This document shows, in pieces, positions 1 to 45,896 of a stretch of 45,896 nt of DNA. The translations under genes were made by a program, and so were the position numbers. The DNA is from Pseudobdellovibrio sp. (GTDB lineage Bacteria; Bdellovibrionota; Bdellovibrionia; Bdellovibrionales; Bdellovibrionaceae), in assembly GCA_023701385.1 (NCBI GenBank), contig JAMPXC010000025.1, positions 1 to 45,896 on the forward strand. The letters run 5' to 3'. Under the pieces are notes generated by a model that was given only the letters and a program-made list of their open reading frames with translations, did not search any database and had not been told where the DNA came from. Position 1 is the stretch's first letter. Each line of letters begins with the position of its first letter.

Positions 1-839
1 CCATAAAGTTGATCCGGCGGAGTTGTTTCACCAACGAATAAAGTTAAGTCACGTAAAGCTTCTTTACGTAAGTTATACTTTTTCTCGTCTTGGGCATCAG
101 GAGGGTTAATTTTTACAACTTTCTCTAGCTGGCCAACGCCTTCGTCAGTTCTTTTTAAGTTGTATAAGCACCACGCAGATTTATATAAACCGTACGGGTA
201 GGCTTTAGATTTCGGGAACTTTTCGATGGCTTTAAATTTTTCTAAAGCTACCGTAAAGTTTTGTTGGAAATAGTATATTTCGCCAACTTCTAATAAAGTA
301 TCTGGCACTAATACTGATTTAGGAAATTGGTGGGTTAATTTATTATATAAATCCTTAGCGCGCTCTAACTGTTTAGTTTGCGAGTGGGCCAGGGCATTAT
401 TGAAAAACACTTCGTCTAACTGTTTATAGTTAGGAAATTGCTTTTCAATTTTGTTATAGATTTCTATCGCTGCTTTTAACGCTTCGATTGATTTCTGGCT
501 TTGTACGCCTAATCTATTAAGCTTTGTTGAAGCTCCTTCGTTTAAGTCGAAGAAACGGCCAGATTTTGCACGGCGCATGTAAAGCTCAGCTAAACGGAAG
601 TTTAAGTCTGCTTCGTCCGGAGCACCTTTTTTCTTAGAAAGGATTTTTTTTAATGAATCAATGGCTTTGCTTTCAGCTTTAGTAATTAGTACTTCTGATT
701 TGAAAGCTTTTTCAGTGTTAACTTCTTCGTTGTCCGAATTAAGTTTAACTTCAGGCAATAGACCTTTAGCATCTTCTTGGGCCGCTTGGGTGATTTGCGC
801 CGCGAAAAGAAGTGCAATAATAAATGAAAATTTAGTCAT
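1..839 (-). CDS. Secreted TPR-repeat protein (AglT-like), C-terminus outside window
   Basis: The reading frame is open from an ATG at 839 to the window edge, giving 279 residues without a stop, so the C-terminus is missing. The N-terminus MTKFSFIIALLFAAQITQA looks like a cleavable signal peptide, so the protein should be periplasmic or envelope-bound. From about residue 75 on, helical pairs with alternating small and aromatic residues (for example LAELYMRRA and AHSQTKQLERAKDLYNKL) match tetratricopeptide repeats. It lies 54 bases downstream of two ExbD-type genes and an ExbB-type gene. That order resembles the Agl motor clusters of gliding myxobacteria and Bdellovibrio, where a TPR protein accompanies the proton channel. 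The TPR fold is well supported; the motility role is inferred from context. Confidence 0.7.
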   Translation of the reverse strand, partial: MTKFSFIIALLFAAQITQAAQEDAKGLLPEVKLNSDNEEVNTEKAFKSEVLITKAESKAIDSLKKILSKKKGAPDEADLNFRLAELYMRRAKSGRFFDLNEGASTKLNRLGVQSQKSIEALKAAIEIYNKIEKQFPNYKQLDEVFFNNALAHSQTKQLERAKDLYNKLTHQFPKSVLVPDTLLEVGEIYYFQQNFTVALEKFKAIEKFPKSKAYPYGLYKSAWCLYNLKRTDEGVGQLEKVVKINPPDAQDEKKYNLRKEALRDLTLFVGETTPPDQLY

Positions 840-893
840 CTGACATCATGTTTACTTCATCCTTTGTATGTGAAATTAATTGTGTCGTCATAG

Positions 894-1382
894 TTAGTTG
901 CCCACAGTTGTTACCAGCTTCAAGTTTGGAAAACCCGCCATAGATGCGGTATACATAATTTTACGTAAAGTCGCATAAGGAATGTTTTCATCGGCTTGTA
1001 GTAATACTTTTCCTGTTTTTGCCAGTTTTTCGTTGTCTGTATTTAACTTTTTAAGTTCTTCAAAAAGTGGCTTAATGAATTGGTTATCATGCGCATCTAA
1101 AGCCGCAGTATCAACCTGGTTATCTTTGATTAAAGCTACAACTTTTTGATCAAATCTGATTTCTTTCGCAGAAACAGAAAGCTTCGCACCATCAACCGGA
1201 TTTTTCTCAGTTGAAGATTGCGGAAGACGAACTCCATCAACCGGGTCAATTTGTACTTCGCCAGCGGCAAAGCTTTGTAATAAGAACACCAGTAAGATCG
1301 TGAACATATCTGTCATAGACGTGATATTCAGACCAAACGATTGATTCTTCTTAATTGGTACGGAAAATCTTTTTCTAGTCAT
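894..1382 (-). CDS. ExbD/TolR-family channel subunit with intact proton-path Asp
   Basis: This 162-residue protein has a short basic N-terminus, one transmembrane helix at about residues 18-38 and a periplasmic domain, the layout of ExbD/TolR proteins. Within the helix, TSMTDMFTILLVFLL places Asp25 at the position of the conserved proton-carrying aspartate of TolR (Asp23 in E. coli). It should work with the ExbB-type protein encoded upstream to turn proton flow into mechanical work in the envelope. It starts 2 bases after the stop of a second ExbD-type gene, so the two are almost certainly co-transcribed and translationally linked. Whether the motor drives gliding, Tol-like constriction or import cannot be decided from sequence. 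Confidence 0.85.
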   Translation of the reverse strand: MTRKRFSVPIKKNQSFGLNITSMTDMFTILLVFLLQSFAAGEVQIDPVDGVRLPQSSTEKNPVDGAKLSVSAKEIRFDQKVVALIKDNQVDTAALDAHDNQFIKPLFEELKKLNTDNEKLAKTGKVLLQADENIPYATLRKIMYTASMAGFPNLKLVTTVGN

Positions 1383-1384
1383 AA

Positions 1385-1933
1385 TTAACCATCCATTGTG
1401 TTGCCAAATACGATTTCAGGAAACATATAATCTGTCGTTGTTTCTTTACCTGATTTTTCGTCTTTGACCGGAAATCTAAGATCTTTTTCACGTGCCTTGC
1501 GTGCTTCATCCATGACTCTTACAACATCTTTATAGGCCACATCGCCATCTGGCTGGATGTCGATTTTAAAAATAGCCGGATGGCTTTTTTTAAGCGCTAC
1601 GAATTTGGCGTGTAAAGTCGGGTAGTCGATCTGTTTATCTTGGCCTAATCCCACAACTTCAACATGAGCCTGACCTTTTTCAGTTAATGTGATTTTCACA
1701 CCATCTGATTTTGTCACAGCTACAGAAATTGAAGCTGCATTTGGATCAGCTTCTTGTTTTTTTACAGCATCTTGAACAACCTGCGGAAGTTCAGTTTCGA
1801 TAATCATCATTTGCACGAAAGCTGATGACACTAACAGAACCGGTACAAGTTTTACCATCACCGCAAGTAACGGCGCCAAGTCCAATTCGAACTCGGCGTT
1901 GCGGTCAATGTGTAGTTTAAAACGTTTACCCAT
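1385..1933 (-). CDS. ExbD/TolR-family subunit lacking the conserved Asp
   Basis: This 182-residue protein has the ExbD/TolR layout: a basic N-terminus, one membrane helix at about residues 17-40, then a periplasmic domain. Aligning ELDLAPLLAVMVKLV with the TolR motif EINIVPLLDVLLVLL puts Ala24 where TolR has its essential proton-binding Asp, and Lys28 falls inside the helix. It is therefore probably a non-protonated partner in a mixed ExbD dimer, with the downstream paralogue supplying the working Asp. A good ribosome site (AAGGAGA) precedes the ATG. It lies 29 bases after the ExbB-type gene. Family membership is secure; the division of labour between the paralogues is inference. Confidence 0.8.
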   Translation of the reverse strand: MGKRFKLHIDRNAEFELDLAPLLAVMVKLVPVLLVSSAFVQMMIIETELPQVVQDAVKKQEADPNAASISVAVTKSDGVKITLTEKGQAHVEVVGLGQDKQIDYPTLHAKFVALKKSHPAIFKIDIQPDGDVAYKDVVRVMDEARKAREKDLRFPVKDEKSGKETTTDYMFPEIVFGNTMDG

Positions 1934-1962
1934 AAGGTATTCTCCTTCAAAAAGCTTCTTAA

Positions 1963-2679
1963 TTAAGAAGCTTTAGAGCTGTGAGATGGAGGTACTTGCG
2001 CACCAGCTGGAGCGTTAGCTACATCTGGATATACATGATTTTTAGCAAGGCCTGGAACAGAACTGCTAGTTAGTGTTTCAGTTAATTTCGAGCATTTTTC
2101 TTGTAATTGCTCTAGTAACTCATTTTGACGAGAAACTAAGAACGAATAAAGAACCATGGCAGGAATCGCCACCGCAAGACCTAACGCTGTCGTATACATT
2201 GATACTGCGATACCGTTTGCTAACATTTGTTGTTTTGTTGCGGGGTCAGCTTGAGCTACCGCTTGGAACGATAAGATAAGACCGTGGATCGTACCTAATA
2301 GACCAAGTAACGTAGCCACATTGGCTAACATAGAAAGGTAGTGTAAACGCTTAGTGTAAAGAGGCACACACTCAGACATTGCGATGTCTTGAGCTTGGAA
2401 AATCGTTTCATCATCACGATCAGCTTTTTCTAAGATCGTTTTAAAAGCGCGTGATAATGGTTTGTCTTCCATTTGTGCGCAAGTTACGATAGCTTCATCA
2501 ACTTTTTTTGATAAAACCAGAGTATTGATTTTGCCAGTGAAGGCCTCAACATCCATACCGTAGTGAAAGTAAAGAGCACGTGAACGTTCTACTACTAGAG
2601 CACCCACAGCTACACCTGTTCCAAGAATCGTCCAACCGACCACTCCTGAATCCTTAATAAAGTTTAAAATTTCTGTCAT
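1963..2679 (-). CDS. ExbB/TolQ/MotA-family proton channel protein
   Basis: The 238-residue product has three membrane segments, at about residues 13-32, 113-137 and 152-180. The last two carry the small-residue-rich pattern typical of ExbB/TolQ (LGLLGTIHGLILSF and SMYTTALGLAVAIPAMV). Proteins of this family form the pentameric stator that houses an ExbD/TolR dimer and conducts protons across the inner membrane. The gene has a strong ribosome site (ACGGAGG, 4 bases before ATG) and is followed at once by two ExbD-type genes and a TPR gene. This is the arrangement of AglR-AglQ-AglS-type gliding motors. The tail after residue 205 (Pro/Ala/Ser-rich) looks disordered. Confidence 0.88.
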   Translation of the reverse strand: MTEILNFIKDSGVVGWTILGTGVAVGALVVERSRALYFHYGMDVEAFTGKINTLVLSKKVDEAIVTCAQMEDKPLSRAFKTILEKADRDDETIFQAQDIAMSECVPLYTKRLHYLSMLANVATLLGLLGTIHGLILSFQAVAQADPATKQQMLANGIAVSMYTTALGLAVAIPAMVLYSFLVSRQNELLEQLQEKCSKLTETLTSSSVPGLAKNHVYPDVANAPAGAQVPPSHSSKAS

Positions 2680-2748
2680 AAATCCTCCGTAAATTTTTCT
2701 TTCGTTTTAATTTTTTAAATTTAGTGCTTAGGTATAATACCCAAGCGG

Positions 2749-3327
2749 TTATGCGGACTTTTCCGGTGCTTGTATCCAGGTCTGGATTGTCTGCACTCCC
2801 ACTGGTTGAATATCGTGAAAACGTACCGCATAATAGAGGCCAGATTTTGAGTTAAGTCGCTGTTTTGAAAAGTTTTTTCTGATTACTTCGCACTCAACAT
2901 TAAACGGTGTTGAGTCTTTTTCATCAGACTTAATGTGTAGTTTAAGACGGTCACCCACCTGGATTAAAGGCGAGTTTAAAAGACATAAAGCACCAACTTT
3001 AGATACTGAGACCATTTGGCCATCAAAGAATCTTTGGTGATTGTGTCCCATAACGGGAACATCAACATCTTTACGTGTATGTTCACGTTTAAGAAAGGCA
3101 TTAACAACCCCAGCTTCAGCATCGTTTTTTAAGATATTGATAAAACGATCACGGCTGAAATCTTCTAACTGGTGAATTTGAGTCCATGAAGACAAGTGGG
3201 GAGCCCACACGTAATTATAATCCATTAACTGGTTAGTCTGAATCATGTTAATGATAGACTTGTATTCGTACGGTCCGTATTTTTGTTCGCCCATTAACAC
3301 ATACCAATTATTTTCGATTTGCGCCAT
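2749..3327 (-). CDS. GYF_2-like domain plus degenerate PilZ domain protein
   Basis: This 192-residue soluble protein has two modules. Residues 7-60 (WYVLMGEQKYGPYEYKSI, then W-x-P and a tryptophan near 48) match the GYF_2 domain, a peptide-binding fold. Residues about 95-190 resemble a PilZ domain: SVSKVGALCL is close to the second PilZ motif (D/N-x-S-x-x-G) and the end (YYAVRFHDIQ) fits the last strands. The first PilZ motif (R-x-x-x-R), which binds cyclic di-GMP, is not clearly present, so binding is doubtful. It sits 69 bases upstream of the ExbB-type gene in the same direction, so it may regulate or dock onto that motor. That role is inference. Confidence 0.65.
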   Translation of the reverse strand: MAQIENNWYVLMGEQKYGPYEYKSIINMIQTNQLMDYNYVWAPHLSSWTQIHQLEDFSRDRFINILKNDAEAGVVNAFLKREHTRKDVDVPVMGHNHQRFFDGQMVSVSKVGALCLLNSPLIQVGDRLKLHIKSDEKDSTPFNVECEVIRKNFSKQRLNSKSGLYYAVRFHDIQPVGVQTIQTWIQAPEKSA

Positions 3328-3376
3328 TTTGTTTCTTCCTTATTCTTGTTCTTTAATTTCTATTCGTTAAAAATTA

Positions 3377-4483
3377 TTAAGTTAAATCCGGGTCAAAGTT
3401 AATTGAGATCGATGAATTTGCACCTGGTTTATAAGTTAAACCATTGATCGTAATTGTGTTGTCAGCTGAATCATAAGACCAACCATCAGTGCTGTCTTGT
3501 GGAACCACTACACCGTCAACAACTACGCGAATAGAAGCGATGATTGGTTTTTTATCAAGCGTGTACACTGGTTTTTGCTCAGTCATGATTTGCGAACTGA
3601 TATTATCTAATGTTTGATCGAATGGATTACAGATAGAATTTTTTGTACCACCAGTTAAATCAACTAATTGATTGTAACGAGTTGCAATTTTTTGCGCACC
3701 AACGTCAGGTCCGCCGGCTAATTGGTCACGGCAAGCTTTGTCTGAAATTGAAATGGCTGATACTGAATAGTCTTGAGAAGCTGCGCCGCCAGTAAAACTA
3801 TCTAAATAATTTTTATAAGAAACAACAGTATGTAAGTTCGGGTTTGAATAGCTTTCATTCATCGTAAATTCTGACTGTGAGAAATCTTCTTCGTCAGAAA
3901 CGATCACTACAGCTAAGAAAGCATCCGGTCTGTGGAAGCCCACATTTAAGCTTGATGATAATGCCGCTTTAAAACTTGAAAATGCACGCTCGTCGCCTGA
4001 GCCACCGGCACCTACTTTTACATTTAAAGTAAAGTCATTTTTTAAGCGCGATTCTTCTGAAGCTTGGCTTAAATCATAATCCGCGCGGTCGATCACATAC
4101 ACTTTCGGGCTTGTGCCAGATCGAAAACGCGTTTGTTCAACGTTACATAGTGAACAGCCGTTAGAAACAAACTGATCACCGTAGAAAGCATCAGTTGTTG
4201 TTACAGCAATACGGAAGTCGTAACCTTTATCAATAAACTTATCGATAAAGGCCGGAAAATTGTTGGCTAAGTTCTGCTGCGATGAGGCCATTGAGCCTGA
4301 ATTATCCACCACAAATAGCACGTCTAATTTACGTGGCGTGAAAGTTACGTTTTGCTTAAATTGCGAATTGTCAGAAAGAACTGAAAAAGAGCCGCCGCCC
4401 TTGTCACAAGCTACAGCACTCATTGCTAAAGTAGCTAACATTAATTTTTTTGCGATCTTTAGTTTCGTTTGGCTTAAGAACAT
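3377..4483 (-). CDS. von Willebrand factor A domain lipoprotein
   Basis: The protein has 368 residues. Its N-terminus ends in a lipobox (SAVAC, lipidated Cys26), so it should be membrane-anchored on the periplasmic side or exported to the surface. A von Willebrand A domain follows: LDVLFVVDNSGSM near residues 53-65 is the metal-ion-dependent adhesion site (D-x-S-x-S), and AVVIVSDEEDFS supplies the later conserved Asp region. Four cysteines (including CSLCN) may form disulfides. Domains of this kind bind protein ligands through a divalent metal, so adhesion to a surface or prey is possible but not shown. It heads the minus-strand run and has a strong ribosome site (AAGGAG). Confidence 0.8.
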   Translation of the reverse strand: MFLSQTKLKIAKKLMLATLAMSAVACDKGGGSFSVLSDNSQFKQNVTFTPRKLDVLFVVDNSGSMASSQQNLANNFPAFIDKFIDKGYDFRIAVTTTDAFYGDQFVSNGCSLCNVEQTRFRSGTSPKVYVIDRADYDLSQASEESRLKNDFTLNVKVGAGGSGDERAFSSFKAALSSSLNVGFHRPDAFLAVVIVSDEEDFSQSEFTMNESYSNPNLHTVVSYKNYLDSFTGGAASQDYSVSAISISDKACRDQLAGGPDVGAQKIATRYNQLVDLTGGTKNSICNPFDQTLDNISSQIMTEQKPVYTLDKKPIIASIRVVVDGVVVPQDSTDGWSYDSADNTITINGLTYKPGANSSISINFDPDLT

Positions 4484-4846
4484 TGTGTTCTCCTTACATC
4501 AAAATTATCGTCCGATGATCTGTTTTAGTTAAATCAACGAAATCAGGATAAAAGAGCCGTAAACGAACAGCGAGCGAGCGCGTAAGTAGTGATTTTTTCT
4601 CATGAATAAAAATTGCCGAGCTAAAATGAGACACGCTAAATGCTGAAAAACACTGAAAAAAATAATTTTTTTAATCAAAAAAAATTTTTGATGCGTCAAA
4701 TTCTTCAACAGTATATGAAGGAAACCCCACAAGTTAAAATTTAGTAAAATTCAGAGTTGGTTTTTTCGATAAAACTTTAGACAGAAAAACCAGACTTAAA
4801 ACGCTAGGTTGTTTCACCGAAAATTACAGAGTGTAAGGACGTGAAT
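4484..4846. other. Intergenic region between divergent genes
   Basis: This AT-rich stretch of about 360 bases separates the divergently transcribed von Willebrand lipoprotein gene and the secreted-protein gene at 4847, so it must hold promoters for both. I could not identify a convincing pair of -35/-10 boxes. Short open frames here lack ribosome sites and look fortuitous. Confidence 0.5.
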
Positions 4847-5476
4847 ATGAAACCACTCATCATGACGCTAATATTATTTTCGCAACTTCATATCTGGGCT
4901 CAGGAAAAAATCACGGTTATACTTCCTGAAGCTCTCGAGAAGTACGATATTTTAGAACACCAAACGGTCATTAAAATTTTACCTGGAAAAGAAATGTATT
5001 TTCCTTTTGATAAAGCCAAAAAAACGGCTGCCGTCAGTGTTAAAAATTCGATGAAGGTGATGGATGAACAAGTGAAATTCATCTGTGGCGCCAGTGTCAA
5101 ATACATTGACCCCCAGAAAAAGTTAGGAAACTTCTTTTTTTCAGGTAAATACAATTGGTCTTTAATCGACCGCAAATGGTTCAGCCGCGAAAAAGATGGC
5201 TTTGACGAATATTCAGAAAAGTACGCAGGTAAAGATAAAAACGAAGTTGATTCAGAGCTGACCTTGAAGTGTGTGGCGGCCCTTGATCCCTGTAAGAAGT
5301 TTGATATTTTAACGGGCGAGTATAGGGCTTGCCGTAATCAGACTAAGAATGCCTATGCTAAAACTTTGCATAAGATGCTTGAAGGTTTAAGCGCTAAGTT
5401 TGTGTACTATGAATCAGAAACGCAAATGAAAGAGCGACTTGCAAAACCAGCGGCCGCTGCAGCTAAAAAAAAGTAA
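4847..5476 (+). CDS. Secreted protein of unknown function
   Basis: I do not recognise this family. The frame also contains a GTG at 4841, but AAGGA at 4835-4839 is spaced 7 bases from the ATG at 4847 and only 1 base from the GTG, so I choose the ATG, giving 209 residues. The N-terminus MKPLIMTLILFSQLHIWAQ is a signal peptide. The mature part is rich in Lys, has cysteines at about residues 80, 140, 150 and 164 that could pair, and ends in an Ala run followed by three lysines. It is monocistronic, converges on mazG with 20 bases between the stop codons, and diverges from the von Willebrand lipoprotein. Confidence 0.65.
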   Translation: MKPLIMTLILFSQLHIWAQEKITVILPEALEKYDILEHQTVIKILPGKEMYFPFDKAKKTAAVSVKNSMKVMDEQVKFICGASVKYIDPQKKLGNFFFSGKYNWSLIDRKWFSREKDGFDEYSEKYAGKDKNEVDSELTLKCVAALDPCKKFDILTGEYRACRNQTKNAYAKTLHKMLEGLSAKFVYYESETQMKERLAKPAAAAAKKK

Positions 5477-5496
5477 AGATAAAAAATCATCTTAAG

Positions 5497-6291
5497 TTAA
5501 AAGCCTTTTTTCGCTTTTTTCCACAGCTCTTCTTTTTGCTCAGGTGCAAGAGCTGTGAATTTTTCCACGCTGTTATCGCAATCAGCTAGCATCGCATTAA
5601 ATCTTTTTTGAAAACGTAAGTTTGTGCGGCGTAAAGATGATTCGGCATCAATTTTTAAATGTCGTGCTAATTGCGCGGCTGAAAAAAGCACATCGCCCAT
5701 TTCGTGATCTAATGATCCATTGTCAATTTCAGCGCGATTCATCTCAACTTCAAGCTCGGCGATTTCAGATTTTAATTGTGCTAAAACTTGGCGTGGGTCA
5801 TTCCAGTCAAATTTTAGTTTTTCGGTTTTGCTTCCGATTTTTTCAGCGGTAGGAAGTGCAGGTAAACCTTTAGGTAAGCTAAATACTGGTTTTACTTTGC
5901 CAGCTTTTTCTTTAGCTTTGATTTCGTTCCAGTTTTTAATGACTTCTTCAGAGCCACTCACTTGAACTTCAGAAAACACATGCGGGTGGCGGCGTACTAA
6001 TTTTTCGCCGATGGTTTTAATCACATCGTTAATATCAAAAGCTTTTCTTTCAGTCGCTAGCTGGGCGTGTAAAACCACTTGAAAAAGCACATCACCTAAT
6101 TCTTCGCAAAATTCAGCATCATCTTGCTTTTCTAAAGCCTCAACCATCTCGAAAGTTTCTTCGATGGCGTAGGGGGCTAAAGAGAGGTGAGTTTGCTCTT
6201 TATCCCACGGGCAGCCATCGGGCCCGCGTAAATCACGCATAAGTTGTAAAAGCGAAGAAAATTCATTGAGGTTTTTTGGAGGAATTGGCAT
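5497..6291 (-). CDS. mazG: MazG nucleoside triphosphate pyrophosphohydrolase
   Basis: The 264-residue length matches E. coli MazG (263). The hallmark motifs are visible twice, as expected for the two-domain form: CPWDKEQTHLSLAPYAIEET with FCEELGDVLFQ in the N-terminal half, and LKSEIAELEVE with DHEMGDVLFSAAQLAR in the C-terminal half. The E-E-x-x-E and E/H-x-x-x-D acidic residues bind the magnesium ions that hydrolyse NTPs to NMPs and pyrophosphate. The enzyme is cytosolic and clears damaged or excess nucleotides, and in E. coli it lowers ppGpp-linked stress signalling. It diverges from ybeY with only 15 bases between the start codons. Confidence 0.95.
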   Translation of the reverse strand: MPIPPKNLNEFSSLLQLMRDLRGPDGCPWDKEQTHLSLAPYAIEETFEMVEALEKQDDAEFCEELGDVLFQVVLHAQLATERKAFDINDVIKTIGEKLVRRHPHVFSEVQVSGSEEVIKNWNEIKAKEKAGKVKPVFSLPKGLPALPTAEKIGSKTEKLKFDWNDPRQVLAQLKSEIAELEVEMNRAEIDNGSLDHEMGDVLFSAAQLARHLKIDAESSLRRTNLRFQKRFNAMLADCDNSVEKFTALAPEQKEELWKKAKKGF

Positions 6292-6306
6292 GCTGTATTT
6301 GAAAAT

Positions 6307-6747
6307 ATGGAAGCTCTGGTTGTCAATCAGTCAAAAAACCTAACACACGCTAAAAAAATCCAAAAACATTTGGATGCGGTGATCCGTGGTTTAAGTAAAA
6401 CTAAAGTGCGCAATCAAAAGCTTTTAAAATCTAAAGGTATCACTTTGGTGTTTTTAGATTCGGCGCAGATGAAAAAAATCAATAAACAGTTTCGTGGTAA
6501 AAATAAGCCAACAGATGTTTTAAGTTTTGCTCCGGTTGAGCCAGAGTCATTAGGTGAGCTGCTTTTTTGTCTTGATGTGCTAAAAAAACAAGCGAAAGAG
6601 CAAGGACACTCTTTGGAACACGAATTTTTGTACATGCTTATTCATGGCGTTTTGCATCTATTAGGTTATGACCATGAGCTGTCAGCGCAAGAAGAAAAGC
6701 TGATGTTTCGCATTCAAGATCAACTGTTTGAGACGTTGACAGCGTAG
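6307..6747 (+). CDS. ybeY: Endoribonuclease YbeY (rRNA maturation factor)
   Basis: At 146 residues it is close to E. coli YbeY (155). The metal site HGVLHLLGYDHE, near residues 114-125, gives the three histidines that hold the catalytic zinc. KPTDVLSFAP upstream is the other family signature. YbeY trims the 3' end of 16S rRNA and takes part in ribosome quality control. There is no ribosome site in front of the ATG and only 15 bases separate it from the mazG start, so its promoter must lie inside mazG or it is weakly expressed. The prfB promoter overlaps its 3' end. Confidence 0.93.
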   Translation: MEALVVNQSKNLTHAKKIQKHLDAVIRGLSKTKVRNQKLLKSKGITLVFLDSAQMKKINKQFRGKNKPTDVLSFAPVEPESLGELLFCLDVLKKQAKEQGHSLEHEFLYMLIHGVLHLLGYDHELSAQEEKLMFRIQDQLFETLTA

Positions 6748-6763
6748 AAAATCACTCTAGACT
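6736..6763 (+). promoter_or_regulatory. Candidate prfB promoter, leaderless
   Basis: A perfect TTGACA (6736-6741) is followed 16 bases later by TAGACT (6758-6763). Only 7 bases separate this -10 box from the prfB ATG at 6771, so transcription should begin at or next to the start codon. No Shine-Dalgarno sequence is present. The -35 box lies inside the end of ybeY. Confidence 0.55.
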
Positions 6764-6770
6764 AAGTGGC

Positions 6771-7923
6771 ATGTCTATCGTCACAGAATTATCTGAAGTA
6801 AAAAAAGAAATTGCAGAACTTGATCAGTTTTCTGTAGAGCTTCGGGGGTATCTTTGACCTTGATCGCAAGAAAAAACGTCTCGAAGAATTAGCGATGGCG
6901 GCAGAAAATCCAGCGATGTGGACAAAACCTGCCGAAATGCAAAAATTAAATAAAGAAAAAACTTTGTTAGAAAAAGCTTTTGCGGAGTGGAATCAATTTT
7001 TCAACCGTTTAGAAGACGCTAAGGTTCTTTTAGAAATGGCCGTTGATGGTCATGACGAAAATTCATTTAAAGAAGTTAAATCAGAATTAAACGAAGTGCG
7101 TAAAATCGGCGAGCAGCTAGAATTACAAAAAGTTTTAGGTGGCGAGCTTGATGCGAACAGCACTTATCTTTCGATCAACTCTGGAGCCGGTGGAACAGAA
7201 AGCTGCGACTGGGCTGAAATGTTACTGCGCATGTACACACGCTACGCGGAACAAAACGGTTACCGCTGTGAAGTTTTAGATATGACCGAAGGTGAAGGCG
7301 CAGGGATTAAATCTTGTACGCTACTTATCTCTGGTGAATATGCTTACGGCTATTTAAAAGCTGAATCGGGAGTGCATCGTTTAGTGCGTATTTCTCCGTT
7401 TGATTCAAATGCCCGACGTCACACTTCATTTGCTTCAGTGTTTGTCTGGGCTGAGGTTGATGACGACATTCAAATCGAAGTGAAAACTGAAGATATCGAA
7501 GTTGAAACGTATCGTTCTTCAGGTGCCGGTGGTCAGCACGTCAATAAAACAGATTCAGCTGTTCGTATTCGTCACAAACCATCAGGTATTGTGGTGGCCT
7601 CACAGCAGCAACGTTCACAAGTGCAAAACCGTGAAAAAGCGATGAAAATGCTTAAAGCGGCGTTATACGAAAAAGAAATAGAGAAACGTAACAAAGAAAA
7701 AGATGCGATGAATTCCACGAAGAAAGCCAATGAGTGGGGTTCGCAAATCAGATCTTACGTTATGCATCCGTACCAGATGGTGAAAGATCACCGCACGGGG
7801 TATAGTACCAACCAAGTTGATAAAGTGATGAACGGTGAATTTTCTGATTTTATTATGGCGTATTTAAAAGCCCAAATTCACGGAACTCTGGGGCAAAATA
7901 CTGACGGTGATACTGATGTTTAA
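6771..7923 (+). CDS. prfB: Peptide chain release factor 2, programmed +1 frameshift
   Basis: RF2 reads UGA and UAA and releases the finished peptide. The first frame starts at ATG 6771 and runs 28 codons to an in-frame TGA at 6855-6857. Slipping +1 at CTT enters the main frame (GAC at 6856), and the joined protein is about 383 residues. The site CGGGGGTATCTTTGAC has the known features: an internal Shine-Dalgarno-like G run, CTT as slippery codon, and TGA followed by C. The SPF tripeptide (RISPFDSNARRH), which recognises the stop codon, and the GGQ tripeptide (SGAGGQHVNKTDSA), which triggers hydrolysis, are both intact. Length slightly exceeds E. coli RF2 (365) through the C-terminus. Confidence 0.97.
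6844..6858 (+). promoter_or_regulatory. prfB autoregulatory +1 frameshift site
   Basis: The G run at 6844-6848 can pair with the anti-Shine-Dalgarno of 16S rRNA just upstream of CTT (6852-6854) and TGA (6855-6857), with C as the next base. When RF2 is scarce, ribosomes pause at TGA and slip forward, making more RF2. The arrangement is the same as in E. coli. Confidence 0.95.
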
Positions 7924-9142
7924 GGATTTAAAGTTTAAATTCTGGTTGTCGGGACGCTTGTTATTTAACAAACAAATTCTATTTGGCGGTTCAGCGCCAT
8001 TATCTTTTTTAGGTTTAGTTTTAGGTGTAGCGGCGCTTGTGGCCAGTATGTCAGTGATGCGTGGTTTTGAAAGCTCACTGAAACAAGCCATGATCGATGT
8101 CACTAGTGATATTCAAATCATTAAAAAAGGAAAGTTGATTGAAAGCTGGGATGAGTTTTCTGCAGAAATTCAGAAAATTGACCCGAGCATTCAAAAATTA
8201 GCTAAGTTTGCTTACACCGAAGCGGTTATTGCCTCTAAGGGAAAAGTTTCAGGAGTATTAATTCAAGGTTTTGATTTTGAACAAGTTGGCGAAATTTTAA
8301 ACTTAAATTCGCGGGTGCGTGAAGGCAGTTTAAATTCTGCACCAGGAACTGTGGCCATCGGCCAAGGTTTAGCAAAACGTTATAGTTTAAAAGTAGGCGA
8401 TGAAGTTTATTTAGCGGTCTCTTTAGCTACACCTTTCGAAGATGATAATTTTAAACGCCAAGCTCAGGCTTTTAAAATCGCAGCCATTTTAGATTTTGGT
8501 AAAAATGACTGGAATGAAAGATTAGTGTTATCGCATCTTCCGGATTTTCAGGCACTCACACAAATCGGTGACCGTTATACTGGCGCTTTTGTTAAAATAA
8601 CTGATTCAGAAAAAGCGCCAGAATTATCTCATAAAATAGAAAATGAATTAGGCTCTAGATATGCAGTTTTAAACTGGTATGAAGTGAATAAAAACTTATT
8701 CAAAGCGGTAAAATACGAAAGTGTTGTGATCTTCTTTGTGGTGTTTTTAATCGTCGTTGTGGCTGCGTTTAATATTTCGAGCACATTGTATGTGTTAATT
8801 CGCCAGCGTTACCAAGATATTGCGATTTTAAAAGCTTTAGGTTCAACGCAAAGAAACATTCAGATCATCTTTGTTTTGCAGGGGTTATTTGTAGCGACCC
8901 TTGGGTGCTTGTGCGGTTTTTTTGTGGGCTATTTGCTATCGCAAGGTTTTATGTTTTTACAATCGCAGTACACTCTGATTTCTGGTTCAGTTTACAAAAT
9001 TGACCGTATTGATATTCGTTTAAGTTGGATTGATTTCTTTTTTATTTTTATCGCCACAACAACAGCGTGCTTGTTAGCCACTTACCCGCCGGCACGTAAA
9101 GGTAGCCGACTAACAGTGGTTGAAGGGTTACGGGAGGACTAG
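7907..9142 (+). CDS. LolC/LolE-family lipoprotein-release permease
   Basis: The 411-residue protein has the LolC/E layout: a first membrane helix at about residues 25-50 (LSFLGLVLGVAALVASMSVMRGFE is the family signature region), a periplasmic domain of about 200 residues, then three helices in the FtsX-type C-terminal domain. With LolD it extracts lipoproteins from the inner membrane and passes them to LolA. The GTG at 7907 overlaps prfB by 17 bases; an ATG at 7916 is an equally plausible start. lolD begins on the base after its stop codon. Only one permease gene is present here, so the complex may be a LolF-type homodimer unless a second gene lies elsewhere. Confidence 0.9.
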   Translation: MILMFKDLKFKFWLSGRLLFNKQILFGGSAPLSFLGLVLGVAALVASMSVMRGFESSLKQAMIDVTSDIQIIKKGKLIESWDEFSAEIQKIDPSIQKLAKFAYTEAVIASKGKVSGVLIQGFDFEQVGEILNLNSRVREGSLNSAPGTVAIGQGLAKRYSLKVGDEVYLAVSLATPFEDDNFKRQAQAFKIAAILDFGKNDWNERLVLSHLPDFQALTQIGDRYTGAFVKITDSEKAPELSHKIENELGSRYAVLNWYEVNKNLFKAVKYESVVIFFVVFLIVVVAAFNISSTLYVLIRQRYQDIAILKALGSTQRNIQIIFVLQGLFVATLGCLCGFFVGYLLSQGFMFLQSQYTLISGSVYKIDRIDIRLSWIDFFFIFIATTTACLLATYPPARKGSRLTVVEGLRED

Positions 9143-9811
9143 ATGATTCAAGTTCAAGGTTTAACTAAAAATTACATAACTGGTGCCTCACATGTTTCTG
9201 TTCTTCGCGGAGTGGATTTAAATATTCAAGCGGGTGAAGCGGTTTGTTTACTGGGTTCATCAGGTGCGGGAAAATCAACGCTTTTACAAATTTTAGGAAC
9301 TTTAGATCGTCCCACAGAGGGCCAAGTGCTTTTTGAAGGGGCTTCTTTATTTGAAAAATCAGATGACGAGTTAGCTTTATTTCGCAACGAGACAATGGGT
9401 TTTGTGTTCCAGTTTCATCATTTAATTCATGAGCTAAGTGCTTTAGAAAACGTCATGTTGCCGGGTTTATTGGCTAAACAACCGAAAGAAGAGACCAAAC
9501 AAAAAGCCTTAGAGTGGTTAGAGTTTATGGGGCTTCGCGATCGTGTTGACCATTATCCGAACCAATTAAGCGGTGGAGAGCTGCAAAGAGTGGCTATTGC
9601 CAGAGCATTAATTCGCAATCCGCGCATTTTGTTAGCAGATGAGCCTACAGGTAATTTAGATTCAGAAAATTCGGCTAAAATTCAGGGTCTATTCTTTGAG
9701 TTGCAAAAAAAGCTCGGATTGACTTTGATTGTCGTAACGCATGATCTGCAATTTGCGCAGGCGTTCTCGAAAATCTACCGCATGAAAGATGGCTATTTGA
9801 CATCAAACTAA
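9143..9811 (+). CDS. lolD: LolD, ATPase of the lipoprotein-release ABC transporter
   Basis: A complete 222-residue ABC ATPase: Walker A GSSGAGKS at residues 38-45, signature LSGGELQRVAIARAL, Walker B ILLADEPTGNLD and the switch histidine in VVTHD. These features and its size place it in the LolD/MacB-type subgroup (E. coli LolD has 233 residues). It powers detachment of outer-membrane lipoproteins from the inner membrane. It abuts the upstream permease gene with no gap (TAG then ATG), which supports a LolCE-LolD complex, and is followed 20 bases later by bamA, so outer membrane assembly functions are grouped. Confidence 0.93.
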   Translation: MIQVQGLTKNYITGASHVSVLRGVDLNIQAGEAVCLLGSSGAGKSTLLQILGTLDRPTEGQVLFEGASLFEKSDDELALFRNETMGFVFQFHHLIHELSALENVMLPGLLAKQPKEETKQKALEWLEFMGLRDRVDHYPNQLSGGELQRVAIARALIRNPRILLADEPTGNLDSENSAKIQGLFFELQKKLGLTLIVVTHDLQFAQAFSKIYRMKDGYLTSN

Positions 9812-9831
9812 AGTCTAGCTAGCCTTTTCTG

Positions 9832-12246
9832 GTGTTAAATAACTTATTAAAACAACTGAACTTTTTATTCTTCATCACGACGTTCACCATGGGCATTTTT
9901 ATGGTTCAGGCCGTCTCGGCGGAGCAGAGCAGATCAATTGCGGCGCAAGCTACAAAAACATCGGCGGCACAACCCAAACAAACGATCGCAGAAATCGAAG
10001 TCGTTGGTCTTAAAAAAATCGAAAAAGATGCGGTTTTAGGAAAGATCGTTTCTAAAGTTGGCGCGCAATTCGATCCGCAAAATGTAAAACAAGATATTCA
10101 AAATTTATTTGCGATGACTTATTTTATCCAAGTTGAAGTTTTAAAAGAAAACACAGCTAAAGGATTAAAATTAATCTACAAAATTGTCGAAAAACCTGTG
10201 GTGGCTGAAATCGTATTTGAAGGCCAATCAGAACTTAAAACTGAAGATCTAGAAACTCAATCAGGCTTAAAAACTTTTGAAGTTGTGAACAACGCTAAAA
10301 TTCAAACAGCGATTGATAAGTTATTAAAATACTACGAAGAAAAAGGCTATTACCTGGTTAAGATCGAACCAGTGATTGAAGATATTACTGCGGGCGAAAC
10401 TGTTCGTGTTAAATTTGTGATCACTGAAAACGATAAAGTTAAAGTTAAAAAAATCACTTTCATCGGTAACAAACAGTTAAAAGATAACCAATTAAAAGAC
10501 CGTTTATTCACAAAAGAAGCGGGCTTTTTCTCGGGCATGTCAAACTCTGGTTCTTTTAAACAAGAAGCTTTTGACCAAGACATTCAGGTTTTAAAATACA
10601 TCTACTGGAACCAAGGCTTCTTACAAGTTAAGATCGACCGCCCATTAGTGACTGTAACTCCAGATAAAAAATCAATCTACATCACATACCACATCGAAGA
10701 GGGTGAACAGTACTATGTCGGTGAAGTTGATTTTTCGGGCGATTTATTATTCCCGAAATCTGAGCTTTATGATGCGGTAAAAATCAAAGATAACGGCATC
10801 TTCTCAGTCGAAGTTATGCGTAAAGATATCACTGACCTTCAAGCGAAGTACGGTGACTTAGGTTACGCTTTTGCCAACGTTATTCCTCGTTACAACTTTC
10901 GTGATTCAGACAAAAAAGTTGATTTAGTGTTTGAGTTTGAAAAAGGTAACAAAGTTTACTTCGGTGATATCATCGTTTCTGGTAATAGCAAAACACGTGA
11001 TAAAGTCGTTCGCCGCGAATTAAAAATCGAAGAGGGTGAACTTTACAACGAAACTCGCAAACGTTTATCGCAAGAAAATATCCAGCGTTTGGGTTTCTTT
11101 GAAGAAGTGAACTTTAAAACAAGCACGCCTCCAGAAAAACCAGATCAGTTAAATATCGAAATCGTGGTTAAAGAACGTAATACGGGTCAAATTCAGTTAA
11201 CGGCAGCTTACGGTAACACGCAAGGTTTCAGTCTTGGTGGATCCATTCAGCAAAACAACTTTCGTGGTCTCGGTCAGTCTTTAGAGGCGCGTATCGATGC
11301 TTCGAAAAACCGTCAGGATTATAAATTAGGTTTAACTGATCCTTACTTCTTAGACACAAAATGGTCATCAGGCTTTGATTTATTCTATATCGAAAATAAG
11401 GCGCGTATTAACTACGACATCCGTAAAACGGGTGGTAATTTACGTTTTGGTCACCCGGTTTACGGGGATTACACACGTGCTTATGTGAGATACCGTTTAG
11501 ATAAAACGGAGTTATTCGAAAATGAAAACACTGATCCGTTGATCTTTCCTTTAGATACAGCTCGTGGTGTGACTTCAGCTTTGCAAACGACTTTAGAATA
11601 CGATTCACGTAATGACCGTGGTGAGCCGTCTAAAGGGATCTATACTGATATTAGTTATGAGCGCACAGGTTTTGGTGGCGACTTAAAATACCAAGAAATT
11701 TCAACGCGTTTTAAATTTTTCCATAATTTATTCTGGGATGTGGTGTGGAGAAATAATATTTCTTACTCAAATATCCAACCCTTAGAAAAAGGCGGAACAG
11801 TACCGTTCTCTGAAACTTACCAATTAGGCGGCCCTTACACACTTCGTGGTTTCGGTTCATCAGGTGTAGGTAAACGTGTGTTTTCACAACTTCGTTATAA
11901 TGCACTTAACGATGTTAATTCACCATTCTACCGTCCAGGGATTTCAGAAGCTGACCGCCAAAGAGCTGCAAATCTGATCGTCGGTGGTACAAAACAATTA
12001 TTATTCCAAACTGAGCTTCAATTCCCACTGATTAAAGAAGCGGGCTTAAGCGGTGTGGCGTTCTACGATATCGGTCAGGCCGAAGACGAGATCGTTTCGT
12101 CGAAATTTTTAAGTGACGTAGGTATTGGTTTTAGATGGAAGTCACCACTAGGGATTTTACGTTTCGAGTGGGGTTGGCCAGTACAAACGGATGAATTCAA
12201 TAGCGACTCGGTAAACTTCGAGTTCTCTATCGGACCTCCGTTTTAA
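9832..12246 (+). CDS. bamA: Outer membrane protein assembly factor BamA
   Basis: This 804-residue protein begins at a GTG and has a signal peptide ending near AVSAEQ (residue 31). Five POTRA domains occupy roughly residues 45-450, each with the pattern of a conserved VxFxGN-type strand (KITFIGNKQL, GDIIVSGNSKT). A beta barrel fills the rest, with the family loop motif QLGGPYTLRGFGSSGVG near residue 665 and a C-terminal phenylalanine. BamA inserts beta-barrel proteins into the outer membrane. Length equals that of E. coli BamA (810). It is followed by the chaperone gene skp, the usual neighbour. No Shine-Dalgarno sequence precedes the GTG, and no better start is available. Confidence 0.96.
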   Translation: MLNNLLKQLNFLFFITTFTMGIFMVQAVSAEQSRSIAAQATKTSAAQPKQTIAEIEVVGLKKIEKDAVLGKIVSKVGAQFDPQNVKQDIQNLFAMTYFIQVEVLKENTAKGLKLIYKIVEKPVVAEIVFEGQSELKTEDLETQSGLKTFEVVNNAKIQTAIDKLLKYYEEKGYYLVKIEPVIEDITAGETVRVKFVITENDKVKVKKITFIGNKQLKDNQLKDRLFTKEAGFFSGMSNSGSFKQEAFDQDIQVLKYIYWNQGFLQVKIDRPLVTVTPDKKSIYITYHIEEGEQYYVGEVDFSGDLLFPKSELYDAVKIKDNGIFSVEVMRKDITDLQAKYGDLGYAFANVIPRYNFRDSDKKVDLVFEFEKGNKVYFGDIIVSGNSKTRDKVVRRELKIEEGELYNETRKRLSQENIQRLGFFEEVNFKTSTPPEKPDQLNIEIVVKERNTGQIQLTAAYGNTQGFSLGGSIQQNNFRGLGQSLEARIDASKNRQDYKLGLTDPYFLDTKWSSGFDLFYIENKARINYDIRKTGGNLRFGHPVYGDYTRAYVRYRLDKTELFENENTDPLIFPLDTARGVTSALQTTLEYDSRNDRGEPSKGIYTDISYERTGFGGDLKYQEISTRFKFFHNLFWDVVWRNNISYSNIQPLEKGGTVPFSETYQLGGPYTLRGFGSSGVGKRVFSQLRYNALNDVNSPFYRPGISEADRQRAANLIVGGTKQLLFQTELQFPLIKEAGLSGVAFYDIGQAEDEIVSSKFLSDVGIGFRWKSPLGILRFEWGWPVQTDEFNSDSVNFEFSIGPPF

Positions 12247-12291
12247 TAATTTAAATTAATTTACAAACTTTTTATTTTTAAAGGAGATAAA

Positions 12292-12813
12292 ATGAAAAAA
12301 AACATGTTCACAACTATGATCGCAGCTTTAGTAATGATGTTTGCAATGTCGGCTCACGCTGAATTCAAAATGGGTTACGTAGACGTACAAGAAGTTATCA
12401 AAAATTCTAAAGCCGGTAAAAAAGCTTTCGAAGACTTAAAAAAAGACCAAGAAAAGAAAAACAAAGAATTAGAAAAGAAAAAAGCTGACGTAGAAAAAAT
12501 GCGTGAAGATATCGAGAAAAAGCGTTCAGTTTTATCTGAAGAAGCTTTCGGTAAAAAAGCTCAAGAGCTTCAAGAAGAAATGATGAAATTCAACCAAGGT
12601 GCGCAAAAAGCTCAAGCTGAGTTAGCTAAAAAAGAAAATGATTTAGTGGCTCCTATCGTTGATAAAATCAAAAAAATTATCGAAAAAGTAGCTAAAGACA
12701 AAGGTCTTTCTATGGTTATCCAATCTAGCCAAGCAACTCCAATCGTAGTTTACGCAGCTTCTGAAGTTAACGTAACTAACGACGTATTAACTGCTTTTGA
12801 TAAAGAGAAATAG
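12292..12813 (+). CDS. skp: Periplasmic chaperone Skp/OmpH
   Basis: The 173-residue product has a signal peptide (MKKNMFTTMIAALVMMFAMSAHA) and a mature domain opening with FKMGYVDVQEVIKNSKAGKKA, the usual Skp/OmpH N-terminal strand and helix. A Lys/Glu-rich coiled-coil of about 80 residues follows, forming the tentacles that hold unfolded outer membrane proteins. A strong ribosome site (AAAGGAG) sits 6 bases before the ATG. It lies between bamA and lpxA. In many proteobacteria lpxD and fabZ lie between skp and lpxA, but they are absent here. Confidence 0.92.
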   Translation: MKKNMFTTMIAALVMMFAMSAHAEFKMGYVDVQEVIKNSKAGKKAFEDLKKDQEKKNKELEKKKADVEKMREDIEKKRSVLSEEAFGKKAQELQEEMMKFNQGAQKAQAELAKKENDLVAPIVDKIKKIIEKVAKDKGLSMVIQSSQATPIVVYAASEVNVTNDVLTAFDKEK

Positions 12814-12833
12814 TTTCTAGACTTAAGGTTATT

Positions 12834-13652
12834 ATGAAAATTCATCCATCGTCGGTCATTTCGGCCGACGTGAAGTTAGAAGAAGATGTAGAGATCGGAC
12901 CTTACTGTAATATTCAAGGTCACGTAAAAATCGGCAAAGGCACTTTTATCGAAGGTCACTGCACGATCGGATCTCGTTACGGTATCGTTGAAATCGGTAA
13001 GAATAACCACATTCTTCCAGGCGCTGTGATCGGTGGACCTCCGCAAGATATCAGTTACAAAAATGAAGCTACAAAATTAATTATCGGTGATAACAACGTT
13101 ATCCGTGAATTCACAACATTCAACTTAGCAACGTCAAAAGGTGATGGTATTACGCAAATCGGTAATAACTGCTACTTTATGGCGTACTCGCACGTTGGGC
13201 ACGATTGTAAGATCGGTAACAACGTGATCGTTGCGAATAACTCGCACTTCGGTGGTCACTGCGAAGTTGAAGACAACGTAGTGATTGGTGGGGTTTGTGC
13301 CTTTAACCAATTTTCTAAAATCGGACGTTATTCATTTGTGGCAGGTTCTTCAATCGTCAATAAAGACATTCTTCCGTTTTCGCGCGCGCAAGGTAACTAT
13401 GCCGTTGTTCGTGCGACAAACAAAGTAGGTCTTTTACGTAAAGGTTTTTCAAAAGAAGAAGTAGCGAATGTGCATAAAGCCATTCGCATTATTATTATGG
13501 GTTCAGGCACTGTAGATGAAGCGTTAGCTCGCATTGAAAGTGAATGTAAACCTTCAGAAAATATCGCGACTTTAGTGCATTTCGTAAAATCATCTAAACG
13601 TGGTATCGCCATTCATCGTCAGAACGCTTCTGGCGGCGGGATCGAAGAGTAA
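12834..13652 (+). CDS. lpxA: LpxA, UDP-GlcNAc (or diamino analogue) acyltransferase
   Basis: Hexapeptide repeats (I-x-G-x-x-x form) build a left-handed beta helix over residues 1-190, followed by the alpha-helical LpxA C-terminal domain. SHVGHDC near residue 122 carries the catalytic histidine (His125 in E. coli, in HIAHDC). The enzyme adds the first hydroxyacyl chain of lipid A. In the substrate loop, E. coli NIEGLKRRGF becomes NKVGLLRKGF, so the position of Glu200 is Val; this may reflect a different sugar substrate. The next gene is a GnnA-like oxidoreductase, which suggests a 3-amino sugar substrate. A TAGACT element and AAGG lie just upstream of the ATG. Confidence 0.93.
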   Translation: MKIHPSSVISADVKLEEDVEIGPYCNIQGHVKIGKGTFIEGHCTIGSRYGIVEIGKNNHILPGAVIGGPPQDISYKNEATKLIIGDNNVIREFTTFNLATSKGDGITQIGNNCYFMAYSHVGHDCKIGNNVIVANNSHFGGHCEVEDNVVIGGVCAFNQFSKIGRYSFVAGSSIVNKDILPFSRAQGNYAVVRATNKVGLLRKGFSKEEVANVHKAIRIIIMGSGTVDEALARIESECKPSENIATLVHFVKSSKRGIAIHRQNASGGGIEE

Positions 13653-13654
13653 TT

Positions 13655-14599
13655 ATGTCAAGCAAGCCTACAGGCGCAGCCCCTAACAAGCTTCGTGGTG
13701 CAGTTATTGGTGTTGGTTATTTAGGTAACTTTCACGCACAAAAAGTAAAAGGTTCTGAGAACGCAACATTAGTTGGTGTTTTTGACCAGTATGCGCCTCA
13801 GGCTGAAAAAATCGGCGGTGAGTTAGGTGTTAAAGCTTTCAAATCGTTAGAAGAAATTCCATCACAAGTGGATTTCGTAACGATTGCAGCGGCCACTCAA
13901 GCTCACTACGATTTAGCGGCGTTCTTTTTAAAAAATAATATTCCAACTTTAGTTGAAAAACCAATTGCGGCAACAGCTGCCCAAGGTTACGAACTTTCAG
14001 CACTCGCTCGTAAAAACAATGTGATTTTTTCGGTAGGGCACATTGAGCGTTTTAATCCGTCTTATAAAATCGTTAAAGATTCAGCCACGAAGACAAAATA
14101 CTTTGAAATCAACCGTTTAGCTCCGTTTCGTGCCCGTGGTGCTGACGTGAGTGTACTTCACGATCTAATGATTCACGATTTAGATTTAGTGCAGTTCTTA
14201 TTTAATTCTGACATTGAAAAGTTTATGGTTTATGGCCACAAATTTATTAAAGATACCATTGATGATGTGTCTGTGCGTTTACAGTTAAAATCTGGCGTGC
14301 AAATCACAATCAACAATTCGCGTTTAAACCCAACGATTGTTCGTAATTACCGTGCGGTTCAACAAGACCGTACAATTTATGTAAATACAGCAACGCTTGA
14401 AGGTGAAATCTTAACTGGCGAAGCAAACGATCCATTCTATAAGACAGAAAAGTTCAACATAGAAAAAGTGGATGCTTTAAATCTTGAGATTAATCATTTT
14501 ATCCGTGCGGTTAAAAAAGAAGTTTCTGTGGCGATCACAGGTGATGAGGCCAGTCTTGCTTTAGCCAATATCGAAAAGATCTTAGCGGAGATCAAATAG
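13655..14599 (+). CDS. Gfo/Idh/MocA oxidoreductase, GnnA-like
   Basis: This 314-residue enzyme has an N-terminal Rossmann fold (AVIGVGYLGNFHAQ), the family EKPIA motif near residue 98 with the catalytic lysine, GHIERFNP, and HDLMIHDLDLVQF with the second catalytic histidine. In Acidithiobacillus and Leptospira, GnnA oxidises the 3-OH of UDP-GlcNAc and GnnB aminates it, so that LpxA makes an amide-linked lipid A. The location directly between lpxA and lpxB matches gnnA. The aminotransferase gnnB is not in the window. Bdellovibrio lipid A is reported to contain 2,3-diaminoglucose, which fits. The enzyme class is secure; the GnnA assignment is inference from context. Confidence 0.75.
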   Translation: MSSKPTGAAPNKLRGAVIGVGYLGNFHAQKVKGSENATLVGVFDQYAPQAEKIGGELGVKAFKSLEEIPSQVDFVTIAAATQAHYDLAAFFLKNNIPTLVEKPIAATAAQGYELSALARKNNVIFSVGHIERFNPSYKIVKDSATKTKYFEINRLAPFRARGADVSVLHDLMIHDLDLVQFLFNSDIEKFMVYGHKFIKDTIDDVSVRLQLKSGVQITINNSRLNPTIVRNYRAVQQDRTIYVNTATLEGEILTGEANDPFYKTEKFNIEKVDALNLEINHFIRAVKKEVSVAITGDEASLALANIEKILAEIK

Positions 14600-15774
14600 T
14601 GACGACGCCGAAGCCACAGATCATGATGGTGGCCGCCGAAGCTTCAAGTGCAACGTATGCACTTAAGCTTATGAAGTACTGGAAAGAAAATAATATCGAC
14701 GTAGAAATCTCTGGTGTGGGTTCACAAGCCATGGAAGATTTCGGCATGCGCCGTTTAGGTAAATCTGAAGAAATGGCCGTTGTGGGTATTGCGGAAGTGA
14801 TTGCTCACTACAAAGATCTAAAAGCTGTTTTTGAAAAATTAGTCGAAGAAGCCATTCGCATTAAACCTAAGTTTTTACTTTTAATGGATTACCCGGATTT
14901 CAATTTAAAGTTAGCTAAAACTTTAAAAGCAAAACTCGGCGAACACGGGATTAAGGTATTTTATTATATCTCACCGCAAGTATGGGCCTGGAGAAAAGGT
15001 CGTATTTTTGATATTAAAAAATACTGCGATAAAGTATTTTTATTATTTCCGTTTGAAAAAGACTTCTATGAACAGCATCAAGTGCCGTATGAATTTGTTG
15101 GACATCCGCTGTTAGAAGATCTTGATCCTAAGTTATTAGACCCGCAGCAAATTGAACTGGCGCGCGGAAAATACGGTATTACTCCGAATGAACGAGTCTT
15201 AGCTTTAATGCCGGGTTCACGTAAAGGTGAAATCGAGCTTAACTTCGGTGTGCAGCTTGAAGTGGCTCGCGCGTTAGCTAAGAAATACGATTTTTTACGT
15301 GTTATGATTTTAGTCGCTCCAACACTGACTAAAGAATACATCAATGATTTTGTCGTTGAAAAATTAGACTACAAAATGCCGTACATCTTAGTGCAAGATG
15401 ACCCAAATAAAATGATTTCGCTGGCGCACTATGTTTTAGCAACCTCAGGCACAGCTACACTTATGGTGGGATTACTGCAAAAACCGATGGTGATCATGTA
15501 TCGCTTAAAATGGATCACCGGCGTTATCGGAAAACTGCTAGTTCGTGGTATTCGCTTTTTTGGTTTAGTGAATCTGATTATGGATGAAGAAGTAGTGCCA
15601 GAGCGTATGCAAAGTGCTGCTGATACTGAGAAACTTATCCCATTACTTGAAAAATATATTAACGATGAAGCATTTACCAAAGCGACCATTGCAAAGCTTG
15701 CGCAAGTGCAATTTAAGTTAGGTGATGTTGGAGCTACCCAGCGCGTAGGCCAGGCGTTAGCTAAGTACTTATGA
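14599..15774 (+). CDS. lpxB: LpxB, lipid A disaccharide synthase
   Basis: The 391-residue protein is close in length to E. coli LpxB (382) and carries its family 19 glycosyltransferase signatures: MMVAAEASSATYALKLMK at the start, FLLLMDYPDFNLKLAK, YYISPQVWAWRKGR near residue 120 and LALMPGSRKGEIE near residue 205. It joins UDP-2,3-diacyl-glucosamine to lipid X to form the beta-1,6 disaccharide at the inner membrane. The GTG start shares one base with the upstream TAG, and its stop overlaps the lpxK ATG (ATGA), so translation of the three genes is coupled. Confidence 0.95.
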   Translation: MTTPKPQIMMVAAEASSATYALKLMKYWKENNIDVEISGVGSQAMEDFGMRRLGKSEEMAVVGIAEVIAHYKDLKAVFEKLVEEAIRIKPKFLLLMDYPDFNLKLAKTLKAKLGEHGIKVFYYISPQVWAWRKGRIFDIKKYCDKVFLLFPFEKDFYEQHQVPYEFVGHPLLEDLDPKLLDPQQIELARGKYGITPNERVLALMPGSRKGEIELNFGVQLEVARALAKKYDFLRVMILVAPTLTKEYINDFVVEKLDYKMPYILVQDDPNKMISLAHYVLATSGTATLMVGLLQKPMVIMYRLKWITGVIGKLLVRGIRFFGLVNLIMDEEVVPERMQSAADTEKLIPLLEKYINDEAFTKATIAKLAQVQFKLGDVGATQRVGQALAKYL

Positions 15775-16751
15775 AATACTTAAATCCCTACCGTTTAGCA
15801 GTAGATACGAAAAATCTTTTTTACGAAAAAGGTTGGTTAAAGCCACAGGCTTTTAATATTCCGGTAATCTCGGTAGGGAATCTCACAACCGGCGGTACCG
15901 GAAAAACTCCGGTCGTCTTAGAGTTAATTGCTTTACTCAAAGATAAATCAATTCTCGTTGTTTCTAAAAGTTATAAAGCTAAACTTCCACAACCAGCAGA
16001 AGTGACTGAAGAAAATTTAAAACATACGTTTATGTATGGCGATGAACCGTGTTTAATCAAAAAAATGGCTCCACACGTAAAAGTATGGAGTGGGCCACAT
16101 AAGACAGACACTGTTGAATTTGCGCTTGAGTATTACCAGTTTAATAAAATTAAAGTGGATGTGGTGATCGTTGATGATGCGTTTTCACATCGCGCTTTAA
16201 AACGCGATTTAGATATTGTGTTGATTGATGTTTCGCAACCGATGTCGCATTACCGTTTACTGCCACTCGGGCATTTACGTGAAGATTTAGAAGAGGTTTT
16301 TAGATCACAATTAGTGATTTTGACAAAAACTAATAATGCCAACTCTGAAACTTTAAAGTTCTTTCAAGAGTTTTTATCGGCTAAGAAACACCCATTTATC
16401 GAATCACAGGCTATTTCAACAGTGAATGCTGAGAGTAAGAAGATTTTCGTGTATTCGGCCATCGGTAACCCGGGTCAGCTAAAGGCTAACTTACAAAAAT
16501 CAGGTTACATTGTGGTTAATCATTTAGAATTTCCGGATCATCATCCGTTTTCAGAATCAGAGCAAAAAGATATTTTAAAACAATGGCAAAGTAAATATGC
16601 CGATAGTATTCTGTGCGCCACGGAAAAAGACCTGGTTAAAGTGACCCATGCTGAATTGCGTGCGCAAACCCGGGCCATCGCCTTAAAACTTCAGTTTTCG
16701 ACCCAAGATAAGGATATGCTAAATGCGAAAATTAGCCAGATCAGTAAGTAG
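15771..16751 (+). CDS. lpxK: LpxK, tetraacyldisaccharide 4'-kinase
   Basis: The 326-residue length matches E. coli LpxK (328). The Walker A motif GNLTTGGTGKTP lies at residues 36-47, and VDVVIVDDAFSHRALKRDLDI holds the acidic pair that coordinates magnesium. LpxK phosphorylates the 4' position of the lipid A disaccharide in the inner leaflet. Bdellovibrio bacteriovorus lipid A is described as phosphate-free in its final form, so if this organism is similar the phosphate would have to be removed or replaced later. The gene overlaps lpxB by 4 bases and the next gene by 29 bases. Confidence 0.93.
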   Translation: MKYLNPYRLAVDTKNLFYEKGWLKPQAFNIPVISVGNLTTGGTGKTPVVLELIALLKDKSILVVSKSYKAKLPQPAEVTEENLKHTFMYGDEPCLIKKMAPHVKVWSGPHKTDTVEFALEYYQFNKIKVDVVIVDDAFSHRALKRDLDIVLIDVSQPMSHYRLLPLGHLREDLEEVFRSQLVILTKTNNANSETLKFFQEFLSAKKHPFIESQAISTVNAESKKIFVYSAIGNPGQLKANLQKSGYIVVNHLEFPDHHPFSESEQKDILKQWQSKYADSILCATEKDLVKVTHAELRAQTRAIALKLQFSTQDKDMLNAKISQISK

Positions 16752-17595
16752 CATTTATGCCTTTAGCGTGCATTTGTTGCCGGATTGGTTTAATACGCTG
16801 TTTGCCAAGTTCTTAGCTTGGTTATGGGTTGATGTTTTAAAACTGCGTACAAAAGTTGTTTATAACAATATCGATATCGCTTTTCCGGGGACGCCGCTTG
16901 AAACAAAAAAACTATGGATGAAAAAAAGTATCTACATTCTGGTGAGAAGTATTGTTGATGTGGCTCGCATTCCTTATTTAAAAGACGAGTGGATTAAAAA
17001 GAATGTTATTTTTCACGGCGTAGAGAATCTGCCCCAGGATCAGGGTTTTTTTGTCTTAACATTGCACTTAGGCAGTGGTGACTTAGCCGCGGCCATTATC
17101 AGTGAAAAACTAGTACCATTAAGTTTGATTTCAAAAAGATTTAGCAGCGAATTTGCTGACGAATTTTGGTTTTCACTGCGTACTCAGTCAAAAACAGAAT
17201 TTATCGATGCCCATGGTAAGAATAATGCTTTTGAAATTTTAAAAGCCCTTCGTTTAAAACGCGGAGTGGTTTTTGTGCTCGATCAGTTTATGGGTAAGCC
17301 TTATGGTATTGAAACCGAGTTCTTTGGTAAGAAAACAGGCACCGCCTATGGTCTAGCTTTGTTTGCACAAAAGACAAAGGCTCCGGTAGTTCCACTTTAT
17401 ACATATTGGGATGACGACAATAAGCTACATATAGGTATTGATCCTGTAGTTAAAATTGACGACGTACAGACAGACGATAAACTAGAAGCTCAACGAATTA
17501 TTACGAATCGTTTTAACGCAGCCGTGGAAAGTATCATAAAGCGTTGGCCAGCCCAGTGGATGTGGGTGCATAGACGCTGGAAGGATTTCGAATGA
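16723..17595 (+). CDS. LpxL/HtrB-family lipid A acyltransferase
   Basis: A 290-residue member of the LpxL/LpxM acyltransferase family. An N-terminal hydrophobic segment (about residues 8-40) anchors it in the inner membrane. HLGSGD near residue 115 is the catalytic H-x-x-x-x-D motif, and VVFVLDQFMGKPYG with FFGKKTGTAYGLALFA are the second family block. It transfers a secondary acyl chain to the Kdo-lipid A precursor. The gene overlaps lpxK and runs into the next gene through an ATGA overlap. Which acyl chain or position is used cannot be read from sequence. Confidence 0.88.
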   Translation: MRKLARSVSSIYAFSVHLLPDWFNTLFAKFLAWLWVDVLKLRTKVVYNNIDIAFPGTPLETKKLWMKKSIYILVRSIVDVARIPYLKDEWIKKNVIFHGVENLPQDQGFFVLTLHLGSGDLAAAIISEKLVPLSLISKRFSSEFADEFWFSLRTQSKTEFIDAHGKNNAFEILKALRLKRGVVFVLDQFMGKPYGIETEFFGKKTGTAYGLALFAQKTKAPVVPLYTYWDDDNKLHIGIDPVVKIDDVQTDDKLEAQRIITNRFNAAVESIIKRWPAQWMWVHRRWKDFE

Positions 17596-18719
17596 GAAAA
17601 CAAAATATAAGCGCCATCCCAGCGTTGCCGCGTCTTCGACGTGCTTGTAGCACGCCTTCATCCTTGCGCCTTGGTCTGACACTTATCTTTTGTTTTTTAT
17701 TAGGTGCGTGCTCGAGTAGTTTTCTTAAATACGATAAAGAAGATAAGTTTTTTAAGAACGAAGAATTTGAACGTGAAGTTAAAATTCAGGAAGAAGCTGT
17801 TAAAGAAGAGCCTAAGGTTAAAGCTGAAGAAAAAACTTCGACTGCTGCGGTGAGTGCGACAGCTGAGGTTAAAGAAGTTAAAAAAACAGCAGTAGTCAAG
17901 GAAGCATCGAAAGCCAAAACTAAAAAAGCCGATACAAAAGCTGCTGTTAAACCAACGAAACGTCAGCCTGAAATAGAAGATAACGATGGCTTTGAAGGCG
18001 CCTCACGCCGTCCAATGAGAGATCCGTTTAAAGTCGGTGAAAAAGTTATTCATGAAGTCAGTTATTTTTCAGCCAAAGCTGGAACACTAACAATGCAGGT
18101 AAAACCTTTTGCCCAAGTGAATAACCGCAAAAGTTACAATTTTTCTGTCGGCTTAGAATCAAGCCGTATTTTTTCTAGCTTTTATTCAGTCGATGATATG
18201 GTCAATACTTTCTTAGATTATGAAACACTGATTCCGCACGTATTAAAACTTAATATCAAAGAGACTGGCAAACTTAAACAAGCCCAATCGTATTTTAATA
18301 ACGACACCTTAACGGCGAGTTATTGGGAAAAACAATACACTGAAAAAAGCGGTGAAGAAGAAAAGAAATACTCTTGGGATATTTTACCTTTTTCGCAAAA
18401 TGCTTTCAGCGGTATTTTCTATATGCGCGTTTTCAACTGGAAAGAAGGTAAACAAATTTCTTTCCGTGTGGCTGAAGATAAAAAGAATATCGTTTTTACG
18501 GGAACTGCCGTAGGTAAAGAAAAACTAGCAACTGAAGCCGGTGATTTTAACGCGATTAAAATTAAAGCCAGCATCGTATCGCGCGGGGCTTTATCGCAAA
18601 CCGGTGATATCTTTATCTGGCTTTCTGACGATGACCGTAAATATATTCTAAGAATCGAAGCTAAAATCAAAATCGGCACTTTAGTGTCTGAAGTGATCGA
18701 GATCGAACCAGGGTCATAA
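17592..18719 (+). CDS. DUF3108-like lipoprotein with GC-rich insertion at N-terminus
   Basis: The 375-residue product has a lipobox (LLGAC, Cys about 40) followed by a charged Lys/Glu/Ala linker of about 100 residues and then a DUF3108-type domain (DPFKVGEKVIHEVSYFSAKAGTLTM) that continues to the C-terminus. Proteins of this type are periplasmic or outer-membrane associated and often sit with lipid A genes; their function is unknown. The signal peptide is unusually long. Residues 7-30 come from a 70-base stretch with 44 G or C bases and a hairpin, quite unlike its surroundings. A TTG shortly before the hydrophobic core could be an alternative start. It is coupled to the acyltransferase gene by ATGA. 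Confidence 0.75.
   Translation: MRKQNISAIPALPRLRRACSTPSSLRLGLTLIFCFLLGACSSSFLKYDKEDKFFKNEEFEREVKIQEEAVKEEPKVKAEEKTSTAAVSATAEVKEVKKTAVVKEASKAKTKKADTKAAVKPTKRQPEIEDNDGFEGASRRPMRDPFKVGEKVIHEVSYFSAKAGTLTMQVKPFAQVNNRKSYNFSVGLESSRIFSSFYSVDDMVNTFLDYETLIPHVLKLNIKETGKLKQAQSYFNNDTLTASYWEKQYTEKSGEEEKKYSWDILPFSQNAFSGIFYMRVFNWKEGKQISFRVAEDKKNIVFTGTAVGKEKLATEAGDFNAIKIKASIVSRGALSQTGDIFIWLSDDDRKYILRIEAKIKIGTLVSEVIEIEPGS
17611..17680. repeat. GC-rich palindromic segment, possible inserted element
   Basis: This 70-base block has 44 G+C, against roughly 40 percent around it. It holds a perfect 6-base stem, CGTGCT-TGT-AGCACG, at 17640-17654. It is in frame with the lipoprotein gene and lengthens its signal peptide. 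It may be a small REP- or MITE-like element, but no second copy was seen in this window. Confidence 0.35.
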
Positions 18720-18721
18720 TC

Positions 18722-19765
18722 ATGTCTTATCATGTGGTCGTGCAGACGGCCTTTATCGGTGATGTGTTTTTATCTATTCCTTTTTTAAAAAGGCTTAAAG
18801 CGCTGTACCCGAATGATAAAGTGATCTTCGTGGCCAAAAAAGGTGTCGCTGATTATCTGTTAAAATTAAATGTTATAGACGAGCTGATCACCGTAAATAA
18901 GGGCGATAAAACCTCTTACAATGATGCCGTTAAAAAAATTAACTCCCATGCGGTTGAAAATGTTTTCTGCTTACATAGATCACTGCGCTCAGCACTTTTT
19001 ACCTGGAAGATTAAAGCGCAAAAGAAATTTGGTTTTTCTCAAGGTCTTAATTTTTTATTCTTTAGCGAAAGTGTAAAGTATTTAAAAACTTTGCCGGATG
19101 CTATTCGCCAGATGGCTTTATTAGCTCCTGTTGATCCAAAGACAGCTGAAAAAATTAATGAACAGGATTGGAGTTATTTAAATTTTTCTGATCAAGAAGG
19201 AAAGTTTAAACCTATTCCAGAATTTTTCTCGATGCATGTGCCGACGCATGCGTTTAACACCGATAAAAAAATAGCGCTATTTCCGGGGTCTGTTTGGGAA
19301 ACTAAAAAGTGGCCGGTGAATTATTACTCGGATCTTACCGAAAAATTATTAAACGAAGGTTATCAGGTTTATTTAATGGGTGGCCCCGACGAAGCACCTT
19401 TATGCCAAGAGATTCAAAGTAAAAATCCAAAAGTCGAAATGCTGGCGGGTAAAATGAAGCTGGTTGATTCGATCGATTTTTTAAAATCCTGTGATTTAAT
19501 TATCGGAAACGATTCATCACCTTCGCATTTAGGCGCGAGTGTAGGCACTCCGGTGATCGCTATTTTTGGCCCGACGACCTTAAACCTAGGTTTCAGACCT
19601 TGGGAAGATAAAAGTATCGTTATTGAAAATCGCAATTTAGAGTGCAGACCGTGTGGGCTGCATGGCCATCATAAATGTCCGTTAGGGCATCACAAGTGCA
19701 TGAAAGAAATTATGCCTGAACATGTGTTTCATTCAGCGAAAAAAGTTTTAAAGGCGCAATCGTGA
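18722..19765 (+). CDS. Glycosyltransferase family 9 (heptosyltransferase-like)
   Basis: The 347-residue protein has the two-domain layout of lipopolysaccharide heptosyltransferases: an N-terminal VQTAFIGDVFLSIPFLKRLK with the conserved Asp near residue 13, and a C-terminal sugar-nucleotide domain with ALFPGSVWETKKWP, LIGNDSSPSHLGASVGTPVIAIFGPT. It should add heptose or a related sugar to the LPS core at the inner face of the inner membrane. A Cys/His-rich segment near residues 305-325 (CRPCGLHGHHKCPLGHHKC) is longer than in typical WaaF and could bind metal. It starts 2 bases after the upstream stop. Confidence 0.85.
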   Translation: MSYHVVVQTAFIGDVFLSIPFLKRLKALYPNDKVIFVAKKGVADYLLKLNVIDELITVNKGDKTSYNDAVKKINSHAVENVFCLHRSLRSALFTWKIKAQKKFGFSQGLNFLFFSESVKYLKTLPDAIRQMALLAPVDPKTAEKINEQDWSYLNFSDQEGKFKPIPEFFSMHVPTHAFNTDKKIALFPGSVWETKKWPVNYYSDLTEKLLNEGYQVYLMGGPDEAPLCQEIQSKNPKVEMLAGKMKLVDSIDFLKSCDLIIGNDSSPSHLGASVGTPVIAIFGPTTLNLGFRPWEDKSIVIENRNLECRPCGLHGHHKCPLGHHKCMKEIMPEHVFHSAKKVLKAQS

Positions 19766-20079
19766 AAACATTAATCTTTGTAGTTGTTTTAAGCGTAGCC
19801 ATGAACGCATTTGCGACCAAACCACTGGCGAAAGAAGCCGATATCACGCAATGTAAGGCCGATAGCGACTGTGTGATTGTGCCGTACAGCCACTGCTGTG
19901 GGGCAACGAAAAAAGCGATTAATAAAAAGTTTTTAGATCTTTATAAAAAAACGAAGCCTTGGCAAAAATTTGATGATCCAGGAGTTTGTGCCGTGGCCGG
20001 ACAATGTATGTCTGATGTAAAAGTAAAAGAAGCTAAATGCGAAGCTGGCCAATGCCAGCTCCTTCGCGTATCGAATTGA
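19762..20079 (+). CDS. Small secreted cysteine-rich protein
   Basis: I do not recognise the family. This 105-residue protein has a signal peptide (MKTLIFVVVLSVAMNAFA) and eight cysteines in the mature part (for example CKADSDC, HCC, CEAGQC), an even number consistent with four disulfides in the periplasm or outside the cell. The GTG start overlaps the glycosyltransferase stop (GTGA), so it is the last gene of the envelope operon. The arrangement C-x5-C followed by CC resembles small disulfide-stabilised domains, but no function can be assigned. Confidence 0.7.
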   Translation: MKTLIFVVVLSVAMNAFATKPLAKEADITQCKADSDCVIVPYSHCCGATKKAINKKFLDLYKKTKPWQKFDDPGVCAVAGQCMSDVKVKEAKCEAGQCQLLRVSN

Positions 20080-20086
20080 TGAGTTT

Positions 20087-20103
20087 CTGCGTCTCAGACG
20101 CAG
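20087..20103. terminator. Hairpin between convergent genes
   Basis: CTGCGTCT-C-AGACGCAG is a perfect inverted repeat located between the stop codons of the envelope operon and the response-regulator gene. No run of T follows on either strand, so it is not a textbook intrinsic terminator, but its position suits a bidirectional stop or a 3'-end stabiliser. A second stem (AGCTGGC-CAAT-GCCAGCT, 20043-20060) lies just upstream inside the CDS. Confidence 0.4.
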
Positions 20104-20104
20104 G

Positions 20105-21526
20105 TTAAGAAAAATCTTTAACGTTAATATTGTACTTACGGATTTTACGTAACAACGTATTTTTTGGAATATTCGCTTGAGCCACAGTTTGGTTGATCTT
20201 ACCTTTGTTCGCTTTAAGCGCACTGATAATAAAATCTTTTTCGGCCTGCTCTTTGAATAATTCGAAATCTAAAGCACCCGCAGCTGGAGCTTCTGTTTTT
20301 ACTCCGCCGGCTACAGTGGTAGTAACGGCTGGTTTTGCTCCAGCGGCATTGCGGATATTTTCCGGTAAGCTTGCTGTTGTCATCACTTGGCTTGATTCAA
20401 CGATAAAGGCGCGTTCAATCACGTTTTCTAATTCACGGATATTGCCTGGCCAACGGTAAGTTTTCATTAAATCTAAAACATCTGGTGCGATGCTGTGGAT
20501 TTGTTTGGCGTGTGATTTAGAGAACTTCTCTAAGAAGTTTAACGCTAATTCTGGAATATCATCAGAACGTTCACGCAATGGCGGTAAGAAGATCGGCATC
20601 ACGTTTAAACGATAGAATAAATCTTCACGGAATTCTTGGTCTTCCATCATTTTTTCTAAGTTTCTATTAGTGGCTGCAATAATACGTGCATTCGTTTTAA
20701 CTTCACGGTTAGAACCCACCGGAGTAAATTTCTTTTCTTGAAGAGCGCGAAGTAACTTTACCTGCATTTCAGGTTTTAACTCAGCGATTTCGTCTAAGAA
20801 TAATGTGCCGTTATTAGCTAACTGGAATTTGCCGATTTTACGTTCGATAGCGCCTGTGAAAGCCCCTTTTTCGTGACCGAATAATTCAGATTCCATTAAG
20901 TGTTCAGGAATAGCTCCGCAGTTGATCGCCACAAAAGCACCTGATTTACGAGGGGAGTTGAAGTGAATAGCTTTAGCTACTAATTCTTTACCAGTCCCGT
21001 TTTCGCCACGGATAAGTACTGTCGTATCTACTTTGCAAAGTTTGTAGATTAAGTTGAACACTTCTTTCATTTTTGTATTTTGGCCAACAATTTCACTTTC
21101 GATATCGTCATCAAAAATCGGGTTAGAAGCTGATAATTCAGTGATCATGTCATGAGCTTCGATACTTTTACGAACAATCGCCGTTAATTTTTCGGGGCTT
21201 ACTGGTTTTTCAACATAATCGTAAGCACCATCTTTAATTGCTACAACGGCGTCGTTTAAGTTTGAGTGGGCTGTCATGATCACCACGAAAGTGCGTGGAT
21301 CATGTTCTTTGATTTGGCGTAAAGCTTCAAGGCCATCAACCTCTGGCATTCTTACGTCCATTAAAATTAAATCCCAGAATTCTTTTTTAGCTAAATCAAT
21401 CGCTTCGCGGCCGTTAGACGCTTCAGTGATATTAAAAGTCACATCAGGAATAGAGTTCTGCAAAATACTCGCAACTGATTTGCGTAGTTCTTGTTCATCA
21501 TCAACGATAAGTGTGTTCAGTTTCAT
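20105..21526 (-). CDS. Sigma-54-dependent NtrC-type response regulator
   Basis: The 473-residue protein has a receiver domain (phospho-acceptor Asp about 57 in LILMDVRMPEVDG), an AAA+ domain with Walker A GENGTGKE, the sigma-54 contact loop GAFTGA and Walker B LFLDEIAEL, and a C-terminal Fis-type helix-turn-helix ending at INQTVAQANIPKNTLLRKIRKYNI-type residues. It activates sigma-54 promoters after phosphorylation. The histidine kinase gene lies 47 bases upstream in the same direction and is the likely partner. A linker of about 45 residues rich in Ala/Thr/Pro separates the AAA+ and DNA-binding domains. Target genes are not evident in the window. Confidence 0.93.
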   Translation of the reverse strand: MKLNTLIVDDEQELRKSVASILQNSIPDVTFNITEASNGREAIDLAKKEFWDLILMDVRMPEVDGLEALRQIKEHDPRTFVVIMTAHSNLNDAVVAIKDGAYDYVEKPVSPEKLTAIVRKSIEAHDMITELSASNPIFDDDIESEIVGQNTKMKEVFNLIYKLCKVDTTVLIRGENGTGKELVAKAIHFNSPRKSGAFVAINCGAIPEHLMESELFGHEKGAFTGAIERKIGKFQLANNGTLFLDEIAELKPEMQVKLLRALQEKKFTPVGSNREVKTNARIIAATNRNLEKMMEDQEFREDLFYRLNVMPIFLPPLRERSDDIPELALNFLEKFSKSHAKQIHSIAPDVLDLMKTYRWPGNIRELENVIERAFIVESSQVMTTASLPENIRNAAGAKPAVTTTVAGGVKTEAPAAGALDFELFKEQAEKDFIISALKANKGKINQTVAQANIPKNTLLRKIRKYNINVKDFS

Positions 21527-21573
21527 AACTTGTTCCTTGCCGCGCTTTACCGCGAGCCCTTTATCAATAAAAA

Positions 21574-23406
21574 TTATAGTACCGGATCAATCGGCAGTCG
21601 AACATAAAACGTTGTTCCTTTGCCAACTTCTGAATTTAACGTAATATTTCCGCCGTGCAGTTCAATAAAGTATTTAACCAGGTATAAACCTAGGCCGGTT
21701 CCTTTGGTTTTTTGATCCTGATTTTTACCACGCACAAACTTTTTCCAGATATGCAATTGGTCTTCGGCAGCGATTCCTTCGCCGGTATCCTGAATTTCAA
21801 TCAGAATTTCGGTATCGGTTTCTTTCGTGCGGATAAAGACCTGACCGTTTGCTGACGTGTACTTAATCGCATTTTCAACCAGATTTAAAAACACTTCGGT
21901 CATAAGGGTTACGTCAAACTCGATCAAAAACATCGGTTCTAATGTCAGATCAATGTTTACATTCTTGGTTTTCGCCACGGGCTTAAGACGCTCAACGACG
22001 TTTTCGATCACTTCGTTTAGATCAGCCACTTCTTTTAAAATTTGAAAATCACGTGATTCAACACGAAGGACTTTTAAGATCGACTGAATGTAGCGGTTAA
22101 GTTCTTCAGAATAAACTTTTAAATTTCCAAAATCTTCGTGCATGTGATCCGGAATATTTTTTTCAGCATCTAAACGGTCAACGACAGCCTGGATTTTGGC
22201 AATCGGTGTTTTTAAATCATGCGAAATAAGACTGATAAAGTTATTTTTTAACTGTTCAAGGTCAGATAGGTAGCGCTGTTCTTGTTGGAGTTCGGCATGG
22301 GCCTTTTCAATACGCAGGGCATGATAGCCAATATATAAAACCCAAATTAGAATTAATAATACTAATGGGCTGACTAACGGAATCCAAAGGTTAAAAGTAT
22401 CAAATACCCAAATTGAAAATGCTGACCAGATTGTGCCGATCCAGAAAAAGATAAATAACGAAACAGCCTGTGGAAAATGAGTGATCACAAGTACGGCGAT
22501 AATCGTTAACACTAAAAGCATTAGTGAGTTAATCCAGGTGTAACCTTTTTTAATAAAACGTTTTTTTAAGACGTTGTCAGTCACCTGAGCCCAGAACTCA
22601 TGTTTAGGCATCGCTCCCAGTGGTGTAAGCACCTGTGAGTTAATCGTTCTTTCAGTTCCGATAAAAACTAATTTATCTTTGAAAAAATCTTTTGGCAGAT
22701 CGCCACGTAAAACTTTTTGTAAGCCCACAGTTTTAAAACGGCGAAGCCCACGGTAGTTGATCACCGAAAGTGAATCTTTACTTTTGCGAGTGCTATCAAC
22801 CACCGCATGGGAGATATCTTGTAAAAAGCCACGGCTATCTTGAAGCCTGCGTACGATGCCATCTTCATCCCGAAGCACTTCGATATGTGCAATATTTGAA
22901 CGGTCGGGCAATGTTGCAAACGGAAGCGACATGTTTTCTAAAAGGCTGGTGTTCGTAGCCCAGGTAATTTTCGGATCTTTGAAGACGATAATCTCTTGAG
23001 AATTTAAACGCGTCACACCGATGTTTTCGCCAAAGAATAACGTCACACCCACGGCCTGTGGTTTTTGATTTAAAATTTGCGAAAGCATTTGAAACCAAAT
23101 TTTTTGATCCCAAAAGAAGCTGTCAGTCACATCTTGAGATTCGTTCATGTTGACGATGGAATTGGTCTTAAGGTCAAAGATCTTAACAAAGTCGCTGGGC
23201 TTAATTGTGACTAAAACAATCTCTTTGGTTACGGGTTGAGCCCCGCGAATTTTAAACCGACTATCGTACAGGTCGGCTTCATCAAACTTCAAAAGAACGA
23301 TAGAAAATAACCAGCAAAGCAAAGCTCTGCTCCAAAAGCCTTTCTTGCTATTTGTCCATTTTAACCAATTGAGTATATTGTCTTTCACGCGTTGCAAAAC
23401 TAGCAC
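21574..23406 (-). CDS. CHASE2-domain membrane histidine kinase
   Basis: This 610-residue kinase starts with a membrane segment (about residues 25-42) and then an extracytoplasmic CHASE2 sensor domain (about 45-270; ADLYDSRFKIRGAQP is its typical entry). Three membrane helices (about 290-375), a short coiled coil and the kinase core follow. The phosphorylated histidine is in SLISHDLKTPIAK (about residue 395), and the ATPase domain shows NLVENAIKY, DTGEGI and GTGLGLYLV. It is the probable partner of the downstream NtrC-type regulator. The start used is a GTG, and the coding start is only 21 bases from the divergent ribF start. The ligand is unknown. Confidence 0.9.
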   Translation of the reverse strand: MLVLQRVKDNILNWLKWTNSKKGFWSRALLCWLFSIVLLKFDEADLYDSRFKIRGAQPVTKEIVLVTIKPSDFVKIFDLKTNSIVNMNESQDVTDSFFWDQKIWFQMLSQILNQKPQAVGVTLFFGENIGVTRLNSQEIIVFKDPKITWATNTSLLENMSLPFATLPDRSNIAHIEVLRDEDGIVRRLQDSRGFLQDISHAVVDSTRKSKDSLSVINYRGLRRFKTVGLQKVLRGDLPKDFFKDKLVFIGTERTINSQVLTPLGAMPKHEFWAQVTDNVLKKRFIKKGYTWINSLMLLVLTIIAVLVITHFPQAVSLFIFFWIGTIWSAFSIWVFDTFNLWIPLVSPLVLLILIWVLYIGYHALRIEKAHAELQQEQRYLSDLEQLKNNFISLISHDLKTPIAKIQAVVDRLDAEKNIPDHMHEDFGNLKVYSEELNRYIQSILKVLRVESRDFQILKEVADLNEVIENVVERLKPVAKTKNVNIDLTLEPMFLIEFDVTLMTEVFLNLVENAIKYTSANGQVFIRTKETDTEILIEIQDTGEGIAAEDQLHIWKKFVRGKNQDQKTKGTGLGLYLVKYFIELHGGNITLNSEVGKGTTFYVRLPIDPVL

Positions 23407-23421
23407 GATTTAGATTATATT
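23392..23421 (+). promoter_or_regulatory. Candidate ribF promoter, leaderless
   Basis: TTGCAA (23392-23397), an 18-base spacer and TATATT (23416-23421) precede the ribF ATG by 6 bases. There is no Shine-Dalgarno sequence. The -35 box lies inside the 5' end of the divergent kinase gene. Confidence 0.45.
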
Positions 23422-23427
23422 TAAACC

Positions 23428-24357
23428 ATGAAATGGATTCGTACCGTCGACCAATCACTCCCTCATTTGACCGGCTCGGTTTTGACCGTCGGAAACTTCG
23501 ATGGTGTGCACTTGGGGCATCAGAAACTCTTAAAAGAGCTCGTTTTTCAGGGTAAAGAGTACAATGTACCCTCTGTGGTTTGTACTTTTAAGCCACACCC
23601 CCGTGTTTTGCTAAATCCGGGAACTCCGGTTCATCGACTTTTTGACTACAAAGACCAAGCAGAACGCATGGAGGCCTTAGGGGTCGACTTTCTCATTGAG
23701 GAAAAATTTACAAAGGATTTCTCGCTCATGCAGGCAGATGAGTTTCTGGATCTGTATATCAACCGCTATTTTAAGCCTAAACACATTGTCGTAGGCTATG
23801 ATTTTAACTTCGGAAAAGACCGCTCAGGCGGTATCGATTTCTTACGTGATTACTGTCAGAAAAACAAAATCGGTTTAACGGTTGTCAGCGCTTTAGAAGA
23901 AAACGGGCAGGTGGTTTCATCATCGGTGATTCGTAAACTTTTAGAGCACGGAAACTTAGAACAAGCCGAAAAGTTTTTAGGTCGTAAATATTATATTCGT
24001 GGACCAGTGCGTGTTGGTTTTAAACGTGGCCGCCAGTTGGGTGTGCCGACAGCGAATGTTAGCCCTGATATTGATTTTATTCCTCGTAAAGGTGTTTATT
24101 TTTCAACAGTCTACTGGAACGATAAAGTTTTTAAATCGATCACCAATATCGGTTACAATCCAACTTTTGAAAGCACAAATTCTTATTTAAAAGTTGAAAC
24201 TCATATTTTTGATTTCAATCAAGAAATTTACGGCGAACAAATTAAAGTTGAGCTTCAGCACTTTCATCGCGACGAAATGAAATTTTCAAGCGTAGATGCC
24301 TTGAAACACCAAATTTATAATGACATTGCTGAATCGAGAAAGTTTTTTCAGTTATGA
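23428..24357 (+). CDS. ribF: Bifunctional riboflavin kinase / FAD synthetase
   Basis: The 309-residue length and two-domain order match RibF (E. coli 313). The N-terminal nucleotidyltransferase has TVGNFDGVHLGHQKLL near residue 20 (with the HxGH motif) and VVGYDFNFGKDRSG. After VSSSVIRKLLEHG, the C-terminal flavokinase has GPVRVGFKRGRQLGVPTANV. The enzyme makes FMN and then FAD in the cytosol. The gene overlaps the next by 4 bases (ATGA). It is divergent from the CHASE2 kinase, and no FMN riboswitch is possible in the 21-base gap. Confidence 0.96.
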   Translation: MKWIRTVDQSLPHLTGSVLTVGNFDGVHLGHQKLLKELVFQGKEYNVPSVVCTFKPHPRVLLNPGTPVHRLFDYKDQAERMEALGVDFLIEEKFTKDFSLMQADEFLDLYINRYFKPKHIVVGYDFNFGKDRSGGIDFLRDYCQKNKIGLTVVSALEENGQVVSSSVIRKLLEHGNLEQAEKFLGRKYYIRGPVRVGFKRGRQLGVPTANVSPDIDFIPRKGVYFSTVYWNDKVFKSITNIGYNPTFESTNSYLKVETHIFDFNQEIYGEQIKVELQHFHRDEMKFSSVDALKHQIYNDIAESRKFFQL

Positions 24358-25088
24358 AAATTTACCGTTCGATTGAATTAGGTGCTGCAGAATTGAGTGA
24401 AAAACTAAATGCACCGGATATTGAAATTCATTTCGAGCCGATGAGTGATGAAGAGCTTTTTCGCTCTGATTTTGACCTGATTGAACTTTCAGAACAACAG
24501 GGGCAATCAATTCTTTCAAAGGCCGCAGTTTTAGACTGGCAAATCCAGTCAACGAAAGCGGTTGATGCTTTTGCTAAAGACCCTAAAGGCTTTAAGCCGA
24601 TTCAATTAAGTTCGATGGCTTTCGGTAGTTTTTTAGAATCAAAACATATTACTTTGGATATAGCTAAAAACGCGGTTTTAGTGGGCGGTTATTCGTTTTT
24701 AATTACCTATGCCGTAGCTTTAGCAAAACTCGGTTTTAATAAAATTTATTTAATTTCTCCAAACAATATTCCCTACCAGGAACAAATCGAAAATGCGCAA
24801 AAACATTTGTTTAATGTGCAAGTGCAACAGCTGAGTTTAGACGACATGTCTGATGTGGCTGAGCTTGCAAGTTTACTTGTGATTGACTTTGATTTGAATG
24901 AGTTTCCCGAACTGGTGCAGACGCTAACTTACTTTAATTTCTTAGCTGAAAATGCGATCTTTTTTGATTCGCAAAATTACCTGAATGACACTCTGTCAGC
25001 TGAAGCCGAGAAAGCCTCGCTAAGAGTGTTGGACTCAGTCGAATTTCATTTACACAAATACCGGTTTTTTCAAAAAAACCACAAATAA
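24354..25088 (+). CDS. AroE-like Rossmann protein of unknown function
   Basis: This 244-residue protein is coupled to ribF by an ATGA overlap. Residues about 105-150 (KNAVLVGGYSFLITYAVALA then KIYLIS) read like a shikimate-dehydrogenase-type NAD(P)-binding fold in which the usual G-x-G-G-A loop is degenerate. The N-terminal part has no clear AroE substrate motif, and the catalytic Lys/Asp pair is not evident, so enzymatic activity is doubtful. It is followed by the type IV pilus cluster but separated from it by a promoter. I call it a degenerate AroE-like protein with low confidence in function. Confidence 0.5.
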   Translation: MKIYRSIELGAAELSEKLNAPDIEIHFEPMSDEELFRSDFDLIELSEQQGQSILSKAAVLDWQIQSTKAVDAFAKDPKGFKPIQLSSMAFGSFLESKHITLDIAKNAVLVGGYSFLITYAVALAKLGFNKIYLISPNNIPYQEQIENAQKHLFNVQVQQLSLDDMSDVAELASLLVIDFDLNEFPELVQTLTYFNFLAENAIFFDSQNYLNDTLSAEAEKASLRVLDSVEFHLHKYRFFQKNHK

Positions 25089-25103
25089 CCGTTCCTAGGT
25101 CTA

Positions 25104-25132
25104 GTTACAAAAAATGTCACCTTCGATAGACT
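25104..25132 (+). promoter_or_regulatory. Candidate pilB promoter, leaderless
   Basis: GTTACA (25104-25109), a 17-base spacer and TAGACT (25127-25132) are followed after 6 bases by the pilB ATG. No ribosome site is present. The same TAGACT -10 box appears before prfB. Confidence 0.4.
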
Positions 25133-25138
25133 TATATT

Positions 25139-26848
25139 ATGTCGAAGCTTGGGGAAATTCTAACACGTCAAGGTCTGATCCGTCCGGATCAGTTGCAAGC
25201 TGCATTGGCCGAAGCAGCTAAGACAAAAGCTCGACTTGGTTCTGTTATCGTTAACACCGGAATTTTAAAAGATTCACAAATTCTTCGGGCCTTAGAAAAA
25301 CAATATGGAATTCCCGGTGTAGATTTAAGTCAAATTGAAATTGAATCGTCAGCCTTATCACTTGTGCCACGCGAGTTCTGTGACAAGAACAATGTTATTC
25401 CTGTATCCAAGGCGGGAACTACTCTTGTGGTGGCCTTTGCAGACCCTGCAAACATCGAGATTCGTGACCAAATCCGTTTCTTAACAAAGTGTAAAGTTCA
25501 ACCTGTTCTGGCAACCGATGTTTCGATCGCTGCGGCGATTGAAAAGTTCTACGGAGCTTTTAAACAGAACGAACAGCAGTTCAGCGAAGATGAAACTTTA
25601 GGTGGCGATGTTGATGACATCGACATGAAGAGCACTTCGACTGAAGTGAGTGAAGAAGCCGATAGTAAAATCGGTTCAGCGCCTATCGTAAAATTCGTGA
25701 ATGGTATTTTGATTGAAGCGATGCGAAGACGCGCCTCAGATATTCACTTAGAACCTTACGAGAAAAATTTCCGTGTACGTTTTCGTATCGACGGTTCATT
25801 GTTAGAAGTGGCGGCTCCTGCGGCATCTTCAGGGCCGGCGATTGCGGCCCGTATTAAAATTATGTCTAAAATGGATATTGCTGAAAAGCGCCGACCCCAA
25901 GACGGCCGTTTAAAAATCAATATCGCCAAAGAAAATAAAGAGATGGATTTTCGTGTGAACACTGTTCCGACCATGTGGGGCGAGAAAGTGGTTATGCGTC
26001 TTCTAGATAAATCGAATCTTCAGCTTGATATGACCAAACTTGGTTTTGAAGAAGATGATTTAAAACTATTCAAAAATTGTGTGAACCTTCCACAAGGGAT
26101 GGTGTTGATCACGGGTCCTACGGGTTCCGGTAAGACCACCACAATTTACTCGGCGTTAGCTGAATTAAATAAAGCCGATGTGAATATTTCCACAGCGGAA
26201 GACCCTATCGAGTTCAACCTTGAAGGGATTAATCAGGTTCAGATGAATCCTGATATTGATTTAAATTTCAGTTCCGCACTTCGCGCGTTCTTACGTCAAG
26301 ATCCAGACATCATCATGGTGGGTGAGATTCGTGACTTAGAAACGGCAGAGATTGCGTTCAAAGCGGCCTCTACAGGTCACTTAGTTTTAAGTACTCTTCA
26401 TACAAACGATGCCCCTTCGACAGTTGTTCGTTTGACTGAAATGGGTGTGGCCCCGTACTTAATTTCTTCGACAGTGAACTTGATCGTAGCCCAGCGTCTT
26501 GTGGGTAAAATTTGTGACCAGTGTAAAGAACCGATTCAAGTTCCTGAAACAACACTGTTAAATTTGGGTGTGAGCAAAGCCGATATTCCAAGATTTCAAT
26601 TAATGCGCGGGCGTGGTTGTTCGAACTGTAATAACACGGGTATTCGTGGCCGTTTAGCGATTTACGAATTAATGCCGGTCACCGGACAAATCAAAGACGC
26701 GATTTTACGAAATGCTTCGGCAGCAGAGCTGCGTAAGTTAACTAAAGAGTTAGGCTTTCGTACGTTACGTCGAAGCGGTTTGTTAAAATTAGCCCGAGGA
26801 CAAACAACAATTGATGAAGTTTTAAATACATCTGTGAGAGACGACTAG
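25139..26848 (+). CDS. pilB: PilB/GspE-type pilus assembly ATPase
   Basis: The 569-residue ATPase has an MshEN-type N-terminal domain (MSKLGEILTRQGLIRPDQLQ onwards) and the type II/IV secretion ATPase core: Walker A GPTGSGKTTT near residue 325, an Asp box, Walker B IIMVGEIRDLETAEIA and a His box LVLSTLHTND. A four-cysteine zinc site follows (CDQCK and CSNC, near 460-500). It powers extension of type IV pili from the cytoplasmic face. It heads a pilB, pilT-like, pilC, pilS, pilR run, the standard order in Myxococcus and Bdellovibrio. Confidence 0.95.
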   Translation: MSKLGEILTRQGLIRPDQLQAALAEAAKTKARLGSVIVNTGILKDSQILRALEKQYGIPGVDLSQIEIESSALSLVPREFCDKNNVIPVSKAGTTLVVAFADPANIEIRDQIRFLTKCKVQPVLATDVSIAAAIEKFYGAFKQNEQQFSEDETLGGDVDDIDMKSTSTEVSEEADSKIGSAPIVKFVNGILIEAMRRRASDIHLEPYEKNFRVRFRIDGSLLEVAAPAASSGPAIAARIKIMSKMDIAEKRRPQDGRLKINIAKENKEMDFRVNTVPTMWGEKVVMRLLDKSNLQLDMTKLGFEEDDLKLFKNCVNLPQGMVLITGPTGSGKTTTIYSALAELNKADVNISTAEDPIEFNLEGINQVQMNPDIDLNFSSALRAFLRQDPDIIMVGEIRDLETAEIAFKAASTGHLVLSTLHTNDAPSTVVRLTEMGVAPYLISSTVNLIVAQRLVGKICDQCKEPIQVPETTLLNLGVSKADIPRFQLMRGRGCSNCNNTGIRGRLAIYELMPVTGQIKDAILRNASAAELRKLTKELGFRTLRRSGLLKLARGQTTIDEVLNTSVRDD

Positions 26849-26861
26849 AGGATAAGGCAGC

Positions 26862-27881
26862 ATGATTGAAAAGATTTTAACCAAAGTAAGAGATGCTTCC
26901 GCTTTAGAGGTTCAGTTCAGGCTGGGTCATAAGACTATTGCGAAAGTAAAAAGTGAATGGCTGGAAATCGATAAAGAAAGTTTAGGCTTTTCTGAATGGG
27001 AAGACCTTAAAGATCTGTGCCTGCAAAACAATGATAAATTAACTTTAGAAACTAAAGGTTTTGTAAGAGGCGTTTACAAATCGTCGGATCAACAGTGGAT
27101 GTTTTCTTTCACCGAACACAAAGACTGTTTAAAAGCGTATTTTAGTGTTATTCCAAACTTTGAATTAAGCCAGTATATCCAGTCTCCGGTTTTCTGGGAT
27201 TCTCTAAAAAAAACAAGCGGGTTATTTATTGTAACGGGTCAGCGTGGCCAAGGTAAATCATCGCTTTTAAAAGATATTATTTCTGAAATTAAAAAAGATT
27301 CTCCGAAGTTGATTGCCGTTCACGGCAATTTTTCAACGCTTTCAATGTTAAATATTGATTCGTTAATTCACCTTTCTGAAGAAACTCTGACGTGGGAAGC
27401 GCATCACCCGATTTACGATGGTATCGATCAGTTCGTCGTTGATTTCAACAGTATCAAGAGTTGGGAAAAATGGATCAAACTTTGTGAAGAAGGCCGTTCA
27501 GTTTATTTAACGATCTCTGGTTTATCTGTAGAAAACTGCTTAGAGCAGATTATTTCACAAATCGGTTTTCAAACAAATTTAGCACGCCGGTTTTATCAGG
27601 TGCTAAACAGCATTTGTTATCAAAAAGTGATCGGTATCAAAGAAGGCGCTGTTCACGAATTTTTCGTGGCGCAACCGGGTTTTAAAGAAGATTTATTTAA
27701 AATGTCTTTTGCTGATTTTAAAAAGCAGCATGAAGGCGAAGCTTTCAAAAAATATTTCCAAAGTTTAAACCAATCAATCATTCAGGCCTTAGTGCGCCGA
27801 CGTATTGATGTGAAATCGGCGTTTGCAACATCTGATGCACCAGATGATTTAGATACACAGTTAAAGAGAATGGGGTTGTAG
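26862..27881 (+). CDS. Degenerate PilT-like ATPase
   Basis: This 339-residue protein occupies the place of pilT between pilB and pilC and has PilT-like length. Its sequence is strongly altered. The Walker A region reads GQRGQGKSS (residues 126-134), with the family Thr replaced by Ser. The Asp and Walker B boxes (PilT DPDVILVGEMRD) appear as YDGIDQFVVDFNSI with no GEMRD, and the His box (ATLHTN) appears as LTISGLS. ATP binding is possible, but the catalytic glutamate and histidines are missing, so hydrolysis is doubtful. It may modulate PilB or be a structural partner; a true PilT may lie elsewhere. The alignment is by eye. Confidence 0.6.
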   Translation: MIEKILTKVRDASALEVQFRLGHKTIAKVKSEWLEIDKESLGFSEWEDLKDLCLQNNDKLTLETKGFVRGVYKSSDQQWMFSFTEHKDCLKAYFSVIPNFELSQYIQSPVFWDSLKKTSGLFIVTGQRGQGKSSLLKDIISEIKKDSPKLIAVHGNFSTLSMLNIDSLIHLSEETLTWEAHHPIYDGIDQFVVDFNSIKSWEKWIKLCEEGRSVYLTISGLSVENCLEQIISQIGFQTNLARRFYQVLNSICYQKVIGIKEGAVHEFFVAQPGFKEDLFKMSFADFKKQHEGEAFKKYFQSLNQSIIQALVRRRIDVKSAFATSDAPDDLDTQLKRMGL

Positions 27882-27884
27882 AGC

Positions 27885-29120
27885 ATGGCTAAGTTTCAAT
27901 TCCAGGCCCGTTCGCTGAGCGGAAAAATTCAAACCGGCTATCTTGATGCCAAAGACGAATCTGAAGCAAAGGTTCGTCTGCGTGCTAAACAACTTATGCC
28001 GATGACTTTAAAAATCGTAGCCAATGCTCCTGGTAAAAAGAATGCTCATGATATCGGGGCACTCGGGGCGTTCTTTGCTCCGAAGGTAAAAACCAAAGAC
28101 TTACAAATTTTTACGCGTCAGTTTGCTACACTTATCAATTCGGGGATTCCGATTGTCGATGCGTTAAAAATTTTATCTGAATCAACTTCAGATAAATTAA
28201 TTAAAGAAGCCGTTTTGCAAATTAAAGCTTCGATTGAAACAGGTAAGAGATTATCAGACTCAATGAAGCAGTTTCCGCGCGTGTTTGATGATCTTTATTG
28301 TAATATGATCCGCGCCGGAGAAGAAGCCGGTATCATTGATGTGATCTTAAATCGTCTTTCCGTCTACTCTGAAAAAAATGAAAAGATTAAAAATCAGATC
28401 AAAGGGGCTATGGCGATGCCGATTGTGATCATTATTGCTGCGATTGTCGTAATTTCCGGTATTATCGTTTTCATTATTCCAAAGTTTCAAGAATTATATA
28501 AAGGTAGTGGTAAAGAGCTTCCGGGATTAACACAAATGTTAATCAATACGTCAGATGCTTTACGTAACCACTGGCTGGGCATTTTTATCGGGATCTTTGT
28601 AGCTGTTTATTTTATTATCAGCTTTTTCGCCAGCAAAGAAGGGCGCCAGGCTTTAGATAAATTTTTAATTAATGCTCCGGTGATAGGTGATGTGGTTCAA
28701 AAAGCATCGGTGGCACGTTTATCGCGTACGATGTCAACTTTACTGTCATCAGGTATCAGTATGCTTGAGTCGATTGATATCGCGGCAAATACAGCGGGTA
28801 ATTTCGTTATCGAAAACGCCTTAAAATCTTGTAAAGAATCAATTTCAGTCGGTCGTCCGTTTCATTTACCGTTATCACGTCAAAAAGAAATTCCGCAAAT
28901 GGTTTCGCAGATGGTGGCGATCGGTGAACAAACCGGTGCGCTTGATGCGATGTTAGGTAAGATTGCTGATTTCTACGAAGATGAAGTTGAAAATGCCATT
29001 CGCGCGATGACATCACTTATCGAGCCGGTATTGATGATCGTATTAGGTGGAATTATCGGTTTCATTCTAGTCGCGATGTACTTACCAGTATTCCAAATGG
29101 GAGACACAGTTGTTCAATAG
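27885..29120 (+). CDS. pilC: PilC inner-membrane pilus platform protein
   Basis: The 411-residue protein has two T2SSF domains (about residues 70-190 and 270-395), each followed by membrane helices: KGAMAMPIVIIIAAIVVISG near 175, HWLGIFIGIFVAVYFI near 230 and LIEPVLMIVLGGIIGFILVAM near 380. The motifs FTRQFATLINSGIPIVDAL and LSRTMSTLLSSGISMLESI mark the start of the two repeats. PilC is the membrane platform on which PilB acts to assemble the pilus. The gene lies 3 bases after the PilT-like gene and overlaps pilS by 11 bases. Confidence 0.94.
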   Translation: MAKFQFQARSLSGKIQTGYLDAKDESEAKVRLRAKQLMPMTLKIVANAPGKKNAHDIGALGAFFAPKVKTKDLQIFTRQFATLINSGIPIVDALKILSESTSDKLIKEAVLQIKASIETGKRLSDSMKQFPRVFDDLYCNMIRAGEEAGIIDVILNRLSVYSEKNEKIKNQIKGAMAMPIVIIIAAIVVISGIIVFIIPKFQELYKGSGKELPGLTQMLINTSDALRNHWLGIFIGIFVAVYFIISFFASKEGRQALDKFLINAPVIGDVVQKASVARLSRTMSTLLSSGISMLESIDIAANTAGNFVIENALKSCKESISVGRPFHLPLSRQKEIPQMVSQMVAIGEQTGALDAMLGKIADFYEDEVENAIRAMTSLIEPVLMIVLGGIIGFILVAMYLPVFQMGDTVVQ

Positions 29121-30642
29121 TACGAAGATCGAACAGTATTTTACTTCATTATCAGCTCGCGACTGGCGGGCTGTGGTACTGTTCTTTTATAGCGTGTTAT
29201 TTCAACTGGCGATTTTATCGCAAACGCCATTTATTCAGGTGGGTTTTTTAATTCACTTTTACGGCGCAGTACTGCTGTTTTTTGCACATCACCTTTTACT
29301 GTATTTTACCAACAGTAAAAATCATGTGCTTTCGTTTATGTTTGATTTTGCGATTCTATTTTACTTGATGGCTCAACATTCGGTGCTATCAAGTTTTAAC
29401 TTAATCGTATTATTAATTCTTTTGTTTATTGCTGGTTCTGAGCTTTCTAAAACATCGTCGTTAGTTTTAACGATGTTTAGTTCGGTTTGTCTGTCGTTGG
29501 TTAATTTACTTTCAATTCGCTGGGAAGGTATTCAGAACTTATTTACTTTAGTGTTATTTAATTTTTCGTTTGTGACTGTGTCTATAATTTCGCAACAGTT
29601 TCGTGTACAACTTAAAGACCTTCACAGTGAATTAACAACGGTGACGAAAAAATTAAGATCAAGAGAAGAATTCTCTGAAATCTTAATCCAACAAATGCCG
29701 ACGGGTCTTACAGCTTTTAATCAAAGTCATGATTTACTATTTGCCAATAAAAATTTAACTGATCGTTTGAATCTTTCAGTGAATGATTTACGTACGATCT
29801 TTACGCAGACGCAAGCGCGCGGGCAGGCCGAGTTTGCTTACTACAATCCACAGCTTCAAGAAAAGAAAATCTATGAAGTAAACCAAGCCAGCTACGAAGA
29901 TGTTTATTTAAATGAAACAGTGAATTTAATGATGTTAAAAGATGTGACTGAAGTAAAACATTTGCAAGATCAAATGCGCCAACGTGAAAAGCTGGCGGCG
30001 ATTGGCCAGTTGGCTGCAGGTATTGCCCATGAAATCAGAAATCCATTAGCAGGGATCAGCGGCAGTATTCAGTTACTTTCAACAGATGCTAAAAACCCAG
30101 ATGATCAAAAGCTCATGAAGATCATCTTAAAAGAGATTGATCGTTTAAATAACTTAATCACTGAGTTTTTAGATTATTCAAAACCAGAATCACGTCCTGA
30201 TCAAAAAATCGATTTGGCTCTGGTTATGAACGACGTGATTCAAAATATTAAGGCAAGTCCACATACCCCGAAAAACTTAAGCTTAGAGATTCAAGTGAAT
30301 TCGGCAATGATTCTGGGTTATGCTGATAAGTTAAAACAGGCATTTTTAAATATTTCGATGAATGCCGTGCAAGCGATGCTAAATAATGAAAATCCAAAAC
30401 TTGTTATTAAATTAGAAACTTTTGGTGATGAAGTTGTGCTTTCGATCAAAGATAACGGAAGCGGGATGCCAGAAGAAGTTAAGAAAAGAATTTTTGAACC
30501 ATTTTTTACGACAAAACCTAAAGGCACTGGCTTAGGGCTTGCTATCACACACAAGGTGCTTGAGTCACATCAAGCGCAGATGCAGATCCACAGTGAAATG
30601 GGCGTTGGAACAGAGTTTATTTTAAAATTTAAAAAAGCATAA
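29110..30642 (+). CDS. pilS: PilS-type membrane histidine kinase
   Basis: This 510-residue kinase has about six membrane helices in residues 20-170, a PAS domain at about 190-280 (EILIQQMPTGLTAFNQSHDLL), and a kinase core with the phospho-His in AAGIAHEIRNPLAGISGS (about residue 305) and an ATPase domain ending in GTGLGLAITHKVLE. The six-helix N-terminus is the PilS form, which in Pseudomonas and Myxococcus senses pilin levels in the membrane. The adjacent pilR gene is its partner. No pilA gene is present in the window, although pilin genes usually follow pilR. Confidence 0.9.
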   Translation: MFNSTKIEQYFTSLSARDWRAVVLFFYSVLFQLAILSQTPFIQVGFLIHFYGAVLLFFAHHLLLYFTNSKNHVLSFMFDFAILFYLMAQHSVLSSFNLIVLLILLFIAGSELSKTSSLVLTMFSSVCLSLVNLLSIRWEGIQNLFTLVLFNFSFVTVSIISQQFRVQLKDLHSELTTVTKKLRSREEFSEILIQQMPTGLTAFNQSHDLLFANKNLTDRLNLSVNDLRTIFTQTQARGQAEFAYYNPQLQEKKIYEVNQASYEDVYLNETVNLMMLKDVTEVKHLQDQMRQREKLAAIGQLAAGIAHEIRNPLAGISGSIQLLSTDAKNPDDQKLMKIILKEIDRLNNLITEFLDYSKPESRPDQKIDLALVMNDVIQNIKASPHTPKNLSLEIQVNSAMILGYADKLKQAFLNISMNAVQAMLNNENPKLVIKLETFGDEVVLSIKDNGSGMPEEVKKRIFEPFFTTKPKGTGLGLAITHKVLESHQAQMQIHSEMGVGTEFILKFKKA

Positions 30643-30666
30643 GGTTATATAAACAACAGGAGATGT

Positions 30667-30681
30667 CGCGCTGAAAGCGCG
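30667..30681 (+). promoter_or_regulatory. Hairpin just upstream of the pilR ribosome site
   Basis: CGCGCT-GAA-AGCGCG forms a perfect 6-base stem one base before the AGGAG ribosome site (30683-30687) of pilR. It could set the relative expression of pilR and pilS or protect a processed end. A four-codon frame (ATG at 30663) overlaps it. Confidence 0.35.
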
Positions 30682-30693
30682 CAGGAGCAGCAC

Positions 30694-32100
30694 ATGAAAT
30701 CACGTATTTTAGTAGTAGATGACGAAGAATCGATCAGAGAGTTCCTCGAGATCATGCTAAAAAAAGAAGGCTACGAAGTTACGACGGCTGAAGACGGAGC
30801 TAAAGCCAGAGACATTTTAACGAAAAAATCATTTGATATGATTATTTCGGATATGCAAATGCCAAATCTAACAGGTATTGAATTACTTCGCCATGTTCGC
30901 GAAAGTTATCCTGATATCGTGTTCATGATCATTACAGCTTTCGGTACTACTGAAACGGCTGTAGAAGCGATGAAGTTAGGCGCTTATGACTATTTAACGA
31001 AGCCATTTAAAATCGACGAAGTTCGTTTAAATATCGCCAACGCTTTAAGATCTAAAAACTTAGAAACTGAAGTGCGCGTTCTTAAAAAAGAATTAGTTAA
31101 AGAATACTCGTTTCAAAACATGGTGGGTAATTCAGATGCTATGCACTCTGTGTTTAACTTAATTCAACGTGTATCACAGGCGCCAACAAACGTATTAATC
31201 ACGGGCGAATCTGGTACCGGTAAAGAGGTTATCGCTAAGGCTATTCACTACAATGGCCCTTTAAAAGATAAACCATTCGTTACAGTAAACTGTGGTGCGA
31301 TTCCTGAAAACTTAATGGAATCAGAAATGTTCGGTCATAAAAAAGGATCGTTCACGGGTGCTATCGCTGATAAAGCCGGTCTATTTGAAGTGGCTGACGG
31401 CGGTACATTATTCTTAGATGAGGTGGGTGAGTTACCTGCTTCAATTCAGGTTAAATTACTTCGTGCGATTCAAGAGCGTATCATTCGCCGTGTAGGTGCG
31501 ACAGATGATATGAAAGTTGAAGTGCGTATCATTGCTGCGACAAACAGAAATCTTGAAGAGATGGTTTCTAAAAACACATTCCGCCAAGATTTGTTTTACC
31601 GTTTAAATGTTATCAACATTAAATCGCCGCCATTACGTGACCGCTCTGAAGATATTCCGCTATTAGCGAATCACTTCTTACGTAAATACAACGATAAGCT
31701 TTCTAAGCAAATCCAAAGCATTTCAGTTGAAGCTATGGATATCTTAAAAAAATATAATTATCCAGGTAACGTGCGTGAGTTAGAAAATATGATCGAACGT
31801 ACGGTGGCTTTAGAAGCAGGTTCTACGATCTTGCCTGAGTCATTACCACCAATGGTGAATACACCATCCGGTCGCAAAATGGCTTCATCAAATGAAATCG
31901 AAATCGGTGATGAGGGGTTAGATCTTGATAAGGTGATTGGCCAAATCGAGAAAGAATTATTAATCAAAGCGATTCACGCTTCAAACGGTGTGAAGAAAAA
32001 AGCTGCGAAGTTATTAAAGATTTCATTCCGCTCAATGCGCTACCGTGTAGAGAAATATTCTCTAGGCGTAATGGGTGACGATGAAATGGATGATGAATAG
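30694..32100 (+). CDS. pilR: PilR-type sigma-54-dependent response regulator
   Basis: The 468-residue regulator has a receiver domain (Asp about 53 in MIISDMQMPNLTG), an AAA+ domain (Walker A GESGTGKE, Walker B LFLDEVGEL) and a C-terminal Fis-type helix-turn-helix (KKKAAKLLKISFRSMRYRVEKY). The sigma-54 contact loop reads GSFTGA rather than the usual GAFTGA. This conservative change leaves the key Phe-Thr-Gly-Ala intact. It is the likely target of PilS and controls pilin and other type IV pilus genes. The ribosome site is AGGAG, 6 bases before ATG. Its last bases overlap the start of the MipA gene. Confidence 0.92.
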   Translation: MKSRILVVDDEESIREFLEIMLKKEGYEVTTAEDGAKARDILTKKSFDMIISDMQMPNLTGIELLRHVRESYPDIVFMIITAFGTTETAVEAMKLGAYDYLTKPFKIDEVRLNIANALRSKNLETEVRVLKKELVKEYSFQNMVGNSDAMHSVFNLIQRVSQAPTNVLITGESGTGKEVIAKAIHYNGPLKDKPFVTVNCGAIPENLMESEMFGHKKGSFTGAIADKAGLFEVADGGTLFLDEVGELPASIQVKLLRAIQERIIRRVGATDDMKVEVRIIAATNRNLEEMVSKNTFRQDLFYRLNVINIKSPPLRDRSEDIPLLANHFLRKYNDKLSKQIQSISVEAMDILKKYNYPGNVRELENMIERTVALEAGSTILPESLPPMVNTPSGRKMASSNEIEIGDEGLDLDKVIGQIEKELLIKAIHASNGVKKKAAKLLKISFRSMRYRVEKYSLGVMGDDEMDDE

Positions 32101-32986
32101 TCATTATTTTAAAATCTTATTCTTAGTTCTATTTTTGGGCCCGCAGTTGCGGGCTCAAACTGTTGATCAGGACTTGATCAATATCATTGAAGTCGAAAAA
32201 AATATTCAGCTTAAAAAAGAAAAAGAGCCGACCTATTCAGAACTTGAAATAGGGATAGGGTATGGTTATGGCTCGATTGCCGATTATCCGGCCTCAGACG
32301 AGTATTCGCGCAAAAGTTTACTTTTACCGTTAGTTATCTATCGTGGTGATGTTCTTAAATCGGATCAAGAAGAGGGAACACGCGCTGAACTTTTTAAATC
32401 ACGCGAATTAGAAATTAATTTAAGTTTTGGGGCGCGTTTTAATAACGACAGCGACGGAAACAAAGCCCGGATTGGAATGCCGGATTTAAATTATATTTTT
32501 GAAACAGGGCCAAGTCTTAGTTACAAACTTTGGAAAGCGCCCAAAGTAAGCTCGTTAACGCTGCAAATTCCGTTAAGATTAACCTTTGAGACCGATTTTA
32601 AGGCCACAGAATTTTTAGGTTTAGTGTTTGAACCCGAATTAAGGTTTCAAAAATTTAATTTTTTAGTGCCGAATTTGTCAACGATCACTTCTTTGTCTGT
32701 GGAATTTTTCAATCAGCGCGTGGCAAATTACTACTATCAGGTGGAGAATCGGTACGCGACAGCAGATCGTCAGGCCTACGAGGCTAAGCCAGGGTTATCC
32801 ACATTGAGCATCGGACAGAACTTTCTATATGAGTATAATCGTTTTAACTTAATTTTCGGAGCTACTTACAGTTACTACGGTCGCTCCGAGAATGTGGAGT
32901 CGCCACTTTTTAAAAGTGATGCCAACACCTCAGTGTTTGCAGCCGTTGCGTGGTTTTTCTACCAACGCACTACAGAGCGCCAATAA
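32090..32986 (+). CDS. MipA/OmpV-family outer membrane protein
   Basis: The protein is about 298 residues from the ATG at 32090 (an ATG at 32075 is possible but adds only MTMKW). A signal peptide (core YFKILFLVLFLG, cleavage after LRA) is followed by the MipA/OmpV beta barrel: LEIGIGYGYGSIADYPASDE, LPLVIYRGD and alternating strands to the end. MipA of E. coli scaffolds murein enzymes; most relatives have no assigned role. The gene overlaps the end of pilR, so it is co-transcribed with the pilus regulators and might respond to or assist pilus exit, which is speculation. Confidence 0.8.
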   Translation: MMNSHYFKILFLVLFLGPQLRAQTVDQDLINIIEVEKNIQLKKEKEPTYSELEIGIGYGYGSIADYPASDEYSRKSLLLPLVIYRGDVLKSDQEEGTRAELFKSRELEINLSFGARFNNDSDGNKARIGMPDLNYIFETGPSLSYKLWKAPKVSSLTLQIPLRLTFETDFKATEFLGLVFEPELRFQKFNFLVPNLSTITSLSVEFFNQRVANYYYQVENRYATADRQAYEAKPGLSTLSIGQNFLYEYNRFNLIFGATYSYYGRSENVESPLFKSDANTSVFAAVAWFFYQRTTERQ

Positions 32987-32995
32987 TTTAAAATA

Positions 32996-33025
32996 TTGCC
33001 TGCGTTAAAAAAGCCCGCCTATACT
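32996..33025 (+). promoter_or_regulatory. Candidate promoter of the YiiX-like gene
   Basis: TTGCCT (32996-33001), an 18-base spacer and TATACT (33020-33025) end 8 bases before the ATG at 33034. No ribosome site is present, so the transcript would be leaderless or nearly so. Confidence 0.45.
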
Positions 33026-33033
33026 TACCTTGT

Positions 33034-33642
33034 ATGAAGACTTTATTATGTTGTTTACTTCTGTTACCAAATTTAGCGCTGGCTAGCACAGCTGTAGAGA
33101 AACAGCTTGCTGAGGGCGATCTGATCTTTATTCATAGCCAAACGGAACAAGCTGCAGCGATTGCTGAATCTACGGGATCTCAGTGGACTCATGTGGGTGT
33201 GCTTGTAAAGAAATCTGACGAATGGCATGTGGCTGAAGCGGTAGGGCCGTTACAGGTGAATTCGCTCAAATCATTTATTGCTCGCAGTAAAGATCGTAAA
33301 TACAGAGTCATGCGCTTTAAATATTTCTCGCAAAAAATGGTGCCGCAGCTTTATGTGCAGCTTTATAAGTACAATCAGCCGTATGATGTCTTTTTTGAAT
33401 GGTCTGATGATCGCATCTACTGTAGCGAATTAACTTACAAAGTTTTTAAAGCTGTAACAGGGCATCCGATCGGTAAGTTGCAAAGAACAGGTGATCTAAA
33501 GCTTGATGGTCCCTACACAAAAAGACTTATCGAAGAGCGTTTAACAGCTATCGGTAAAGAACTTAATTTAGAAGAGCCTATTCTTACGCCGGTGGCACAA
33601 ACTGTCGATCCCAACATGACATTGATTGTAGAATCACTTTAA
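33034..33642 (+). CDS. YiiX-like permuted papain-fold hydrolase, secreted
   Basis: The 202-residue product has a short signal peptide (MKTLLCCLLLLPNLALA) and a permuted NlpC/P60-like domain of the YiiX/YebB group. The order is EGDLIFIHS, then SQWTHVGVLVK with the catalytic histidine (about residue 59) and RIYCSELTYKVF with the catalytic cysteine (about residue 130), reversed relative to classical NlpC/P60. Such enzymes cleave amide or ester bonds in the envelope, for example of lipids or peptidoglycan. It is monocistronic and its 3' end overlaps the convergent PaiB-like gene by 9 bases. Confidence 0.82.
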   Translation: MKTLLCCLLLLPNLALASTAVEKQLAEGDLIFIHSQTEQAAAIAESTGSQWTHVGVLVKKSDEWHVAEAVGPLQVNSLKSFIARSKDRKYRVMRFKYFSQKMVPQLYVQLYKYNQPYDVFFEWSDDRIYCSELTYKVFKAVTGHPIGKLQRTGDLKLDGPYTKRLIEERLTAIGKELNLEEPILTPVAQTVDPNMTLIVESL

Positions 33643-34239
33643 AAACCAATACAGCATTTCGCTTGTAAACGGGGCTTTACTCGTTTGCAAGAAGTCTTTA
33701 ACGGCCAGATAGTCTTCTGATTCACGATTTTGGCTTAATTTAAATTTTCCATCAATCTGAGTAACTTTAAAGCGCACACCCACAATCGCCTTAAGTAAAC
33801 CAAATTTAAATTTTTCCGGAAGATCGTAACTCCAATTTGTGTTGTTACGTTTTTCAAAAAACTCTACAGATGATTTCATCAGAGCATCAAGTCCAACAAC
33901 ATCATCAACCAGTTCAGCTTCTCCAGAGCATTCAATCGCCGTGTAATTCCAGGTCGGCACTTGGGGCGAAGTTTTATAAAGAGTCGGCGAAATATAACAA
34001 TCAGGCCCACGAAAGCTGATTAAAGCTTTTGTCTTTGTGAGCTCTTTCCACTGTGGGTTAGAGCGGGCCAGATGCGTGAGTAAATAAAGATCACATTCTT
34101 TTTGTTCGATCAAAAATGGCAGGTAACTTGTTTGTAAGTTGTTATTAGCAGTTGTGATGAGTGTTCCAAGGGGATACCTGCGGATAAACTCTAACTGTTT
34201 TTCTAAATCTTCGACTTTATAATGTTTGGGATTATACAT
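33634..34239 (-). CDS. PaiB-like FMN-binding split-barrel protein
   Basis: This 201-residue protein matches the PaiB (FMN_bind_2) family by length and by MYNPKHYKVED at the start, YPLGTLITT, SYLPFLI, LTHLARSNPQW and TWNYTAIECSGEAEL. These proteins fold like pyridoxamine-phosphate oxidase and bind FMN or haem; Bacillus PaiB represses sporulation and protease genes. The ATG has a ribosome site (GGAG) and overlaps the stop of an upstream acetyltransferase remnant. It is divergent from a MocR regulator, with a strong inverted repeat between them, so it is probably the controlled gene. Confidence 0.85.
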   Translation of the reverse strand: MYNPKHYKVEDLEKQLEFIRRYPLGTLITTANNNLQTSYLPFLIEQKECDLYLLTHLARSNPQWKELTKTKALISFRGPDCYISPTLYKTSPQVPTWNYTAIECSGEAELVDDVVGLDALMKSSVEFFEKRNNTNWSYDLPEKFKFGLLKAIVGVRFKVTQIDGKFKLSQNRESEDYLAVKDFLQTSKAPFTSEMLYWFLK

Positions 34240-34401
34240 ATTTCTCCAGGTATTGTTTGAGAGTTTTTTTACAGCTTGGCCATTCAGAATCTAAAATTGA
34301 ATAAACGCGGTAATCGCGCTTCCTGCCATCGGGTAAAAGGGGGGAGAGAGAAGATTTTCTGTTAAGTCATTTAAGTGCCAGATATCGTTAGTGTTTTTCA
34401 T
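34232..34401 (-). pseudogene. Remnant of a RimJ/RimL-type GNAT acetyltransferase
   Basis: A frame ending at the TAA at 34232-34234 encodes LPDGRKRDYRVYSILDSEWP and continues to a lysine-rich tail. This closely resembles the C-terminus of RimJ/RimL-type acetyltransferases (pattern PDG-x-x-RD-x-x-x-YSILDSEWP). Upstream, an ATG at 34399-34401 with a short frame is joined to it only through a frameshift at a run of six C bases. Most of the enzyme is missing, so this is a deletion remnant. Its stop overlaps the PaiB-like start (ATGTATAA), which shows that the two genes were once coupled, as an acetyltransferase-PaiB pair. Confidence 0.5.
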
Positions 34402-34422
34402 AGGTTTATGATATTTAATAAA

Positions 34423-34465
34423 TGGTCTAATAAGAATAACCAGAATTAATTTAATTATTAGACCA
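34423..34465. promoter_or_regulatory. Inverted-repeat operator of the MocR regulator
   Basis: TGGTCTAATAA (34423-34433) is matched by a perfect inverted copy TTATTAGACCA (34455-34465) with a 21-base spacer. The centre-to-centre distance of 32 bases is close to three helical turns, so a dimer could contact both arms on one face. It lies between the divergent mocR and paiB-like genes, 30 bases before the mocR start, the usual site for MocR/PdxR binding. Confidence 0.65.
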
Positions 34466-34495
34466 GATGCTAAATCCGATAAAAGAGGTTTTAAA

Positions 34496-35884
34496 GTGGT
34501 TTCAAAGCAGCAAAAAATCTACAGCCATTTCGTGAATCAGATTAAAGAGGGTGTTTTACAAAGTGGTGAAGTTTTACCTTCAACCCGTGACTTAGCGAAA
34601 CTTTTTAAATGCCACCGTTTTACGGCTATGACGGCTTTACAAACTTTAGTGGCTGAGGGGTGGGTTGAAAACTCAGAAAAGACCCGCTACCGCGTTTCAG
34701 AAAAAGTTCCAGTGACCACTTCAAAAACGGCGCAGCTGAACTCGAAAAAATCGGCCCAGTTTAAAATTGTTCGTCCAAAACCAGAGATCTTTACAGAGCG
34801 CGAACGTTTTCGCTTAGAATTTTGGGGCGGACAGCCTGATCTGCGTCTTTTTCCTAAAGATGAGTTTCGAAGAATTTTGTCAGCCACTTTAGAAAAGACA
34901 AAGCCTGACTTATTAAATTATGGCCATATCGATGGATTAGACAGTGCTAAAAAAGAAATCGCCGGATACCTAAGACGAACCCGAAATTTATTAGATAAAG
35001 AATTTATCATCACTAACGGATCACAAGAAGCTTTGCATTTGATCGCACAAACATTGATTAAGCCCGGTGATGCGATTGCAGTTGAAGCTAAAGGTTATCC
35101 TCCGGCCTGGCGGTTATTTGAATCGTTAGGAGCGAAAATTATCCCGATTGAAGTCGATCAAGAAGGTTTAGTCACGGATCAGTTAGAAAAATTAATTTCA
35201 CTTAAAAAAATTAAAATGATTTACACAACACCTCTGCATCAATACCCAACAACGGTAAGCCTTAGTCCGCGCCGTAGACAGGCTTTGATTCAGCTTTGTG
35301 AAAAGTATCTAATTCCCATTCTAGAAGATGACTACGATTACGAATTTCACTATTCAGGCCCGCCACCAGCACCGTTATCACAAGAAACGGTGTACGGAAT
35401 TTATATTTGCAGCTTTTCAAAAGTGTTATTTCCCGGAGCCCGTTTAGGAGTCATTGCCTGTGATGAGCAGTTAAAAGAACATTTGATCTATCAAAAATAT
35501 TTAGTGAGCCGCCAAACTGATTGTTTATCGCAATTAGCTTTAGCTGCTTGGCTTAAAGACGGTGGTTTTGAAAAACACTTACGCCGTATGCGCAGAACTT
35601 ACGAAAAAAGGTTTCTGCATTTGCAAGATCATCTTTTAACTTTACAGAAAAAAAATGATTTATCCTGGCATGTGCCCACCGGAGGTATGTCGATCTGGGT
35701 GAACTTAAATCAAGATTCTTCAAAAGTGGCCCATCGGGCTAAAAAACAGGGTGTGTTCTTTCAAGACGAAAAAGGAATGGACTACCGCGGAAAAACCGGA
35801 ACTCATTTAAGAATAGGTTTTGCTGGAGTAAATGAGAGTGAAATAGATCAGGGCATGCAAACCCTTGCTGAGTGTTTAGATTAA
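34496..35884 (+). CDS. MocR/PdxR-type GntR regulator with aminotransferase domain
   Basis: The 462-residue protein has an N-terminal GntR winged helix (about residues 1-70: SGEVLPSTRDLAKLFKCHR) and a fold-type I aminotransferase domain. The PLP-binding lysine lies in CSFSKVLFPGARLG (about residue 310) and the Asp that holds the pyridine nitrogen in PILEDDYDYEF. MocR proteins sense PLP or amino compounds and act on nearby promoters. The start is a GTG with AGAGG 7 bases upstream. A perfect 11-base inverted repeat just upstream is the likely binding site. The divergent neighbour is a PaiB-like split-barrel protein, a fold shared with PLP metabolism. Confidence 0.9.
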   Translation: MVSKQQKIYSHFVNQIKEGVLQSGEVLPSTRDLAKLFKCHRFTAMTALQTLVAEGWVENSEKTRYRVSEKVPVTTSKTAQLNSKKSAQFKIVRPKPEIFTERERFRLEFWGGQPDLRLFPKDEFRRILSATLEKTKPDLLNYGHIDGLDSAKKEIAGYLRRTRNLLDKEFIITNGSQEALHLIAQTLIKPGDAIAVEAKGYPPAWRLFESLGAKIIPIEVDQEGLVTDQLEKLISLKKIKMIYTTPLHQYPTTVSLSPRRRQALIQLCEKYLIPILEDDYDYEFHYSGPPPAPLSQETVYGIYICSFSKVLFPGARLGVIACDEQLKEHLIYQKYLVSRQTDCLSQLALAAWLKDGGFEKHLRRMRRTYEKRFLHLQDHLLTLQKKNDLSWHVPTGGMSIWVNLNQDSSKVAHRAKKQGVFFQDEKGMDYRGKTGTHLRIGFAGVNESEIDQGMQTLAECLD

Positions 35885-35977
35885 AGCCATTGCCAATATC
35901 TATATAGAATATATCTATAATAGTTCATGTCGGCATAGAAAAGTCCGATACTTAAAGTAAGCGAAAGGATATAGCTT

Positions 35978-36733
35978 ATGTCTTCGGTACTCTGGCTTGG
36001 AATTTTAGGTGGTTTAATTTCATTTGCTTCAACAGCAGTGGGGGCGTTGTTATCTTTAACGCCAACAAAGTCAGGACCTTTTGTAAAGTTTAAATTTTCA
36101 ATCGACTTTGCCTTAGGTTTAATGCTTTCTGCCGTAGCTTTTTCGTTAGTGGCACCTGCAGCTAAAAATTCACTGAACAACCCAAAATTATTTTTATTAA
36201 GTCTTATCGGTTTTGCTTTTGGTGCGGTTGTTATTTACGGTTTGAAGATTTTTATTGAGCGTCAAGAGCACGAAACCCATGAACAACCGCAAATCTCTTC
36301 GTCGCAGTTAGTTTTAGCGTTAGCTTTGATTGTGCATAACTTTCCTGAAGGTTTAGCGAGTGGGGCTTCCTTGGCAGGACTTGATCTAAAATCGGCTATT
36401 CCTATTTTATCTTCGATTGCGATTCAAAATATTCCAGAAGGTTTATTGATGGTTTTATGTCTTAAAGGCATGGGCTGGAATTTAAAAAAATCTTTTATCG
36501 GTGGTTTATTTTCAGGTGTTGTTGAATTAGTCGGTGGGGTTGTTGCGGGTTTATTGCTTTTGCAAGTGAATCAGGTTTTGCCGGTGATCTTAATGATGGC
36601 CGGTGGTGCGATGTTTACTTCGGTTCTGATTGAACTAAAAGAGCACGGAAGCTTTTTAAATCGTATTAAACAGCCTCAGTTTGCGATGGGGCTGTTGGCT
36701 CTGCCATTGCTTACGATGATCTTACCAAGCTAA
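35978..36733 (+). CDS. ZIP-family metal transporter
   Basis: A 251-residue protein with about eight membrane helices. The fourth carries VHNFPEGLASG and the fifth IAIQNIPEGLLM, the two metal-binding motifs of ZIP transporters (H-N-x-P-E-G); in the second the His is replaced by Gln. This sequence is closest to the ZupT/GufA type, which imports zinc and other divalent metals. A cytoplasmic loop after the third helix contains HETHEQ, a short metal-binding stretch. AAAGGA precedes the ATG. The upstream gap of 93 bases is AT-rich with repeated ATATCTATA. No Zur-type site was recognised. Confidence 0.87.
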   Translation: MSSVLWLGILGGLISFASTAVGALLSLTPTKSGPFVKFKFSIDFALGLMLSAVAFSLVAPAAKNSLNNPKLFLLSLIGFAFGAVVIYGLKIFIERQEHETHEQPQISSSQLVLALALIVHNFPEGLASGASLAGLDLKSAIPILSSIAIQNIPEGLLMVLCLKGMGWNLKKSFIGGLFSGVVELVGGVVAGLLLLQVNQVLPVILMMAGGAMFTSVLIELKEHGSFLNRIKQPQFAMGLLALPLLTMILPS

Positions 36734-36773
36734 GCGCGAGGCACATTGCCTCAAGCTTAACTTGGAGTAGATT

Positions 36774-36899
36774 ATGGGAGGCCCAATGAAAAAGCCTATA
36801 AAGAAATCAGGTAAAGCCAAGTCACTTCCGCTTCCGCGTATGGATTATGAGGCTGAAAAAGAGCTCCTCTCTATTTTAAAGGACCGCCAAGACAGCTAG
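36774..36899 (+). CDS. Small basic protein, 41 residues
   Basis: An open frame encodes 41 residues with a very basic N-terminal half (MKKPIKKSGKAKS after MGGP) and an acidic-helical end (DYEAEKELLSILKDRQDS). GGAG at 36764-36767 is 6 bases from the ATG. A second ATG at 36786 also has a ribosome-like GGGAGG 4 bases upstream. It follows the ZIP gene by 40 bases, across a small hairpin (GAGGCA-CAT-TGCCTC). I do not recognise it. It could be a small ribosome- or nucleic-acid-associated protein, but that is only a guess from charge. Confidence 0.5.
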   Translation: MGGPMKKPIKKSGKAKSLPLPRMDYEAEKELLSILKDRQDS

Positions 36900-36930
36900 C
36901 AGATACCTAGACCGAGGTCGTCTTGATTTC

Positions 36931-37935
36931 ATGAAGCCCAATGTCGATAGGTTTAACGTGAGATTTATCGCAAGCTTCATTCTATTTTTTTCAGCATTTG
37001 CCGTGGCACAAACGCCTGTGGCAACGACGATGACATTACAGCAGCAAGCGCAAATGGATATGATGATGCGCCAAATGTATCCCCAATATTTAACGCCGCA
37101 ACAGCAGTTACAATTAGCCCAAGTTCCTCCAGGACAGCGCTTGCAAGTACTTCAAGCGATCAATGTGGGTAATAACCAATACGCTATGCAATTCACGCCA
37201 CAATCAGGCCCGCAGATGGGGCAGTCAATGTGGGCGATGAACAATACACAAAGCCCGCTCTTTAATTTTTTCTCAAGCCTTGGCTCGATCACTAAATCAA
37301 TGGATCGCGTCGAATACATGGAAGCCCGCGAGCCAGTGACAGCGTACCGTTCACCAGATCCATCAGAAAACCGCGAGCCATCACAGGCCGCACTAGATAC
37401 GATGAACCAAGCCACGAGTAAATTAAAAGACATGAAAAACCCACAGAAGGCGACAGAGTGTTTAGATTGTATTACTGATCCATTGCCAACGTTAACTGCT
37501 GGGCCTATCAGCGGAGTGGGCACCGTTAAAACCAGCGCTGTTGGTGGAAGAAAAGAAGACTTAAACGCCGATGTAAAATGCAGTTTCGGTGGTGAAGTGA
37601 TCGACGGTATTCGTTTAACGTTTAAACAAACGCTTGAAATGAAGATTGAGCACAATAAAGTTATATCTTTTAAACTTGTTGCCCAAGACGGTAAAAAAAC
37701 GTGTGTGATTGATTTAGCTAATTTTCCGCAAAAACAAATCGGTAATACAACGAACGTAGGCTTAAACCATAAAAACGGAAAAACCTACGTTGCCATTTAC
37801 CCGAATAATAAGACGGATCGCAAAAACCCTGCAGTTAGCGTAGGTGTTAACAACTTTCAGGATTTATGCCCGCAAATGAATCCTAAGCTGTTCATGCAAA
37901 TCGAAGCTGATCCTAAAACAGGGACCTGTCGTTAA
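36931..37935 (+). CDS. Secreted Gln/Met-rich protein of unknown function
   Basis: I do not recognise this 334-residue protein. A signal peptide (core FIASFILFFSAFAVA, cleavage before QTPV) leads to a segment of about 80 residues very rich in Gln and Met (QQQAQMDMMMRQMYPQY), then a linker and a C-terminal domain from about residue 165. The domain has six cysteines (ECLDC, DVKC, KTC, DLCP, GTC) that could form disulfides and a beta-rich pattern. It is preceded by the 41-residue ORF and followed by the start of the tandem cassettes. There is no ribosome site at the usual distance. Confidence 0.6.
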   Translation: MKPNVDRFNVRFIASFILFFSAFAVAQTPVATTMTLQQQAQMDMMMRQMYPQYLTPQQQLQLAQVPPGQRLQVLQAINVGNNQYAMQFTPQSGPQMGQSMWAMNNTQSPLFNFFSSLGSITKSMDRVEYMEAREPVTAYRSPDPSENREPSQAALDTMNQATSKLKDMKNPQKATECLDCITDPLPTLTAGPISGVGTVKTSAVGGRKEDLNADVKCSFGGEVIDGIRLTFKQTLEMKIEHNKVISFKLVAQDGKKTCVIDLANFPQKQIGNTTNVGLNHKNGKTYVAIYPNNKTDRKNPAVSVGVNNFQDLCPQMNPKLFMQIEADPKTGTCR

Positions 37936-37994
37936 TTTTAAAACAAGAACACTATTTAATAGCTCAGATATCATTAAATAGCGTTGCCCTCTTT

Positions 37995-38040
37995 GTAAAG
38001 AATTCAACCTCTTTACGTAAATAAAAACTTATTATATAAG
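37995..38040 (+). promoter_or_regulatory. Cassette 1 promoter and operator
   Basis: TTTACG (38012-38017), 17 bases, TATAAG (38035-38040). The -35 box is part of a perfect 10-base palindrome TTTACGTAAA (38012-38021), and CTTTAC (38011-38016) is also the right arm of GTAAAG-N10-CTTTAC, whose left arm is 37995-38000. The ATG of the mini-ORF follows 6 bases after the -10 box, so the transcript is probably leaderless. The same block recurs before copy 2. Confidence 0.6.
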
Positions 38041-38046
38041 TGAGCC

Positions 38047-38070
38047 ATGACAGAAAAGAGGTCTGTATGA
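38047..38070 (+). pseudogene. Remnant of the XRE regulator gene, 7-codon ORF
   Basis: The frame ATG-ACA-GAA-AAG-AGG-TCT-GTA-TGA joins the first three codons of the regulator (as in copy 2) directly to its last codons, so almost the whole gene (about 260 bases) has been removed in frame. The TGA overlaps the next ATG exactly as in copy 2. AGAGG at 38057-38061 still serves the downstream gene. It may now act only as a leader peptide. Confidence 0.65.
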
Positions 38071-38798
38071 GTTTAAACGCGGCACTTGATGTTAATTTTA
38101 CTGCTATTGAAATGGCTCTAATTAATGATTTAGAAAGATTAGCTGCAATCATTCTTAAGCACGGATACAGTTGCCGCGCTCATTCACCGAAGGCTTTGGT
38201 AAATTTAAAAACTCTATCTGTTGAAAAAAAGCAGCTTCTGCAGAGACAGGTGAATGCCGTGTTAAATATTATTCTTTATACTCCAGAACAGCCTGAGATT
38301 CCGGCCAACGAACATCCAGAGCGCGCTTATGTAGAACAGGCGTTAAAAATGTATGATTTGGAAACAGATGAAGATTTCTGGGATAAGTTGCAAAAAGATG
38401 ATGTGATTGAAGTTTATAGCTCTGAAAATATCCAGCTGTTCAGAACATTTAATTTCTTTAAAATTTCATCTTATTCACTTTTAGATCTTTTAACTAACGA
38501 ATGGTACCATCTTTGGGAAAGACCAACGTTTGTCTTAGGGGCTTTATTTCAGGAGTATACCGAGGCAATGGCTGGAAAATTTCAGAAGGCGCGTCAGGTC
38601 AATGTGGCTTGCCACATTCTTAAAGAAATTTATAATGATGAATCTATCGATTTTAAAACAGCCTCTGTTCTTGTAGAGCCAGGTATTGGCTGTCCACTAT
38701 TCGAAAAAGGCACGCGCCATGTCCGTGGGTTCTTGTTCTCATTACGAGGACAAGTGATGGGTTACGATAACGAAGCCAATAAAATTGCGATGATCTAA
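38067..38798 (+). CDS. Cassette protein of unknown family (copy 1)
   Basis: This 243-residue protein starts at the ATG at 38067, with AGAGG 5 bases upstream. A GTG at 38040 overlaps the -10 box and is not credible. It is very similar to the protein at 41066; the region of residues about 85-155 (YVEQALKMY, FWDKLQKDDVIEVYS, ENIQLFRTFNFFKISSY) is nearly invariant. No signal peptide or membrane segment is seen, so it should be cytosolic. The central block has the feel of a PAS-like ligand fold, but I cannot assign a family. It converges on the desaturase gene with 5 bases between stops. In copy 1 it lacks its own XRE partner. Confidence 0.7.
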   Translation: MSLNAALDVNFTAIEMALINDLERLAAIILKHGYSCRAHSPKALVNLKTLSVEKKQLLQRQVNAVLNIILYTPEQPEIPANEHPERAYVEQALKMYDLETDEDFWDKLQKDDVIEVYSSENIQLFRTFNFFKISSYSLLDLLTNEWYHLWERPTFVLGALFQEYTEAMAGKFQKARQVNVACHILKEIYNDESIDFKTASVLVEPGIGCPLFEKGTRHVRGFLFSLRGQVMGYDNEANKIAMI

Positions 38799-38803
38799 GT
38801 CTT

Positions 38804-39739
38804 CTAGGCTGCTGTTTTTTTACGGCCTGGTACTGGAGTAATGGTTTCGGCAAATGTGCGCTGGCGCTGCATCTTCATCCATTCAAAAAAAGAGACGATA
38901 TTCAGTTCCTTTTCAGTTTGTAAAAGTTTATGGGCTTTATCTAATTGATGCCACGGAAGATCTGGAAACAAGTGATGCTCGGTGTGATAGTTCATGTTCA
39001 AAGCTACATGTCTTTCGATAAACGGGTGCAAATACCAGGAGCGGGTAATTGGAATTTGATCCCAGGCAGGTGGATGATGATCAGGTTCGTCGTCAGAGTA
39101 TAAGCCTACATGTTGGGGAACAATCATATCTTCGTAAATACGAAAGTAAATCAAAGTGCCGGTCGCGCAGATCGCTAAATTACCCCACGTTAATTGAGAA
39201 GCAAGTGCGCCGTAAAAAATCACAGGAAGCGCAAGACTTAAAGCAATTTCGATAGACTTAATATTTTGTAAACCGAAAATCCAAAATCCCAGGTGTTGTA
39301 AGCCCGCTAAAAGTGGAAAACCCATACGCCAAGTTGATTCAATCAGTCTTTTTTTGTAAGATGAACTTTGGTCAAAAGTTTTTAAAATAGCAAAAGTAGG
39401 ATCTTGTTCTAAGTTACCTGTCCAGTAATGGTGTTTTAAATGAGCCATCTTCCAAACAGTGAACGGTGTTAAACAAAAAGTTCCGGCGATAAGTCCGCAG
39501 AAGTGATTTATTTTACCGTTCGTGTGTGAAAGGCCATGAACAGCTTCGTGAAGAATAGAAAACTGTCGAAACATAAATAAAGGAATAATAAAAATATTCA
39601 GTGGCGCTACTGAAGTTTGAAATAGCCCTGTTATCAGAGAAAACAAAAAGAGATCAATGCTAATTTGCTTTCCGAGCTGTAGAGGTTGAAAGTTAAAGTT
39701 TAAACCTTGTCTTAAACTTCGGTAGGTGGCTTTATTCAC
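38804..39739 (-). CDS. Membrane fatty acid desaturase (copy 1)
   Basis: A 311-residue integral membrane desaturase/hydroxylase of the fatty acid desaturase superfamily. All three histidine boxes are present: HEAVHG (about residue 64), HLKHH (about 100) and HTEHH (about 255), which bind the di-iron centre. Four hydrophobic segments flank them. Such enzymes introduce a double bond or hydroxyl group into an acyl chain using oxygen and an electron donor. The GTG start is 5 bases after the stop of the GNAT-like gene, so the two form an operon. The C-terminus PGRKKTAA is shared with copy 2. The substrate is unknown. Confidence 0.88.
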   Translation of the reverse strand: MNKATYRSLRQGLNFNFQPLQLGKQISIDLFLFSLITGLFQTSVAPLNIFIIPLFMFRQFSILHEAVHGLSHTNGKINHFCGLIAGTFCLTPFTVWKMAHLKHHYWTGNLEQDPTFAILKTFDQSSSYKKRLIESTWRMGFPLLAGLQHLGFWIFGLQNIKSIEIALSLALPVIFYGALASQLTWGNLAICATGTLIYFRIYEDMIVPQHVGLYSDDEPDHHPPAWDQIPITRSWYLHPFIERHVALNMNYHTEHHLFPDLPWHQLDKAHKLLQTEKELNIVSFFEWMKMQRQRTFAETITPVPGRKKTAA

Positions 39740-39744
39740 AAGAA

Positions 39745-40497
39745 TTATCCAATCTTTTTCTTAGGTTCTAAGTTTTGTAAACTATAAGGTTGTGTGTTTT
39801 TGAACCCTTTAAAGGGCTCGAAAACATCACTGCCGATAATCAGTTTATTCTGCCAAAGCTGATCTGATAAAGACTGCAGTTCATGGTTACGGTGCTGTAA
39901 AATATGTTCCTTACAAAAGGCGATAAGGTCGATCTGTATACCATATCCCCAAGGGATATCCTGTGCTATTGGGATAGCTCCCCAACGGTAGGCAGCGCCA
40001 TGCATATTGCGATCACGACGGGGCGTAGCTATTGTGGCATCGGCATTAGCTTGCAAAGTGATTTCGGTAATAAGCCCGCCGAATAAATCTCTTAAAGAAA
40101 AACCTAACAAGTTATGGCGAAATGTAGGGGCAATGCCTAAGTTGCCACAGATGACCATTTTGTGGCCGATTTTTGAAAGCGCTTTTCGGTGAATTTCGCT
40201 CCACTGGGTAAAGAATGAATCATCTAAAGTTGTTTGGAGGCTTAAATCCACATGGCGAAAAAGAATGAAAGCCACGCATTCATTTTCATGAAAGAAAGCT
40301 GCGACATAGTCCTGGCGGGTAAAGGCATCAGATTTTAAATCATCTGATCTTTTTTTATACTTAGCTTCGGTATAAGCGGCTTCCCATACGCTATTCCAGC
40401 ACTTATAAATTTTTTCGTAATAGTCTCTATATTTCTGTTCAGGTTCGCGTACAGAACAAAGCACAAGCTGTAAATTAGCGTTTTGGTTATTTTGCAT
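39745..40497 (-). CDS. GNAT-like acyltransferase (copy 1)
   Basis: This 250-residue cytosolic protein has the strand-helix order of the GNAT superfamily: AAFFHENECVAFILFRHVDL, then GNLGIAPTFRHNLLGFSLRD as the probable acyl-donor loop, and ATIATPRRDRNMHGAAYRWGA near residue 165. The size and loop resemble N-acyl-amino-acid and acyl-homoserine-lactone-type synthases more than small N-acetyltransferases, but no family could be named with confidence. It is the first gene of the two-gene operon with the desaturase, so a long-chain acyl group is a reasonable substrate. Copy 2 has the same length. Confidence 0.55.
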   Translation of the reverse strand: MQNNQNANLQLVLCSVREPEQKYRDYYEKIYKCWNSVWEAAYTEAKYKKRSDDLKSDAFTRQDYVAAFFHENECVAFILFRHVDLSLQTTLDDSFFTQWSEIHRKALSKIGHKMVICGNLGIAPTFRHNLLGFSLRDLFGGLITEITLQANADATIATPRRDRNMHGAAYRWGAIPIAQDIPWGYGIQIDLIAFCKEHILQHRNHELQSLSDQLWQNKLIIGSDVFEPFKGFKNTQPYSLQNLEPKKKIG

Positions 40498-40735
40498 TAC
40501 CCACCCCCCTGTTTTTTCTATTCTTTTAAATTACTGCCACTTGTTTATAAAGAGAAGATTATTTACTCGAAGCATGAAAGTGAAACGGCTCAAGATGAGA
40601 GAAAGTGTTTTTTTGCTTGTTTTTAGAGTTTTATGCATAACCCAAAAATAGGAATTTGTCGGTTTTAGACCGGAATACTGAATTAACCATAAGAGTTTAT
40701 TTGCTCAGATGCATTAAAATGCGTTTATTCGCCTT
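40498..40735. promoter_or_regulatory. Divergent regulatory region between cassettes 1 and 2
   Basis: This region carries the promoter of the copy 1 GNAT-desaturase operon (minus strand). Blocks shared with the region upstream of copy 2 are GAAGATTATTTA, GAAACG and TCAAGATGAGAG followed by a T-rich run, and a TTTTAAA-TACTGCC stretch next to the GNAT start. I could not place a sure -10 box on the minus strand. Confidence 0.4.
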
Positions 40736-40781
40736 GTAAAGAATTCAACCTCTTTACGTAAATAAAAACCTATTATATAAC
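40736..40781 (+). promoter_or_regulatory. Cassette 2 promoter and operator
   Basis: TTTACG (40753-40758), 17 bases, TATAAC (40776-40781), then 6 bases to the regulator ATG. The TTTACGTAAA palindrome covers 40753-40762, and GTAAAG (40736-40741) pairs with CTTTAC (40752-40757). There is no Shine-Dalgarno sequence, so the regulator would be translated leaderless. The XRE protein is the obvious candidate to bind here. Confidence 0.6.
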
Positions 40782-40787
40782 TGATTT

Positions 40788-41069
40788 ATGACAGAATTTT
40801 TTGAATTAGGCCAATATCTTAAAGAAAAACGCGTAAGCTCAGGTTTCACTCAAGCTGAACTAGCTGGTAAACTAGGCGACGTTCACACTCAATTTGTTTC
40901 TAACTGGGAGCGCGGAATGTGTGCTCCACCGAATCACTGCTTTCAACTGTTAATTTCGGTTCTAGATTTAAACCGCGATAAGCTAGTTAAAGTGATGTTA
41001 GCAGATTCTAAAAAAATCATTTCTAAAAAAGTTTTCGCTAAACCTAAACGCCAAAAGAGGGCTATATGA
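40788..41069 (+). CDS. XRE-family transcriptional regulator (copy 2)
   Basis: A 93-residue helix-turn-helix protein. LGQYLKEKRVSSGFTQAELA and FVSNWERGMCAPP are the positioning and recognition helices of the XRE/Cro fold (residues about 7-45). A basic C-terminal tail (KKVFAKPKRQKRAI) follows. Its TGA overlaps the ATG of the next gene (ATGA), so the two proteins are made together and may work as a pair. The promoter has a conserved palindrome, which suggests autoregulation. The ATG lies 6 bases from the -10 box. Confidence 0.88.
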   Translation: MTEFFELGQYLKEKRVSSGFTQAELAGKLGDVHTQFVSNWERGMCAPPNHCFQLLISVLDLNRDKLVKVMLADSKKIISKKVFAKPKRQKRAI

Positions 41070-41794
41070 GTTTAAACGCGGTATTTGACGTTAGTATTTC
41101 GGCTGTTGAATCGGCTATCGTGACTGATCTGGAAATTTTAGCAGGAATTATCCGCAAGCATGGATACAAGTGCCGCGCTCATTCACCAAAAGCTTTGGTG
41201 CAATTACATACGCTACCAACTGAGAAAAAGCAGTTATTAGCAAAACAAATCAAAAATATTTTATATATTGTTTCTTATACGCCTGAAGTTGAAGTTCCTG
41301 TTGGAGAGCATTCAGAGCGTTGCTATGTTGAACAAGCTTTAAAGATGTACGAATTAGATGTTGAAGATGATTTTTGGAAAAAACTTACTAAGGACGATGT
41401 GATCGAAGTTTATAGTACTGAGAACATCCAGCTTTTTAGAACGTTTAATTTCTTTAAAATTTCATCTTATTCGTTATTAGATCTTTTAACGAACGAGTGG
41501 TTTCAGCTTTGGGAAAGACCATCGTTTGTAATGGATACGATCGTTGAAGCGGTAGAAGAGCTTGTTGAGGGTAGACTAAAAACGACTACGCCAGTTAAGT
41601 TTGCTCGTCATATTGTTAAAGAAATTTACAATGATCAATCTATTGATTTTAGCACTTCTTCGGTTCTGGTTGAACCAGGCGTGATGTGTCCGCTTTATGC
41701 TAAAGGTACTGAAGAAATTAAAGGGTTTCTATTTACGTTACGTGGCACAGTTGTAGGCTACGATAACGATTCTAATAAAATTGCAGTTATCTAA
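41066..41794 (+). CDS. Cassette protein of unknown family (copy 2)
   Basis: This 242-residue protein is the complete partner of the XRE regulator, coupled by an ATGA overlap and preceded by AGAGGG. Like copy 1 it opens with MSLNA, then a helical segment ending KHGYKCRAHSPKALV, and a nearly invariant core (residues about 85-155). It ends VGYDNDSNKIAVI. No signal peptide or membrane helix is visible. The last 90 residues diverge more between copies, except VLVEPG-x-x-CPL and RGFLF/KGFLF-type strands. I do not recognise the family. A ligand-binding or sensory role beside the regulator is inference. Confidence 0.7.
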   Translation: MSLNAVFDVSISAVESAIVTDLEILAGIIRKHGYKCRAHSPKALVQLHTLPTEKKQLLAKQIKNILYIVSYTPEVEVPVGEHSERCYVEQALKMYELDVEDDFWKKLTKDDVIEVYSTENIQLFRTFNFFKISSYSLLDLLTNEWFQLWERPSFVMDTIVEAVEELVEGRLKTTTPVKFARHIVKEIYNDQSIDFSTSSVLVEPGVMCPLYAKGTEEIKGFLFTLRGTVVGYDNDSNKIAVI

Positions 41795-41804
41795 TTTGCT
41801 GAGT

Positions 41805-42740
41805 TTAAGCCGCAGTTTTTTTGCGGCTTGGAGCTGGCACAATGACTTCGCCAAACGGGCGTTGTCGTTGGTTTCTTGTCCAATCAAAACCAACCACATT
41901 TACATCTTCTTTTTGCTGAAGCATTAGCTTGTGGGCTTTGTCTAATCGATGCCACGGAAGATCCGGGAACAAATGATGTTCGGTGTGGTAATTCATATTA
42001 AGAACAACATATTTTTCAACAAGTGAAGGCATGTACCATGTGCGTGTGACATGAGGTTGTTCCCAGGCCTGTGGATGGTGATCGATATCATCATCTGAGT
42101 AAAGACCCACATGCTGAGGAAAAACCATATCTTCGTACATGCGAAAATAAACGATAACGCCGGCACATGAGATCACTAAATTCGTAAGATCTAGCTGTGA
42201 CAGGATCGCAACATAAAGTGAAATCGGCACAATACAGCTAAATATGCTTTCGAAAGATTTAGAATTTTTTATTCCGAAAATCCAAAAATTAAAATGTTGA
42301 AGAGCTGCAAAGAAAGGAATGCCATGCCGCCAAGTGAAGTCAATGGCGTATTTTTTTAAAGAGGAGCTTTGCTCAAAACTTTTCAAGATTGAAAATGTTG
42401 GATCTTGCTCCAGATTTCCAGTCCAATAGTGGTGCTTTAGGTGAGCTGTTTTCCATGCAGAAAAAGGCGTTAAGCAAAAAGCACCTGCGATGACACCAAT
42501 TACCTGATTGATTTTGCCTTTAGAGTGGCTAAGACCGTGAACAGCTTCGTGTAGAATAGAAAACTGACGAAACATAAAAGTGGAAATCAAAAAAACATTA
42601 ATAACTGCGAATGACGTTTGGTATAATGCATAGATCGTCGCTAAAAAAAATAAATCAAATGCGATCTGTTTCCAGAAGAATTGCGTTTGAAATTCAAAAT
42701 CTAGATTTTGACGAAAAAACTTATAAGTAGGTTTATTCAC
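41805..42740 (-). CDS. Membrane fatty acid desaturase (copy 2)
   Basis: A 311-residue paralogue of the copy 1 desaturase with the same length and the same histidine boxes: HEAVHG, HLKHH and HTEHH. The motif QHVGLYSDDDIDHHP before the last box is also conserved. It begins at a GTG one base after the GNAT-like stop codon, so translation is coupled. The C-terminal PSRKKTAA codons form a perfect 8-base stem at 41807-41829. Retention of every catalytic histidine in both copies suggests that both are active, perhaps on different chains. Confidence 0.88.
   Translation of the reverse strand: MNKPTYKFFRQNLDFEFQTQFFWKQIAFDLFFLATIYALYQTSFAVINVFLISTFMFRQFSILHEAVHGLSHSKGKINQVIGVIAGAFCLTPFSAWKTAHLKHHYWTGNLEQDPTFSILKSFEQSSSLKKYAIDFTWRHGIPFFAALQHFNFWIFGIKNSKSFESIFSCIVPISLYVAILSQLDLTNLVISCAGVIVYFRMYEDMVFPQHVGLYSDDDIDHHPQAWEQPHVTRTWYMPSLVEKYVVLNMNYHTEHHLFPDLPWHRLDKAHKLMLQQKEDVNVVGFDWTRNQRQRPFGEVIVPAPSRKKTAA
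41807..41829. terminator. Hairpin at the convergent ends of cassette 2
   Basis: AAGCCGCA-GTTTTTT-TGCGGCTT is a perfect 8-base stem with the T run in the loop. It covers the last codons of the desaturase and lies 13 bases after the stop of the convergent gene. The T run is not after the stem, so it is not a standard terminator. Copy 1 has an imperfect version. Confidence 0.35.
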
Positions 42741-42741
42741 A

Positions 42742-43494
42742 TTAACCTGTCTTTTTGTTTAGGTTTTTATTCTGTAAATTGTAAGGCAGGGTGTTTTTCA
42801 GATGATCAATAGATTCAAAAATATTTTCGCCGACCACAATTTTATTCTGCCAAAGTTCATCAAGTAAGGACATCAATGAATGATCGCGATGTTGTGCTAC
42901 ATGTTCTTTGCAGAAGGCGACAAGATCAATTTGAATTCCAGAACCCCACGGGATATCTTGGGCGATAGGAGTTGCTCCCCACGCGTAACAGGTGCCATGA
43001 ACATTGCGATCTCTACGTGGTGTAGCAATCGCAGCGTCTGCGTTGGACTGTAAAGCAAGTTCAGCAATGAGTCCAACAGCTAGCTCTTTAAAAGAAAAGC
43101 CAAAATTTTTTTTGCGAAACTCAGGCGGGACGGCTAGATTGGCAGCCACTATGAAGCGTTTGCCAACTTTAGAAAGAGATTTTCTGTGTAGTTCACTCCA
43201 CTGAGAAAAAAAAGAATCATCCTGTGCTGTTTGTAAACTCATATCCACATAGCGATAGAGAATAACCGCTACGCAGTTATCTTCATGGAAAATTGCGGTT
43301 GCAAAGTCTTGACGGGTGAATGCATCTGATTTGAGATCATCAGATCTTTTTTTATAGTTAATTTCGTTATAGGCTTCTGCCCATACCTTGCTCCAGCAGG
43401 TATAAATCTTGTGGTACAAGTGTTTGTATTCTGGATCAGGTTCACGAGTCGGACAAAGCACAAGCTGCAAATTAACGCTCTGTTTGTTATGCAT
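42742..43494 (-). CDS. GNAT-like acyltransferase (copy 2)
   Basis: I start this protein at the ATG at 43494, giving 250 residues, the same as copy 1, because the N-terminus (MHNKQSVNLQLVLCP against MQNNQNANLQLVLCS) then aligns and AGGGAGAGG lies just upstream; an upstream in-frame start adds 15 unconserved residues. Features match copy 1: the strand AVAIFHEDNCVAVILYR-type (here TAIFHEDNCVAVILYRYVDM), the loop PPEFRKKNFGFSFKEL, and ATPRRDRNVHGTCYAWGA. It is probably an acyltransferase of the GNAT fold acting with the desaturase one base downstream. Confidence 0.55.
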   Translation of the reverse strand: MHNKQSVNLQLVLCPTREPDPEYKHLYHKIYTCWSKVWAEAYNEINYKKRSDDLKSDAFTRQDFATAIFHEDNCVAVILYRYVDMSLQTAQDDSFFSQWSELHRKSLSKVGKRFIVAANLAVPPEFRKKNFGFSFKELAVGLIAELALQSNADAAIATPRRDRNVHGTCYAWGATPIAQDIPWGSGIQIDLVAFCKEHVAQHRDHSLMSLLDELWQNKIVVGENIFESIDHLKNTLPYNLQNKNLNKKTG

Positions 43495-43688
43495 TACCTC
43501 TCCCTTAGTTGCATCTTTTAAAGTACTGCCGTCAGCCACTAAAGTGAAGATTATTTAGAAATTGTGTGAAAATGAAACGAATCAAGATGAGAGAGGTTTG
43601 TTTTTTTTTGACTTTATCTTAACCGAACTTTTTTGAAATAAAAGCGGATTGTTTTTCGACCCATTATAGTGTGAATAATGACATTCTC
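43495..43688. promoter_or_regulatory. Divergent regulatory region between cassettes 2 and 3
   Basis: This region should drive the copy 2 GNAT-desaturase operon leftwards. It shares GAAGATTATTTA, GAAACG and TCAAGATGAGAG with the equivalent region before copy 1, in the same order and spacing, although the flanking DNA has diverged. No firm minus-strand promoter was placed. Confidence 0.4.
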
Positions 43689-43717
43689 TTTACCTAAATA
43701 AAAAATTATTGTATAAT
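43689..43717 (+). promoter_or_regulatory. Cassette 3 promoter
   Basis: TTTACC (43689-43694), 17 bases, TATAAT (43712-43717). The palindrome is degraded by one base (TTTACCTAAA). Unlike copies 1 and 2 there is a real leader, with AAGGAGG at 43728-43734 and the ATG at 43739. Confidence 0.6.
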
Positions 43718-43738
43718 TTTTTTAGCCAAGGAGGGCTA

Positions 43739-44011
43739 ATGAGCGGTGATTTTCATTGTTTGGGAAATTATTTAAAAGAACAACGAATCGCACAAAGTTT
43801 TACTCAAGCTGAACTTGCCCAAAAACTTAAGGTTCATGTACAGTTCGTTTCTAACTGGGAGCGTGGAATGTGTGCTCCTCCATTGCATTGTTTTCATCAT
43901 TTAATTGAAATTTTAAAGCTTGATCGTGAGCATGTAGTTGAAGTTATGCTGAGTGATACAAAAAAGGTGATTGAATCTAAAGTCTTCAAAAATAAGCGTA
44001 AGTCGAAATAA
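43739..44011 (+). CDS. XRE-family transcriptional regulator (copy 3)
   Basis: This 90-residue regulator is a clear paralogue of the one at 40788: LGNYLKEQRIAQSFTQAELA and QFVSNWERGMCAPP are almost the same, so the recognition helix is conserved and both may bind related operators. I start it at the ATG with AAGGAGG 4 bases upstream; a TTG at 43709 overlaps the -10 box and is rejected. It ends in TAA where copy 2 ends in TGA, the result of the same base change that removed the start codon of the next frame. It is intact and could still act in trans on the other cassettes. Confidence 0.85.
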   Translation: MSGDFHCLGNYLKEQRIAQSFTQAELAQKLKVHVQFVSNWERGMCAPPLHCFHHLIEILKLDREHVVEVMLSDTKKVIESKVFKNKRKSK

Positions 44012-44354
44012 TTCTTAACGATCCAACGAATTTAAAGCTTTTGGAGACGTTAACGCGCTTTTCGAATTTATTAAAAACCTACGGTCTTGACATGAAAGTT
44101 TATTCAGAAAAATCATTAAAAAAGCGAATATTATCAAAACTGGATCAGTTGGATTGAATCTGATAATTCGCAAGAGATCAAATTATTGAATTGTGTGGTG
44201 AAGATATGATTCAAAAAAGATCACTTGATCAAGCCAACGGGAGTTATTTGTTCGTCAGTAGCTGAAGTTATTGCGATGGGTGATGACACTTTAAAAATTA
44301 AGTTCATCTGAAGACGACCATTGGGGTGACGATCTTTTGTCAGGATCAGGTTAA
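44008..44354 (+). pseudogene. Decayed third copy of the cassette partner gene
   Basis: Codon by codon, ATA-ATT-CTT-AAC-GAT lines up with ATG-AGT-TTA-AAC-GCG at the start of the copy 2 gene, and the following LTRFSNLLKTYGLDMKVYSE parallels LEILAGIIRKHGYKCRAHSP. The start codon is lost. Stops or frameshifts occur near 44155, 44207 and 44311. A later segment, SSEDDHWGDDLL, resembles the conserved DEDFWDKL block at about the right distance, and the rest of the gene is gone. The desaturase and GNAT genes of a third cassette are absent. The similarity is read by eye and is moderate, so an unrelated decayed gene remains possible. Confidence 0.5.
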
Positions 44355-44437
44355 GTTTTTAGTTTTAGCTAGACTATTGTCCGCGCTTAACAGAATGAGA
44401 ATTTGAGCTTTAAGAAAAAAGTTTTTTTACTTGAAGT

Positions 44438-44530
44438 ATGAAAAACACAAAAACCATTCTTGTTTCTTTATTATTTACATCAACTGTATTTGCTGGAACA
44501 ACTGAGTTAGCTGCGGTAGTATGGAATTGA
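44438..44530 (+). pseudogene. 5' fragment of a secreted-protein gene left of the IS
   Basis: An ATG opens a 30-residue frame that begins with a good signal peptide (MKNTKTILVSLLFTSTVFAG) and stops 8 bases before the insertion sequence. It looks like the broken front of an exported protein whose remainder may be the open frame on the far side of the IS. No clear ribosome site was seen. Confidence 0.45.
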
Positions 44531-44538
44531 GTTTACAA

Positions 44539-45687
44539 GACACTCTCGGTTGATCCAGTTTTCTAGTGCATTGTAGTTTCTGTTGTCACCTCCGATTTTT
44601 CTATCACATATTTTTTATAAAGTTCGTATCCAGCATCCCAAGTTTGTTTTGGGGTGCGACCTAGACATCGCTTTCCCTGGTTCGTTCTAGTTTCGTTATA
44701 TTTCTTCATAAAAGCATCCAGGTCGATTTGGATTTGCTCGATGCTCGTGTAGAGAGTTTTTCTAAATGCCACCGCGTAAAACTCATCCTGGATAATTTGG
44801 TTTAATCTTTCGGTGCAGCCGTTAGTCTGTGGATGGAATGCTTTTGTACGCGAGTGTTCGATATCATTTAAATGCAAAAATAGCTGATACGGATGCTGTT
44901 CGATTTTTCCAGAGTATTCGGTCCCGCGGTCAGTCAGCACGCGAAGCAGCTTAACCATTTCACTATCGAAAAAAGGCAGAACTTTGTCGTTTAAAAAGTC
45001 GGCCGCGGTGATGGCCGTTTTATCAAGATAAAGTTTTGCAAAACCCATATTTGAAAAAGTGTCAATGCCAGTTTGCTGATAGATCTTTCCAACACCTTTG
45101 ATGTAGCCGACGTAATAGGTGTCTTGGCCGAACAAAAATCCCGGATGAAAAGTTTCAATTTCACCGTGAGCCTGCTTTACTTCTTTCGCGTTTTCTAACG
45201 CCGCCACTTGTGATTCAGTTAAAATTTTACCGGTTTCGACTGAGTGTTTTTCAAGATGCTTTAGTCGATCACCTTTGCGTAGCAAGTTGTGCCGCGCCCA
45301 AACACCGCGGATACCGCCAGAGCTAATTCTTATACCTTTGGCTTTTAATTCATTTTCAACGCGCACTTGGCCGTGTGTTGGATTTTCTAGCGCGTATTCC
45401 AAAATAGCTTTTTCAATTTCAGGACTGATGCGATTTGCAATTTTTGGTGTTTTCCTAGACTTTTCTAATAAGCCGCTGATGCCATCTTCTTGTATTGCGG
45501 TTTTGATGTCGTAATAGTGTTGTCGTGATACGCCTAAGTTGCGACACGCTTCAGAAATATTTCCCAGTGTATTTGCTAGCTCGACAATGTTAACTTTTCG
45601 ATTAATAATATATTGTTGTTGAGTCATGGACTCTTCTCCTTTTAAGTTGAATTTTATCTCGTAAATAAATCTTCAACCGAGAGAGTC
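44539..45687 (-). mobile_element. IS481-type insertion sequence
   Basis: The ends carry imperfect 15-base inverted repeats, GACACTCTCGGTTGA (44539-44553) and TCAACCGAGAGAGTC (45673-45687), which match at 14 of 15 positions. The element is about 1.15 kb and holds one transposase. I could not see a target-site duplication at these ends, so the exact limits may differ by a few bases or one flank may have been rearranged. Confidence 0.75.
44563..45627 (-). CDS. IS481-family transposase
   Basis: The 354-residue protein has an N-terminal helix-turn-helix region (ANTLGNISEACRNLGVSRQHYYD) and an rve integrase core. The catalytic triad is visible: Asp in FGQDTYYVG (about residue 170), Asp in LLRVLTDRGTEY (about 238), and Glu in TNGCTERLNQIIQDEF (about 274). 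The C-terminal YNETRTNQGKRCLGRTP is typical of the IS481/IS3 group. The ATG has a ribosome site (GGAG) and the frame is intact, so the element may still be active. It fills nearly the whole insertion sequence. Confidence 0.9.
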   Translation of the reverse strand: MTQQQYIINRKVNIVELANTLGNISEACRNLGVSRQHYYDIKTAIQEDGISGLLEKSRKTPKIANRISPEIEKAILEYALENPTHGQVRVENELKAKGIRISSGGIRGVWARHNLLRKGDRLKHLEKHSVETGKILTESQVAALENAKEVKQAHGEIETFHPGFLFGQDTYYVGYIKGVGKIYQQTGIDTFSNMGFAKLYLDKTAITAADFLNDKVLPFFDSEMVKLLRVLTDRGTEYSGKIEQHPYQLFLHLNDIEHSRTKAFHPQTNGCTERLNQIIQDEFYAVAFRKTLYTSIEQIQIDLDAFMKKYNETRTNQGKRCLGRTPKQTWDAGYELYKKYVIEKSEVTTETTMH

Positions 45688-45720
45688 CTTGCCTCAATAT
45701 TCTTCTAAAGCAAAGTCTAG

Positions 45721-45896
45721 TCCTGTAAACGCTTTTCTAAACTAGTCCATTTTAATGACTTAGCTGACCGCAATAATCCTGTGATCACACTTAAACACTT
45801 TGAAGTCTTAGGTGATAAAAACAAGAATGGCGTTTTGGCGCGTGACCGCAATGACGGTTGGGCTGCAACCTTTACTTATACGCATGATTTGTTAAA
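45721..45896 (+). pseudogene. 3' part of the IS-interrupted gene, runs out of window
   Basis: An open frame continues to the window edge and encodes HFNDLADRNNPVITLKHFEV followed by a Gly/Asp/Asn-rich stretch (DKNKNGVLARDRNDGW). It has the look of a real coding region but no start, and a stop lies just upstream in the same frame. I think it is the body of the gene whose signal peptide lies left of the IS. The D-x-N-x-N-G pattern may be a calcium-binding loop. The family is not recognised. Confidence 0.4.

Follow-up and report, generated by a model that had tools for sequence, protein, structure and literature searches.

The locus raises the question of why a relative of predatory bacteria carries a dehydrogenase gene of the Gfo/Idh family flanked by lpxA and lpxB, and where in the genome a matching aminotransferase might be found. 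The window, i.e., the whole stretch of 45,896 nucleotides that was analyzed, lies on contig C58 of a Pseudobdellovibrio sp. genome of 3,184,588 bases (96 contigs, 95% complete). An earlier note had read the interval from 12834 to 14599, which comprises lpxA and the Gfo/Idh gene, as pointing to a lipid A built on 2,3-diamino-2,3-dideoxyglucose. All genes concerned are located on the forward strand, namely skp (12292 to 12813; PF03938, 5.7e-32), lpxA for the UDP-sugar 3-acyltransferase, proposed here to acylate a 3-amine (12834 to 13652; TIGR01852, 294 bits, cut-off 231), the Gfo/Idh gene, designated gnnA for a UDP-GlcNAc 3-dehydrogenase (13655 to 14599), lpxB for the lipid A disaccharide synthase (14599 to 15774; TIGR00215, 245 bits, cut-off 190), and, in the same gene run, lpxK for the 4′-kinase (15771 to 16751; TIGR00682, 178 bits, cut-off 92) and a gene for an LpxL-type late acyltransferase (16723 to 17595; PF03279, 3.4e-37). 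lpxA and gnnA are separated by 2 bases, and gnnA and lpxB overlap by 1 base. The same-strand run begins with a bamA-like gene (a label given by eye, with no family profile behind it) and continues beyond the LpxL-type gene with a DUF3108 gene and a heptosyltransferase-family gene; neighbors overlap or lie no more than 50 bases apart throughout. Elsewhere in the window, upstream of an open reading frame at 6895 to 7923, positions 6840 to 6860 contain a gggggtatctttgac stretch, which resembles the site of programmed +1 frameshifting in prfB, the gene for release factor 2.

Since skp directly precedes lpxA with only 20 bases between them, neither lpxD nor fabZ is located there, in agreement with the earlier note. 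LpxD is encoded on contig C37 (TIGR01853, 1e-88 over the whole protein). PF04613, the profile of the LpxD N-terminal domain, gave nothing over its cut-off in eight of eight genomes (weak matches in three) and no match in the host genome, LpxD itself (L326) included, whereas TIGR01853 found LpxD in seven of seven genomes; LpxD is thus diverged at its N terminus rather than missing. lpxK is retained in the run, although the lipid A of Bdellovibrio bacteriovorus is described in two reports as carrying mannose in place of phosphate (PMC4528228, PMC7468853); phosphate may be added and later removed, or the genus of our organism may differ from B. bacteriovorus in this respect.

The product of the gene at 13655 to 14599 has the two-domain fold of the Gfo/Idh family, as indicated by its match to PF01408 (8e-26) and by the Gfo/Idh-type structures at the top of its fold list. 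Among PDB sequences, phmmer ranked 7bvj first (1e-38; next match, 1.7e-22), and the predicted structure, computed from an alignment of 28 sequences (mean pLDDT, 94.3), was closest to 7bvj (Z 38.1) and 7bvk (Z 37.8), followed by an entry with Z 34.4; WlbA (3q2k), the uronic-acid counterpart, reached Z 32.3. Both top entries are titled UDP-N-acetylglucosamine 3-dehydrogenase GnnA of Acidithiobacillus ferrooxidans. An EKP motif and an H-D pair, taken to be catalytic, are invariant in the A. ferrooxidans chain, the host protein, and eight relatives from the phylum. The best NCBIfam match was NF040723 (UDP-GlcNAc 3-dehydrogenase), at 155 bits below the cut-off of 450 of this model, which was built for archaea. 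Judged by sequence and modeled fold, the gene encodes a GnnA-type dehydrogenase, probably the first enzyme of diaminosugar formation, and it is the only PF01408 match in the host genome at E 1e-6. The statement of the earlier note that a Gfo/Idh gene lies directly between lpxA and lpxB is thereby confirmed.

This position is the rule among phylum genomes that carry gnnA. Matches at E 1e-20 were found in 94 of 144 sampled genomes (95 matches in total), and 90 of these loci were inspected. The order lpxA-gnnA-lpxB was kept in all 30 of the best loci, so the arrangement is not due to chance, and lpxA and lpxB flanked gnnA on one strand in 55 of 60 further loci. The other five comprise one locus with the order lpxA-aminotransferase-gnnA-lpxB (L210), three that are cut by contig ends, and one with neither flank (L217). 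When named genomes were scanned with the GnnA alignment, a DegT-family aminotransferase was located near gnnA in 25 of the best 80 loci, two Geobacter loci with the order lpxA-gnnA-gnnB-lpxB (L231 and L233) being among these 25, and lpxB was present without a nearby aminotransferase in 29, e.g., in Legionella, with some stretches ending at contig edges. The neighborhood is not strictly defining, since some GlcN3N producers place gnnA elsewhere.

Our preferred reading, to which we assign a probability of roughly 0.75, is that the operon serves the synthesis of a lipid A based on 2,3-diamino-2,3-dideoxyglucose by a split pathway with a swapped transaminase. GnnA would oxidize the 3-OH of UDP-GlcNAc, a WbpE-type aminotransferase encoded on contig C23 would convert the 3-ketone to an amine, and LpxA would transfer an amide-linked acyl chain onto this 3-amine, after which LpxC, LpxD, LpxB, and LpxK would act as usual. 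The sequence-based part of this pathway consists of the identity and position of GnnA, the single strong aminotransferase, the single Gfo/Idh match, and the presence of LpxD in the genome, from which we infer the substrate of the aminotransferase, the choice made by LpxA, and the final lipid. The diaminosugar reading of the earlier note thus stands with regard to GnnA and a plausible second enzyme, but it gains nothing from the LpxA residue it had cited, and the second enzyme differs between relatives.

That residue was Glu200 of E. coli LpxA (6p9p, which we take to be the E. coli protein), aligned to which the host LpxA indeed reads Val. In an alignment of LpxA structure chains, two chains, presumably from Leptospira and Campylobacter, have Val at this site and three others have Glu, so the substitution looked good at first as a marker of selectivity. 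It was dropped because Val, Ile, or Met occurs in 89 of 89 LpxA proteins labeled as accompanied by gnnA (including L159 and L161, whose gnnA matches were weak, at 77 and 84 bits) and Val or Ile in 12 of 12 labeled as lacking it (among them L153 and L160, which carry a cut or weak gnnA); in the ten of these 12 with lpxA abutting lpxB, the site is Ile in seven and Val in three. A screen for LpxA columns that track gnnA within the host order (32 genomes with and 5 without gnnA) retained just two, E. coli positions 95 and 214, and Phe95 was discarded as a marker as it is also present in 4eqy, presumably a Burkholderia protein. The position of E. coli His125, to which we ascribe a catalytic role, is His in all 37 order genomes compared, the host included. 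At the site of E. coli His160, Asn (27 of 32) or Ser (3 of 32) was observed in genomes with gnnA, and residues other than His in all five without.

None of 24 positions that we take to be LpxA contacts cleanly separated the 32 order genomes with gnnA from the five without it; position 68 leaned, being Ile in 25 of 32 with gnnA and Val or Leu in all five that lack it, with Ile also in E. coli. The lack of a clean separation would also suit an LpxA that accepts both UDP-GlcNAc and UDP-GlcNAc3N and so gives rise to a hybrid lipid A of mixed glucosamine and diaminoglucose. Such a hybrid backbone is reported for Capnocytophaga canimorsus, which has gnnA and gnnB, in PMC3342949; the same source, however, credits that organism with two lpxA genes, whereas the host genome has one LpxA and one LpxD, and we consider a hybrid unlikely here.

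For the second step of the diaminosugar pathway, the window was searched for GnnB-like sequences with both aminotransferase types described below (tblastn, E 1e-3), and none was found, as the earlier note had stated for gnnB. The genome-wide search that it had proposed did yield a candidate, so the genome is not devoid of a GnnB homologue, but this candidate is of the WbpE type and unlinked to gnnA. Specifically, PF01041 (DegT/DnrJ/EryC1) gave one strong match in the host genome (1.5e-122) besides four at 1.7e-7 or weaker, and the corresponding gene is located on contig C23 directly upstream of kdsA, encoding KDO-8-phosphate synthase (NF003543, 377 bits). kdsA adjoins the gene in 12 of 12 close orthologues, a lipopolysaccharide context. 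The best solved relative by sequence is WbpE (7.7e-121), and WbpE was also the best match of the predicted structure (mean pLDDT, 92.2; Z 51.8; 52% identity), closely followed in the fold list by other sugar aminotransferases, several of which (QdtB, DesV) presumably act at C3. The protein has the PLP fold of the DegT/DnrJ/EryC1 family with its Schiff-base lysine: Lys185 is invariant in the alignment and aligns to the Lys185 region of WbpE. An assignment as KdnA (8-amino-Kdo) was dropped, as KdnA (5k8b) matched at 4.2e-40 compared with 7.7e-121 for WbpE.

In a quick tree of 87 aminotransferases, computed without bootstrap and with long-branch warnings for some rows, 24 proteins encoded next to gnnA formed a clade (SH-aLRT 98), and the C23 protein grouped with WbpE (SH-aLRT 98), outside this GnnB clade. 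A second quick tree of 94 proteins, likewise without bootstrap, united 19 proteins from families f1, f2, and f5 of the host order in a single clade (99), which belongs to the WbpE side (92); the proteins of two other genomes of this order, G139 (family f4) and G100 (family f6), were placed on the side of GnnB. Of 19 class-discriminating columns, 13 have a WbpE-like residue in the C23 protein, 3 a GnnB-like residue, and 3 a residue that fits neither class; the gnnA-adjacent rows L210 and L269 were excluded from the GnnB group for this comparison, L269 being on the WbpE side in both trees. By these sequence-based measures, the C23 aminotransferase is not a GnnB by descent; it may work like one.

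The affiliation with WbpE and the 13 WbpE-like columns are also what would be expected if the enzyme supplied a 3-amino uronic acid for an O-antigen or a capsule and lipid A were of the ordinary kind, with GnnA feeding the polymer or persisting as a relic. WbpE aminates C3 of UDP-3-keto-GlcNAcA, the product of WbpB, according to PMC10622841. WbpE-side proteins moreover occur in two phylum genomes with no LpxA match (G009 and G033), so the WbpE type alone does not imply lipid A, and the host genome has one UDP-sugar 6-dehydrogenase, which best fits UDP-glucose 6-dehydrogenase models. Against this possibility, a search of the 95% complete host genome for a WbpB-type 3-dehydrogenase (PF01408, E 1e-6) returned none besides GnnA. 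WbpB is a member of the Gfo/Idh family, and its homologue WlbA appears in the fold list of GnnA. With one Gfo/Idh match and one strong DegT match, the genome shows no partner for the C23 enzyme other than GnnA and none for GnnA other than the C23 enzyme, nor any further candidate that could supply a 3-keto sugar, with the caveat that at 95% completeness a second Gfo/Idh or DegT gene may have been missed. Furthermore, among the 12 genomes with a C23-type orthologue, the UDP-sugar 6-dehydrogenase family has no match in one (G089) and only a single match near E 1e-7 in each of three others (G061, G092, and G094), which favors UDP-3-keto-GlcNAc over a uronic acid as the substrate. The constant proximity of kdsA and the placement of gnnA among lpx genes point in the same direction, and the uronic-acid explanation appears to us improbable, by a shade more so than a hybrid lipid A.

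The diaminosugar pathway would not use the same second enzyme throughout the family. Of its 21 genomes, the host included, 12 have a C23-type gene beside kdsA (in G133, at L107 and also L046), whereas eight others, all of genus g2, lack this type and have instead one member each of a second DegT cluster, here called type Y; types were assigned by clustering of 55 DegT proteins. Type Y is 31 to 32% identical to the C23 protein, and its best solved match is likewise WbpE (2.8e-51). None of the 31 DegT genes examined in the other 11 C23-type genomes is of type Y; a DegT protein on contig C8 of G107 shares 22% identity with type Y across 305 residues and so does not belong to it. Two of the eight type-Y genomes (G048 and G118) have in addition a more distant WbpE-like protein that is not located beside kdsA. 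Genus g2 is thus split into eight genomes with type Y and five with the C23 type. KdsA of the eight type-Y genomes is 46 to 49% identical to that of the host, compared with 67 to 86% in the others, and the two kdsA types track the two aminotransferase types as far as searched (L090 to L097 versus L036 to L047).

In one genome (G065), type Y occupies the very site held by the aminotransferase-kdsA pair in G061 and G104. One flank has a ManC-type gene and two additional groups in common with G061, and the opposite flank shares a PF03706 membrane-protein group, a DUF2062 group, and three further groups, the PF03706 and DUF2062 names being taken from members in L128 and L131. The remaining seven Y genes lie elsewhere, next to kdsA in G083 and 3 to 5 kb from kdsA in G073, G069, and G048. 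That the two types replace each other is expected if both do the same job. The twenty-first family genome (G127) lacks both aminotransferase types as well as any kdsA match, which suggests a gap in its assembly. A tentative scenario, for which we would give slightly less than even odds, is that within one order gnnA kept its place between lpxA and lpxB, whereas the second enzyme was replaced at least twice: by a WbpE-type enzyme that came from the uronic-acid pathway of O-antigen formation and has turned to the neutral sugar, and by a distant DegT protein in some genomes of g2 (the genus being Bdellovibrio proper if G073 is HD100), in one genome at the exact locus and with displacement of kdsA. 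The ManC-type nucleotidyltransferase/mannose-6-phosphate isomerase gene (L131, 9085 to 10461; group also in L130 and L140) is found beside the aminotransferase locus in three g2 genomes and is a possible source of GDP-mannose for a neutral lipid A.

Across the host order, a candidate aminotransferase is present in 30 of 32 genomes with gnnA, distributed over families f1 (20 of 21), f2 (5 of 6), f3 (one, in G029, on the WbpE side), f4 (one), f5 (two), and f6 (one), compared with 0 or 1 of the 5 genomes in which lpxA is directly followed by lpxB without gnnA (G014, G053, G109, G076, and G115). In three of these five, no DegT gene was found at E 1e-10; G053 lacks the C23 type, and G076 has four DegT genes. 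The count varies between 0 and 1 because one of these four (L222) is basal among the 87 proteins of the first tree but joins the GnnB side among the 94 of the second. Phylogenetically independent pairs on the LpxA tree numbered two when restricted to supported branches (four on all branches; median p, 0.5), so that joint loss of gnnA and aminotransferase is only suggestive, the independent events being too few for significance to be within reach. Outside the host order, DegT matches are common (127 of 144 phylum genomes at E 1e-20). gnnA without a candidate aminotransferase was found in G127 and in G136. The latter genome, whose listed completeness is 100%, retains an open gnnA flanked by lpxA and lpxB (L024, 1501 to 2418) and has no DegT gene at E 1e-10, which makes it a true exception to the pairing. 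That GnnA has a function here that needs no transaminase, as G136 might suggest, is very improbable, given a single such genome (G127 perhaps a second) among the 32 in the order and an aminotransferase that the host genome does carry. As a separate observation, 6 of 22 genomes searched gave no LpxA match at E 1e-20 (G009, G017, G025, G033, and G040, of family f15, and G028); these may lack lipopolysaccharide.

Work by Schwudke in 2003 is said to have described the neutral lipid A of B. bacteriovorus HD100 with a diaminoglucose backbone. A literature search that had most subscription journals outside its reach found no paper treating Bdellovibrio together with gnnA and none on a diamino lipid A backbone in Bdellovibrio. 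Amide-linked chains at position 3 give lipid A greater chemical stability, and lipid A of this kind often activates TLR4 weakly. Because predatory bacteria are under study as living antibiotics, knowing which genes determine their lipid A has practical value. Our analysis names candidates for the missing aminotransferase of the family that a search for GnnB by neighborhood or close homology would miss: in this relative of predatory bacteria, the likely second enzyme is encoded outside the lipid A operon and resembles an enzyme of an O-antigen sugar pathway.

Among known systems, the synthesis of GlcN3N by GnnA and GnnB is credited to A. ferrooxidans in PMC3342949 and PMC8036547; the latter also names Bacteriovorax stolpii in a list that adjoins a comment about GlcN3N backbones. 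The host shares with A. ferrooxidans a homologous GnnA (1e-38; Z 38.1) and with the Geobacter loci the placement of gnnA beside lpxA and lpxB; unlike in A. ferrooxidans, for whose GnnB the gnnA-adjacent clade stands here, the host aminotransferase is encoded away from gnnA and groups with WbpE in the trees. WbpE of the Pseudomonas aeruginosa O-antigen pathway, acting on UDP-3-keto-GlcNAcA, is the closest solved structure of the C23 enzyme, but the host has no visible WbpB-type partner besides GnnA, and its gene lies beside kdsA rather than in an O-antigen cluster. In Mesorhizobium loti, gnnA and gnnB are also split, although there, according to PMC5644692, both are apart from lpxA and lpxB, whereas gnnA of the host lies between them. 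B. bacteriovorus HD100, if represented by G073, belongs to the same family and yet has the type-Y aminotransferase (L085) in place of the kdsA-linked type. What is new in comparison with these systems is the combination of a split pathway with a swapped second step, the second enzyme being of the WbpE type and encoded beside kdsA in the host, of type Y in some g2 genomes, and on the GnnB side in two more families of the order.
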